Shown piece by piece: positions 1 through 64,000 of a DNA stretch of 64,000 nucleotides; position 1 is the first letter of the stretch, and every line of letters begins with the position of its first letter. Under the pieces are notes generated by a model. It was not told the origin of the DNA. It was given only the letters and a program-made list of their open reading frames with translations, and did no database searches. The position numbers were made by a program, and so were the translations under genes. Source of the DNA: Climacium dendroides (lineage: Eukaryota > Streptophyta > Bryopsida > Hypnales > Climaciaceae); assembly GCA_950106755.1 (NCBI GenBank), contig OX467089.1, positions 25,959,345 through 26,023,344 of the forward strand. Direction: 5' to 3'.

Positions 1-1600
1 AAATAAAACATAGGATATGTCATACTAACTTGAGCATTTTCCATTTCTTATTGATCTTTTTCAATTTCATCTCAAAGTGTGTAGCAATTTAAGTTTCATC
101 ATGTATACTTCTTTTTTCTTAATATGTTTTTTGAAAAGTATTAGAAAATAATAATAAATGCTTTACACAATTACAACTCATTTCCAATATGTTGTCTAAA
201 ATGCACAAGTTGTCGAATGCATGCATTTTCTTACAAAAAACTTGAAATACAAATGCATCTTTCAAAAGCAATGATGCTAATATATGAGTATAGAAATGTG
301 AGTATATAAGCCTTAAACCTAAGTATAAGTAGATATCCTACAACCATCAAAGGCACTTATAATATGAACACCAATAATATAGGCATTTATAATATACGTA
401 TCTTATAATCATGAAAGGTTTCTATAATATAGACATTTAGAACATAGATGTTTAGACTTGTTGGTTCATGTGTTCATGATTACAAGCTCACATATTAGCA
501 CCTTTACTTTCAAAAGGCAAATTGAAATTATTGGTCTTTTTAAAGTTTGGGTACTATCATCTTGCTATCTATGTGGAGTTTTTATTTGTGTTTAGGGTAC
601 ATTTAGGTGTGTCCTTGATTATGGTCATGAATTAGTCACTAACATTCATTCCTAAAAGAATCATAATGTATTGAATTTATTTTCTCTCAAAAAATAGTGT
701 CATGAGGAAAATTGATAAGGTTGAAATTCAAATTATTCATTTGAACAAAAGGAACTTCATAGTAGAGTGAGTAGTTCATTAAGTATCTATCAATATTGTA
801 TAGGGTTGTTTGAGTACTAAATATAAACTACCTTGTGTAAATTTTTTTTCTTCAAAAAATTGAGATAATTCAGTTCAAAAGTGGATCCAATATGTTAATT
901 TCTTCTAAAATTGTTTGAAAAAAAAGATGCTCAATAATTTCACAATACCAATCTAAATGAAATTAATCAATTATTTCATATATGTAAATAAGCAATTAAT
1001 CTATCAAAAAAATTAATTTTAAAAGTCTTCAAATTTTTGTGATTTTTTTATTGTTATAAAAGCTCAACTTTTTTGAACTTCATGTGCATAATTTTTTCTC
1101 TCAAGTATTGATTCAAATTAAAAATATAGTATTAGAAAGCTAACTTATTTTTTTATTTCAAAAAAAAAACAAAAAAACATGTGCCAAAAATTGAGACTAT
1201 AGGAATTAAACCAAACCTTCAATTGTTCCCCACAATATACTTGGGACTTTAGGAGTTACAGGATTATTTATAATCAAATGAATCAAAGTTTTTGAACAAA
1301 CACCAATTGTGAGAACTTATTTACCCAACCATGGTAAACAAACTAATACAACCAGGTTCTTAGTTCACTTTATGTTTTTCTAATGTTAGGTGTCTAATGT
1401 CTGTCCATTGTGCCTTCCAAGCAATGGATCTTTTTCTAATGCCTAAGTATACTTCAAATATGCAAAAACCCAATCAAAACATAACTTAAAATGCAATTAT
1501 CAAGTAATTACCTAGGCTAATCAAGCCATTGTGGTTGTTTTGAGAAAGTTAATTCAAATACATTGATTTGTATGCAATTATTTCTTCTTTCTAAAACTAT
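1..1600. other. AT-rich intergenic DNA, nothing recognised
   Basis: No ORF with recognisable content and no clear inverted or tandem repeat was seen by eye. The stretch is strongly AT-rich with many homopolymer runs, like the other intergenic parts of the window. Confidence 0.5.
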
Positions 1601-1611
1601 AAAGATCACCC

Positions 1612-3070
1612 TGATCGGACCTTCCTAGTAAAAGTTACAGTTGGATGAAATTTGACTGCTAATCGGTTCATCAAACTTCATCCATGACTTTAACCTAGTT
1701 CCCTAATTCAAACTAACTTGAAACTTTATGGAAGTGATTAAGATGGTTGTTCCTACCTAAATCTTGAGTTTGGTTTTATTTAAATACTTCTACTAAGATT
1801 TCATTCAAATTTGGTCTAAAACTTCATCCTTCTATATCTTATTGGGTTTTTTTGTCTTTCCCCTAGTGTGAGGTATTTATGGATTCTACTTAACTTGTTC
1901 TATAAACCTGTGATACTAACTTTCTATTCTAATCTAACTTCTAAATTTTTTAATTAGGCTTCCTTGATTTTTGAGTCTAAGTCTAACTTATGTTAGTTTA
2001 TTATTTTTAGCAATTTGGTATTTTATTCTTGTAGACCCTAATTCTAGCTTTCTATATTGGTAAGACACTTACTAATTAGTCCTTCCTACTAGAAGTTATT
2101 GATGGATGAAGTTTGATTACTAATTGGTTCTTCAAACTTCATCCACTAATTCGATTTCTAAGTGTAAGATGTTTATGGAAAGCTCTCAATGTCTACTTTA
2201 AGGATATGATCTAAGATTTACTCTGGCACTTCAACTAAGTAGTCTGACTTAACACTTGGTCTCGGCCCTAGTTAATTAACACTAATTATGATGTTTAAAA
2301 TGGAAATAAGTGAGTTTAGCCACGTACCTCAGAGTTGGCCTGGTCTTTTTGTTCAAGTCTATTTCATTCTATTTGAAATTTTCTAATTATTGACTTCTAA
2401 TATTCTAGAGTTTTTCAGCCATTACTTTATGATTTGGTTGACTATTATCTTGAAAGTCAACGATTTTCTACTACTATTCTATTGGCTATTCAAATTCTCT
2501 TGATGTTTATCATAATCTCTCTCTCTCTTCTACTAAACCTCCTTGCTACTCTTCGTCTTCTTCATTCTACACATGTGCGTTGGAATTTGAGAGTGTGTGT
2601 GTGGAGAGGTTGGAGGATGTTTGCAAAAATTGAATGTAGTGCAATGGTTTTATGGAGCTTCTTCTTTCCTTCTTCCTTCTATCTCTTTCTTACTCTTTAC
2701 TCTTATCCTCTCTCCTTCCTAATTCGACTTCTATACATTCTAGCTCTCGGTCTGACTTTTGACAAATTATTATTTTTAGGCTTTTGAATTTTTTTCCTTT
2801 TAGAGGCTAAAATCAATTTTTCAGATTGATTAGGTACTTGCAATTTGAACCTTCCTAGTAGAAGTTATGCATGGATGAAGTTTAATTACTAACTGGTGCT
2901 TAAAAACTTCATCCGCTCACTATTCTTAGATGATAATTTCAAACTTGTTATTTTTAACAAATCTAAACTTTAGTTTTTTACTACCTCCTAATCCTATTCT
3001 TTTGTTCTATTTGGATGAGTTTAACATTTCTTCATCCAACTTGAATACTAAACTTCATCTGCTCATAACT
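1612..3070. repeat. Diverged tandem-type repeat array
   Basis: A block of about 70 bases, recognisable by CTTCCTAGTARAAGTTA followed by GGATGAARTTTRATTACTAA and CTTCATCC, occurs at about 1618-1684, 2082-2150 and 2848-2915. A weaker partial match lies near 3030-3065. Spacing is irregular (about 465 and 765 bases), and the intervening DNA is pyrimidine-rich on the + strand with repeated phrases such as CTCGGCYCTA near 2262 and 3183. This looks like an old, diverged array or a mosaic of one repeat family. The 117-codon open frame inside it (2434-2787) is low-complexity and is not supported as a gene. Confidence 0.55.
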
Positions 3071-4951
3071 CACTCATTTTAACTCGGATTCTTTCATATC
3101 TTAGATTTTTGAAAACTTCTCAACCTCCACTTTATGATTTTGAACTCAATTGTCTATTGCCACCTCCTCTCTTCACTCTTGGCCTCGGCTCTAAATAAAC
3201 CCTAATACAAATAAATGGCTAACATGACCAAACTTCTACTAACAAGGCCAAACAACTTAATAACATAAAAATGGTACAAAAAGGGGTTCAAAGCTTCACC
3301 ATCAGTTGGAATTTCACAAGATTTCTAAAATGTTCAAACCATCTAAGGTCAAAGCTCTACCGTATTCGACATAGCTACGGGTACACTAAACAAATTTGCC
3401 AAAGTCTACTTCAAATGTTAGTCAAAAATCACATACAAACACATTAAAATACATGTATTAGTATAATCATTTGTTAATATGAAAGCACTATACAAAACAA
3501 GTTAGTACAAAATGTGGAAACAAACACAATAAGTGTTAATAGAAATGAGTTAGTACACCAAAACACTCAAAACAAAACACTAGAGGTCTTTCCTAAGCAG
3601 CTTCGCCAGTCATAAGGGAAGAATTCTCTAGGATTATTACTAAAATTAAAAAAATATTTAAAACTTCAACAAAACAAACAAACTAGTACACCAAAACTTC
3701 AACAATACACACAAAAAGTTAGTAAGCTTTGAAGGGACCCCAAAGTCCTTCAAAACTCAAACAAAAATATAAATGGGAGTTTAAAATGTTCCCAAAAACA
3801 CTCGATTGCAACTTTGACTCAAATTTGGCCAAAAGTTTACGTTAATGGACCAATGCGTTGATAAGACAAAATTATGGCTACAAGGGATGAGAAGAGAGAA
3901 GAGGTGCCCTTTTATACTCTTCCAAGGGCACCCACCTCCTCTTATTTCGTTGAGATAAACTTATCAATTAAGATTTTCATTCTAATTCTACACTAGTCCA
4001 TTTTCTAAATTTTGGAGATTAACTCCAAATCACAAACAGATTGAGCCATTGACTTTAGAAGGCCATTTTTAGTCTAAGGTCCCCATCCCTTTTTCATATG
4101 CTAAAAACTCAACAAATCCTAGCACCAACTTAATGACCAAAAAGGATAAAAATTCAACTTTTGGAGGGTGACTTTCTAAGAAAAGTAACTAGCCTAAGAT
4201 CTTTATTAGGTATTTAGGAGTAAGAAAAGACCTAACTTGGACCTCATTTTGATGTCGCATGCTCCTAAACTGCTAGTCAACTCTACCATGATAATCTTTT
4301 GATTTTGCCGGTCTTCGAGGAATCCTTTTAATTCAGGCACTTATAGCTATCAAAATGTTTTGAAACTTGTTGGAGCATCTTATTAATATAAAATACGGTA
4401 TTGTGATTTTTCGTGAGATTTTACCGCAATTTGGATAATTTCTATGAATTTCCCATCGTAGGTTAAAGTAGTTGACTGTTTAGAAAGGCATCTTTTGAGT
4501 ATCAGAAAATTCCGAATTTTTTTAAGGAACCTCCCATAGAATCCTAAAAAAGATGTATAAGTCCAACTCCAAACTCTAAACAATTGTCAAAGGAGAATAA
4601 TTGCATGGTAGGTTAGGCTATTTTGGGCAATTCTATTAAAGGTTGGTAAATATTGTGATTTTGTGGTTTCCAACCTATTTATAAGTGGGATTTGGATTTA
4701 CTTAAGTAAAAACACTCAAAATATGTCCAAATACTATATTATCATGTAACATACCTATTTTGGTTTTACACTTTTGGGGGGCTTTTTGTACTATTTTTTA
4801 CACTATATTTTGTAAAAAATCAAAGAAAAAAAATAGTGAGTCCCAGGTGACGAAATGGGAGCCCACAACAATCCATCTAAGTGGAAAAATTAGTGAATTT
4901 TTAAAGCAAATGAACTAAGATGCCTTCGTTGACATGGAATTTGAAAGAATC
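3071..4951. other. Repeat-like AT-rich DNA without a recognised gene
   Basis: Contains short self-similar phrases (for example repeated CCAAAACTTCAACAA-like strings near 3660-3720) but no frame with recognisable protein content and no complete element that I could delimit. Confidence 0.4.
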
Positions 4952-5007
4952 TTAACCCCTAAAGGTTTTAAACTATGTTTTCACCAAAATCGCTCCAAAA
5001 TTCAAAG

Positions 5008-5051
<44 letters not shown>

Positions 5052-5319
5052 ATCCAATTTCAATTTTATATTTTTCTTAAAAGTGATTTTCAAAGAAATT
5101 TCTTTTGTTGCTTAAGCTGCCACACTTTGTTGAATACTACATATCATTCAATAACTTTTGAACCATATAGTCAAAAGTTATGAAAATTATTGGGCTTAAA
5201 AGATACTTCTTGGACACATGTGTGAAAATTTTAAAGAAAAAAAATAAAAATTCCATTTGTAGTGAGTTGTTCAAAATCTCTATGTTGTCAAAAATGCAAT
5301 TTAAGGCTTTAGGGGTTAA
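4952..5319. mobile_element. TTAA-flanked MITE, piggyBac-like termini (copy 1)
   Basis: The left end reads TTAACCCCTAAAGG and the right end CTTTAGGGGTTAA, so the element is bounded by TTAA with a terminal inverted repeat that starts CCCCTAAAG. The left subterminal sequence (AACTATGTTTTCACCAAAA) is shared with the element at 10,464. It contains a (TA)n run at 5009-5048. No transposase frame is present. TTAA target sites are characteristic of piggyBac elements; assignment to that superfamily is inference. Confidence 0.7.
5009..5048. repeat. (TA)n microsatellite
   Basis: Twenty uninterrupted TA units inside the TTAA-flanked element at 4952-5319. It most likely expanded after insertion. Confidence 0.95.
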
Positions 5320-5613
5320 TATTCCTACAAGTGGGAAGATGATGGCTATTTGGTTTTGCCTGCAACTTGTATACTAAGGCCCAAGTCACCCTCTCTTTGT
5401 GTTCACAAGGATTGGAAGACTCGTTGGGAGACTATTGGAATTTTTCATTGTGTTTGGATGACGACAATCTTGCATGGGCCAAAGAAAGTTGAAATCCTTT
5501 TGTTTTATAGGGGTATTGATCAATTGGCATGGGAACCTAACAAGTTCAAGTAAAACACCAAGGAACCTAACACGGCTCTTATGGACTTCACAACTAAGCT
5601 TGGCTATAAGCTA

Positions 5614-5899
5614 CATTAGATGGGATTTGAGGCCTGCAAAAGGCTATTTCAGGCATGTTCCCTCGTTGTTCCCTCCGTAGTAAGGGAACGACTGGTTGTT
5701 AGGGAAAATAAAATAAATAAATAATTTAAAAAAATTAGTTCTTAGAATGCAAAAAGAAGTTGACAAAAAAAATTTAATTTAAAAAAAATTGACATGGCCA
5801 AGTCTCAACCATGTCAGCCGGCTACGTTGTCACTACTATAGTATAATTTGGTGAGTTCCTAGTGCATGATAACTCACGGCCTTCAAATCCCATCTAATG
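5614..5899. mobile_element. MITE with CATTAGATGGGATTTGA terminal inverted repeats
   Basis: Left CATTAGATGGGATTTGAGGC and right GCCTTCAAATCCCATCTAATG are inverted copies of about 21 bases differing by one indel. Related copies lie at about 18,428-18,645 and 47,706-48,050. All three share an internal phrase resembling ACATRGCCAWSTCTCAACCATGT. The element sits just upstream of the retroelement remnant. No coding capacity is visible. Confidence 0.75.
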
Positions 5900-5939
5900 G
5901 CTTTTTGTAAGACATCACCAAGTTCCCAACCTTGTTACT

Positions 5940-6780
5940 AGGAAATGGGGTGGTATATTACCTAACAAGTTTCGACTAAAGTGACAAACTGTGTGGCTTA
6001 GTGAGAGGACTAGAAAAGAAGCAGGGCTATTATGGCTCATTTGGCATAGAATTGTTGTCATTAATCATTGGAGAGGAAGAATTGATGGGGCAATAGACAT
6101 TCATTGTCCTATGTGTCCACCTCGGTCAGAAGAGATAGTTCTTCACCGTTTCTGAAAGTATCTATGAGCATAAAGAGCTTGGCAATGGGCAATCACATCT
6201 TGAATGCAACTTTGGTGGATTGTGAAGTGCAAAATCCCTAGCGGCCACTCACATGGTGCCAAGGGATTTCTGTATGGACATCCCTCGGTGGTTCAATTTG
6301 GTCAAGAAGTTCTGGCTAGAGTTTCACTCTATAGTTTTGTAGTCTATATTTAGAGGAATAATATGGTGTTTAATAGCTAAGTGTGGACTCTGAAGCGTCT
6401 ATTTGATCACACTTAGCTTGGAATGATTGACTATGGTAGGATCAAGTGGGCTAATGTGTGCAACCCTAGGCCTTAATTACCAAAGATTAAACAGAAATTG
6501 ATGAAGAGCTTTTTAGACCGGAGGTGCCAATTTTGCTTGTTTGCAAATATGCTTGAATGTCAACCTTGTTAGATGATGATAGGGTTGAGGGTTGGATTCG
6601 TATTTTAGCCACCATGAAGGGGGGCCCAGCTTGCCACATGTCTCATGGCCCCTTGCAACGTTCTTCTTTGAGCCTCTCTTTGTCCTAGATTGTGTCGAGG
6701 GTAGTTATGTTATTTGGGTTAGTTTTTCTCCTCTTCAGGCCACTTATATTGGCCAATATGACTTTTAGAATAATTACCTT
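5940..6780 (+). pseudogene. Decayed non-LTR retrotransposon fragment with zf-RVT-like motif
   Basis: Hand translation of 6100-6200 gives a Cys-Pro-x-Cys motif followed by Glu-Glu and His-x-Phe and then Ala-Trp-x-Trp. This is the pattern of the zinc-binding zf-RVT region found after reverse transcriptase in plant LINE-like elements. About 200 bases further on, a second stretch matches the usual downstream Arg-Asn-Asn-x-Val-Phe-Asn motif. The frame is broken by several in-frame stops, many explicable as single transitions of Trp or Gln codons, and by at least one frameshift. No intact reverse transcriptase or endonuclease domain lies in the window, so this is an inactive 3' fragment. Family assignment rests on motif recognition only. 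Confidence 0.55.
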
Positions 6781-6927
6781 TCAAATGCTTTTGTTTGCCT
6801 AAAGCACATGATGCAAAGTATTGATGAAAAAGTAAAATTTAACCTTAAAAGGATGATCACTTCCAATGGCAATTGTTTTACCTATTGGTGCATATGATCA
6901 ATTCATTTCCATGACCATAGTTGTTTT

Positions 6928-7506
6928 TATTCCCTCTATCCCACTAAAAAACTCCAAAAAACTTTCCCATGAGGGATTAATTATATATTTTTAGTCTTTG
7001 TGCCGGTGATACATATACTCAAGAACTAGTAACCCATGATCTTCTATATCTATGCAAAATCTTTAGTTTCAATAGCTTCGTTCAAGCACCCAAAATCTAT
7101 GTGGAAAGTATCATATGTGAGCATTGTTCGTGAATGTTGCTAGCTTATCAATCTTGATGATATAAGGGTGGTGAAAACAATGGGATTATAGAAATATATG
7201 CTCCCAACCTAAATACCGCAACACAGAAACTTGGCCCTCTTCATGAACAAATTTGCATAGCACCCCAGTAGTCACCAAAATCATTGTCAACACAATTATT
7301 TGAAGAAGCACCAGGTACAAAGTGCCTCATATAGGCAAGGCCAAGCTTGCTAAGAGAGGAATGCTCTTTGATTGCTTGCCACTTACTCCCACGAGATCAT
7401 TCAATATAGCCATTGCTTACTCAACAATCAAAATTAGTAAATGAAGCTTTTTAGTGGGACACAAATTGTGCCTTATTTGGAGTTTTTTAGTGGGATAGAG
7501 GGAGTA
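6928..7506. mobile_element. Stowaway-like (Tc1/mariner) MITE
   Basis: TA, then TTCCCTCTATCCCACTAAA at the left end, is mirrored by TTTAGTGGGATAGAGGGAG and TA at the right end. The inverted repeat is about 28 bases and nearly perfect. The CTCCCTC-type terminus with a TA target duplication is the signature of plant Stowaway elements. Its right 120 bases are clearly similar to the right part of the element at 25,662-25,899. Confidence 0.85.
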
Positions 7507-8705
7507 CTTTATAATTTGTTAATTGTTCCACTAGTTGAAGAATATATGTTCTCCATAGGAAGGCAACCTATTACAAAGACAACTCTTTTGGATTCCCACA
7601 TCCATATGAGGGTCGGCAAGCCCTGGAATATTTAATCTTCAATGAGCATCATTGGTAGCATGTAGAGTAGCAAAGCCCTAGTAAATTATACTCCACAATT
7701 GTTTCTATTTTTAACTATTAATAAAAAAATAAATTGTTAAATATAAAAGATACAGTCCATCTCATTTGAATTTTCTCCAAGTGGTAAAATTAGCTATGAG
7801 AGTAGTACTAAAAGTTTTGAAGTAATTATGTTTTATCTTACACCCCAAAAAACCTTAGTGAAGACCTACATTCAAATCACTACTATCAAGTTAAATGTAG
7901 ACTTCATTAAAATTACTAATAAAATTTTCACAATTTTTATATTTGAGATAAACACTTTTTCTATAGATTGTGATTTTTCATGATTTTTTTTGGAAAATCA
8001 AATTATTTTGATTTTCTTAAAGTGTAATATGTACATAAAATTATATTAGTTAGAATACATATTACAATAATTTGGATTTTGACTAAAATCAAATATTAGA
8101 ATGGGAGACATCATTTTCTAATTGAATATTGAAAATCAATTTTAAAGAAAAATATATAAATGACATAGATAAAATATTTTCATTATTGTATAAGTTGGAT
8201 TTGACACATGGAATTTTTTATTGCAATAACTCATTGAATTTTTGGAATTATTTAAAGTTTACAAATGGACTAGAAAGACAATTTATTAGGCTTCATTTTA
8301 GATGTTTAAATTCAATATAAAAATGGTTACTTTAAAAGTTACTATGAAGTTTGACCAAGGCACATCACTTTGGGATGTGAGAATTTTTAGAGGTTAAGAC
8401 AAAACCATTTTAGTCCATATAGTAGATTTGTACTAGTGTATAGTAGTTATATTCATGTTACTATCCTACTATGCTTGAGATTTTTAGGTTGAAAATAATA
8501 ATTTTCATAATTTTTAAAATTGATGTATATAATCAAATGATCTATTTATAAATATGTTCCATATAAAGACCACTATAGTCAAAAATACTTTCTAAATAGA
8601 AATTATTTTATATGATAAATCAAGTGGTTAAAACTTACTATTAGAAAAAGTAGCAATGCTTTCACTATCAACTATAATTCATTTCTAACCAAAATTTGTA
8701 AAATA
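7507..8705. other. AT-rich DNA, no gene seen
   Basis: Very AT-rich with poly-A/T runs. No recognised protein content and no delimitable element. Confidence 0.4.
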
Positions 8706-8709
8706 TACT

Positions 8710-8925
8710 TTCTTGGTCCCAAAATGATCTTCCAATTGAACAAATGTTTGGATATAAGGTTAAAAACAATGCTATTTCAACCCATTTCTAAGTATTTCAA
8801 AGACATTATCCATTTAGTGAATCTTCAAGAACAAAAATGATCATTTTTTATCAACTAGAAGATCATTTTGGGACAAAAAGAATAATTGGAGCCAATCAAA
8901 ACAAGATTCAATTTTCAATAGAAAA
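8710..8925. mobile_element. Degraded relative of the 53.9 kb Stowaway-like element
   Basis: GTCCCAAAATGATCTTCCA near 8717 is mirrored by GAAGATCATTTTGGGAC near 8862. The bases after it (ACAAAAAGAATAATTGGAGCC) resemble the inverse of the left end of the element at 53,925. Outer termini are eroded, so the borders are approximate. Confidence 0.55.
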
Positions 8926-9009
8926 AATACATTATTGGAGAATATTCATAGTTAATATTTCAATATTGAATGAAGAAAGATCAATGATACTTTTGGATGC
9001 TTGAGTATC

Positions 9010-9740
9010 CATACTTTAAGTTAGGTTGTTAGTTTTGTTTTGTTTATTTATCACCATGAGATCTCCTTAATTGCATGTCCTTTGGTCACATTTTTGGTAC
9101 CGCTGGAAAGCTCTTGGCAGGCAAGGGTGCACATGCTTTGTTTTGTAGCGTTTGGACCTATGACAGAAAAGATATTGATTTTCAAAGTTTTTATAAGTAT
9201 AAATTTAGAAAATTACTAATACTTTTATTTTGACTATGGCAGTGGCACATGGCACATTAGTATGGATGATATCTAAGCATTACAATTATAAATGTTTTCT
9301 CTTAATGCAAACTTGCAAAAAATTGATGAAGTTCTATCACCTTTTTTATACTATAATTGCATATTAATAGTATAAATTATTTTTGTCTTTTAAAATGTAA
9401 TTGTAGACATCTTTGTTAAGATTTCTTGCAATATATGATTGAAGATTATTTCTACAAAGGTAAAATTATGAACCATATAATGTGAAGTTATTATATGTTG
9501 GTGTGCCTTGTACCGTTGCCACATCCAAAATAAAAGTAAAAGTAATTCTTCAATTTTTAAATTCATAAAAAATTTAAAATTCAATATCTTTCACACTATA
9601 AGTTCAAATGACATGAAACAAAACCCGTGCACCCTTCCTCACCAAGGGCATTTTGATGGTACCAAGAATGCGACCGAGGGATGCATGCTTTTGGAAATCT
9701 TTTTATAACAAACAAAATGAATACCCTAACTTAAAGTATG
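9010..9740. mobile_element. Fold-back element with arms of about 260 bases
   Basis: The segments 9010-9270 and 9480-9740 are diverged inverse copies of each other. The outer ends read CATACTTTAAGTTAGG and CTAACTTAAAGTATG. Inside the arms GGTACCGCTGGAAAGCTCTT pairs with an inverted equivalent. A single diverged arm recurs at about 46,030-46,300. The short central spacer and lack of coding sequence fit a non-autonomous fold-back or long-TIR element. The superfamily is not determined. Confidence 0.75.
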
Positions 9741-9845
9741 AATGGTGAGTAAGAATTGTTTGGGGTATTAATAATGTTTGTATTACTGCAAGATTTGGAC
9801 TTAGTTTCTCATGGCTGTTTTGTTACAAAGATCGTTTCTATGTTT

Positions 9846-10348
9846 TTAACCCCTAAATGCCCAAGGCACCAAAATTTGGTGTTTGCAAAACTTTGAAGTT
9901 AAATAAAACCTAATCAAGTTTCTATTTTTAGTAATTTTATTTTTAGAAAGTTCTTCTTGAGGTCTAGTTTTAGCAACAAAAATCTGATCTTGAAAATAAA
10001 TGATAGTGATTTTTCTATTCAAGATTTTGTGCAAGGGTACCCATTGTACTCTTGACTTCCCATAGTGTTGAGAGCTCTTGAAAATGAGCCTCAAATACAC
10101 TAGATCTTGAAGAAAAAGTCACATTCAAAATTCATTTAAAAAAATTATAGAGTAGATTTTAAGAAGCCATAAATCGATTGGGGTTATACATGTTAGGTCC
10201 TTTAACCTCATACTTTTTTGATCACCAACTTTTTAGATTTGACTTGTGAAAAGAAGATTGAAAGACTTGACATCACTTTTGCAGTTTTAACAATTTTGTT
10301 CAATTCAGAGGAAGAACTCAAAACAGGGCTTGGGCATTTAGGGGTTAA
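9846..10348 (-). mobile_element. TTAA-flanked element A (family A/C/D)
   Basis: Both ends carry the same 20 bases in inverse orientation: TTAACCCCTAAATGCCCAAG at the left, CTTGGGCATTTAGGGGTTAA at the right. It is related in inverted orientation to 11,001-11,442 and to the element at 27,463-28,124, and lacks an internal segment present in the latter. It has no transposase. The perfect TIR suggests a comparatively young copy. Confidence 0.8.
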
Positions 10349-11442
10349 AACAAATAAAATCTATGCTTGGACTTGCCTAGACATATTAGAGATCACATAG
10401 GAAAAGAAAACACAACAATATCACTAATGGGTTGAAAGACTATAATTTTTTATCATGAGGGTGTTAACCCCTAAAGGACCGTGACTATGTTTTCACCAAA
10501 AATGCTCAAAAACTGCCATTTCTAGTACAAGCACCAAATTTTAGAAAACAATTATTTTTGGATGCATCTAACTATAGGCTCTTGTGGTATACTAGTTTGG
10601 GAAAATGTGGAAAAAATTCAAAAATTTCCACCATGTAGATTGCAAGATATTAGCATTTGAAGTGACAAAAAACATACAAAAAATCAGGTAGCTGCACATC
10701 TTAAGATCACATTTGTATGAAAAAATGTCCAAAATGGTGGTGCTCCTTTGGATTCATTCTTCAAGGCAAGTTGGCTACATGCTTGAAAAAATTTTAGATC
10801 ATTTGGAATTGTAAAACATATAGGAAAAAAATAGTAAGTAGAAAGAAGTAGAGAATGATTCAAAATACAAAATTGTTAAGAATTTTGTTTTAGAATTGAA
10901 AAATGCCAATCTCAATGGTTGAAATGTTGTAATGAACAACCTACACGTACTTGTCTAAAATTTCTATGTTGCTGAAAAATGCATATTGGTCCTTTAGGGG
11001 TTAAAACCACAAAATTGATTTGAAGTCTTTCCATCCCCTTTTCACATGTCAAATCTAAAAAGCTGGCCACTGAGAAAATATGAGGATAAAGGGCCTAACA
11101 TGCATAATATCAATCAATTTATGGCTTCTCAAAATATACTCTACAAATTTCTAAAATGAATTTCTAATGCATTTTTTCTCTAAGATCTAGTGTATTTGAG
11201 GCTCAATTCCAAGAGCCCTTGACATTACAGAGTCAAGATTGCAATGGACACCCTTGCATAAAATCTTAAATAGAAAATTCATAATCAATCATTTTCACAA
11301 TCATATTTTTGATGCTAAAACTAGACTTCAAAAAGAGATTTTCAAAAATATAAACTACTAAAAGTAGCAATTTTGTTAGGTTTTATTTAACTTGAAAGTA
11401 TTGTCGACACCAAAATTTGATGCCTCGGACATTAGGGGTTAA
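10349..11442 (+). mobile_element. TTAA-type element C, interrupted by element B
   Basis: The two outer parts, 10,349-10,463 and 11,005-11,442, together match the internal and right parts of the element at 27,463-28,124. The right end reads CCTCGGACATTAGGGGTTAA. The left terminus of C is not visible; it appears lost at the border with element A. Because A is an inverted relative, A and C together form a large imperfect inverted repeat with arms of roughly 400 bases. Confidence 0.7.
10464..11004 (+). mobile_element. TTAA-flanked element B, nested in element C
   Basis: Termini are TTAACCCCTAAAGGACC and GGTCCTTTAGGGGTTAA, a 13-base perfect TIR inside a TTAA duplication. The flanks, ATCATGAGGGTG on the left and AACCACAAAATTGATTTGAAG on the right, are contiguous around a single TTAA (27,673-27,676) in the related element at 27,463-28,124, so the empty site is preserved in the window. 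Related partial copies are seen near 32,943, 41,580-41,755 and 19,990-20,330. Confidence 0.85.
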
Positions 11443-11977
11443 GATAGGAACACCCAAAAGCGCCACAATTTATTTTCTATACCAAACATACTTACATATG
11501 CACCCAAAAACATTACAACTCTTAAGAGCAATGATGGGAATTGAAGCATCTTTGTGCTTCAAAGGTGTTGAGTCTCATCACATGAGTAGATACTCAATCC
11601 TTTCAAGCTTTAAAATTTCATAAAAAATTGTGTGAGAGCCAAAAAATTACAAAATGACTTGACCTAGTTTGTCTTTGTGTAGGCCAGCATTTCTATCAAG
11701 TCATTGTTGTTCAAACCTGATTATATAATGAACAACAATTTGGGAACTATCATATGTGAAGGTCTAATTTGGCACCTGAGTGATAAAATTGAGTTTCCAT
11801 ATTACATTCTCAAGGGTCTACGTCACCTCAGACCATTCATAAGATGACACGTGCCACATATTTTCAAGAATGGCTTAATTTCTGCCAAATGTGACCTTTA
11901 CGTAGGATACGTAAAGGTCACATCTGGATTGGATTTACATTGCAAACATCACCCCTAACACCAAGTGTGAACAAACT
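11443..11977. other. Gene-free spacer
   Basis: No recognisable gene. It contains a perfect inverted pair, TGTGACCTTTACGTA and TACGTAAAGGTCACA, at about 11,889-11,921, which could form a hairpin, and a short poly-A rich part. Confidence 0.4.
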
Positions 11978-12423
11978 TTAACCCTCAAAACATTGATGAA
12001 GACATTTGGAGTCCAATGGATGATAGGGAATCCTACATCAAGACAAAAGTGCAACTATTCATCCTTGAATTTTGTTGTGAAAAAAGGAATTCTTTTATAG
12101 TAGTTTGACTTCTAATAAGTACTTTTACAATTTTGTAAGGAAATGATTCACATGGTAATCAAAGGGATGATTTCCATGGTCACCAATCCGTCCTTTAACC
12201 CTAGAACGTCGAGGCGGACATTTGGTGTCCAATGGATGACAAAAAAATCTTTTAGTGGAGAACATGAGTGCAACTATTCGTCTTTGAAATTTTGTGTGAA
12301 AAGGAGAGATCTTCTAGAATACTTTGACTTTCAATGAGTGTTTTTGGATTTTTATTAACCCTATGATTCCTACAATATCAAATGGATGATTTCGAGGGCA
12401 CTAGTCTATCATTTAAAGGTTAA
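11978..12423. mobile_element. Two TTAA-type elements in tandem (H1, H2)
   Basis: H1 spans 11,978-12,198 and H2 spans 12,195-12,423; they share the TTAA at 12,195-12,198. Both begin TTAACCCT, continue with GACATTTGGWGTCCAATGGA, and contain GTGCAACTATTC about 70-75 bases in. A third relative is at 24,699-24,926. The arrangement could be tandem duplication or insertion of one copy at the TTAA border of the other. No coding sequence. Confidence 0.7.
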
Positions 12424-12472
12424 ATCAATTGAATGAGAAGTCAAGGTTATGTAAAATATACACACATTTCAG

Positions 12473-13082
12473 TTAACCCTTAAACAACGAGCTAGTCATT
12501 GAGGAAATCATTTGTTTGGGTACCACGTGAATTGTTGGCTTAAGAAAAATGCAAAAGCACTCATTGGGAGACAAGCTACTATAGAAGACGTTCCCTTTTC
12601 CTACAAAATTCCGAGGATGAATAAGGTAGAACTACCCATTACCACATAGATTTGCTATCTAAGTACTTTGGAGAAGCTATTTGTCAACTCTCATATTTTT
12701 CAAAATTTGAATTGTTTGAAAGAAGTCGATTGCAAAAAGAATGAAGTGACATTCCGCGAAGAATTGAATTTTTTTTGTGATTTTTCAAAACTGTAATGTT
12801 AAACTGTGAGTAGACCCTTGTTGAAGCATGACGAGACTATTGTTGAAGCGTGGGTTGATGTGTCTACTCCCCAAGTGCATTGCCATCATGGTGAAGGATT
12901 AGTAGTAAGATTGCGGTAATAGATGAGCCAGTGATGGAAATGGGAGGAACCGGTAGGTGGCGGAATTGGGTAAATGGTGGTATTGGGTAGTTCCACCTTA
13001 ATAGTTGCACTTCTGTCCTGCATGGAGAGATTCTTTATCATTCATCGGCCGGAAAACGTCCTTGGTGATGTTTAAGGATTAA
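12473..13082. mobile_element. TTAA-type element J carrying a nested insertion
   Basis: Left end TTAACCCTTAAACA, right end TGTTTAAGGATTAA. The right subterminal region, read in reverse, matches the left subterminal part of H1, H2 and the element at 24.7 kb, through AAGTGCAACTATT. The interior is occupied by the separate element at 12,623-12,999. Diverged relatives of the J interior occur at about 18,020-18,315 (+) and 22,165-22,290 (-). Confidence 0.65.
12623..12999. mobile_element. AAGGTRGA-type MITE nested in J
   Basis: TIRs are AAGGTAGAACTACCCATTA and its inverse TATTGGGTAGTTCCACCTT. Flanks are AAT on both sides (12,620-12,622 and 13,000-13,002). H1, which lacks the insertion, reads GATGAATAGTTGCAC (on its minus strand), where J reads GATGAAT, element, AATAGTTGCAC. 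That supports a short target duplication, AAT or AATA. A 3-base duplication would fit a PIF/Harbinger-like element; this is inference. Confidence 0.7.
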
Positions 13083-13090
13083 TATGTTCT

Positions 13091-13305
13091 CTAAGGTAGA
13101 GGCACCCTGAAGCATCCCTGTACCCAATGGCGTCTCTTTTAGGAAAGGACATCAGTTCAGAACCTAAATGTAGACATACCAAACATGACTTATTATTTTT
13201 TGACTCAAATGATAAGCCATATATGATCCACCTAGAATTGCATTTTAGAATGACGCCCCTTTCTAAAAAGGGACCCCATTGGGTACAAGGGTGCCTCTAC
13301 CTTAG
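13091..13305. mobile_element. AAGGTRGA-type MITE (K)
   Basis: The ends CTAAGGTAGAGGCACCC and GGGTGCCTCTACCTTAG are perfect 17-base inverse copies. The similarity continues inward through GTACCCAATGG and CCATTGGGTAC, with a small insertion in the left arm. The 76-codon open frame inside is not a supported gene. Confidence 0.8.
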
Positions 13306-13570
13306 GAGCAAAAAGAAAAGAAAAAAGAGTAAATTAAACAGAATCACCACTCGCTGATGATGAGTCTTCAAGTCTAAGAGCACGCCTGCAAGTGGGAACG
13401 GGCCACAGACTTCATGCTGAAGAAAGGGACTTGAAAGGGGCTCGAAAGGGGCTTGAAAGGGACTTGCAGCCTGCTTTCAGGCCCTGAGTGAAGTCCAGTC
13501 TGGATTCTTCCCGCTTGTTGACTTGGCCCCCCCACGGAAGCAGTTGTGGCAACTGAAGGGATCAGTCAAT

Positions 13571-13813
13571 CGGGAAAAAGCCCCCCCAATTGCTTTAGTA
13601 CTGCTGCAGTATTGTTTCAATGGGTTCACAGCATAGTACTGAAAGCATATTGTTGCAGTACTGCGAAAAGTATTGCAACAATATATTTTCAATAGACGCA
13701 CTGCAGATTTATTGAAACAATATTGTTTGCAGTATTGCAACAATATATTCTCAGTACTATACTGTTAACCCATTGAAACAATACTGCAACAATGGGGGGC
13801 TTTTTCCCAATAG
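13571..13813. mobile_element. Near-palindromic MITE with CGGGAAAAAGCCCCCC ends
   Basis: The left arm starts GGGAAAAAGCCCCCC and continues through TGCAGTATTGTTTCAATGGG. The right arm is the inverse, ending GGGGGGCTTTTTCCCAATAG. Arms of about 70 bases flank a core that is itself rich in TGTTGCAGTATTG-type inverse repeats, so the transcript could fold into a long hairpin. The GC-rich terminus stands out from the AT-rich surroundings. The target duplication is unclear. Confidence 0.8.
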
Positions 13814-14020
13814 TGATGGTAAGATAGAAACACCTAAAATCGTTACTTTAAGCAATTCAGCATAGGTAGAGGCATATTTTTTTTTAAATAATGTTTTTGT
13901 AGTATTAGCAAGAGAAAATCACGAATATTAGATTTTTTCAATGTGATATGTAATTTTTATGATTTTTCAAAGTGGCGGGTCTCTAGACCATTGGAATTGT
14001 CCCATAGGTGCACCTAAAAT
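13800..14020. repeat. Dispersed repeat shared with 62.85-63.08 kb
   Basis: The order of phrases AAGCAATTCARCATAG, TTTGTAGYATTAGCAA, ATATGTAATT and TTTTCAAAGTGG is the same here and at about 62,850-63,080, at roughly 70-75 percent similarity by eye. The family is unknown. Confidence 0.55.
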
Positions 14021-14261
14021 TGAACTGCGCAAAATTCAACAGTTAGCAAATTAGAGTTCACTATGTGTCCTTCAAGTGCATTAGCAAATCAAAGTTAAAC
14101 ATGTGTAAGACACATTAATAGGACTCTAAGGACACTTTAAGGGCACTCTATGGAATAAGGATGAAGTACAAGAATGGAATTGGGTATTTCTACCTTGGGT
14201 CATCTGCCATTGTTGGATACATTGGCTACAATCATGAACACCAATGTAACTTAATATTATT

Positions 14262-14692
14262 AAGGTGAAGGCACCCATAACTGATCAAATAAACAATTCT
14301 AGACATAATTTTTGGAGTAGTGCAAGGCAAAGCAAATATTTTCATAGTTGCATTGATAGAAATGACGAGGATTTCATTGATAAAAATTTGGTAATTTTAT
14401 TGCTTGAACTGAAATCACTATGAATTTGGGGAGGCAAAAAGTGCTCCAAACCCATAGCCAATGTCTAGATTCTTTTAATTCCGATCATTCAAGAACTACT
14501 TTCTTGTTTATTGTTCCTTACTTTCTTGCTCACTACTTTGGAACATGTGTCATGAATTTAAGAGTCCAAACTTTGAAAAGAAAAAAAAAAATTCCAAGCT
14601 TCGTTTGGAAATTTGTTCCAACCTTGGATTGGAAATACTGCATCCTATTGATTGGTGATGGGGTGTTAGTTAGAAATGGGTGCCTTCACCTT
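14262..14692. mobile_element. AAGGTRGA-type MITE (L)
   Basis: Ends AAGGTGAAGGCACCCA and TGGGTGCCTTCACCTT are perfect inverse copies. The right subterminal region (CCAAGCTTCG and CCAACCTTGG in reverse) resembles the left subterminal part of the element at 42.4 kb. The 110-codon open frame at 14,420-14,752 runs across the right border and is not supported as a gene. Confidence 0.8.
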
Positions 14693-16833
14693 GTTACTAT
14701 TGGTAATTGGTCTCCACCATTTAATATAGTCATTTCATTGATTGTCTTATGAAAAAACATCAAAATTCAAAAGGGTTCAAATTATTCAAAACATATATTG
14801 CTACAATCAATGAAGAACATTGCAAGATTGTGTTCATTGCAAATAGCTAAATAAAATGGAATAGAAAGAAGCCTTTGTACAACCTACTCAGACAACCTTA
14901 AAAAAACAAATATGAGGTTTAAACATGATGCTTATTTTCGGAGAGACGGAGTAGTTTTTCTTTATATAGTATGGATTCAAAATGTGATTTGTTGAATAAT
15001 AATCATTGCATAGAAATTTGCACAATGGTTCAACCATTGTTAGAAAGAGGGTTGCTATTATGTGAGCATAGGAGCCTAAACACATGAACCTAGAAGACTA
15101 TATATATATAAAAGTACCTTCAATGATTGTAAAATATCTACTTGTACATGTACTCAAGGCTCAAGGCTCAAGCATGTTTGCATTTTCATGCTTATACACT
15201 AGCATTGTTGCCCCTTAGAGAGGTGGTAAATTATGTATCAATCATCAATTATGTAGGTGTTATGAAGTTCTAGGAGGTGGTTGGTGTCAAGTATCAACCA
15301 AACCTTATAGTAAATTTGTTTCATTCACACCATCCATAGATGCATAGCAATCCATCCATAAAATAATTTTATGGTAAAACATAGGAATGTATCTTTCAAT
15401 TATGCTTAGATTTATAGATTCAAATTTGGATTTGTTGAGTGTAAATTACTTTATCATGATGATTCACCCACCCTAAATAATAGAAGTGGTCAATGGACCA
15501 TTCTACCACTTACAAAGTGCAATGAAACTTTAATACCAAGTTATTTACACAAAATTATGGAGTTAACTTTTGGAACCATCAATACAAGTCTTGGGATTGA
15601 CAATTTAATTTGTATGGTTTTGTAAAAACTTTAATTTTTTTATCACATTCTCTACATGTGCATGATAATTGAGTCTTGAATCAATCAAGAACCATTTTAA
15701 TAATTCAATGGTAGGATAAAATTTCATCACAAGTATAATCAAGTAGAATAATTATCTTAAAATTAGTTATAAGGGTGGTCTTGAATTGGTATGAGGATCT
15801 TAGTACAACAAAGATATTCTTCTCTTAACACCAAGTGTAAACATCCAAAAATTTATTAGTAATTTTTTTATTAAAATTTAGCATTTTAAATATTTTATTA
15901 AAAATTAATGCTAAACCAAGTAGATGAAGATACTATGATAAATAGAATGAATACTCTCGAAACAAAAATAAACCTGGAACATGTATACCAATACTAGTAG
16001 AAAGACAATGGAATTGCGTACCCATATGATATTACTACAACAAAATAAATCATACACAAAGTAAGAGTAGCTGCCAAAAATTACACAACATTCATAACAC
16101 TAATCATTGTACTTGATCCCAATTGGTATACAAACAATTATTCCGGAAATGCCTTCATTCACCATATACTACCATGAACCAAATAATTCACCACATTTAC
16201 TAAAACCAAAATATATTATATATAAACCATCACTCCATCCTATGCAAACTACAACTTTATTTTCCAATTTACTACCAACTTTAAAACTCTTTAAAATACA
16301 AGACACACATCTTGTTTAAATATCCAATATAACAACACACACAAGATAATACCAATAAAAAATGAACCAATACCTTGTCCTTCCTAAACATTCCATAAAC
16401 ATTAGATTACTAATACTCTCTCCTAATATATCCAAAAAATTGCTATTGTTATAGAAATGGATCGTTCTTACCAATACAATAACAACCACCAAACTCTAGA
16501 AATCCAACAACATATTTTGCAGAATATAACATATATACAATTCTAATCAAAAGATTGAATTCTTAGCATGCCTACTAGATCTCCGAATATACTTAAAGAC
16601 AAACTAACTGTCATTCATACTTTACTCCATATCCTACAAAATAAATATTCAAATGAACCATTACACATCTTCACATATAGCATAAATTCTATTTACTTGT
16701 CATCAATCAAATCAAACATCCTACATTATAAACATGATTGTCAAAGTGACTAACGATCAAATTTGTCGATCCGCTTAAGATCATGCTAGTTGTCTAGCAT
16801 AGGGTGGATATATTGCAAGTTTGACTATTTGCC
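14693..16833. other. AT-rich DNA, no gene seen
   Basis: Several short open frames exist but none has recognisable content. The composition is strongly AT-rich. No TIR pair was found by eye. Confidence 0.4.
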
Positions 16834-17090
16834 CCTTAGAGTATCCATCCTTTGAGCATTTGTTCCATCTTTTGAATATCCACCCCATCCCTAGAATTCC
16901 CACCCTATTTATTTAAGTTCTTGCCCCTTCACTTACATATATGCCACTTGAATATCTTCCCATCTTTTGAGTATGTGTCCTATCTTTTGAGTATATGCCC
17001 CATTCCTTGAACGTATGCTCCATCCTTTAAGTTCCTACCTCATTTGTGTAAATTCGTACCTCTTCACTTGCATTGTCATCCGAGTCCTTG
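16834..17090. repeat. Degenerate minisatellite, units of about 20-24 bases
   Basis: Variants of CTTTTGAGTATNTGCCCCAT follow one another for about 250 bases. Two longer stretches (near 16,890-16,960 and 17,020-17,090) share the phrase TTAAGTTC followed by CCTCTTCACTT or CCCCTTCACTT, so there is a second, higher-order repeat. Confidence 0.7.
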
Positions 17091-18415
17091 AGTTCCCCCA
17101 AGATTCCTTTGCTATTTACAAGAGAAGCCAAGATTATTAATTTCTTCAAATAATGTATGTGTCTCTTCACCCACAATTCCATTATTTTTATAAAATTAAA
17201 TTATAAAATTGAGGGTAGAAGTGTTATTTTTAGTTGAGATTTCTAGAGACGGCGACCTTTTGGATGGCACTAGTTTAGTCCCTAGGTATGCAACTCTTAG
17301 AGACTTATATGCAAGGGTCATTGGCATTAAAATGACTTAGGTAAAAATTATTTCAAATTAAAAGGACCAAAAGTTATATAAAGACCAAATTAAATAAAAT
17401 GAGATGTAGAAAATGTTGGATTGGATATTTATTTAAAAATCTTTATAATGTATGTGAAGAATTGAAACACCAATGCATAATTTTTAAAATTCATATAAAA
17501 AGTTCCCTCCAATTAATATTAAGATTCATTTGTAATATTTTATTTATAATAAAAGACCTTAAATTTTTGTTAAAAATTCCAAAAAATTTAGATAGCTTAC
17601 GCTATGATAGATGTATTAAAAATTCATATAATTTTGTTTTTAATGTTATATTGACCTAAAAAGATATTCATTTTATGTATATAATAATATTTTTGGATTC
17701 CTTGTTGAAAGGGCTACAAGAGTTGTAAATCCTATCCTTGAAGACAGTTATGTATTATTTGATGTAAGAGGCATTTTAGAAACACATGCCCAAACCACAA
17801 ATATTGAATTTGCATTTGCCTTCAATATGATTGAGAATTTTCTAGAATTGACCCTACCACTCAAGAGGGCAATTTTTTTTAGCATAGTTTAATTTGTAGA
17901 CTAAAAACAACCCTCACTGTAACACCTTGAAGTTCATGGGCTCTATGGATGTAGAGGCATTAATCCTACAATTTTCCTTAGTGTAATTTGTAAAATCTCC
18001 TTATAAAGTAAACATGCCTAATACCAAGCAAATTTACTATCTAGGTACTTGAGAAAAGTTATTTGTGAACTCACGTGTTTTCAAAGCTTGAGAAGTTTGA
18101 GAGAAGTCACTTCTAAATAGAATGAAGTGTCCCCTCTCCAAGTGCATTGTCATGATGTTAAAGGGTTGCTAAGATTGTAGTAACGGGTGGGTGAATAATG
18201 CAAATGGGGGGGTTTAGGAGTAGATGTGGGAATTGGGTGATTGTTGGCATTAAGTTGTTCTATCATGTGCATAGCTACAATGCACTTTTGAATGGAGAAA
18301 GACCATATGAAACAATTGCATCTTTCTTTTGAACAAAGAAATCATCTACTTCACACCCACTTGCTTAATTCTTAGAAAATTCCCTTAAGGCCTCATTGAC
18401 AACATTCATATCATT
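17091..18415. other. Repeat-derived gene-free DNA
   Basis: 17,400-17,650 is extremely AT-rich. About 18,020-18,315 is a diverged relative of the interior and right part of element J (12,650-13,040): it shares TTTRCTATCTARGTACTT, CTCCAAGTGCATTG and GAATTGGGT in the same order. No supported gene. Confidence 0.5.
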
Positions 18416-18427
18416 TAGTAGCATGCA

Positions 18428-18645
18428 TCAGAGGGGATTTGAGTCTTCTAGAAGACTATTTCAATGTTTTTCCCCTTATTGCGAACCAATGTTGTTAGAA
18501 TTTTTTTTTTAATTTAATATTAAAAATTATCATCTAACATAGCCATCTCTCAACCATGTCAGACTATTGATGTGGCACAATTTCAAGGTTTTCCATAGTC
18601 CAAAAACTTATAGTCTTCTAAAGGCCTCAAAAAACATCTAATATA
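18428..18645. mobile_element. CATTAGATG-type MITE, second copy
   Basis: Left GGGGATTTGAGTCTTCTAGA and right TTCTAAAGGCCTCAAAAAAC are degraded inverse copies. The interior CATAGCCATCTCTCAACCATG matches the element at 5614-5899. Confidence 0.6.
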
Positions 18646-18751
18646 TTATCACTGCCTTGGCTTTACAATGACCAGTTGGCTCTATTATTGATTGAAAAAG
18701 ATTTGATTGTCTCACACTTAATTAGGAGTGTGCACATTCTAAAGCTAGCTG

Positions 18752-18915
18752 TTTTAGGTGAACCTATGAGACAAGGATGAACTCAAATGAAAAATCCACA
18801 TTTATATTTTTGCCGAGATTTTTGCACACAATGAGCTCCATTCCTCAAAGAATTTTCCATGTCTTATTGGCTGAAATACTTAAGTTATCAATTAACTCAT
18901 AGGTACCTCTACCTT
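18752..18915. mobile_element. AAGGTRGA-type MITE (O), short and degraded
   Basis: The left end TTTTAGGTGAACCTATGAG and the right end CTCATAGGTACCTCTACCTTA form an imperfect inverted repeat with the AAGGTAGAGGTACC terminus of the K, L, M and N elements. Confidence 0.5.
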
Positions 18916-20860
18916 AGTTCAATTAAAAAGATCCACACAACAAGAAAAATAGTAGAATAAACTTGCAAAACATTGCACAAACAAAATTCAAATCCCTCAC
19001 CATATAAATATAGAGACTTGCATGTTCTGAAATTTGGCGTGGTTGTTAAGTGTCATGTTGAGATTTACCTTCAAAAAACATAATGCAAAATGATTTCTTC
19101 CTACAAATTTTATAGCAATTTGAAGGGGGTGAAGCTTAAATCTAGTTAAAAATTCCTTGCAACCCTTCACCGTACAGTGTGCAAGTCATTGGGCGGTGAT
19201 ACAAAATTTTGTTCTCATCGCAATTGAATTGGTAGTTGAATTGTGCAGTTATTGTTTGGTAAATAGCAATGGTTGTTGTCCAGTTTTTGGATATGTGCCG
19301 TAAATGGCAGATTTTTTTTCTAACCATTTACGAGAAATCTTTAACCAAAATTTAAATTTGCAAGTCTGGCGCTAGGGATCGTGACTCGCGGCAAGCTTGA
19401 GCTATGAGTCCCCATTGAGTTGAGTTTTCTCTACAAATTTGATTGCAGGCTATCTTGGTGTGCAGGGGAAGCTCTCATTCCATTGAGCCCTTGATCATAA
19501 AAATATGAGCACATGAGATTTACAAAAGGAGAACCACCTCAACAAAACTATTAACCTTGCCTACAAGGTCATGTAACATTTTTTTTGGTAGCATAGCATT
19601 TTGGGTCATCCATTTACAAATAGGATTTTCATTTTTCATTTTTGAAATGTTCACACAACCTGTGGTTGAGGTCTTGAGGAGTAGTTTTAAGGCGCAACAA
19701 TTTTCATAGCTTTTGATCACATGGTTAAAAAGTTATTGTATGATATGTAGTTTCTTTTGGAGCCTAGGCAAGGTGGGCAACTCACAAAAAAATCACTTTT
19801 TAAGAAATAAAAATTTGGAAGTGGTTTTATGAACGTAGAAAGCATTGAATCATTCCATTTTGATTGATGGGACAAAAGTTATGAGTAGTTTTAGTTTGCA
19901 AGTACTTATTAAATCTCTACTCTAAAATAAACTTTGAAATTCTTTATTTAACTCAATTTTCAATATTTTTGGAAAAAATAAAATTATAGGATGTAGATTG
20001 TTTATTACAACATTACAACCATCAAGATTGGCATTTTTCAATTCCATAACTATGTTCTTGACAATTTAGTTTTTCTCCGCTTACTTCTACTTATTATTAT
20101 TTTCAATCATGAATATGAAAATATTTTTTGTTGAAATTTTCAATTGTTCAATCATGCGGGTATTTCCAATTTATTTCTTCAACATATTATAAAAAGTTGC
20201 AAGTTGTAGGATCTACACATTTTTGGGTAAAAAGTTTGAAAGATGAAATATAACCATTGGAAAGAGTAGAAAATACCTCTTTTTGAAATTTAAGTGTCAT
20301 GATCTTGCAATTGATAAGGTTTCTTATTTTGAAATTTTAGGAGGGTGTATTCTAACAAATTAACTAAAGGATCATGTAGTTGGATTTGTTAAATAAATAA
20401 AAATAAAGATTTTAGCCTTACTTTGGAGTCTAGTATTTTGAAGATGTTTTGAATTTCTAAACATAAAAGAACATCACTTTTTCCAACTTTACTAGCTATT
20501 TTATTTGAATTCCTATATTGAACCAATTTTTCAAGTACCAACCTTGTTTATTTTTTCTATTTTTTAATCCTAAACAGAAAATTTATAGATTTTTTACCAT
20601 ATTTTTGTTGATGTTTTCAAATTGAAATTGAATTTTTTTCCAATTCCATTGGCTAACTTTGAACTAGTTGCTAATTTTTCCCAAACTCTAATTGCAACTA
20701 ACGCTAGCTCTTTCCAAGTTTATATTATGATTATTTTACAATATTTGGCGCAATTGAAAATAACCCTACATTATTATTTTGATGTTCAAATGAAAACCAT
20801 TCTTCAATTAAGAACAAGTGTGCGCTTTGATGTACATTTTTGATACAATGAACACAAGAC
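18916..20860. other. Gene-free DNA with a relative of element B
   Basis: The segment 19,990-20,330 in reverse matches the right half of element B, including a phrase like GAATTGAAAAATGCCAATCT and a GTAGAAG-type stretch. No terminus with TTAA could be assigned. The rest shows no gene. Confidence 0.45.
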
Positions 20861-21522
20861 TTAGGGCCTATTTACATAGAAAATGTGGATTCCAACCCAG
20901 TAACCCACGACTACAAGTGGTACCTTAATCAAGGGATGAGACCACTTTAAGTGGGGTACCATGTTTGAAACAAGGAACTCGCAGGTGGATAGTGGTTCAA
21001 ACATTTGGTGTAAATTGAAAGAGTTGAATCATGGCCCATTGTGCACTTGGGTTGAATTTTTAAAGTAGAATTATCCATAAAAGCCTATTTTAGATTTACC
21101 CCATAGTCATAGAACCTTTCGTAGTCAACATTATCCTACATCTCTTTATACTGTTTGGTTTGGTTTCTCTCTAATTTTGGTTGTTTCAAATGATTCCAAA
21201 CCAAAAATGACCCCAAAACAAACAATATGCAAATATAAATGATTGGCGCAAAAAAGTCTACCCATATTTCATCTTGACCTTTGGGATTGTGTACCTCCAA
21301 GACCTTTCCAAGAAATACTTCCCTTAGGTCCAAGAAGTCACTATCCACTTCAAGCCATGTAGGATTTCAACAAAGATTTTCATCCATTGAAAAAATGATG
21401 GGCTATAACCCAAGTTCTATTTGGTATAAACTCCAAAGTTAGGTATGACAAATATCTTCCAATTAAAACACTCCATTTCTTTGGGCTCCAACCCAAAGTT
21501 TTTAGGTGTAAATAGGCGCTTA
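20861..21522. mobile_element. Tourist/PIF-Harbinger-like MITE
   Basis: TTA followed by GGGCCTATTTACA at the left is mirrored by TGTAAATAGGCGC and TTA at the right. A GGGCCT-type terminus with a TTA duplication is typical of plant Tourist elements. The element is 656 bases between the duplications, with no transposase frame. Confidence 0.75.
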
Positions 21523-22738
21523 AGCTTATCTATTGTGAGAGCTTTAAGTTACTACCCAAGCATATCAAAATTGACATATTTGGGAGGGCTTGTGACCGAA
21601 ACTTTTTCACCATCTCCTGTTGTGAAGTAGATTCAAGTTTTTGCTTCAATTATGTATTAGATAATGATGGGTTGTGCTAGCGGTGAATAGGTTATTGTAC
21701 ATAATTGATTGTATAGTAGAATGGAAGGATTCAATCATTTAGGCATTGGGAATTAAATGGAAATCACAACATAAGGTACCTTTAGAGGGATGATACCTTT
21801 TGCAATGTTATGTTATTTCATTGCAAGAAGGAACAACTATCAAGTGGACAAACCATTAAGCAAAGAGCATCAAAAGATTTATCTTTAATTTAAAATTTTA
21901 ATTTCTAACTACCAAAGATTAAAGAGCTATCCAAAGCAAATACCAAGTGGTGGTTGTGCAAAAGTCAAAGTGACCTCCATGTCACTAATGAAAGTCAAAG
22001 TGACCTAATTTGTATTTGAGAGGAAATTATGTTTGACCTTACATCGAATTTGACTAATTTGACTAATTTGCAAAAACAAACAATTGATTGAAGAATCATT
22101 GGTGTTGGTTGACTTGGGTCCATGCAACGTGAAACAACCAAAGATCATCAATCACTCAATAATTCCAACACCTATTGGACCCTCCCATTTACATCAATCA
22201 CCCACCCCATTATCACAATCTCAACTATCTTTTAGCATCATGACAATGCACTTGGGGAGAATACACGTCAATGTGTGGTTTACCCATGCCACACTTTACC
22301 AATTCAATCCCAACAAACTTTGAAAACACACAGAAAATTCATTTCTAGTTGGAATGTCTTGATTCTACTTGCAAATGAAATGAAAATGAGCCGTTCTCTC
22401 CAACTTCTCAATCCTTTCAGAAATACGCGAGTCGACAAATATCATATCCAAGGTACTTCGATAGCAAATCTGCTTGCTACTGTTTACTTTACAGCACCAG
22501 TAGTGAGCTGCCAAGGCTTGACTTCCGAGATGCCACAATTTGTTGAATGAAGCTCGTGAGAGGTTTCATTGACTTCCTGTTTGCAGTAATCGACAAGAAA
22601 AAGCGTCGAGTCCATGTGCGGGATTCCTGGCAGCCAGACGGAAGAAATCTCAGGATCTGGTAAAGCTTGCTGCCACTTGAATTGCATAAACGGAGTATTG
22701 TCGCAAGTGCCCGCTGACGGACCTGTTTTCAACTTCAA
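21523..22738. other. Downstream flank and 3' region of the ceramide synthase gene
   Basis: About 22,165-22,290 in reverse matches part of element J (CTCCCCAAGTGCATTG and flanking phrases). 22,360-22,738 is less AT-rich and abuts the last coding exon on the minus strand, so it probably holds the 3' untranslated region. Open frames on both strands here have no recognisable content. Confidence 0.45.
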
Positions 22739-25700
22739 TCAATCATCGTCCTCTGAATCTGTTACATACCCAAAATGCCACTGCTCTCAGAATTGAGGAA
22801 GAAAGACGCACTGAGCTCACTCTTATTTCAGATGGGCGTTTCTTCCAGAGAGAAAAAAAAACAAAAACAGTGCTGAAGGTAGCAGCACCCGTAAGTGTCA
22901 ATTTCAAGGTTTTGAACATGATGTCTATTATAGACATCCAACAAATTACTGGACCCTACTAGCTAGAGAAAAAGAAGGCCTATGCACTTTCAAATGTATT
23001 TTTTTGACACTGTGAGAATAAGTTGTGAATTTTTAAAGAACCAATTATAAGTGCATTTAATATCAACGCTAGGGTTTAACATTCAGATGTAGTACATCCT
23101 TGTAATGGCATCTATTCACTTCCACAAGTTTTTTCAAGATTTTAGAGGAGATGGTTATGGGTACAATGAGGGTTGTGGGTGTTGCTACCTGACATCACAA
23201 GTTTGCAAGCATTATGGACATAATGCTAAGTAGTCCTATTCTAATCAAGAAGAAAACATAGATCTTTATTTTTTTTATAAGGGCATAGAATGAGTACCAC
23301 AGAGGATTATGAAGTATAATCTTCTTAAGACCATTTTTGACCCCTCTCCAATTCCAAGCCCTACTTTGGTATCCATTTCCAATCTATTCATAATCCAATT
23401 AATAGCAAAGTCTAGTACTCACACTTTGAGATATTTGTGGATTCTCATTCCTTGGATTGCTACTTTTTGAAGAAAATTTTGAACAAGTCTAGAGACACTC
23501 ATAGGTGCCTACTACCCTTTCACTTCAAATATTCATAGAATTTTTTTCTTAAAATTTTAAAATAATAATTTTCTATTATATTTTTTTCAAAAGGCTAATC
23601 AATACAAATGAATCAATTATGACTCTTCATAATTAAAGGAGGACAATTTCCTTAAGGGTCAAGAATGGATCTAATTACCATGGTCAATGAGACAGTGCCA
23701 TGATGCATTGGATACTACACTTAGTAGAGGGAGAAATAACTCCAATCATTTTTCATAGATGGGATAAATTAAGAATTTGTTCATCTCAAGTCCCACATTA
23801 TGTTTGGACTTAGTATTATAAACTAGGTAATATGAAAGTAGAATCATGATGTGAAAAATAACATGGTTAGAGGCTAAACATGTTACTTATTTTCATAATA
23901 AAGATGTACTTTCACATGGCTGAACATATTCTAAATGGTTGGACCTTGTTCAATTATATTCCTCCAAAGCCTCATGTTATACAAAATAACATGCATTTCA
24001 TTATCCAATTAGTGACTCCCATCATAATAGAAATGAGTACCCTTAGGATTATGTATAGAATAATGCCCTAGATAAAAAGGCCCCACTATGACACCAAGGA
24101 TGAGGGCCATTAGGCTCAAGCTTGTATAATGCAGTCAAGTCCTTCCCATCAAGGAAGGCTTGATCAAAGGAGGCATAGTTAGAGCATCTTCACCAATTTT
24201 TCCCTATTCCTACCTCCATTTGGATGAAGGGGGAGTAGATATGGGGATAAGAAATACTCTTCCCTACCAAACAATGTTACTCTTTCCCATAGGTATAAAG
24301 AAATGTGGTTTTGAGTTCCTTTAACCTATTATCTTATACTAAATTGGACCTTCTCTCTCCTAAGTTTTTAGGGATGCAGGATCCTAGTGGATGGTTTTCT
24401 TCCTTCTTTGAATAAAATACATAACAAGGATGCTCTTATGCCCATTCGTGGCTCGAGGGTTACCTAGTCCATAACCAACTTCATCCCCTTACAAGAATCT
24501 ATCTAACTTATGACTTCATGGATGAATCTTGTGAGGTTATAGATAAACTATTGTCCTTGAAGATGAAACCTAGTTAGATCAATTAATGCACACAATTAAA
24601 GCTGGTTTGATAGATTTTTCTGTATATGTGTCACATATTTGTAGCTCACAAGCACAAAACAAAGTTGTAGAGTTATGCCAAAGGAATTTGGAGTTTGAAT
24701 GACCCTTAAATGTCCACAAGGACATTTTTGGTCTGATGGATGACAGAGAACCCTCTTAGCAAGACATTACTACAACTATTCATCCTTGGTATATTGCTAT
24801 GAAAAGGGGAGGTCTTTTACAATAGTTTGACTTCCAATGAGTGGTTTTGCAATTTTTAAAGCAAATGATCACATGGTGACCAAACAAACGATTTCCACGG
24901 TCACGAATCCGTCCTTTAAGGGTTAAGAAAAGGCTGTTCTAAAGCTAAAGAAAAAGTGGAAGCTTGACTCATTTCCGTTGACAGACTATGTAACAATGAA
25001 TGCTCTATAAAGTACGATGGAGCATAGATTTTCCTTTTCAAGCTGAAAAGTGCCGAAGTACTGGAATGCTACCAATTTAACAAAACTGATCTTCATTGTG
25101 GACCAACTCATGATCTCTCTCAGTCCACTTCAAATTTCGCGCCCCCCCCACACAAAAAAAAAGTGGAAGATCATTCCGCAAATTCAAAGGGGTCAGACAG
25201 ACAGACACACCTGATCGGACATCGTCGCTGACTTTGCCGGAGTTTTGGAACAGCTTCACCAGCATGCGGCAGATGAGAATCCACCAATAGATGTGCAAAA
25301 TAAACAGCATGATCAGAAGCGTGTTCTGAAAGTAATACTGGTTGAACTCTTTTCTCCCACCCAGGTCCAGGTATTGCGCCACCTCAATGCTGCCATGGCC
25401 ACCGCAAAATCTTCACCGAAATCAACAACAGTCCCACAAGCCCTAAATCGAATCTCCCCAATCATGAACGCAAACACAAAGAAATTGAAGTAGAAAGAGG
25501 AAGCGAGGCTTCAATCTTTCATGTGACCTTCTCTGGAATTATATCTCGAACATCTATCATTGACGGTTTGTAGCAGGCGTATTACACCTTCAAAGTATGC
25601 GATCTCTGTTTGGGGGAGACAGTCAAACCTCTTTATTGCGACCTTCTATGCAAGTGAGAAATACTTCCCCTTCCTACAAAAAAACCCTCTGGATCGGAAA

Positions 25701-28700
25701 TAGTGCATGTGTCATTAAAACCATTGATTTTGATTGTTGATTGTTGAGCAAGCGTTGTGAAATTTTTGGAATTGATTGATGGCAAGAATTGATTTGAATT
25801 CCACATTGCTTGCTCAATGATCAAAACCAATAAATGAAGAGGTTTAGTGGTATTCACACTACGTTTGATTTGGAGGTTTTTAATGGGACAGAGGGAGTAT
25901 ATATGTATTGTCCTAGTGCTCCTAACAATGTAGAAAGGAGATATGGATACAAAGACAACATTGGTGTTGCACTCAAATCTCTTTGATGTGACCTAAAGGT
26001 ATGTGCATCCAGAATCGACCCCAAAAATGCACAAATAAATGCATTTTGAATTACAATTTATAGCACACCCTATAATGTACAAAATGCATTCACTTGAAAT
26101 GACAATTCTAGGTACACACAATGGAGGAGTCATGCACCCTTGTGGCACTAACTTATTGTTGACAATTCGTACATAGAGTCTACCTCCGAAACGAGGAACG
26201 AGGCAGCAAGCTTGTGCAAATCTAGCTACCCATACCTGAGGTATGAGTGGTTGAATTACACCCAACAGACTCTCCATTCACGCTGTTATTGTTGACTATT
26301 TTGTATCACAGTTTGCACACATTGAATTAAATTCCTTTTTTGGAAGAGTGCTTCACTTTTATAAACAACTTCAGCTTCGGTCTCTTGTCAGTTTTCTGAC
26401 CTGATGCTCCAGATAATCCAGAAGGGGAAGACGATGAGCCTGAGGATGAACCACGAGAGGACGAAACAGCCAAACAACACGCTGGCGCCCACTTCCCTGG
26501 CCGAGTATTTGCACAGCTTGGCCCCCTCCAAGAACACGTCACTCACGTCGTGGACGAGCAGGGTGCTGACCCCAGCCCTGTACGATCTGCAAGCAAGCAA
26601 CGCAAGCACTCACCAACCTTTCAGTGGTTGCAATAACTTAATAATGATAGATAAAAAAAACTTCAATTGAAAGAAGAAAAAACATATAAATATAATGACA
26701 CATAACATAATAGAAAAGGCAGTGAGTGCCAAAAGCATGCATCCCATATTTAAAATTTTGGTGTAAAAAAAACAAATTAAAAGCTTTGTGAGTTGCTTAA
26801 GTTAGTTAAGAGGCAGCATTCCCTTCGCTCAGCTGGCTCATTCAGAACGTGTGATCCGAATTGGGACATGTCAAGTCGGTAGGCTTGAGGAACACTAATT
26901 GCGTGTGTTTTTAGTTTACTAATTGTTAATTGAAAAAGCATTGGTGTGTGTGTGTGTGTGTTGTTAGTGTCTAACTTAGAAGAGCTGCAAAGCACGGCTC
27001 TTCGATGCATTTCAATGGGATCCAGATTAAACTTTGAAAACAGACTGTGCTCACTAAAAAACAAAAGAAGGGAAAATCAATAAGTCTGGCTCAGAAAGAG
27101 CGAGACCAGGGAACTGAGAAAGAAAGGTGCCAACTAGGAGAGTGAAGAAATTGAACTGGATTGTTTCATCTCTCGCTCAATGCACTTGGTGGTTGTTTTT
27201 AAAAACAAAAAAAAGAACATCACTAGTACTTTCTACTAGTGCATTGGTGTTGTTTGTTTGAGTTTTGTTGTCGTCTGCAAGTGCAACAAACTTTATCAAT
27301 TACTTATCATCAAAGAATTCTCCACTTTTGGGTGTTTTTAACGTATTTTTCTGAAATGGCAACTTGTATGTTACCAATCTGCACGTCTTCTCATTTTTTA
27401 GCTCTATCGCCTATTTTCACCGAGACCCTGACAGTTTGAGAGTTTTTAATAAATTCTCCTTTTTAAATCCTAAATGCCCAAGGCCTTTTTTGAGCTTCTT
27501 GGAATTTGCTCTAAATTGAACAAAAAGTCAACTCTTTGATAAGTTTTGTCAATTTCTTTTGAATTGTAACCATACAAATTCAAATTAGACATAATAGAGA
27601 ACACATTGGAAAATGAAAACACAACTATTTCATTTTTAGATTAAAAGATTATAATGTTTGATCATGAGAATGTTAAAAATGTGAAAGCGATTTGAAGTTT
27701 TTCAATGCTCTCTTCACATGTCAAATCTAAAATTGAGGTCACTAGAAAATAAATCTAAAGTTGAAGGACTTAACATGCATAACCCCAATCAATTTATGGC
27801 TTTTCAAAATCTATTCTACAATTTTTTTAAATGACTTTTTATCATGATTTTTTCTCTAAGATCTAGTGTATTTGAGGTCATCTCCAAGAACCCTCAACAA
27901 TAGAAAATCAAGTCATTTACCAAGGAACACCTTTGCAAAAAAATCTTGAATAGGAAAATCATAATCATTCATTTTCAAAATTACGTTTTTTAATGCTAAA
28001 ACTAGACTTTAAAAAGAATTTGTCTATAAGAAAAACTACTAAAAATTGTAGCTTGCTAAGATTTTATTCAACTTCAAAGTTTTGTCAATGCCAAAATTTG
28101 ATGCCTCACGCATTCGGGGGTTAATATAATAGTACAATCACGAACACTTTTTCAAAGAAGAAGAGTGAGTTGTTGCACCATACCCATCAATGTAGGAGAA
28201 CACCATGAGGCCAATAGTGATGATATGGTGGGTCATCATAACTCCAAAATCTTTTCTCCTCGTTTCCCAGACTACTAAGGCCGCGATGCTGTAGACGTAG
28301 AAACCACATTGGAGCGCGTACAGCACCTTCAGCTTGAACCTGCATCCGTTTGTCAATTCATTGAATCCAAACCTCTTCAATTCGCTTCAATCCTCAGACA
28401 AAAAATTGCAAAAACTGACAGTGATACATTTAGAACTCCAAATGAAAAACTCTACTGTTAAAGCAACCTTTTAAGAGCTGATTGCAATTTAGGGGAAGCT
28501 TAACTCTTTGTAAAAAAATTTAGTAAAATTTCTTAGGGAGAAAAATGGAATTGGCATCTAACCCAAGTCGTTTCATATTTTTTTGACCTTTGTGGAATTA
28601 GTTACGAATTTTTGAAGTTGAAACATAGTGGGCATTGAAAGCGACCACCTCTTGAAATGTACGTTGCTGGTACATTGAAGAAAGCAAAATGTACCTCTAC

Positions 28701-30539
28701 ATCAAGGTCACTTTTAGAGTAGGGGTCACTTTTAGAGCACTCTAGCTTAATGGTTGGTAAAAGATGTCCACATTCAAAGGTGTGACATTTGTTTTGAACC
28801 ATGACATTCTTAAACATCACTTAGGTTTGGGTGTAGTTTCCATAGTGGCACTATTTATGGAACAATAATAAGAATTTCTTCCACAATGCCTCAAGATTCA
28901 AGGGAAAGCATAAAGCTTAAGAATTTCCAAAAAATTGAAGAATTAAAGGAGGTTGATTATTAGTACTTGATGGTATGATTGGGCCATCCAATCCAAAAAT
29001 GAGCGGTTTTGCCAAACCAAGGCTCATCAAAGGCACAAGCAAAAAGTATGGTCAAGGAACAAAGGTAGTAGGTCAGCTTCCATGCAGACTCTGTAAACTT
29101 GGACACTTTCTTCTCACCCGCCTCTTGCATTCGTCTCTTTAGAAATTTTTGGCCTTTGGGAAATATGGCTCGCCTTGCTAATCGCTGCAACCAAAATTGC
29201 CTCTTGTTTAGAAGAAGAATATCGTAAATTTTCCACCTACATAAATGAAGAGCCTATTGGAGTGTATTAACTATACAAAATGGACACATGTAGCAAAATC
29301 AAACCTTTTATCAAACTATCAAAATATAAAAATACCTAATAAATGTTTAACTAGTAGTAATTTTAGTGATTATATAAAGGTTCTCATAGCATTATTAGCA
29401 CGTATTGATGGGGTGTCCTTTGTGAATAGTGTATTGTTGAGACAAGTATATAATGTTGGTATCTATTTACCTAAGGTTATGAGTTTGACAATTGTTGAAT
29501 ATTTTGTGTCTAACTATTTATTGTGGGCAATGATTTGCTAAACCCCAAAGTACCTCAAAGTTCATATTCTAGAATAGTTTCAACTATTCTAATGATATAC
29601 ATTCCACATTGCTCTCATATAACTTCCAAAGTTGAACAAACTCATGATGAACTTCAAGACCCATACCTCTTATTCTATACCTCCAATGTTTAAAAAATTA
29701 ATATGTAGGGGATCAATTATTGGTAGTCTAAAATGGTGATTCATTGGAACTTCATTGATTATTAACTACACTTATACATAAATGATAAAAAATAAAAACA
29801 AAACATGAAAACAAGAATAGGACTTAAAGGGTTTTGTTAACATGTTCTTTTAGGGTCTTAAAGGATATTGCTACCATGTTCTAATGCAAAAATATAAAAA
29901 AAATATGGAGATATTCAAGGAAAAGATACAGATGTTGACTTTGAAAGCACATAGCCTATCAATGAGGTGAACAATCTAAAATGATCCAATTACTAGGCAA
30001 AATCCATTCATTGTTTCTAAAGGACCCCTAGGAGGCATTCATCAACACTTTGAGCCCTTACAAGGTTAAAGGATTAATAATGATATGCTCCTACCAAAAC
30101 AATTAAAGATAAGTTGAGCACAACCAAAATCGCACTGTGCCTAAAATCACCATCATCACTCTATGTACATCTCCAAAATCAATATGTACGTATGTTGAAA
30201 AAACGACTTTAAAACCTCTACCAAAAAAACTATGACCTTTCATAACTTTTGCATACGGTATCCAAATGTTGCGTTCTTTGGTACATTAGAACCTCCTTTC
30301 ACTTGCTAACAAGAAAATATGAAAATTTGAGCAGTTTAATAATAGACACTAGCCACAGTAGCGGTTATGGGGTACCCACCTTAGGTGAGTGGTATGAAAT
30401 GTACCTCAAAGATGAAGCAATCCAGGACGAGGCGTGCAACAGGGAACACGGAGGCAAAGAATAAGGCCATCAGGTAGTCTCGCACATGCGGTGGGGCTTC
30501 CTGCTCCCAAGTCGACGCTCTCTGGGACTCCATTATCAT
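22739..30539 (-). CDS. Ceramide synthase, LAG1/LOH family (TLC domain)
   Basis: Six coding exons on the minus strand: 30405-30539, 28967-29184, 28184-28339, 26401-26586, 25211-25389 and 22739-22758. All introns are GT-AG and the frame is kept throughout, giving 297 residues, close to the roughly 300 usual for plant LAG1 homologues. The family N-acylates sphingoid bases to ceramide in the endoplasmic reticulum. The TLC/Lag1 core is visible: Trp-Glu-Thr-Arg-Arg-Lys-Asp near 142-148, the His-His pair at 155-156 in MMTHH, and HDVSD at 182-186 followed by VFLE. Several hydrophobic membrane segments follow. The last exon is only 20 bases and adds an acidic Ser-Glu-Asp-Asp-Asp end, matching the acidic tails of plant homologues. 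Two start ATGs lie two codons apart (30,539 and 30,533); the first was used. Introns 1, 3, 4 and 5 carry repeats. Subfamily and chain-length preference cannot be assigned. Confidence 0.93.
24699..24926. mobile_element. TTAA-type element I in ceramide synthase intron 5
   Basis: The right end is CCGTCCTTTAAGGGTTAA; the left end GACCCTTAAATGTCC is slightly eroded. Internally it shares TGATGGATGACAGAGAA and ACAACTATTCATCC with H1/H2. It lies in the 2.45-kb fifth intron. Confidence 0.7.
25662..25899. mobile_element. Stowaway-like MITE in ceramide synthase intron 4
   Basis: The TA-flanked left end CTTCCCCTTCCTAC and right end TGGGACAGAGGGAG with TA form a degenerate inverted repeat. The right 100 bases align with those of the 6928-7506 element (AATGAAG, TTTAGTGG, TTTGGAG, GGGAGTA in order), so this is a shortened relative. 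Confidence 0.7.
26944..26961. repeat. (GT)n microsatellite
   Basis: Nine GT units in intron 3 of the ceramide synthase gene. Confidence 0.9.
27463..28124 (+). mobile_element. TTAA-type element D in ceramide synthase intron 3 (empty-site copy)
   Basis: It begins TTAAATCCTAAATGCCCAAG and ends CATTCGGGGGTTAA. The right 440 bases match element C (10,349-11,442). At 27,673-27,676 it has a single TTAA, at exactly the place where C carries element B. It is therefore the unoccupied site that proves the TTAA duplication. Confidence 0.8.
30110..30385 (+). repeat. Dispersed repeat S (copy in ceramide synthase intron 1)
   Basis: Shares GTACATCTCCAAAATCAATA, a TACGTATGTTSAA-type phrase, ACCTCCTTTCACTTGCTAACA and other phrases with 45,815-46,015 (+), with the inverse of 43,445-43,705, and more weakly with 31,010-31,145. 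It ends in GGGGTACCCACCTTAGG, which resembles the AAGGTRGA-type terminus. It lies within 25 bases of the intron 1 donor. Confidence 0.65.
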
Positions 30540-31330
30540 GGAACTCTTTCTTTCCCCCCTTCCCCAAATTTTTAACTTCTCTTTCCTCCGACTGTGACCT
30601 TATTACTGGGTCTCTCCAAAATTTAGGGCTAGGTCACAATCCGTGGTCACAGGGAGAGTAGTGTGTTGGCTCATGTAGCTGCAAAATCACTTTGAATTCA
30701 GTGCTCCTTTCTGATAAAAATTCCATTGCGTGTCTTATAAACAACTGACCACCTTCGATCTTGCCAGCTATGGAACCCAAATGAAGACCACCTAAACCCT
30801 AAACTTCGACTTCTTGGCAAGCAGGCAATTTCTTCATGGCAGTTGATGGATTTGACGAGCACCTTTCAAATAAGACCTACTAACGTGAAGGTTCCTCATG
30901 ACAACATAGCTTGGATATCTGCCCATGTCTGTTTCTGACAAAAGACGAGTATCCCTAATTTCTTGACAATGCCTACAAATTGATGAAGAGTATTGATATT
31001 AACAAGATGCAGACAACTAAACATATGCTGTACACATTGGTCATCTACCAAGTACAATTGGACCGCTGCAAGATTTCCATACCGTATCCAAATAACGCAT
31101 TCCTTCGAGCGTTAGAATGCTCTTTCATTTTTCTAACAAGAACCTATTAATTTTATGTACAGCCTAAGAGCTAAACGTGGCGATTTTGAGAGAATATAGG
31201 CACGTCATACCTTGACAAAACCTTGGGTTCCAGTATGCAAAGATACTCTGTTTTCCAGTCGGTAATCAGCCTCCCTGTGATCAATTTCACTTGATTTACA
31301 GCTGCCGTGTGCTTTAATCAAACAACAAAC
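30540..31330 (-). promoter_or_regulatory. Upstream region of the ceramide synthase gene with a telo-box
   Basis: AAACCCTAA lies at about 30,795-30,803, roughly 260 bases before the start codon. This telo-box motif is common near plant start regions of growth-related genes. A possible leader intron, with donor GTATGAC near 31,210 and acceptor TTTGCAG near 30,684 on the minus strand, is suggested by sequence only. A degraded copy of repeat S lies at 31,010-31,145. Confidence 0.4.
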
Positions 31331-32363
31331 AAGCAGCTACACAATCCTTGTAGCATTGTAACAGGGTAAGGCATACTCAAACTTCCTTATGTTCACCAAA
31401 GATGACGCTTCTTTAGACGCGAAGACTGACCCAGAGCCAACAAAGACTAATGCAAAAAAAAACTCTGCAAGATCCTTGGACAGATCGGGAGTCACAGAGA
31501 TGGTTGGAATTCTTGGTGGGAAGATCTCAAGGAACGATGCGAAACCCAAGTTCCACCGTTGTTGTAACAGAAAACAAGAAGGCGATTGATTGCAGGTGAT
31601 CATCGTTACAGAAAATTTGCCGTTACTGGAGAACGGCGGATGTGTTCCTGTCACTAGGACAGGGCAAACTCAAGCATGACCTCTGTAATAGCGCATTCTG
31701 TAATAGCACCTTCTGTAATAGCACATTCTCAACTGTAGGGAACGGACTCAGTCAACCTGTAAAGGATGGAGCTTATGATCGTGTAGTCAAACCTCAAAGT
31801 TGGTATTCTCCATTACTTTGCTATTTACGAATGAATTTTTTGCATTTTATTTTTCAGAGATGAAATCACATGTCTATTATATGTCATAAAATTTTCAATT
31901 TTTTTGTGAAAATTTCATAATAGAAGTGCAATACTGTGTTATTCCATATTTAGAAACATGGTTATAGATCCTCAACTTCCAAGTTTACTTCAATGAAATG
32001 CTTATTTTAAGGAGTTTTTCAAAATTTTCAAGTGGCATAGAAACTAAACTTTAGAAGCTTTATTTTGTTATTTTTTCTCTAAAGCAAAAGAAATCATTTT
32101 GATTGTCAAAATCAAGTTTTAAGGAAGAAAAATTCAAAGTATTGAAATACACTAGATATTGTACCATTTTTGTTTATAAACTACCCTATATAAAAATTAA
32201 AAAACAACTAAAATGTCTTGAACTTAAGTCAATTAATATGTGAATATAGCATCAAAGAAGTTGTACACAAAAAATAGGATGAAAATCTTCCCTTCTTCAA
32301 TACACTCAAAGCATGTTTGACCATCCAAAGGACACAAATTGTTTTGTACATCCTTCTAGGGTT
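31331..32363. other. Spacer with a short tandem repeat
   Basis: 31,682-31,729 holds three copies of a 16-base unit (TCTGTAATAGCRCMTT). The rest has overlapping open frames on both strands with no recognisable content, and from 31,860 is AT-rich. Confidence 0.45.
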
Positions 32364-32820
32364 AAGGTAGAGGCACATACTCCTATCACTTTAGAGTGGT
32401 CTGCATACTCTAAGCAAAGATAAGTAGGGAGAAATTAAAAAATTAAGGGTCATCAAAATCCACCAAGCATGTTTTTGTAGACATAGCTAATACATATTTG
32501 GGTGTAATGAAGTCTCTTTCCTACACACTATTGTACCATTTACCAAGTCAAAGCAAACCTAAAACTAACATATACTATTCCTCCAACCAATGTAAAGACT
32601 ATCAAAAAGCATTCAATCCTTAAATCTCATTCACACAAGTACCAAAAGCTTGCCTAAAATTTCATTGAATGTAACCTTATACAAATCCAAATTCCATCTA
32701 ACAAATGCATCCACCCAACTTGTTGGTGCCGTAAACCAATATGCTTTAGAAAAAGTTGGATTCAAGTCCTTTATACCATGTTGTAAATGGGAGTCAAGAA
32801 GGAAATAGGTGCCTCTACCT
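32364..32820. mobile_element. AAGGTRGA-type MITE (N)
   Basis: Left AAGGTAGAGGCACATACTCC and right GGAAATAGGTGCCTCTACCT are inverse copies of about 20 bases with a few mismatches. No coding content. Confidence 0.7.
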
Positions 32821-32942
32821 CATATCAAAAGAAGTCACACATAAATGTCATAACAAAGAGTATGATGAGAGTGAAAAGATCTTTTGTCCCAACTTCTAAA
32901 CTTCATCACATGTAAGTTCTCACCAATACAACATTTCACCCC

Positions 32943-33180
32943 TTAACCCCTAAAGTCCCAAGGCCTTTTTTTCCATCAAAACCTACTCAAAACTGCCATT
33001 TCTATTGCAAAGAGCAAAAAAAATTTAAAATTTAAAAAAAAAAAATATCTAACCACAAGATCTTGTATTACACTAGTATAAAAATGTGTGGAAAAAATTT
33101 CAGAAACTTTGACCGTGTAGATTGCAAGATATTTGCATTGAAAGTAAAGAAAACAATTTTCTCTTGCACCTTGATTGGCT
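32943..33180 (+). mobile_element. TTAA-type element, relative of B (right end not found)
   Basis: Begins TTAACCCCTAAAGTCCCAAG. Phrases CTCAAAACTGCCATTTCTA and TGTAGATTGCAAGATAT follow in the same order as in element B. A right-hand terminus was not recognised, so the copy is truncated or eroded. Confidence 0.6.
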
Positions 33181-34973
33181 AGATTTTTGGCTTTGAATCT
33201 TAACTAAAAGTTTTTGCACTACTGGTTTTGATTTTCTAATATTTTATGCTGAAGAATTGAGTTGAAAATCTGGGAAAAGAAATTCAACAAAAAAACACTT
33301 AAATTTCACTCATTAAAAAATTGTTAAGTAGAAGTAGATTCAAGATTGAGGGGATAACTAAACCATTAATAACTCTAAGATGGAATTGAAACACAATAAT
33401 TCCAGCAGTGAGATTGTTCTACCAAGCACACTTAAACTTGCCTAACAATTTTTCTTGAAAAATTGTTAAAATTGCATACAAAAATGAAGTTTGTACGTTA
33501 TTTTTTCAAGAAGATGCTTAGATTGCCTGAAAAATTAAGATTGTCTATAACTTTCTCATTACTAGTCCAAATGGAATAAATCAAAGCTTCAAATGTAGAC
33601 AAAAATATAGTCTTTGAGAAGAAAAAAAAAACTATTTTAAAAAATTTAACTTTCTATGATTTTTTAGAGCTGTCCCTCAAGTTGCTTTTTGGACTCATGG
33701 TGGCATAACTTTTATTTCCAGGCACCAATTGACATAAAAAAATTATATGCCTAAAAAGCTTATCCGATTTCCTATCTTCAAAAAAAGTTTCAAAAAATCA
33801 TGTCAAAAATTGAGATCACATGAACCTACCCAAAATCTTTGAACTCCCGCCCACAGTCTTCTGGTGAAAATCGCAAATTTTGTTGCACACGGCTCCTAAA
33901 CAAGCTCTACCGTGGTTCATTTGAGACCAGCCCACCTTTTTTCCAGCCCATATACGGAGCAGGGGGGCAACGCTCTTACACCAAGTGGGCAATGGCAAGC
34001 TATAAGAGAGTAGTTTTAGGAGAGTAGTTTTAGGACAACCTAAAATTGCATTCAAGTGATTCCACCACAAAAGGGTTTGATGAAAAAATGTTTTCCCCAT
34101 CCAATATAATAGACCTCCCTGAAATCATCCAAACAAAACCTCACAAATCAAACCTCTCGTGCATTTCAGGCGAATTTTGAGCGAGTATTGTACATTTAGC
34201 ATGTCTCCGCTGACATACTGGAGGACTACATATACTGTACACTCAATGCACAAGACAAATGGGCTTCTAAATCCACAATTAAAAGCGTTCAGTGTTCAAA
34301 GCTTGACATGTGTAAGTTATTATAGATGAGTACAGAACTTAGAGATTCTGAAAAAATTACAAAATACAGGGAACATGCAATCGGTCATTATTGAGGTCTT
34401 GATGTCACTTACTAACAAAGACAATCGAACGTGCAGTCTTCTGGGTGAACTAGAAAGAAAAACTAAATGCCTGCACGAAGTTCAAATACAACGTGGCCTC
34501 GAAAGAAAAGAGCAAGTCTACAATTGATACAACGCAGGACATCATCCATGCTACAGTACCACATTAATGAAATTCCGTATACAAGGAGCAGAGCTTCACG
34601 AGAAAAAACATCGAGAGTACGACACATGAATATAACTTCAGAAGTTTCTGACTTTACACTCGGGGTGACATGTGTCTGCATATGTGAAATAGAGTCAGAG
34701 AGTTCCCTACTGTGGCCAACAAGCCCCGAGAAAAACTGCAATATCCTGAGGTGCTAAGTGAGATTTCCCAGGAATCTTCAGAGCTTCGTTAGCGTCAACG
34801 GTTCCACCCCTTTGAGAATCCATTCTCAGATTCCTTGCTGTCACAGGGAATCTACGAGGAACGTCAGATGGTTGCAAGTTCTGCTGGACCTCCGCTACCT
34901 ACCAGCTTATGGTTCACATCATCCTCAAAAATGTTCACCACTGCAGTCCAAGAATGTACATGTCCTCTACACT
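33181..34973. other. Spacer and 3' flank of the TM9 gene
   Basis: 33,181-33,830 is AT-rich without a recognised gene. 34,150-34,973 is less AT-rich and adjoins the stop codon of the minus-strand TM9 gene, so part of it is probably 3' untranslated region. Open frames here run opposite each other and look like chance. Confidence 0.4.
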
Positions 34974-37900
34974 TTAGTCTATCTTCACGGCACCGTAGAT
35001 CACACGCACAAACCAATAGCAGGCGTAGAAGCCCATAGTTCCCGTGAGCACGAAGAAGGAATACGAGATGATTAGCATGTATCCGAAGTACAAGATCCCG
35101 GAAACCACCTTGGTGATGTCCAGCTTGGTGAAGAAGTAAAAAGCAGCGTAGAGGAAGAGATACAAGGCCGAGGATCCAGCAGTAAGATACGCCCGCCACC
35201 ACCAGTGGTAATCCTCGCTGCACAACTGGAAGTAGCAGAGCACAATGGTGATTTCCGCACAGGTCACCATGAGGATCAGGAACACCAGGAAGAGGAACCC
35301 GAAGATGTAGTAGAATTGGTTCAGCCATATTGAGGTCAATATGAAGAAGAGCTCGATGAACACAGCACCAAACGGCAAGATTCCTCCGATAAGGATAGAA
35401 AACACAGGGCGCATATACCAAGCCTGCTCTGGAACCTGGCGTGGGATCTTGTTGGTTCTAACAGGGTCGTCCACAGCAGGTTTCTTGAATCCAAGATAAC
35501 TGCCCACAAATACCAAAGGTACAGAGATTCCAAACCAAAGAAGGACAAGCGCGAACATCGTCGTGAATGGCACAGCTCCAGATGATTTCTGACCCCAGAT
35601 GAGAGCATTCAGTATGAAGAAGACAATGAAGACAGCTCCTGGAAACATGAAGGCAGTCTTGAGAGTGTTGAGCTTCCAGTTGGTGCCCTTGAATGCTTTG
35701 TACAGTCGTGCAGAAGAATATCCAGCAAACAACCCCATGAAGACCCACAGGAGAAGCATGGCTGTCATAAGTCCACCCCTATTGGCTGGCGAGAGGAAGC
35801 CTAGAAGCGCGAAAATCATTGTGACAACCGTCATCCCCAAAAACTGCACGCCTGTGCCAACGTAGGCACACAGTAATCCAGATCTGCTGGGTGGCCTAAA
35901 TACGTCACCATGCACCAGTTTCCACCCGGTTTCTTCTTGGGCTTCTTCTATGGATTCCAGTTGATTGTACTGTGAGATATCACGATGCAGTGTGCGCATC
36001 ATGATCATGGCTACCATGCCCGAAAGGAAGAGGACGATCATCAAAGAGTTGATGATCGAGAACCAGTGGATCTGGTCGTCTTGCATCATCAAATAAGTAT
36101 CCCACCTCGATGCCCACTTCACTTCGCTAGACTGAACATGAAAACATCAACACGAACAGGAACTTAAGGATGCAGAGATAGCAAACCAATCCATCTCAAG
36201 CTCCCAAATTAAAACAGTAACTCTAAAAAACACTCCAGGACTTTGATGTACTCTACAGTAGCATACACAATCAAAAGTCAAATTGATATAGGGGAACATA
36301 CGTGCTACTCGTAAACCTACACTTGAAGAATTCAGGATCGAAAATCGCTTACCTCAAATTTCACATCATAGGTAAAGATGATCTCCCCACCGGCCACAAC
36401 CTCCTGAGGAGGTTGATGATGAGAAACGAACACCTTGGCAGCAGGATTGCAGGTCTTCAACTTAGTCTGACTTTTGTCCCACGTATCATACTGATGTTTC
36501 ACACTACATCACCCACCACATCAATCAACTCAGCAGAAAGAATTGAACAAACCATAGGTGAACAAGCTTGAATCAAAACTACTTGACCTGTCAAGCAACA
36601 GCTACTTGAAGGTAAATGATGTACCTCGCTTAAAACAACTAAGGAAGACCCTTTGGCCCAATAACAGAAAAATTCAAATGAAATTGGCTGGGACTTTTTT
36701 TAACAATGGAAGGCATTGGGGATGTCTTGGAGAGCAAACCTGAAAGGCGACACCTCAAACCCAACAATTCGATAATCTGTAGATTCAGGAACTTTGTGGT
36801 ACGCAACCTTGAAACTCAGGTGATTGAAGATGAAAAACTTCTCTTCCTTCTTGTTCTGTCAAATAGATATATTTTAAGGACACAATCCATCAAATGCTGA
36901 AAAAAACTACTGAAGATAAAATTAAACAAATTGGAGGCATGAAAATACAAAACAATCAAGCACTCACTGTATCCAGAGACGCCTTAAAACCAACTGGAAA
37001 TCCTCGGTCATAGGTCTTGTAAGGACTTCGCTCACTCGTTCTGACCATCGCCACTGGGAGATTATCAAGGATCCTGCACAAAAAACAGCAGCAGTGGGTC
37101 AAAGGATGTCATCCTGAGCATATGAATCAGCAAACCTCGCCAACAAGAAGTCATACAAAATATGAATCAATCAAGTGCCATATTTCAAAAACAACAGGAT
37201 AAAAGCGAGCGACTCTTACATGTTCACACGGTAATCATTCTCGATTCGATCCTTCAAGAGCTTGGCAGACTTCTCCCCGAGCTTCTCCTTTCGGCAAACA
37301 ATTTTACATTGCTTATCGTCGTTCATTTTGAACTGCCGATGAACGAAGCAATTTAGATCATCAGCACAACAGGATACCGAGAATCCTTCACATCCACTCA
37401 GTAACAGATTTTTCATGAACTACCCAATACAAGCTGTTGTATTCTCATATGCAGAGCAAATTAGTACAAACTGAATTAACTGGTTGAGCTCATACATGAC
37501 CCTCACAGAAGAGAAGGACTAGAAAACTCACAGTATAAGGAGAATTTTCAATGCGGTCGCCCCGAAGAACCTCACCCAGATTCTCGGCCATGTTCTCGAT
37601 TTTCTCTGGCTTACAATAATCAAGCGAGTAGTATTCATACGGTAGCTGTGTCTTCGTGGAAGTGAGTTTATTCACCTTCACTTGAATCGGGGTACCCTGT
37701 TTCGAGCACATCCAACATTATGAATCATTCCCGAACGCAACACCCTTCCACTTCAATCACTCTGATTCATAACTCTGACAAAATATATTGATTTGGACAA
37801 ATGTGTCATGCACTTAGAAATAGCCCTTGACAATCGTGGCCATCATGCGCGAAAGTTGGGATCAAAGAGGGTTATTTTCTGGAAGCGCAGCGACAGGCAC

Positions 37901-38981
37901 ACTGATTGAAACTCCTGAGGTTTCTACGTTACCGATGTCATCACAATTACCTCAATCAGCTCAAACGAGAGTATTCGCATAACTTCCACTAAACCAAACC
38001 CTCTCTAACAACACTCCGTAATTTCACGTTCCCTGCATATCCTAAGAATGTGTCATATTACGTACACATCTGATTGGGAAACTCCAACAAGTTGTGAATA
38101 CGTGAGGGTGCATTTCGAAGGCATTTGATCCCCCGAGGCAGAGCCATTCGATAGGGTTAATTATACCGTAAACGACCAAGAAACGACTGCCTAGTGCCCT
38201 GCTTCATTTCCCTAGAAGAAGTATATATGGATTTCGTCAACGGTGTATTTGAGACAGATTGGCTATTCTCATAGTATACATCCTTCTTAATGAGAAAAAA
38301 ATGCAGTTTCAGTAAGACATCATACATCATATCTAAACAAGGTGTTTTCGAGGGGGACCACGTAAAATCTACTAAAAAATTTTTTACCTTAAAAACATTA
38401 AAAATTTTAAAAACAAACTCATACGCTATTCTTCCCACAAGAAAAAATACCAGATCCGAAATTTAGTAAGCACCGAATGCAACCCTACTTAACCCCAACT
38501 ACACCCTCACCGCAGATCTACGGATTCACGACCGAAATCAGGCAAACATTTGCGCTGCGTCAAAGTCAAGATCCACCGAGAACCAAAAAACGAAAAAAAC
38601 AAGACACATCAACACCGAAACCTAAACACCACCAAACCAAACCAAACCAAAAGTATGAAATGCTGCTCACAGGACCCCCAGTATGTGAAACTGCACCGGG
38701 GTGTACATTTCAGGGCGGGCGTGGTGTCCCTCGCAATGGTGAGCTGCGCCGACACCCTAATCCGAAAGCCAAGACGAGAAAAAACAAGATCGCAGCACAC
38801 ACAACAGAATTCCATTCTACAAAACGTCACCCAAACCCCAACAGGAGTTCTGCGCATTGCAGGAACGCACCTGCGCAAGATCCAGAGGCGCGACGCCAGG
38901 CAAGTAGAAGGCGGAGACCAGCGAGGGCAGCCATAGTGCGAGTGTGAGGAGCAGAGCGCGGCTTCCGAAGACGGACGCCAT
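34974..38981 (-). CDS. Transmembrane 9 superfamily (EMP70/nonaspanin) protein
   Basis: Seven coding exons on the minus strand: 38871-38981, 37532-37696, 37220-37332, 36968-37073, 36740-36855, 36353-36503 and 34974-36131. They join in frame into 639 residues, normal for plant TMN proteins (about 590-660). Residues 1-24 form a signal peptide ending in Val-Ser-Ala, followed by the family hallmark FYLPG. The luminal domain carries [20 protein letters not shown]. The last exon encodes 385 residues with the nine-span EMP70 membrane region (GDVFRPP before it). The C-terminal residues Lys-Ile-Asp fit the KXD/E Golgi-retention signal known in plant EMP proteins, so Golgi or endosome location is likely. 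The family is implicated in membrane-protein sorting and adhesion; the exact function here is unknown. A start at 36,122 would use GTG and is internal to the real protein. Confidence 0.95.
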
Positions 38982-39310
38982 GGTGAAGCTGGCGCTGCAA
39001 ATGGAAGCCAGGGAGGGTGCGATCTGGGTTAACTGAGCTTGGATCCAAGGTGGGGACTAGGGTACGAGCACGCCGTGAGAGAAGATCCCATCCCAAGCGG
39101 GGAGAGCAAGAGCAAGCAAGGAGGACAACAAGGGGACGGGAGCAAGCGCAGGGTTTGTTGATGGCGACGACGCCATAGCCGGGCTGGAAGGAAAGAGGAG
39201 GCGACAAAGGGGTTGGGAAAGGGCACTGTTCACACCGAGGAACGCGGGCATCGGTGCTGGTGACGGATCCCGCGACTGTGGACTTCAGTGGAGTGCATTC
39301 ATTGGTCGTC
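38982..39310 (-). promoter_or_regulatory. Leader and promoter region of the TM9 gene
   Basis: The DNA upstream of the start codon is distinctly GC-richer than the surroundings for about 300 bases and then returns to AT-rich sequence at about 39,330, the profile of a transcribed leader and core promoter. No TATA box was convincing. A 161-codon frame (38,827-39,312) overlaps the first exon in another frame and is not considered real. Confidence 0.45.
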
Positions 39311-39527
39311 ACCTAAAACCGACCGAATAAGTAATTCAGCAGGGTTCCTATTATTATATTCAAAAAGTTTTTTTTGTGGGGTCTCCTTGGTAGTCAAAAG
39401 GGGATCTATATTTTTTTTTAGAATTCATTTTTTTGAAAACCGCATAAATAAACTACGAATTTTCAAAGCATTGAAAATAGATGTTTATGAAACCAATTCT
39501 AAACTGGCCTTAAACCCTAGGCCTAAG

Positions 39528-39761
39528 GCCAGGGAGGATTGACCCCTCTATTGCCCTGTTTTCTACCCCTGATAAAACACTGGAATCTTTTTATTTGCCA
39601 TCCATGAAAAAATTTGCAAATTTTGAATTCATATTTGCAATCAGAGACCCCAAATTAGTCTAGGGAGGTGTAGAGAAACAAATTATACATGGTCCCAAAT
39701 AGGGGGCAATTTTTACATTTACCCCTGGTTGGGGCAATAGAGGGGTCAGTCCTCCCTGGCC
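39528..39761. mobile_element. MITE with GGCCAGGGAGGAYTGACCCC ends, upstream of the TM9 gene
   Basis: Left and right termini are inverse copies of about 30 bases with one mismatch (GGCCAGGGAGGATTGACCCC against GGGGTCAGTCCTCCCTGGCC). The interior is shared with 47,130-47,250 (ATGAAAAAATTTGCAAA, TTTGCAATYAGAGACCCCAAA). The target duplication is unclear. Confidence 0.8.
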
Positions 39762-42422
39762 ATTCTTTCTTAAACTCTCTTGAACAATGGGAGTACATTT
39801 TAGGCAAGAATTTGTAGACGTCGGTAATAGGTGTAGTTACCTAAATAATACCATAAGTGAAGGGCAAAGTTGTCACATCTTTATAAGATGTTTCTTAGTT
39901 TCCCAAGGAAAAAAGTTCAGCGACTAATGTTAAAAATATAGTTTTTTTCCAACATTATTTTTGCAAATATATGAAAATTAGTTTCTTGTATTGAAAAAGA
40001 ATCATCAAAAAATTAGCATCTATTTTTGAATTATTTTTGTTGAACTCACCCTACAACTATTGTAATGAGGGGTGAATTTGTATCATCTAAAATATTTATT
40101 CATGCCACTATAAAAAAAAAATTGTTTTTGTGGGACTCAGTACAAGGCAAGGAACTTTTTAACTTGTACAAATTCATGGTAGTGATAGTGTGAAAGTATC
40201 ATCAAATTCCATGCATTATAAAGCATGGAATTGCAAAATGTCATAAAAAGATCATAGTTGACCTTCCAAAGTGGACCTAATCTAGGCTCCATACCCTGAA
40301 AAATGTTCAATAGTACAACAAAAATGTTCTTCAATATGATTATAATCTCATTTTTGTTGTGTCCCATATCAAGCATTACAAATAAAGTTATTTCAATGTT
40401 TTGAGGTTGAATGCTCAAAAACCTTGGTTAGAGTACAACAAACTTTAAGAACCTCCCTATGTTTGTTACTTACTATAGAAGTTCAAAATCTCCAATTTGT
40501 TATGTTTATGTATTGGGTGTAGATAGATGATACTTCAATGACTTTGGTAAATTAGTGTCACATGCACTACTTGTCAAATATTGGAACAAATCGGTGCATT
40601 CTTGTAGTTCTAGAAGTGTTCTTTGGAGGGAATTTTATTTTTTTGAGTTTTATTCCTATTTTTTACCAAGATAAACATGTAGAAATTTTTTATTTACTAC
40701 AAGCGATTAAATTTGAAATCTTAAAATTTATAGTTGGAATCTAAAATTCTAAATTAGCTGTTGTTGGACACAAAGTACAAAATAAGAACAAGATTATTAC
40801 TTCTATTCTTGCAAAGAGGAGGGAAAATCTTCCAAGCCAAGGAAGGCTCATCATACTACTTTAGACACCTCACCTTGTTTCTTTTGGTTTGTTTTTATTT
40901 TTATATATCTATTTTATTGGAGATAATTAAATGTATGACATTAAAGCAAGTTCTTGTAATCTCAATATTTGATGCACATTTTTGAAACTTTTTGTTAAGA
41001 TAGAAAACACACTAGCTTTTGGAAAATATTATTATTTTTTCAATTGGTGTTGCATGGGAACAAATTTGAACTCATTGAACAACAAAACTAATTTACAAAA
41101 ACTTGAAAAATTTAAAACTTTGTTCCTTGTAGTTATCTTTTTATGTATATGGGAAGCTTTGATTAATTCTATTGGATTAGTGATAAAAGTTATGGAGCTT
41201 CTTGTTTTGTAGACAAGCATGGCATCTTTTTGAGATTTTTTTAATTCAATATTCAAAATTTCTAAAAGAAAAAGTTTCGCAAGATTTAGCATATCTACTA
41301 GAACAATCTCACTGTCAATATTAGTATGTTTCAATACCATTTTAGAGCTATCAACAATTTAGTGTTTTGTTCTATTTCATATCTACTTCTATTCAACATT
41401 TTTTTAGAAAATGAAAAGCAACATTTTTTATTTGAATTTATTTTAGATTCCCAAATCAATTCTTTAATTTTTTTAATTCAATATTTGTAGTGCAAAAATT
41501 TGAAGCTAAAAAAATTGAAAGTCTTGTAATTTAATCACACAAAGTGCAAATAACACTTTTGTGCTTTCTTTACTTGAAACGCAAATATCTTGCAATCTAA
41601 GATGTCAATGTTTTAGAAATTTCTTCCATAAATTCTTATATAATCTAATGCAAACCCTTGTAGTTAAATATGAGAAAAATCACTTTATAATTTATTTTAC
41701 TCTTGCAATAGAAATGGCAATTTTTAGTGGTTTTTAAGGGAAAAAAAGCCTTACAACTTTAAGAATTTAGTGCATATTGAAATATTATTGTATTGAACTC
41801 ATTTTGAGAAAATATAAATGCATATAATGGCATTAACTTGCAATCTCATTAATAGGATAAATGATACAAATAAAAGAAATTATTGTAATGTAAGTTATTG
41901 AATCTTCATGGGAATGAAGAAGCTATTCATGCCCAATAGCAAAACATATTGATAAGAAGTGAAGGAAACTAGTGTTTAGAAAGTATTTGGAGTTGTCCCT
42001 ATAATTGGCCCTTCCTTTATAGAAGAAACTTGGTTATTTTCCAAGGACATTAGTTGCATCCTCTCCTTCAAATTTGTAAAGGCTACATGTCTCTTTTTTC
42101 AAAAACATATTGGTTTTAAAACTAAATTCTAAATTTCAGTTCACCTGCCTAATACAAATGACAGAGCAAGGGTTAGCTACCATAACCAACCCTAAAGCAA
42201 TACCCACCTTGTCCAATAACATACTAGCCCCCAACAACCTAGGTATTAGCCTTGGATTTAAAATGATGGGTGATTAAATCTAACAATTTCATGAAAGTGA
42301 TTGTTACATATCTACCTTATATTTTTGAACATGAGTTGGTTGATAGTCCAACCAATTTTTTGTCGGGTTTTGAATCCTTCATTTTCACACTTCAACTAGT
42401 TAGTTTCCCAAAGGCACCAACT
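39762..42422. other. AT-rich gene-free DNA containing a B-type relic
   Basis: 41,580-41,755 in reverse matches the left part of element B and the 32,943 copy (TGCCATTTCTATTGCAA, TTGCAAGATATTTGC), with an eroded end. Open frames elsewhere in this stretch are AT-rich and unrecognised. Confidence 0.45.
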
Positions 42423-42801
42423 ATAGTAGAGGTACCCATACGCAACCTGTAGGGTGCTCTATTTCCCACCAAGGTTGGATTCAATTTTCAACCAAGCCTT
42501 GGAATGTGTTTCAACTAATAAGGTCACAAGACATGTCCCAAAGTGATGAGCAAGAAAATAGGAAGTAGTGAGCAGGAAAAGTAATTTGGCTAAGATTGGA
42601 ATTAGAAGAGTCTAGTGATTGTCTATGGGTTGACAACACTTTTTGCCTTCAAAAATTCATAGTAATTTCAGTTCAATCAAGAAAATTACCAATTTTTTTG
42701 CAATCCCAGTCATTTCTATCAATGCGCCTCTGAAATCCCTTGCAATACTTCAAACCATGACCAAAATTGCTCATTTGATCAGTTATGGGTACCTTCACCA
42801 T
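42423..42801. mobile_element. AAGGTRGA-type MITE (M)
   Basis: Left TAGTAGAGGTACCCATA and right TATGGGTACCTTCACCATA are inverse copies with a few mismatches. Left subterminal CCAAGGTTGGATTCAATTTT also resembles the right subterminal part of element L. Confidence 0.7.
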
Positions 42802-43444
42802 ACCAATGAACTAACCAATGATTCTCCCTAAACATTGGAAGAAACAATGCCCTTGCATTTATTAACCCTTTACAAAATCCAATTTGGAAGCTATTAGCCA
42901 AATAATTACAATAACTTTCAAGTTCAAGTTCAATTACAATAACTTTCAAGTTCAATTTCAGTGTTCAAAAATTTTAATGCATGTTTTTTTTTCGTTTGCT
43001 AATACATTGTGCTGCTTTTCTTATATGATTGTCATTTTTTAACTTCTAGACATGGGAAATTGCAAACTTTCTGAAACTAAAAAAATTGTCTGAAAAAATA
43101 GGAATCAAAAGAAAGCAGACTTTCTGAACCTAAAAAAACCAACTTTCTGAAACTGAAAGTGAGTTCAGTTCAGTTTGGTTTCCTGATTTGATTTTGTGAT
43201 TTTGTGACTTTTGCTTTATTTTTCAATTTTCTTTTTTAAGTTATGTCCAGGAGATATTATTTTCCCTGAAGGAATTTCAAATTTTATATTCTATTCTTTC
43301 GGTGCAATAACTGTAATTTACATCATGGGAATCTTTTACCTAATTTTATAAATTCCATATAATAGAATCAAATGATTGTTTCATTAGATGAATGAATTCA
43401 CTAAGTTTACGTGCAGACTGAGTCAGTTCACATAAATTACTTAA
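42802..43444. other. Gene-free DNA with a small duplication
   Basis: A 29-base unit (containing CAATAACTTTCAAGTTCAA) is duplicated near 42,908-42,958, and the phrase ACTTTCTGAAMCT recurs three times near 43,065-43,160. No gene seen. Confidence 0.45.
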
Positions 43445-43705
43445 GTTAAGCCAAGGTGGGTACCCCCAAACCGCCACTTTTGGGCTGCTGTGCGTAGTTT
43501 ATATTCTTACTAGGGTGGTGAAATTTTATAATTTTTTTTTACTTGTTGGGAAGTGGAAGCGGAGGTTTTCAAACGCACCAAAGAATGCTATTTTGGGTAG
43601 ATGTCTTGAAATCGTTTCTTCAACATAGGTGCATATTGATTTTGGAGATGTACACAAAGTGATGGTGGTGGTTTTTTAGGTAGGCTGTGATCTTGGGTTG
43701 GAATG
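43445..43705 (-). repeat. Dispersed repeat S, reverse copy
   Basis: The inverse of this stretch matches 30,110-30,385: TGTACATCTCCAAAATCAATA, GCRTTCTTTGGTRC, and the end GGGGTACCCACCTTGG. Confidence 0.65.
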
Positions 43706-45810
43706 ATTTATATTGACAAATGTTTACCAATTGGAGAAGTCAATTTACACAAAATAGTGAAATTAGGTTGCCCCTCACTAATTCCTCAACATTCTACACT
43801 ATATAAATATGTATTATTATTGTAAAAGAATGCAAGAATGTAAAAAACCTGGTTGGAATGATTATTGTACTGACCTGGTTTTAGAAAGTTGTATGCTCCT
43901 CTATGTGGACAAGTAATGAATCACAAGGTAACTTCTTTACAAAAGGCAACCTAATTATTAAGGCAACCTAATTTCACTAGTTTGTATAGATGTTTTATTT
44001 CATACTAGGCCATTGTAGGCAACTATCTTCACCAGGGTCATTGAGATTATTACATTCATGGACAAGTATGAAATTGACATGCAAATTGTTGATGAAAATT
44101 TATTTTATTCATCTAAAAATGTGTATATTCACCCCTAAAGAGACATGATTTTAAAAATATATAAATTTTATGTATTGGTATTAATTATGATGAATATTGT
44201 GATAGATAATAATGTCATAAGTTTTTTTTAACAAATCTCCTTTTATTTGACATTGAATATAATTCTCTGTATCAACCTTCATCGGAAAAATTAAAATCTA
44301 TATTTAACAATAAATTGTAATCCTACATGACAATCTTTGATTAGTGTTGGCAAGATCCCTTTGCTATGGTAGTCTTCTTTGAAAATTTAGTACAAGTTCA
44401 TTTCTTACATCTAAGACTTAAATTAAATTATAAATCCTCATATTACTACATCATAAAGGAAGTATTTCATTTACAATACCACTATACATAAAAGGCACCT
44501 AAACCATTGGTTTCACAAATTTTTAGTCTTAAGTATAAGAAATTAAATCTTAAGAATGATGGCTTGTTATATTTTTTTAAAATTTTTAAAAAATGTCTCA
44601 TTATCACTTGGCCTTATAAGTTTTGACTTACATGTCACTATGTATATAATCACATGGGTGAAATTAATGTGCTAAATATAAAAAGTACATTCCTTTGAAT
44701 GAAAGGACCCAACATATCTTTATCTTTACTGCTTTTCATATTCATGATCTTCATTGGGCTTTACAATTTTTCAACATTTTGGCACCATTGCCATTATTTT
44801 TTTCATCTAGATATCTAGAGAAATAGAGGCAATAGATTAATATGGAAGAACAAAGAGTCTAATTTTTTAAAATTTAAACTTGAAAGTATTATTACCTATG
44901 ATTAAATCAACAAGAATATGTGATTTGATAGAATGTATTCTATCACAATCTCATCAATAGTCAATTTATTGTCAAGTCTATTAACAATCATACTTAATTG
45001 TATGATGATATGTAAACTACAATATTCCATTGTTGTAATATTCAAGTGATACATAACATAATTATGTAAATGAGCCGTTCACAAATTTATACCAATAATA
45101 TTATTATTTAATATAAAAATTAAGATAATTATTTAGTTTTTTTGTTAATAAATAAATTTTAGTATTAATATTTATAGTTTTGAATATCCCATTTTAAGTC
45201 ATAGTTATTTCTATCTCTTTATTGTCAAGGACTTTGATTTAGAATTTCAACTTCATATTCACTATTTTGAAATGAAGCCAATCTTCACAATATTTAAAAT
45301 AATTATTAAAATTCTAAATATTAAATTTTAATTGAAAATGCATGGACCATTGCCATGTATGCAATTTGTTGCCATGTAGGTAGTTAGAGGGGTGATGGCC
45401 TTCGGCCTTGCCTTTTAGTGTGAAGGGTTGAGAGACCTAACTATATATTGGTTTCTTAAAATCTCATTGGTGCAAAACCATGACCTCTCAATCTTTGGCC
45501 ATATTATGAAGTGCCCCTCAATATTCTAATTGGGATTATAGCAAAAATGTTTATATTCAAAAATTTAAAAAATATGAATGAAACATTATTTATTTATCTT
45601 GATGTATCTACCTTCATTCAGAGCATACCATTCCAAAAATAATTTTTAGTTCTAGTTTTTTACTATTTTATCTATTAAAAAAGAAGATATTCTTGAAGGA
45701 TCTTTTATTTGCTTTGTAAAATATTAATTTTTAGTGACACATCTAAGGAACATGAAGGGGAAGACAACCAAGCAAGTGCAACATTATTTCTAGAGAATAT
45801 AAGGTTGGTA
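43706..45810. other. AT-rich gene-free DNA
   Basis: Nothing recognised. Very AT-rich, particularly 44,100-45,350. Confidence 0.4.
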
Positions 45811-45814
45811 CAAT

Positions 45815-46015
45815 CCTATATTGCACTTTGCCTAAAATCAACATCATTACTTTGTGTACATCTCCAAAATCAATATTGTATGTACGTATGTTCAATAAAC
45901 AATTTTAGAACATCTACCAAAAAAACTTTAATCCTATATAATTTTTACATACGATATTCAAATGTTGTGTTCTTTAGTGCATCAAAACCTCCTTTCACTT
46001 GCTAACAAGAAAAAT
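45815..46015 (+). repeat. Dispersed repeat S, third copy
   Basis: Shares TTTGTGTACATCTCCAAAAT, the TACGTATGTTC phrase and CCTCCTTTCACTTGCTAACA with the 30.1-kb copy. The 98-codon open frame across it is a by-product of the repeat. Confidence 0.65.
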
Positions 46016-46029
46016 CCACCCATTAAGAT

Positions 46030-46300
46030 AAGTTGTTTGTTTTGTTTTGTTTTATTTGATTTGATATGTTGAGATCTCGAAGACTGTGCGTCTCCCAGTC
46101 GTATGCTTGGTACCATTGAAAAGCCCTTGGCGAGGAAGAGTACATGGGCTTTGTTCCATGATGTTTGAACCTAGGATGTAAAAGTTATTGAATTTTGAAG
46201 TTTTAATGAATTATAAAATTACAAAACTACTTTTTTTATTGTGGCAATGGCATAAGGCACACTATTAATATGAAAATTTGACTAGTCTTATAATACAACA
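46030..46300 (+). repeat. Single arm of the fold-back element family
   Basis: Matches the left arm at 9010-9270 over about 250 bases: TTGTTTTGTTTTRTTT, TTGGTACCATTGAAAAGCCC, GGGCTTTGTTCCATG and GTGGCAATGGCA in the same order. No mirrored second arm was seen. Confidence 0.6.
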
Positions 46301-47705
46301 TGGCACACTAACTAAAAGTAGATGTTTTGGGAGTATCCACCTCTGTTGCCCTCACTTCATCAAAAACATTTGGAGGGACATCTCAATATGGTAGTGTGCT
46401 GCAAAACGGACCATCTCCTTCAAATGGACCTTAGCCTTAAGGGCTGAATAGAGTGAGGTGATATTTGAATGGACCATTTTAGCAATTGAATGCATTTAGG
46501 AAGATTTATTTTTCTATTGCAAGAGCCAATCATAGTTTTTGAAATCTGCACATTGTTGCAAGTGGGTAGGTTTTGGGAGACCTACGGTCACAAATAGGTG
46601 CCTATATCCTTAATCTTTGAAAACTTATAAGTAATTAAAAAAATGCTTGGAAAATTACAAAACCACTTGTGTTAAGTTCCATGTCTGTTTTTCTTTCTTT
46701 GAAAAATGATATAAAAAATACTTTTATCTACGGAAACCTATGAAAAAGGCAAACCAGCCTTTAAATGGTCACTTTTAGAGCATACTACCTTAAAAGGGTT
46801 TTTTGGGGGAATTTTTTACCAGGACCCCCTTAAAAAACAACCCTGCCCTGCCCAGCCCAAGTGCGTGATCACATAGACATCTTATTATTATATTATGAGA
46901 ATTATGAGTGTCTGATTGATTGGCAAAGTGGGCCACACAGAACACGTAAAGTCCAATCAAACACTATTTCAGTTGGCCTGATTTTCTTTATTATTGGCAC
47001 TGGAGTGACCAAGTATTTGCAATTATTCAATTGTAAGAAGTCCAAGGTTAAACCGGCCCACGAAGTGAGACCAGCAAGGTGAAAATGCAGGAATTTTACC
47101 CTGCGGAATATGCAGGATTTTTTAATTTATTTTTCAATTATGAAAAAATTTGCAAAATTTTGAATTCATTTTTGCAATTAGAGACCCCAAAATTAGCTTG
47201 AGGAGATTGAAAACATACCCTAAACATGGCACAAAATAAGGGGGGCTTTTTATTTGCTATTACCTTAGAAAACACAAAATTCACTATGTTTGTCCCATTT
47301 CATGGGATGGGTTTAGCATCATGCCCAAATTTGAGTTGTTCCTGAATGGAGTTGATCAACCAAGCCAAGTTACCAACTGCCCCGAACTCATATCTCTACA
47401 ATGCAAGATGTTAAAGTGGTCATTGAAAGTTTGCGGTTTTATCTTTAGGAAAAACATTGAAGTTTTTTATTTGCCATACATGGATCATGATGAAATTTGG
47501 AAATTTGGATGTAGAGGTCGTAAATTAGTTGGTGGAAGTGAAGACTATAGTAGGAGAGGTGAAGAATGCAAGACACTAAGCAACTACAAAATAGAGGTAA
47601 TTTTTTACATTTACCTTTGGTTAGAGGAAGACAAACATAAGACCTAGACTTTGGATGCGCACTCTAATGTCTTGTGTTGGTAACTAACTTATTGCCAAAC
47701 AATAA
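46301..47705. other. Repeat-derived DNA including a relative of the 39.5-kb MITE
   Basis: 47,130-47,250 is similar to the interior of the 39,528-39,761 element, and 47,455-47,640 shows a further weak match (TTTATTTGCCATACATGG, TTTTTTACATTTACC). A 108-codon frame at 47,321-47,647 has a fairly protein-like composition but overlaps this repeat similarity and matches no family known to me; it is not called as a gene. Confidence 0.45.
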
Positions 47706-48050
47706 CATTAGAAGATAAATGAGGCTATAGAAATATCATTTTAGGGTTGTTTTCTAAGCTATAAACTAGACTACTAATGGTTAGAATATTAAACAATAAA
47801 TAGTAAATAAAAAAATAGAAATATAATATTATTTGACATAGCAGCCTCCCAACCATGTTATATTTTTGATGCGGTGAAGTTCCCAATCATTTGTAAACAA
47901 TTTTTTTTTCTATTTAATTTTTTTTCGTATTTTTAAAATGTCTAGCATTATTTATGCATTGCAATTTTTTTATTTTCTATTGATGTTTTGGCCATTGTTT
48001 CTTACTGTCCAAAAACTTGTAGTCTTTTTCAAGTCTGAAATCTCATTATG
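47706..48050. mobile_element. CATTAGATG-type MITE, third copy
   Basis: The ends CATTAGAAGATAAATGAGGC and a degraded inverse (TCTGAAATCTCATTATG) enclose GACATAGCAGCCTCCCAACC, which matches the interior of the 5614 and 18,428 elements. The phrase CCAAAAACTTRTAGTCTT before the right end is shared with the 18.4-kb copy. Confidence 0.6.
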
Positions 48051-50073
48051 GAATAAGAAGAGAATAATCTTACAATTAGACCCCCTTAAATTCTATTTTT
48101 TGCTTTTTCACCTATTTACTATTATTAGATTGCTCCAATTTTCATATTTTCTTGTTGGCAACTCAAAAAAAGTTCCAATGCACCAAAAAATGCAACATTT
48201 GGGTATTGTATGCAAAAATTATGAAGGGTGCAATTTTGGATGTACCCACTTTAGTTTTACGCCCAACTCAATGAAGAGTTTATTGGAATGATTCTAGATA
48301 GTATATCTGAAATGTAGGCATTGGTGCAAATGTCACCCTTGGTGTTCCATGTTGGAGTAGAGACTACCCTCAACTTCATATAGGCACTTAGTTTATATCA
48401 AAGTATAGTAATAGTATCAAATTTTACATTGGTATCATAGAGAAGTTTAAACCATAAAACACCATTTTGTCTATATTCTTGCTATTAGAAGGTTTCACAT
48501 AATTAGATGATACGGAATGAACCAATTAGTAGAAATAGTATCCATAAAGGTCAATTAGGAGTTATAAAATCTTCAATAGCACCTCCACTTGCAACTTGGT
48601 AATAATATACATAAAATAATAATGCCTATTCCTATTCATTTAAGTCATTGCAAATAAAACACTGTTGAATTCAAATGGAAAGAAAAAGGATACCTATAAG
48701 TTTATTATTTTTACCTAAAATAGTGAAGGGTATTGAAGTAGGAGAGCCCATTGCAAGTCAAATGGGAGCAAGCCCATTGTGTGCAAATTGATATTAGTGG
48801 TGTACATTTTAGAGCTTTAATGTACACTAACCTTACGTTTGCACAACTGATTGCTGAAGTTCATCTTTATATAGTACCGTACCCAAATAGCCCTTCAAGG
48901 ACTCCAGCTCAAACATGATAGTAAGAATCATGCAAATAATTTGAACATCTGCAGCTGGATTGCCTATGAGAGGAAAGTTATTGACTGTCGCCGGCTAGGA
49001 TTAATGTTTTCACCCAGGATTGCTTGTCACCGGAATGCTCGTCCACCCCTCAATAAGCTGACCTACAAGAAGTGCCAGCACTTCGCCTGCACTGGCTGAA
49101 CAAAGTAGCCCGGAATTGCGAACAAGACAATTTCGAACTTTCAAAAGAACACCAATCATCACCGACGTCAATCGTGTTTCCAACGCCTTCTTCATCAGTG
49201 CTCATTCTTGAGGAACATCATGCCTGCCAAACTCAACAAACACTGTGATTGTTGAAGTCATCACCCAACGATGCAAGAAGACAATGCAAATGATTCATGT
49301 GCAGCTATGGACACTATAATTCACAAACGTGCTTCAGGAGTCGCTGACTACTTCGGCCAAGTTACTCAAAGTGGATTCAAGTAAAACTCCTTGAATTCAC
49401 ATTCATTTCAAGGGAATTTCTTACATTTGAAGCCAAGCTCTAGTGGGAGGCCTTGCCACGGTGAAATGGCTTGAGACTAGGTAGGATGGTTTGCTTCTTC
49501 AGATTCAATGAAAGTCGTGAAGTAAAAGTGAAGCAAGACGTCAGGACAGCAAAAGAGCACGTCAAGAACAGGTTAGCAAAACGGGTGGGATGGTGGTAAC
49601 CACCACTCTACTTAAAACCCGGAATTAAGAACATCCCAATCACAGCAAAATGCACCAGAAGATGATTGTAGGTGCCGTAACTCAGTGGAGTTTTCTTCTG
49701 TGACATCGGACTAAAGAGCTAATCGTCCGTGAGATCAAAAACTCTGAACCTTCATGGAGATTCTCTCACTAATTTGACTCCTCAATCGAATCTCCAGGGG
49801 GAACGCATATTGTAAGGAAAAACAGTCTGTCATCATGTACTCAACGCATACAAAACGATGATTGCAAATCAACTTTGTACGACCAATCTTCAGACCTGGT
49901 GTCACAGCCACTTCGATATGGACAAACAAGTCACGTCACGCACTGTAGAGTCAACCCTTTTGTTCTCAACTACAACCATGACAAGATACTGAAAAGATTT
50001 GGAATTCTTCACATGATATCATTAAAGATGAGGATTGAAATTCTACATTTAAATTCGGTAATTTTGTAAAATC
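48051..50073. other. Spacer and possible 3' transcribed region of the eL27 gene
   Basis: 48,051-48,850 is AT-rich. 48,900-50,073 is GC-richer and looks less repetitive, but no exon could be recognised on either strand. It may contain the 3' untranslated region of the eL27 gene, an untranslated transcript, or an unrecognised gene. Confidence 0.35.
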
Positions 50074-51727
50074 TCAAAACCGAAGCTTGGAGAAAAACCA
50101 TCTGTTCTTGCCAGTCTTGAACCTCTCTTCCAACACTGCTTTCGCCCCCTGTCATCATCAACCACAAATACAAACATCAATATTATCTTATTAAACATTC
50201 TTCTCGATACACAGACAGGAAATCCTTACGCTGGCCGAAAAAAATTCCTGGAATTACCTCAGAAACTAGTGCTCTCAAGCCATATTCACATCTCTGAAAG
50301 TAAAAACCTACAGTCATGGCCCCAAGTGACTACTTCATAGTTACAGACAGATTATAGGTAATTGTTTTGCAGTATCATCAATTTACTCCTGTAGAGTCAG
50401 ATTAGCAAGATGTTACCTTTCTGGCTTCTACACGGCTGGCGGTAGACTCCAATTTCTCGGCAGTCACGGTGGACTTCAAATCCACGTCTAAAGTATACCT
50501 GGAATGTGCAAGATATACAAAATGAGGAATTGCATTTTACAGCCAAGCACGCAAGTCATTGACCAGGACAGACTTCATCATATGGAGTACACAAACACTC
50601 CAGAATAAGCACTCGTTCCACACGACGAGCGATAGGCCAAAGTGTGTTTGAAGTTCTACAAATTCTACAAAAGGCCTGCTTGTGACTGCAGAAACACTCA
50701 CAAATTCCCTGTAAAGGATGCCACAGAAACATCACCATCTCTACAAAATATGGAATTAACACGCTTTCCTTCCTCCATACTTGATCTATGATACTAAATG
50801 TTGGGTTATTGGCTGTGTAACAGTATCTCAACTCTCAATGAGATTTCAGAAATCAAGTGTTACTGCACATCTAATTTCTAACAATGCCCAGGGCATTAGG
50901 GGACCAAAAAACCCAGATACATCTATATTCCCACTTCAACGTGAAGCGAGTCGCAGGGAATACTAAGAAGTAAACGAGTACCTGGTTGGCATAATGTGGT
51001 TGTAGTTAACAACTTTCGTGAACGCTTTCAGTCTGGAGCGCTTGGCAATGGTCTTCTGGGACGCCTTTTTAATCACCTGCAAAAATCAATTAAACAGAAC
51101 CTCAGAAAAGAAGTCCCCCTCCTCAGAATTCAACTTCCATTTTTATATCAACTGATTCGTAGATATATCATTCTGAACAAACCTAGCGCCCCAAGCATGC
51201 ATTGTCGGCCCGATACATCTAAAGCTGTCTGAGAAGCTACTATCAGATTGCACCCAGTAATAGGGGTGTTGTCAGCGAAACTTTCAGGTTACTGTGGGCC
51301 TCCCATGAATCAGACGAACATATCACGTCAGGCTGGGATTAAATAGAGGCACAACCCTAATCACCGATATTCAAAACCTACTACAATCATCTGCGGATTA
51401 TTAAAGAAAAATCTACAAATGCACCAAACGATTGGAAACCTGTCAAGTCGTAAAACCTAAGACACTCACAGCCTGTCGCCAAGCCCTCACGTGCACAATA
51501 ACCTAAAACCTCACATGAAGAGGAAAATTCAAAGAAGCCGAAGGAGTAAGCGAGCTGCAGAGAATTTATACCTTGCGTGGATACTTGGCGATGCCGCAGA
51601 CGATGGCATGACCGTAAGGGCGCTCCTTGGTGCCATCGTCGAAGTTCTTGACGATGACAGCTTTGCGACCGGCGTAGCGGCCGTGCAAGAGCACGACCAC
51701 CTTATTGGCCTTGAGGAACTTCACCAT
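50074..51727 (-). CDS. RPL27: Large-subunit ribosomal protein eL27
   Basis: Four coding exons on the minus strand: 51572-51727, 50982-51076, 50417-50498 and 50074-50148. They join in frame into 135 residues, the usual plant length for this protein. The first exon encodes the KOW-type start ([19 protein letters not shown]). The second carries the basic [17 protein letters not shown] stretch and NYNHIMPTR. The third has [12 protein letters not shown] and the last ends [12 protein letters not shown], the diagnostic C-terminus of eL27. The product is a structural protein of the cytosolic 60S subunit. The start at 51,727 is chosen because the upstream in-frame ATG (51,823) would add 32 residues foreign to the family. 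No damage is seen, so the gene is probably functional. Confidence 0.97.
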
Positions 51728-51838
51728 GGTGCCGCAATAGGGAAGAAGTGAGGCCTGCACGCACTGGAGAGAAACACAAAGAGATGGCCAAAGAGAACGA
51801 GAGTGGCGAGCTGCAGAGACCAAGGAGCCCCAAAGGCC

Positions 51839-51852
51839 AACCCTAACCCTAA
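51839..51852. promoter_or_regulatory. Telo-box (double AACCCTAA) upstream of the eL27 gene
   Basis: AACCCTAACCCTAA lies about 112 bases upstream of the start codon. Interstitial telomere motifs (telo-boxes) near the 5' ends of ribosomal protein genes are an established feature of plant promoters. The next 110 bases outward are rich in CCGTCC-type phrases. Confidence 0.75.
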
Positions 51853-51959
51853 TATTCTACACTTCCGTCATCCCTCCGTCCGTCGTATCTCCGTCCTCGA
51901 GCCGTTCTTTCGTCAACTCTCCGTCCATGTCCCCTCGTCCGTCAGCTGTTCGTCCCGGC

Positions 51960-53924
51960 CCTTTGAAATTCTCCATAATCTCCATAATCTCTCTTGTTGT
52001 GTATAAAACCAATTGGACAATTTTCACATGTCAAGTTGTGATTTTCTAATTTTTTCTAGTATATTTTTAGGAATATAGAATTTATTTACTTTGGTTTCAT
52101 CAAATTAGTCATAAATAAAGGTTATTATTTAAAAATTTAAGTACTAATTTGGATGATTAAGAAGTTATTTAGACAAAATATTATCATTAGGAATTTTTAA
52201 AAATCATTTTGGAATATAGAGTTTGGAAGTCTTAGGAATTAGGGCAATTCAAGTAGAGAAGATTGAATTTGTCTAATTGGTTCAAAGAGCATAAGTTAGT
52301 ACAAGAGGGGTATATGAAGGAAAGTTCAGATTTTGTCATGTAATCAAATTAAACCTCTTGAGTTGAACTCTCTTTGAAATGATGTCATAGAATATTTTAC
52401 ATACTTGTTACATTATCATTGACTATTTATTGTACCAACACCAATTGCAATATACTTTTTGAATCAAACTTGACTTCTTGTGTTATGAATGCACCTCCCC
52501 AAGTTGCTAGGGTAGGTCTTGCGATTAGAAGGCATGTCCTCTATATGTGTAGAAAATGTCAATAATATATTTTGTTCATAAAAGATAACCAAATAAACAA
52601 CAATTTAAAAGCATTTTGGTTGAAAACGCTTCAATAAAACTTTGTAGTTTTTGAAAGTCTTTCATCAAACCTAGATCAATATAACAATATTAAGTTTATT
52701 ATGATGACACTAATCATGAGGTAAATCATGAAAAAAATACAAAACTATCAATCCTATATATGGGAGCATGTAGAAGTTTGTAGTATTTGAGATATTCATT
52801 TTTTTGTTCTTCATCCCTTCCCTATAGAAAATCAACATCAAATTAGAAGGCTTTGTAACTTTGACCTTCCTTGATGAGATGAGAAGCCAAGTGATAAGAA
52901 TGTGAAAGAATTTTGCTTTCTTGGCCAAATCTAATGCAATCAACCTTGGCTTGATCAATTCAATTCATTCCATAGTATCCTCTATAGCTTTAGTAGCAAC
53001 TTTGAACCAAAGGTGTTTTTTAATATTAAATCATATTTCTTGAATCCCAATTGAGATCATTCTTTCAATGAGAGCATGACACAAGATACGACCAAGGGTA
53101 TTTTTTTAATATTAAATTGCACTTCTAGAACCGCAATTGAGATCATTCTTTCAATTGGAGCATGGCCCAAGATATGGTTAGAGGCTTGCAAAATGCACAT
53201 CATCATTCCAATAGGATAATTCTCACCATTATCTTTATTGAGCATGATGAAAAACTTGCATAGTAAAAGACCAAATTCTTGAAGTGGAAGCTTTTCAACC
53301 GAATTTTTAAGATTCTTTTTTGGTTGACGTTGAATAGACATCTAGCATTGACAAGGTGTTAACATGTTGCAAGACAAAATATGACATACATTCCAACATT
53401 GTTTGTAATTGGAACAAAGTGTAAGTAAAGGGAAGGAGCAATTGCTTCTATCTAAAGATTCTGTAAAATGTCACTTTGATGCCTATAACCATAAGTATAA
53501 CCTCGACCATGCAAGTCCAAAATTTTGTTTTCCTTTAGATCCCTTGATATTTTAGACAATTAATTCATTGAAATAATTAATGTTTACCAAGAGGTTGTTT
53601 ATCTTGCTATAACCTTTAAAACAATTCTAAAAGTACTATTATTACCATACAAGGAAAATGAAACAAACACAACTTGTAAATTCTGTTTTGCTTTACTTTA
53701 GACTTCTTGATACTCTAAATGATTTATTCCTTGAAAAAGATTAATGTTTATTTAGAAGTTATTTATATCACTATAACTTTTCAAGATAGTTCTAAAAGCA
53801 ATTCTAAACAATTCTAAATTACTATAGAAGGAAAAAAAACCCAGCACAACTTGTAACTTTGAATATGAGGATGCTAGCCAAGACTTCATCATGTAGATTG
53901 AAAAGCTAAAGACTATGACTTACT
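51960..53924. other. AT-rich gene-free DNA
   Basis: Two diverged copies of a unit containing TTTTTTAATATTAAAT, TTGAGATCATTCTTTCAAT and GAGCATGRCMCAAGATA lie at about 53,015-53,090 and 53,100-53,175. A second repeated theme (TTTAGAYYYCTTGATA, TAACTTTTCAAGATAG-like) occurs at about 53,530-53,640 and 53,690-53,800. No gene recognised. Confidence 0.5.
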
Positions 53925-54609
53925 CCCTCCGTCCCACAAAATGATCTTATTGTTGGCTTCAATTTTTTGTCCCAAAATGATCTTCCTATTGCACTTTGTG
54001 ATGTTGAAAATTGGTCAAATTTGATTGGGATTAGCAAAATAACTTCAAGCAATGGTTTCCCCTCCATCCATGCAATCATCAATCAAAAGACACATGAAAT
54101 GACTAAAGGGATTGTTTGTTCTTATTTTTTGCATCTATTTCAGTGTTGTTTCTTTGAGTGTTGAGGTCAATCAACATTGTTTGTTCTTATTTTTTGCATC
54201 TATTTGAGTGTTGTTTCTTTGAGTGTTGGGGTCAATCAACATTGTTTGTTCTTATTTTTTGCATCTATTTGAGTGTTACTTCTTTAAGTGTTACTTAATT
54301 GAAGGAGATGAAGCTTTGGAAGATGGTACAAAGGTCCACACATGGGCTTGGACCCACACTAACTACCTACATAATGACACCTCACAATTAACAATTAAGT
54401 GTCCATTGATGCTTCTTGAAAATGCTTCCAAAATTCCACTCTTCAATATACCCAAATTGCACTTTGAAAAGGATTCCAAAATTCAAAATTTTTAGGATGC
54501 TAGGAGTGTACCAAACTCTACTTCCAATGCAAAACAGATTTAAAAAATGTTATTTTCAACCTTAATCCGGAACATTTTGTCCAACAAGATCATTTTGGGA
54601 TGGTAGTAG
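53925..54609. mobile_element. Stowaway-like MITE with internal minisatellite
   Basis: TA then CTCCCTCCGTCCCACAAAAT at the left is mirrored by GATCATTTTGGGATGGTAGTAG and TA at the right. CTCCCTCCGTCCCA is the classical plant Stowaway terminus. A second copy of the inner TIR (GTCCCAAAATGATCTTCCTA) lies 35-40 bases inside the left end. The interior has a 65-base tandem repeat at about 54,108-54,290. Borders are within a few bases. Confidence 0.8.
54108..54290. repeat. 65-base tandem repeat, 2.8 copies
   Basis: The unit starts ATTGTTTGTTCTTATTTTTT and includes GGTCAATCAAC. The copies differ at only a few positions, so the expansion is recent. Confidence 0.9.
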
Positions 54610-54794
54610 TACTTCATAGTGATCTATTAGAAGAGCCTACTAATGATAAACTATTCATAGACTAAGTGTTTATATAGTCATTGATGCTTAAACATAATCA
54701 CAAAAACAACACAATACATACTCAAAAGAATCTTCAAAGAGTCTTCATGCATGTGATATTAATAAAACAATAGCTAGCTTACCAACTTGAGATT

Positions 54795-54898
54795 TATAGT
54801 ATGCGCATTGTGAAATTTATAGTGCATGCGATTTATAGTACATGTATTGTCCAGATTTATAGTGCAGATTTATAGTACAAGATTTATAGTGCATGTAT
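54795..54898. repeat. Irregular minisatellite of GATTTATAGTGCAT-type units
   Basis: Six variants of RATTTATAGTRCATG within about 100 bases, with units of 13-27 bases. Confidence 0.8.
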
Positions 54899-55088
54899 TG
54901 TTCTATGGACACCAAATCAAAATTCCAATAAGGAAAGAGACCCCATATCCTATATTGGTTGTATGACTATCGTGTGACTTTTTATCCACTATAAATGAGT
55001 ACAAACATGACTCTATTTGGTTGACAAGGTAGCTTCCAACATTTGAGGGAGTGGAAAGAAGTCCCAGAGGACTTTCCTCAGTATCACA

Positions 55089-55322
55089 GATGATCCGAAT
55101 AAATCACATTGGTCAGAGTTAAAAGGATCACTACACTTTGAGCTACTAGAAGAAAGAATTAAGTGCACATTTATTAGACATTTTCATTTTCTTTGATTGA
55201 ATCAAGATGATCCGAGTAAATCACATTGGTTAGAGCTAAAAGGATCACTACACTTTGAGCCAGTAGAAGAAAGAATTAAGTGCACATTTATTAGACATTT
55301 TCATTTTCTTTGATTGAATCAA
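55089..55322. repeat. 117-base direct tandem duplication
   Basis: Two adjacent copies, each starting GATGATCCGARTAAATCACA and ending TTTGATTGAATCAA, with only about five differences. Confidence 0.95.
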
Positions 55323-55375
55323 CTAGCTTCATCTGCTTTTCTCAAAATGATGAATACAAATACACTCTCATCTCC

Positions 55376-55532
55376 GGGACTGTAGGCCCAACTACCTTAC
55401 TCAAGATGCTTCACACAAAGAGCATGCATCACAAGAAGTATGAGGACACTCACTGGGACTGTAGGCCCAACTACCTTACTCAAGATGCTTCACACAAAGA
55501 GCATGCATCACAAGAAGTATGAGGACACTCAC
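55376..55532. repeat. 79-base direct tandem duplication
   Basis: Two adjacent copies starting GGGACTGTAGGCCCAACTAC and ending GAGGACACTCAC, essentially identical. Confidence 0.95.
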
Positions 55533-55666
55533 CTCCCTGCAAGGTCATGTTAGAGGGTGACTGCTAAAGGAAGGAGGCAGCAGGTCACTGTAGGATTCGG
55601 ACCATGTCACACACAATAGCAAAGAATGCAAAAAAAGTACCTCTAGAAATATCATAATTTGGTGCT

Positions 55667-55860
55667 AGTTACATCAGATAGGAAACTTTCTACACAAAGA
55701 TGTTTATGAAGCTTTTCTTGATAATCCAATCCTTTAGTTACATCAGATAGGAAACTTTCTATACAAAGATGTTTATGAAGCTTTTCCCTTTAGTTACATC
55801 AGATAGGAAACTTTCTACACAAAGATGTTTATGAAGCTTTTCTCGATAATCCAATCCTTC
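55667..55860. repeat. 69-base tandem repeat, three copies
   Basis: Units start AGTTACATCAGATAGGAAAC. The first and third are 69 bases; the middle one is 56 because it lacks 13 bases near its end. Confidence 0.95.
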
Positions 55861-56059
55861 AACAACAGGCCTTGAAGAGCACACCTTGAAGAGCTTTGAC
55901 CTATGATAAGCTTTGACTAGGCCCTACCTATAAATCAATGTCCAAAATGTTCAACCTACATGTCTATGCCAATCCAGTTGAACATGTCTATGCCAATCCA
56001 AGTAATCAAAGCATGCCACCTATATGTAGCAACACAACATAACCATTACCAGAAGCTGA

Positions 56060-56251
56060 GTGCCAAGACTGAGTTTGTTGGATGGGTGGGTTTTGCTTAC
56101 CAAAATATCCATCTTCCTTATAATACCTTGACAAGTTTCTATCTTGTACTTGGCCGTGCCAAGACTGAGTTTGTTGGATGGGTGGGTTTTGCTTACCAAA
56201 ATATCCATCTTCCTTATAATACCTTGACAAGTTTCTATCTTGTACTTGGCC
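56060..56251. repeat. 96-base direct tandem duplication
   Basis: Two copies starting GTGCCAAGACTGAGTTTGTT and ending TTGTACTTGGCC, identical by eye. Because 96 is a multiple of three, open frames on both strands show a repeated 32-residue block; they are not supported as genes. A smaller 24-base doublet (ATGTCTATGCCAATCCA) lies just before, at about 55,960-56,002. Confidence 0.95.
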
Positions 56252-57544
56252 GAACATATCAGCATGACTGTATATGCCCAAAGCAATCCAATATAGATAA
56301 GATAGAAGCCTATTAACCCACTTCTAGGAACCATCCAAAGTATGCAAGCATCACATCTACCGCAAAGGAAAGAGAAATTGCTATAATGGTGTATAAAAGC
56401 TCATACATTCCAATCACAAGATGAGACTCCTGGGAATGCTTGAGACCATCATAAAGCAGCTTGACGAACAGAAATCGATAGTTCAGAAAAAAGTCAACCG
56501 ATCAACGATGTGATCTGATCTTATAGTATCGGTTGACTCTCTTCTGCACTTGGCTTCGACAAACCTCAGTTGTTTCCATGAACAACCTCAACAGCCGCGA
56601 GTCTGTGCACTTAGATAGCCTCCGCAAATGCACTTGAAAACAACAATTCTGTGACGCCAGATCCAGTTTCGTCAGAAGTTCAGGTCTTGTTTTGAGCGAA
56701 AATTAGGAATCCGACTGGCATCAATGAGAGAAAAATAAAATCTGTTGTGTTTATCAAGCTAGAAAGCTTACAACGAATCGCGTGGATTCAAAAGCCCCGA
56801 GCTTGTGCTCTTTGATGTTTCCCAAGGCCCTGCCCTGCAAGAACCTCTTCACGCTTTCACAACGTCCTATCCTATCACAACGTCCTATCCTACACCACAT
56901 AAAGCTCATCCACTCCAACCCCAAGACTACATGAATGCTAAAATTTGGCCCGAACAGAAAAAGCTTCCGTCAGCACACATACAATTCATGTACCAGCATT
57001 TCGCCTACATTCGAGTAATGTGGGCTCATCACAGAACTCAAGTTGTCATTGAGAAGGGCTACGATGGTTTCATGCATAGTTACGAAAGACTGCAAAGCGG
57101 GTACGATCTCACTCACTCATTCAGTCCCGATTTAGGTCTTGAACCAAATTCAAAAGATTTTCAAAAGAATTTTTTAAAAAATCCCCAAAGCACCAAAGGT
57201 CTACCAAATTGAACTCCAACCAACGCTTCCACTCCGAACACCTCCCCCACAAACGGCTTCACAACAAGAGAGATTCATGAGAGAAAAACCTCCTGGATGC
57301 AGAAATGCCAACAAGGTTCTTGAATGAAACGCTGATAATAAAGAATTTGTACATCCTGAATTTGAACCATAATCAGGCAAACCCCAAACTTACAAAGAAT
57401 CGGTGACCTTCACACGAATTCCCTTTTAGATCATAAAACACTAACACTTACACAAGCAACATATGACTAGATTCAAAGAGTTCATACATGATCATTCTTT
57501 CGAGATAAGAAGAAGAGCAACTGTCGATGCTCAGAGCTCGCCTC
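56252..57544. other. 3' flank of the V-ATPase G gene, no further gene recognised
   Basis: GC content is higher than in the repeat regions from about 56,440. A 135-codon frame on the plus strand (56,805-57,212) has no recognisable content and includes a short direct repeat (ACAACGTCCTATCCTA). The 3' untranslated region of the V-ATPase G gene is expected at the right-hand end. Confidence 0.4.
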
Positions 57545-58431
57545 CTAATTCCTTACTGAAATCACATACTTCATCAACAGCGCGGTCACCTCTGGAGCGA
57601 CTTTGGCAGCTTCAGCGCTGAGGCGCTTGATCTTCTCGTCAGTCTCAGCTTCCAGACGTTTCACATTCGCACCAGAGTCACCGCTGGTGTCCTGGAGCTT
57701 TTTCTTAAACTCAGCCTCCCGCTGAGCCCTGTAATGGGCCACTTCTCGCTCGGCTTCTTCTTTGGCTTGCCTAAGTCTGACAATGCACAAAATCATATTA
57801 GCCAAGGCTGCAACGGGTAACCAATGCAAAATTACTCCATGCAAATCACATCAATACAAGCACAATAACAATTAACATAAGTCAGATAGTATACAACGAA
57901 TTGTTTTATTGGGTAGCGCCTACTTTGGTGCTACCATTGGCCAAAAAATTAGTTAATATTTGAAAATAAATGAGTCGTGTCATGCCCTGATTGATTGGAA
58001 ACCCCAAATAAGTGAAGTTGACACACACAAAAGTCAGAATTTCGCCTGCCATGCAAAGGGACGAGTATGTGTCGTTTGCGCAGTAAGTATTAGGTGAAAT
58101 TTTAAGGCAATGGAGCGTAACACCATGCCTCCACTGTGCAACTGAAGCTCTCATTCTCACTAACCTTCCCCGAAGGCAAATGCTTCCGCCGCGTAACCAA
58201 GCACGATCATTGCATTACATACGTTCACTTATACACGAACACTACGGATAAAATTCGAAAAACATCGATCAGATGCGAGATTGCGAGGGCAATCTAGCAA
58301 TGAAACTAATGGATCTGACCTAGAAGACCTTACCTTGCAGTCTTGGCACTTCGAGCATTGGTCACTATATGTTGCGCATCCTGCTCCGCGGCAAGGAGGG
58401 CCTGAATGCCTCCCCTGTCTGATGAACTCAT
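57545..58431 (-). CDS. V-type proton ATPase subunit G
   Basis: Two coding exons on the minus strand, 58334-58431 and 57545-57776, joined in frame by a 557-base GT-AG intron into 109 residues, the usual size of plant VHA-G. The N-terminus carries the conserved GGIQALLAAEQDAQHIV. The middle is the RLRQAKEEAEREV coiled-coil that pairs with subunit E in the peripheral stalk. SGANVKRLEAETDEKI is also diagnostic of the family. The product is part of the cytosolic V1 sector, which holds the rotor housing of the vacuolar and endomembrane proton pump. A leader intron (58,464-58,703) is inferred. The gene diverges from the rhomboid gene. Confidence 0.95.
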
Positions 58432-58463
58432 ACTGCCAGTTTTATAATGTCTTCAATCTGCAC

Positions 58464-58703
58464 CTAAAAATGATAAAACAAAAACATAAGAGAGTTTTCT
58501 GATAACCTCATAGTTCAAACTCGAATTAAAATAGATGCTCTCCATCAAACCTCAAGAACAACAGATGCTCTCCATCAAACCGCAAGAACAACAGATGCTC
58601 TCCATCAAACCGCAAGAACAACAGATGCTCTCCATCAAACCCTGAAAACGTCAGAACCTCAATTCTCAATAAAAAATCGTCGGGAGAGATAGCAAAAGCT
58701 TAC
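58464..58703 (-). other. Probable leader (5' UTR) intron of the V-ATPase G gene
   Basis: On the minus strand there is a donor CTG/GTAAGC at 58,703 and an acceptor TTTTTAG at 58,464, leaving 32 bases of leader before the start codon. The intron would contain the 30-base tandem repeat. Based on splice-site consensus only. Confidence 0.5.
58531..58650. repeat. 30-base tandem repeat, four copies
   Basis: Units contain AGATGCTCTCCATCAAACC followed by GCAAGAACAAC; the inner copies are identical and the outer ones are slightly diverged. It lies in the inferred leader intron of the V-ATPase G gene. Confidence 0.95.
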
Positions 58704-59411
58704 CAGAACAATAACAACGAAATTTCGAACGGCTCCGCGCAGAAACAAAACCAAAAACAACACCCCGAAATCGGCAAGAGAAATTGGCCTATTCCGAAGA
58801 GCGTCGTTGAATCTATTGGGATCGCAGTGTGTACCCAAAAGTGTGTTCACACTACACCTTGGTGTTTGGATTGATATCCGTCCAAGATGTATTACCGGTT
58901 CATCAATCGCTCTAAGCAATTGAAAGCAGACGGACCAATTCCTGCCCCTGTTAAGCTTACGCTGTTCGAACGATTTTGCTTCAAGGATTTTGAAGCATTT
59001 ATGCAATCCCGTGTTTTCTGAAGAGATTGTCGAGGCGTCATAGATGTTTAACTTATTTGAATTGCTGATGAAGATTGTGTGATGTTTGGAAGAGTGATTT
59101 GGAATTTTTTTTCCTTCTTTTTGTAAGCTCTTTAGAGTTGCAGAGGATTGCGGAAAGAGGCGAGAGAGGTTTGAATTTCAGTGCTCGACTTGAATCGATA
59201 ATTGGAGATTGTCGTGCAGTGGAGGGAAAAAATTGCAACCAAATGGCAAATTGGACTTGGGATTCAGTGATTGGGGACGAAATTCAGTGATTTAGGGTTT
59301 TGACAATGATTTGTTTCGCAACGAAGCTTCAATACAACTGTGTAAAGAAGAGAAGGAGAAGCTGCCGCTGAATTTTTGAGGTCATTGATTGAGGACTGCT
59401 AGCACGAAAGG
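58704..59411. promoter_or_regulatory. Shared upstream region of the divergent V-ATPase G and rhomboid genes
   Basis: The start codons of the two genes are 981 bases apart on opposite strands. After allowing for a probable leader exon of the V-ATPase gene above 58,704, only a few hundred bases are left for both promoters. TTAGGGTTT, a telo-box in reverse, is at 59,293-59,301. A bidirectional promoter is inferred. Confidence 0.5.
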
Positions 59412-61163
59412 ATGTGGAGAGGAAGAGCACGAGTCCAAGGAAATGGCATGTTATACATGTTGGCGGTCCAAGCTGCGACGAAGTTCGTGCAATTGCCAAG
59501 AAAGCCTCCGGTGACGACGACGCTCATAGCTGCGCAGACGTTCATTCACTTACGGCCTGGGAAGTTCGATGCCATTCTTCCCACCTTATCTGAAGTCTGC
59601 CTGAATCCATATTTCGTTCTTAAGGTGCGCGAAGGGTCTTTTATCCTTAAGTTCAATTATATGCCTTCGTTATACAGAATAAATACTAAGGTTGAGGATA
59701 CTCTTTCTGTCATTTTAAGGATTTCAACCAACGTGTAGGAATGTGCTTTCATTGGGAGATCAGTGTAATAGCTCTGGAGTGTTATCTTTGGTGACAATAG
59801 CCAAATCTGTTTCATCAAAATTTCATCAGTATTTATGAGCTTCGTATGCAATTTCGAAGTGGGAGGTTGTGGAGCACTATTAGTATCAGTAGAAAACCCC
59901 ATTTCTATTCAAATTCCAGTGGCCGTAGACATTTAGCTAAGGCATGCGTACTTAGCCAATTAGCCAATTGCTAATTGAAGGCCAATCAAATGTATGATAA
60001 GTGAATTGTGGAAGAGTTGTTGATGGTAACTGGGGTCAGTGTAGGAGATGGCATCAGGTCCCTAACGGTTTTAGTATCCTCTGCCTTAGAAGCTCTGCCT
60101 TTTTCGCTCAGGCCTGTAGTACACCTATACAGTTTTCATCTTATGCAATTTGAATTGGCATCCTTGAACGTTGGCGTCCTCGCTGGACCTTCTCGACATG
60201 ACCTCCATGTCGAATGTTTAAGAAGGTTCCCGTGTGTTGTACTTGGAGGAGCACTCGATTGTGGTGCTTAGTAGTTGCCTCTACCTAAATTTTGCAACCA
60301 ATGCCGTTGAAACCATAAGTCTGGCAGTGAGTGTTTAGAACTCTTTGATCATCTTTTGAGTGCCTTGAATGCAGGACTGGGACTTGAAGCGACTCTGGGT
60401 ATCTGCATTTTACCATGTAGACGAAACGCATCTCATCTACAACATGACGTCGTTAATGTGGAAAGGCGTCCAACTGGAGGAATCTATGGGAAGCCAGAAA
60501 TTCGCAACTATGGTGGCTGTGCTACTCGGTCTCTCTCATAGCCTAGTTGTAGCTTCATCCGCCCTCCTTGCAGTTTGGGCAGATTCTCCAACCTCGTTTT
60601 ACTCGGAATGTTCCGTAGGATTCTCAGGTGTTTTGTTTGCATTGAAGGTGGTACTAGGTTACAATTCCCCGAGCCACACAAACGTGTATGGAATCCTTGT
60701 GCCCTCTCGCTACGCTGCTTGGGTGGAGCTTCTAGTGATTCAGATGTTCGTTCCTGGAACCTCCTTCCTCGGTCACCTGTGTGGCGTTTTGGCAGGGGTG
60801 ATCTACATGAATGCGCCTGGCAGCCTCAACTTGTCCAGGATTTTTGGAGTGTTGTCGTGGCCTGTTAGGCACCTGTGGGGATCTAGGAGTCGTGGATTCG
60901 GCCGTGGAACTGTTGGATCTAGACGAGATACTCGTTCTACAAACAATCGAGGACAACGCAGTGACTTGGACGTGTGGAGATGCAGGAGTTGTACTTATGA
61001 TAATGACCCGTCTGCAGCTGCTTGTGAAATGTGCGGCACACTTCGTGATGTAGACGATTTATCTCCGTCAGCACCACCACTACCAATTAGTAGGGACAGA
61101 TCTTTATCTCCAATGTCGAGAGAAGACCTGAGACAGGCTCGCCTTTCCCGCTTCAATAGATAG
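59412..61163 (+). CDS. Rhomboid-family intramembrane serine protease with RanBP2-type zinc finger (RBL14-like)
   Basis: Two coding exons, 59412-59624 and 60375-61163, joined in phase 0 by a 750-base GT-AG intron into 333 residues. Rhomboid proteases cleave membrane helices within the bilayer with a Ser-His dyad. Both residues are present: Ser155 in GFSG and His205 in FLGHLCG. The family's upstream HVDETHLIYN motif (residues 85-94) is also intact, so the enzyme should be active. The soluble C-terminal part is basic and Gly/Arg-rich, then carries a RanBP2-type zinc finger with Trp272, Cys274, Cys277, Cys288 and Cys291, and ends in a Ser/Pro/Arg-rich tail. This rhomboid plus zinc-finger architecture matches plant RBL14-type proteins. 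Substrate and membrane location are not determined here. The exon 1 start is the first ATG of the frame; a second Met at residue 13 is possible. Confidence 0.93.
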
Positions 61164-61700
61164 CATTGGTATGCAGGAGGCTCAATCAGGAGTTTCAGCG
61201 TTGTACATTTACAGTGCCATAAGATCTTCTTGGCTATGGTAAACTATTAATATTGTCTTGTGAATTCAGTTTGATGCACAGAATAGGGCATTGATCCTTC
61301 CGTAACTGGTGAGCATTACTCGTTACAAGATTTTTCAGCTATCTGCTCTTTTTATGCGTCAGACCTCGTGATTCCTGCTGGGCACAATGAAGGTTTTTGA
61401 CCAAATTGGGCACGATGCTTTTCTTCTTTGCTCAGGGTATTAGTCCAGTTGTAGAGTTTTGGAATGCGATTACGATAACGCCTTGTTGTGTGGGCCAACT
61501 TTGACACCCCTTCTGTTTCATTGCACTCGGTTATGCTGCAAAGAGGATTTAATTTTAGCATGAGGAGACTTATCACACTAGAGGAAAATTACAGGAGTCA
61601 AAGATAATGAAGTGGAAGCATATCGATGGTCTATTCAAGTAAGTGGCTACCTCACTGAGGAGAAAGATTGAGATCTTTGTTTCATTTGTTGACTCTGTAT
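61164..61700. other. 3' flank of the rhomboid gene
   Basis: Moderate GC content continues past the stop codon, consistent with 3' untranslated sequence. No further exon was recognised. Confidence 0.4.
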
Positions 61701-61882
61701 GGAAGGGGAGCTGAGGAGGCGCTTTGCGTTGTTGACAAATGCTACGTGTGAGGAGGAAGTTTGAGGACCTTACTCAAAAAGCGACCTGAATGAAAGGGGA
61801 GCTGAGGAGGCTTTGCGTTGTTGACAAGTGCTTCCTGTGAGGAGGAAGCTGAGTTCGAGGACCTTACTCAAAAAGCGAAAAA
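61701..61882. repeat. Tandem duplication of about 91 bases
   Basis: Two copies, each with GAAAGGGGAGCTGAGGAGGC or a one-base variant at the start and GAGGACCTTACTCAAAAAGC at the end, with small indels between them. Confidence 0.9.
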
Positions 61883-64000
61883 GCCAATGCTACAGAGGCA
61901 AAACCTCTCCTAGAGCAGCTATTTGTTTGCCATGCTCTATTTCGCATCAGTGAGGACATGGCAATGAAGATGTAAGTTTGCATAAAAGTCCACGAAATGT
62001 CAAAAAAGAAGAACCTTGATTTTAATATTTAAGATATTTCTCCTGAGTTTCTCTGTTCACAAAACTAATGGAGGTCCCATTTGTTCAATAGGCTCTTGAA
62101 ATTGGAGATATGTGGTGTTTGACTGGGTGAGTTGACAGCGATCTCCATTGGTTTGAGCGTGTATGGTGGTGTTCGCATTGCAGAATTCTGGCGTTTGTCT
62201 CTCAGTAGGTCTGCTTTAATTAAGGTTGACCCGGATTTCCGGCTACATGAGACATCCCTGTAAGTCATACTGAAAAGGCTTTCTATGACTGTGTATGGCA
62301 TGGCTAATGTTGAATGTTGAATCTAAATGACAAATGCGAAACAACTTGACCTGATCCATCTCCAATTCTTATCACTACAGGAAAGGTTTATGCATTTACA
62401 GAGGTGTAAGAATGACCACCTAACAAATGTCAGCTTCCAACATTTCTTTTGAGAAAATGTGCTTCAAATTGGGTCTACTTATCATCTACTCATCATAGAG
62501 AGTAATCTCAAATATAAATGCATACTTGACCTTCTTGATGTACATATTTGTCACAATTTTTGGAGTTGGAATCACACTTCTTTAACGGATGTTTTATACA
62601 ATACATGGTTGGACTTGATGTGACTATATTTGACATGGGTGTATTTTGTGTTGCATGTTGGGCTAAATTTCTATGCCTTAGAATCTTTGAATGGACTCTA
62701 TGAAATTGTCTATTGTAGCATATAGTCTCCTACTTGGAAAGTGCATAGAGTAGCATATAGTCTCCTACTTGGAAAGTGCATAGAATTTCATACAAAGATT
62801 AAAAAAAATTGATCTCAATAGATTTGGCTCTTGTACCAAAAGTGATCTTTCTAGAAATCTTTTTGTAGTTTGAAGGTGAAAACATCCCAAAAATGTCAAA
62901 ATAAGCAATTCAACATAGATGGAGGTATTTTTTATTAGAAAAAAACATCTTTGTAGCATTAGCAATTGAAAATCATGAATTATAAAAGAAAAAAAATTAG
63001 GAATTATAGATAAGATATGTAATTGCTATGAATTTTCAAAGTGGAACTTCCTAGGCCATTAAAATTGTCACATAGCTTGGTCATAATACATGAATGGTTA
63101 AATAGTGATCTCCAAATCACTACTCTTCCATATGTTTATATGCTTAAAAGTGATTGACACAAATTGCAATATAGGAAATTTCATTAAAATGATATACTCC
63201 ATATGCCATTTTCAAACTGCGTGGTTTATACTATAAAAATTGCTATTCTAAGACAGGTGTACATTTCAGAGCATGCAACTTAAAGTGTAAAAATGTCACA
63301 ATTGCAAAATGGTGCTATTTTAACAACATTCATTTAGGGTACATACTAGATTAACGCTTGGCCAAGTGACATGGTGCCACAAGTTGGTCTAAAATGGCCA
63401 CGTGGTCCACATACCTGCACACTATGCCATGCCCTACCATAGTAGGATAAACCTCCAAGCCACCAAATTCTAGTTTGTGCCCAAGGGGACCAAAAGTGTC
63501 CTCACAAAGTTTCAAATCCAATTCAAAGTACTATAACTTTTGCATTTGATGTCTAAATTCAAATAAAACTTCTTGGAAAATTTGTATTCTCTCTTCTAAT
63601 TTGTGTGATAAAAATTTTAGATCAATTCAAGATGTACTACTTTTTTTGAAGCCTATCAAAGTTCATTGGTTTAATTTGAGTTCACCAAACTACATTTGAT
63701 GGCTGCAACTTGGGGGGCTTGTATCTCCTTCATCCAATGTTAGTTTTCAATAAAATATGTTGGATTATGGTCCCCTTCAAGTCTAGTTATTGTGGTAAAA
63801 TTTTCATGTCAATCCAAGTTGATTTGAATGTTTATGAGCAATTTGAAGTTTAAAATCCCAACATTTTTGGTTTACAATGAACTTTGGCACAATAAACTAA
63901 AAATAGAAATTGGCGGTCAACACAAAAAAATCACAAAAGTACAAAATATTTTTTCCTAAAATATTATGTTTTTGTTTACATGTGAAGCTTTGATTCACAA
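61883..64000. other. AT-rich DNA with repeats, no gene
   Basis: A 35-base unit (GTAGCATATAGTCTCCTACT plus the following 15 bases) is duplicated at 62,715-62,784. 62,850-63,080 is the second copy of the dispersed repeat seen at 13,800-14,020. Nothing is recognised in 63,100-64,000. Confidence 0.5.

What the first reader, a model, noticed from the sequence alone, without database searches (positions are those of the whole stretch)
10349..11442. Nested insertion with preserved empty site shows a TTAA target duplication
Element B (10,464-11,004) is flanked by TTAA and has CCCCTAAAGGACC inverted termini. The DNA on either side of it is contiguous around a single TTAA in the related element D at 27,673-27,676, with flanks matching for over 80 bases on each side. 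This is a natural filled/empty pair within one window. Exact TTAA duplication is the hallmark of piggyBac elements (Sola3 is also described with TTAA). Such elements are well known in animals and some protists but are not a standard part of plant genomes as I know them.
Basis: partly seen in the sequence, partly recalled or inferred. Interest (0 to 1): 0.88.

Follow-up and report, generated by a model that had tools for sequence, protein, structure and literature searches.

The report
piggyBac transposon family in a moss
A short piece of mobile DNA in what looks like a moss chromosome belongs to the piggyBac group, which is best known from animals; the same genome carries thousands of copies of its end sequence and apparently recent transposase-bearing relatives, so the find is real and unusual for a plant.

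Summary
B is a 533-bp non-coding element (10,468-11,000) with exact 13-bp inverted ends between two TTAAs. D (27,673-27,676) and a D-like copy elsewhere (L006) carry one TTAA at the same site.

The genome (412.6 Mb) looks like a moss: a TM9SF protein in the window is 94% identical to its best named hit, Physcomitrium. It has 4,736 exact TTAACCCCTAAAGG against 4 for the reversed control. In 27 of 28 B-family loci with assignable ends, 43 of 54 ends abut TTAA.

The enzyme class is present: 119 matches to the piggyBac DDE domain. Several sit in 5-7 kb elements with TTAACCC ends; two pairs of copies differ at 2 of 4,103 and 9 of 5,363 bases. An end profile from transposase-bearing elements ranks B's ends first and second among 928 TTAA-adjacent sequences in the window.

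So B is a piggyBac MITE. Corrections: "C" is two D-family elements head to head, one left-truncated; B's own autonomous partner was not identified. Papers mention piggyBac in plants; no moss case appeared in the (capped) open-paper listings.

The parts
10468..11000 (.). Element B: non-autonomous piggyBac-type MITE, 533 bp, internally shortened relative to the ~900-970 bp family
   Evidence: none of the 12 ORFs of 130 aa or more in the window lies here
10468..10480 (+). left terminal inverted repeat CCCCTAAAGGACC
10988..11000 (-). right terminal inverted repeat GGTCCTTTAGGGG
10464..10467 (.). TTAA target-site duplication, left copy
11001..11004 (.). TTAA target-site duplication, right copy
10378..11442 (+). 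C2: D-family element, left end missing, right end ...TTAGGGG-TTAA, host of B
9846..10348 (-). C1: complete D-family element (inverted; TTAA + CCCCTAAATGCCC at both ends), lacks 144 bp present in D
27463..28124 (+). D: related element without the B insertion
27673..27676 (.). single TTAA in D = empty site for B
4952..5319 (.). another complete TTAA-flanked element with B-like ends (TTAACCCCTAAAGG...GCTTTAGGGGTTAA), 368 bp with the TTAAs
32943..33837 (+). left end TTAACCCCTAAAGTCCC and body of a larger related element; right end not recognised
   Evidence: (895 bases match an element in L069 at 72%)

Best explanation
B is a miniature (non-autonomous) piggyBac element. A piggyBac-superfamily DDD transposase encoded elsewhere in the same moss-like genome is inferred to have bound its CCCCTAAAGGACC ends, cut it out and joined it into a TTAA inside an older D-family element, itself of the same type, duplicating TTAA. 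Shown: single TTAA in two empty copies and two TTAAs in the filled one; the same end sequence thousands of times in the genome, mostly next to TTAA where that was checked; piggyBac transposase genes with the conserved aspartates between TTAACCC ends, two of them in near-identical pairs of copies with unrelated flanks. Inferred: that one of these transposases moved B (the direct parent was not identified), and the chemistry of cutting and joining, taken from studied piggyBac elements (recalled).
For: Empty sites: B against D and against L006, 2 of 2 with a single TTAA. Of 8 insertions examined there, 5 have at least one empty copy with exactly one TTAA: B 2 of 2, L009 16 of 22, L018 16 of 26, and weakly L007 1 of 1 (75% over 80 columns) and L011 1 of 1 (68%). 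Family: 4,736 TTAACCCCTAAAGG vs 4 control; 3,254 CCCCTAAAGGACC vs 1 control; among the first 100 places, 19 neighbouring ends face inward within 2.5 kb, 11 of them 892-971 bp apart, and 2 face outward. Enzyme: 119 PF13843 matches, best 6.1e-79; an 872-aa ORF matches piggyBat transposase 9c0f at 8.1e-33 with DE / DR / GVD aligned to its DE / DN / GVD; D542, D621 and D734 invariant in 8 of 8 aligned ORFs. Termini: TTAACCC on the 3' side in 16 of 20 sampled transposase loci and in 6 of 8 further 701-bp windows placed by that distance, against 1 of 8 on the opposite strand. The C37 element has CCCCTAAATGACC at both ends, 12 of 13 letters as B. A profile of 23 ends from 16 transposase loci puts B's ends at ranks 1-2 of 928 TTAA-adjacent sequences.
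Against: No transposase element with exactly CCCCTAAAGGACC ends was found, and B, C and D share no further sequence with the sampled transposase elements: the matches are to another short element in L069, apart from 42 bases of the 4,952-5,319 element in L042. 12 of 61 ends lack a preceding TTAA and 11 of 54 are not TTAA; some of the latter were probably mis-assigned. Empty sites of L010 (0 of 10 rows), L016 (0 of 1, CTAA) and L027 (0 of 2, TTAC) show no exact TTAA. One transposase-bearing copy (C35) has CAAT at one end and TTAA at the other. 4 of 20 and 2 of 8 transposase loci showed no TTAACC(C) end where expected. The end profile was built from ends picked by a TTAA-plus-pyrimidine pattern, so its first letters are not independent, and both ends of some elements were used.
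Confidence: 0.95

Rival explanations
1. Kolobok-type element: also duplicates TTAA, other transposase.
For: TTAA duplication alone fits (PMC9587614 passage).
Against: That passage gives Kolobok termini as 5'-RR; here they are 5'-CC. Transposases between similar ends are piggyBac by profile. No Kolobok model was searched in this genome.
Confidence: 0.02
2. PIF/Harbinger (Tourist, TTA/TAA) or Tc1/mariner (Stowaway, TA) MITE inserted by chance into TTAA.
For: In one insertion the 2-, 3- and 4-base readings cannot be told apart, because TTAA contains TA, TTA and TAA.
Against: 43 of 54 ends have full TTAA and 49 of 61 in a stretch of C1; a 2-3 base target would leave one or both outer letters free on each side. 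Ends match those of piggyBac transposase elements.
Confidence: 0.02
3. TTAA belongs to the element and there is no target duplication.
For: Both ends mostly read TTAACCCC.
Against: Empty sites of B still have one TTAA; the C35 copy of the 5,363-bp element begins at CCCC with CAAT in front while its 99.8% identical C3 sister has TTAA.
Confidence: 0.01
4. B and D are unrelated repeats and the match is a product of rearrangement, not insertion.
For: C1 and C2 form an inverted pair (446 bases, 81%), so the locus may have been rearranged.
Against: B is a member of a dispersed family with its own ends, and the break in C2 lies exactly at B's ends.
Confidence: 0.01

Closest known systems
piggyBac superfamily (Trichoplusia ni piggyBac; piggyBat of Myotis)
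   Same: TTAA duplication; ends starting CCC; DDE_Tnp_1_7 domain with three aspartates; sequence match to piggyBat (9c0f) 8.1e-33 and to the transposase of 6x67 2.3e-22; cysteine-rich C-terminal tail in 6 of 8 ORFs (read by eye). CCCT is the commonest end motif in beetle piggyBac elements (PMC12732532, passages).
   Different: The transposase elements measured here are about 5.0-7.2 kb with open frames of up to 1,045 and 1,101 aa, true starts unknown, against 2,074-3,465 bp and 500-725 aa in beetles. Host is a moss-like plant.
piggyBac MITEs of animals and of angiosperms
   Same: Short, non-coding, TIR + TTAA. PMC10004981 lists PiggyBac among seven MITE superfamilies in angiosperms (passage).
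   Different: The passages read gave no plant transposase between matching ends; here both kinds are in one genome, though the exact pairing is not made.
Kolobok
   Same: TTAA duplication
   Different: Ends 5'-RR (PMC9587614 passage), other transposase
Tourist / Stowaway MITEs of plants
   Same: Short non-coding TIR elements at high copy number (PMC10004981 passage)
   Different: 3-bp TAA/TTA or 2-bp TA duplication; here TTAA

Membership tests
piggyBac superfamily | TTAA target-site duplication | tested here: met
   Two empty sites for B with one TTAA; 43 of 54 family ends TTAA; 49 of 61 in C1:1-6.6 Mb; exceptions told in the Against line
piggyBac superfamily | short inverted ends beginning 5'-YY, often CCC | tested here: met
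   13-bp perfect TIR CCCCTAAAGGACC
piggyBac superfamily | DDD transposase of the DDE_Tnp_1_7 type present in the genome between like ends | tested here: met
   119 PF13843 matches, 12 of them covering profile positions 4 or lower to 338 or higher without a stop (my count); D542/D621/D734 in 8 of 8; TTAACCC 3' ends in 16 of 20 and 6 of 8
piggyBac superfamily | cysteine-rich C-terminal domain | tested here: met
   seen by eye in 6 of 8 aligned ORFs; the L049 and L058 ORFs end before it; Pfam scan of two ORFs lists only PF13843
piggyBac superfamily | B itself moved by a piggyBac transposase (same-family autonomous partner) | tested here: inconclusive
   closest end 12 of 13 letters (C37 element); no shared interior
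piggyBac superfamily | footprint-free excision | not testable with these tools
   the empty sites here are paralogous copies, presumably never occupied
Kolobok | termini 5'-RR | tested here: not met
   termini CC; definition from PMC9587614 passage
PIF/Harbinger (Tourist) | 3-bp TTA/TAA duplication | tested here: not met
   4-bp TTAA at 43 of 54 and 49 of 61 ends; definition from PMC10004981 passage
Sola3 | Sola3 transposase | not tested

The most novel reading that the evidence does not exclude
Mosses, or this moss lineage, carry their own diverse and possibly still mobile piggyBac lineages, with long 5-7 kb elements and extended transposases, which have seeded a very large TTAA MITE population. 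The near-identical copies would make it a natural, plant-adapted piggyBac system.
Probability: 0.45. Interest if true: 0.72.

Novelty: new member of a known kind. Interest (0 to 1): 0.6.

Why it matters
piggyBac is a standard seamless-excision tool in animal cells (recalled), and in the passages read its presence in plants is stated in a line or a table cell. A moss-like genome with open transposase frames, near-identical copies and thousands of matching MITE ends allows a direct test of piggyBac activity, silencing and origin (old inheritance or horizontal transfer) in a land plant, and may offer a plant-native TTAA transposon.

Tried and rejected
Kolobok, Tourist/Stowaway, TTAA-as-part-of-element and plain rearrangement were considered and set aside (see rivals). 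A search for the autonomous parent of B among the held transposase loci by BLAST failed; end windows of 8 more transposase loci were read: 6 show an end, none the exact B end, 2 show none. The last protein search, with alignment A1, gave only 4 short unnamed hits at E 1e-20 or better, probably because its words fall in the variable N-terminal parts. The first alignment of the joined flanks dropped both TTAAs by my slip and shows a false 4-base gap; one search shows the junction correctly. A first listing of ends was replaced. The whole-genome count of TTAACCCCTAAAGGACC, the genome-wide joined-flank search and a search with the 32,943 element never got an answer.

Rows dropped: of the 26 insertions tried, 12 gave a match across the junction; 8 were printed. 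L004, L005, L017 and L022 were left out because their matches are wholly or mainly to the same locus (L017 and L022 also have weak matches elsewhere). Some rows are double, since L001 repeats window DNA and other loci overlap.

Papers (PMC library only). The listings are capped (30 of 48 papers shown, 11 of 12, 14 of 15, 5 of 1,951) and only titles and the beginnings of abstracts were seen; none of those shown describes piggyBac elements of a moss or bryophyte genome. The top moss hit (PMC10619864) only uses 'piggybacking'. Passages of ten papers were read; no paper was read whole. PMC5381638 is not held.

Full report
What was checked. The window was read at B and D. B runs from 10,468 to 11,000 (533 bp) with perfect 13-bp inverted ends, between TTAA 10,464-10,467 and TTAA 11,001-11,004. 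D has one TTAA at 27,673-27,676. C2 with B left out aligns to D at 81% over 552 aligned bases. A search of the held sequence with the joined flanks found D and one more D-like copy, L006 233-101, both with one TTAA at the junction; the L006 copy is identical to the left flank for the last 14 bases, 71% overall.

C1, 9,846-10,348, is complete and inverted, with TTAA and CCCCTAAATGCCC at both ends; it lacks 144 bases that D has. C2, D-like from 10,378 to 11,442, has lost its left end; the 345 bases left of C1 do not resemble D's left end (score 12, shuffled maximum 17). C1 and C2 make an inverted pair of 446 bases at 81% identity. B sits in C2. A further complete element lies at 4,952-5,319 and a larger related one starts at 32,943.

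The family genome-wide. The window lies in G000:C38:25,959,345-26,023,344 of a 412.6-Mb, 123-contig assembly. B gives 47 matches (40 candidates scored of 6,266). Of 27 copies measured, 22 are 902-966 bp long, and B is a version that lacks some 380 internal bases: one relative, C2:5,336,341-5,337,272, matches B's positions 1-480 and 480-541 at its two ends. TTAACCCCTAAAGG occurs 2,351 + 2,385 times against 3 + 1 for the reversed pattern; CCCCTAAAGGACC 1,579 + 1,675 against 0 + 1. Of the 28 B-family loci fetched (B's own included; the best of the 40 scored), both ends could be assigned in 27: 17 have TTAA on both sides, 9 on one side, 1 on neither; 43 of 54 ends in all. Some non-TTAA ends there are probably wrong assignments (L008, L012, L013, L021). 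From the printed places, 49 of 61 CCCCTAAAGGACC in C1:1-6.6 Mb follow TTAA, 12 do not; among the 100 places, 19 neighbouring ends face inward within 2.5 kb (322 to 2,083 bp, 11 of them 892-971) and 2 face outward.

Empty sites. Of 26 insertions tried, 12 had a match across the junction in held sequence; 4 of these (L004, L005, L017, L022) were set aside because they match wholly or mainly their own locus. For the other 8 the junction was printed. Rows with an exact single TTAA: B 2 of 2, L009 16 of 22, L018 16 of 26, L007 1 of 1, L011 1 of 1. Not exact: L010 0 of 10, L016 0 of 1 (CTAA), L027 0 of 2 (TTAC). L007 and L011 rest on weak matches (75% over 80 columns, 68%). L009 and L018 lie inside other copies of the same family, so their empty copies are many but not independent; some rows are double, since L001 repeats window DNA.

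The enzyme. PF13843 (DDE_Tnp_1_7) gives 119 matches in the genome, best 6.1e-79, 667 candidates of which 116 were scored. Twelve of the 119 rows run from profile position 4 or lower to 338 or higher with no stop (my count from that table); most of the others have stops or are partial. Two translated ORFs scan as PF13843 at 1.7e-74 and 7.4e-75 and as no other family at E 0.001. The 872-aa ORF of C37 matches piggyBat transposase (9c0f, 8.1e-33) and the transposase of 6x67 (2.3e-22), with three aspartates aligned (that these are the catalytic ones is recalled). In eight ORFs D542, D621 and D734 (numbering of the first) are invariant; six of eight run into a cysteine-rich tail.

Ends of transposase elements. 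Of 20 transposase loci read with flanks, 16 have TTAACCC on the 3' side of the domain; on the 5' side, where the end often lies beyond the fetched flank, 2 of 20 do. Eight further 701-bp windows, placed by the distance seen in the first set, gave 6 of 8 in the predicted orientation and 1 of 8 in the opposite one. Both ends were read for several: C37:24,802,821-24,808,621, TTAACCCCTAAATGACCCTGG at both ends; L056 about 5.0 kb and L057 about 5.6 kb; C40 7,183 bp; C3 5,363 bp. A 13-position profile from 23 such ends (16 loci), scored on the 928 sequences next to a TTAA in the window (each TTAA read both ways), puts B's two ends first and second and C1's two third and fourth; D's degenerate ends rank 12 and 14. 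The ends were picked with a TTAA-plus-pyrimidine pattern, so the first letters are not independent evidence.

Recent movement. Two C40 copies of the 7,183-bp element differ at 2 of 4,103 compared bases, have TTAA at all four ends and unrelated DNA outside. C3 and C35 copies of the 5,363-bp element differ at 9 positions; the C3 copy has TTAA on both sides, the C35 copy CAAT and TTAA. The latter indicates that the element begins at CCCC and that TTAA is host DNA; it is also an exception to TTAA. Activity today is not shown.

Host. The TM9SF ORF at 34,974-36,146 (-) has Physcomitrium patens as best named hit (94%), after an unnamed one at 97%; among the 120 listed, Marchantia and Sphagnum follow at 89% and angiosperms at 88% or less, while the Ceratodon (moss) and some further Physcomitrium and Sphagnum entries, presumably paralogues, are at 86-87%. 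A LEAFY-type domain is present and snoR83, a plant snoRNA family (recalled), lies in the window. A moss is the best reading from one protein; the species is not known. B, the TM9SF gene and a rhomboid gene are on one 30-Mb contig, so contamination is unlikely.

Mechanism. Shown: insertion at TTAA with duplication for B, a family-wide end sequence, enzymes and ends of the same kind. Inferred: transposase made elsewhere acts on B in trans; cleavage and joining as in studied piggyBac elements (recalled). The direct partner of B is not identified: the nearest end differs at 1 of 13 letters (C37), and B, C and D share no interior with the held transposase loci. The surroundings of only 34 of the 119 transposase places were fetched.

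What is known. [quoted passage not shown] PMC8086355, PMC10140906 and PMC10813416 (passages) name plants among hosts in general terms. PMC4438587 lists PiggyBac among superfamilies found in all groups studied, land plants being one of them (passages). PMC6890710 tabulates 1,230 PiggyBac entries in the C-fern (passage). PMC10794571 and PMC10004981 name PiggyBac among plant or angiosperm superfamilies (passages). Ten searches of the open PMC library, with capped listings, showed no title or abstract beginning on piggyBac in mosses; subscription papers and repeat databases were not searched. Among the 32 and 4 hits of two protein searches no named plant appears; transposon genes are often masked in annotations, so this is weak.

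Verdict. Observation confirmed, interpretation supported. A known kind of element in a little-described host, with an unusually complete set of evidence in one genome.

Noticed in passing
9846-11442: Two D-family elements head to head (C1 and C2) form an inverted repeat of 446 bases at 81% identity, a natural foldback with B in one arm.
   Followed up: partly
11969-13028, 18003-18298, 22126-22491, 24702-24937: A further group of related repeats with TTAACCCT-like ends (12195 +, 12473 +, 24926 -), probably another TTAA MITE family; 12473-13082 could be one complete element (10 of 13 TIR letters).
   Followed up: partly
L053/L074 and L054/L075 (C3 and C35 copies, 5363 bp): All 9 differences between the two copies are C/T on the same strand, none G/A, as if one strand were preferentially deaminated; n is small.
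   Followed up: no
L054 3' end (C35:about 4423811): Transposase-bearing copy with CAAT instead of TTAA at one end: a non-canonical target or later change.
   Followed up: partly
window 10468-10480: The TIR contains CCCTAAA, the plant telomere unit (recalled); probably coincidence, since transposase ends vary at these letters.
   Followed up: no
55083-56252: Four two-copy tandem duplications of 56-117 bp, 95-100% matching, within 1.2 kb.
   Followed up: no
51223-51339: snoR83 H/ACA snoRNA on the minus strand.
   Followed up: no
G000 C34, C38, C2, C41, C3: Five SAM_LFY (LEAFY) domain matches, one strong and four weaker.
   Followed up: no
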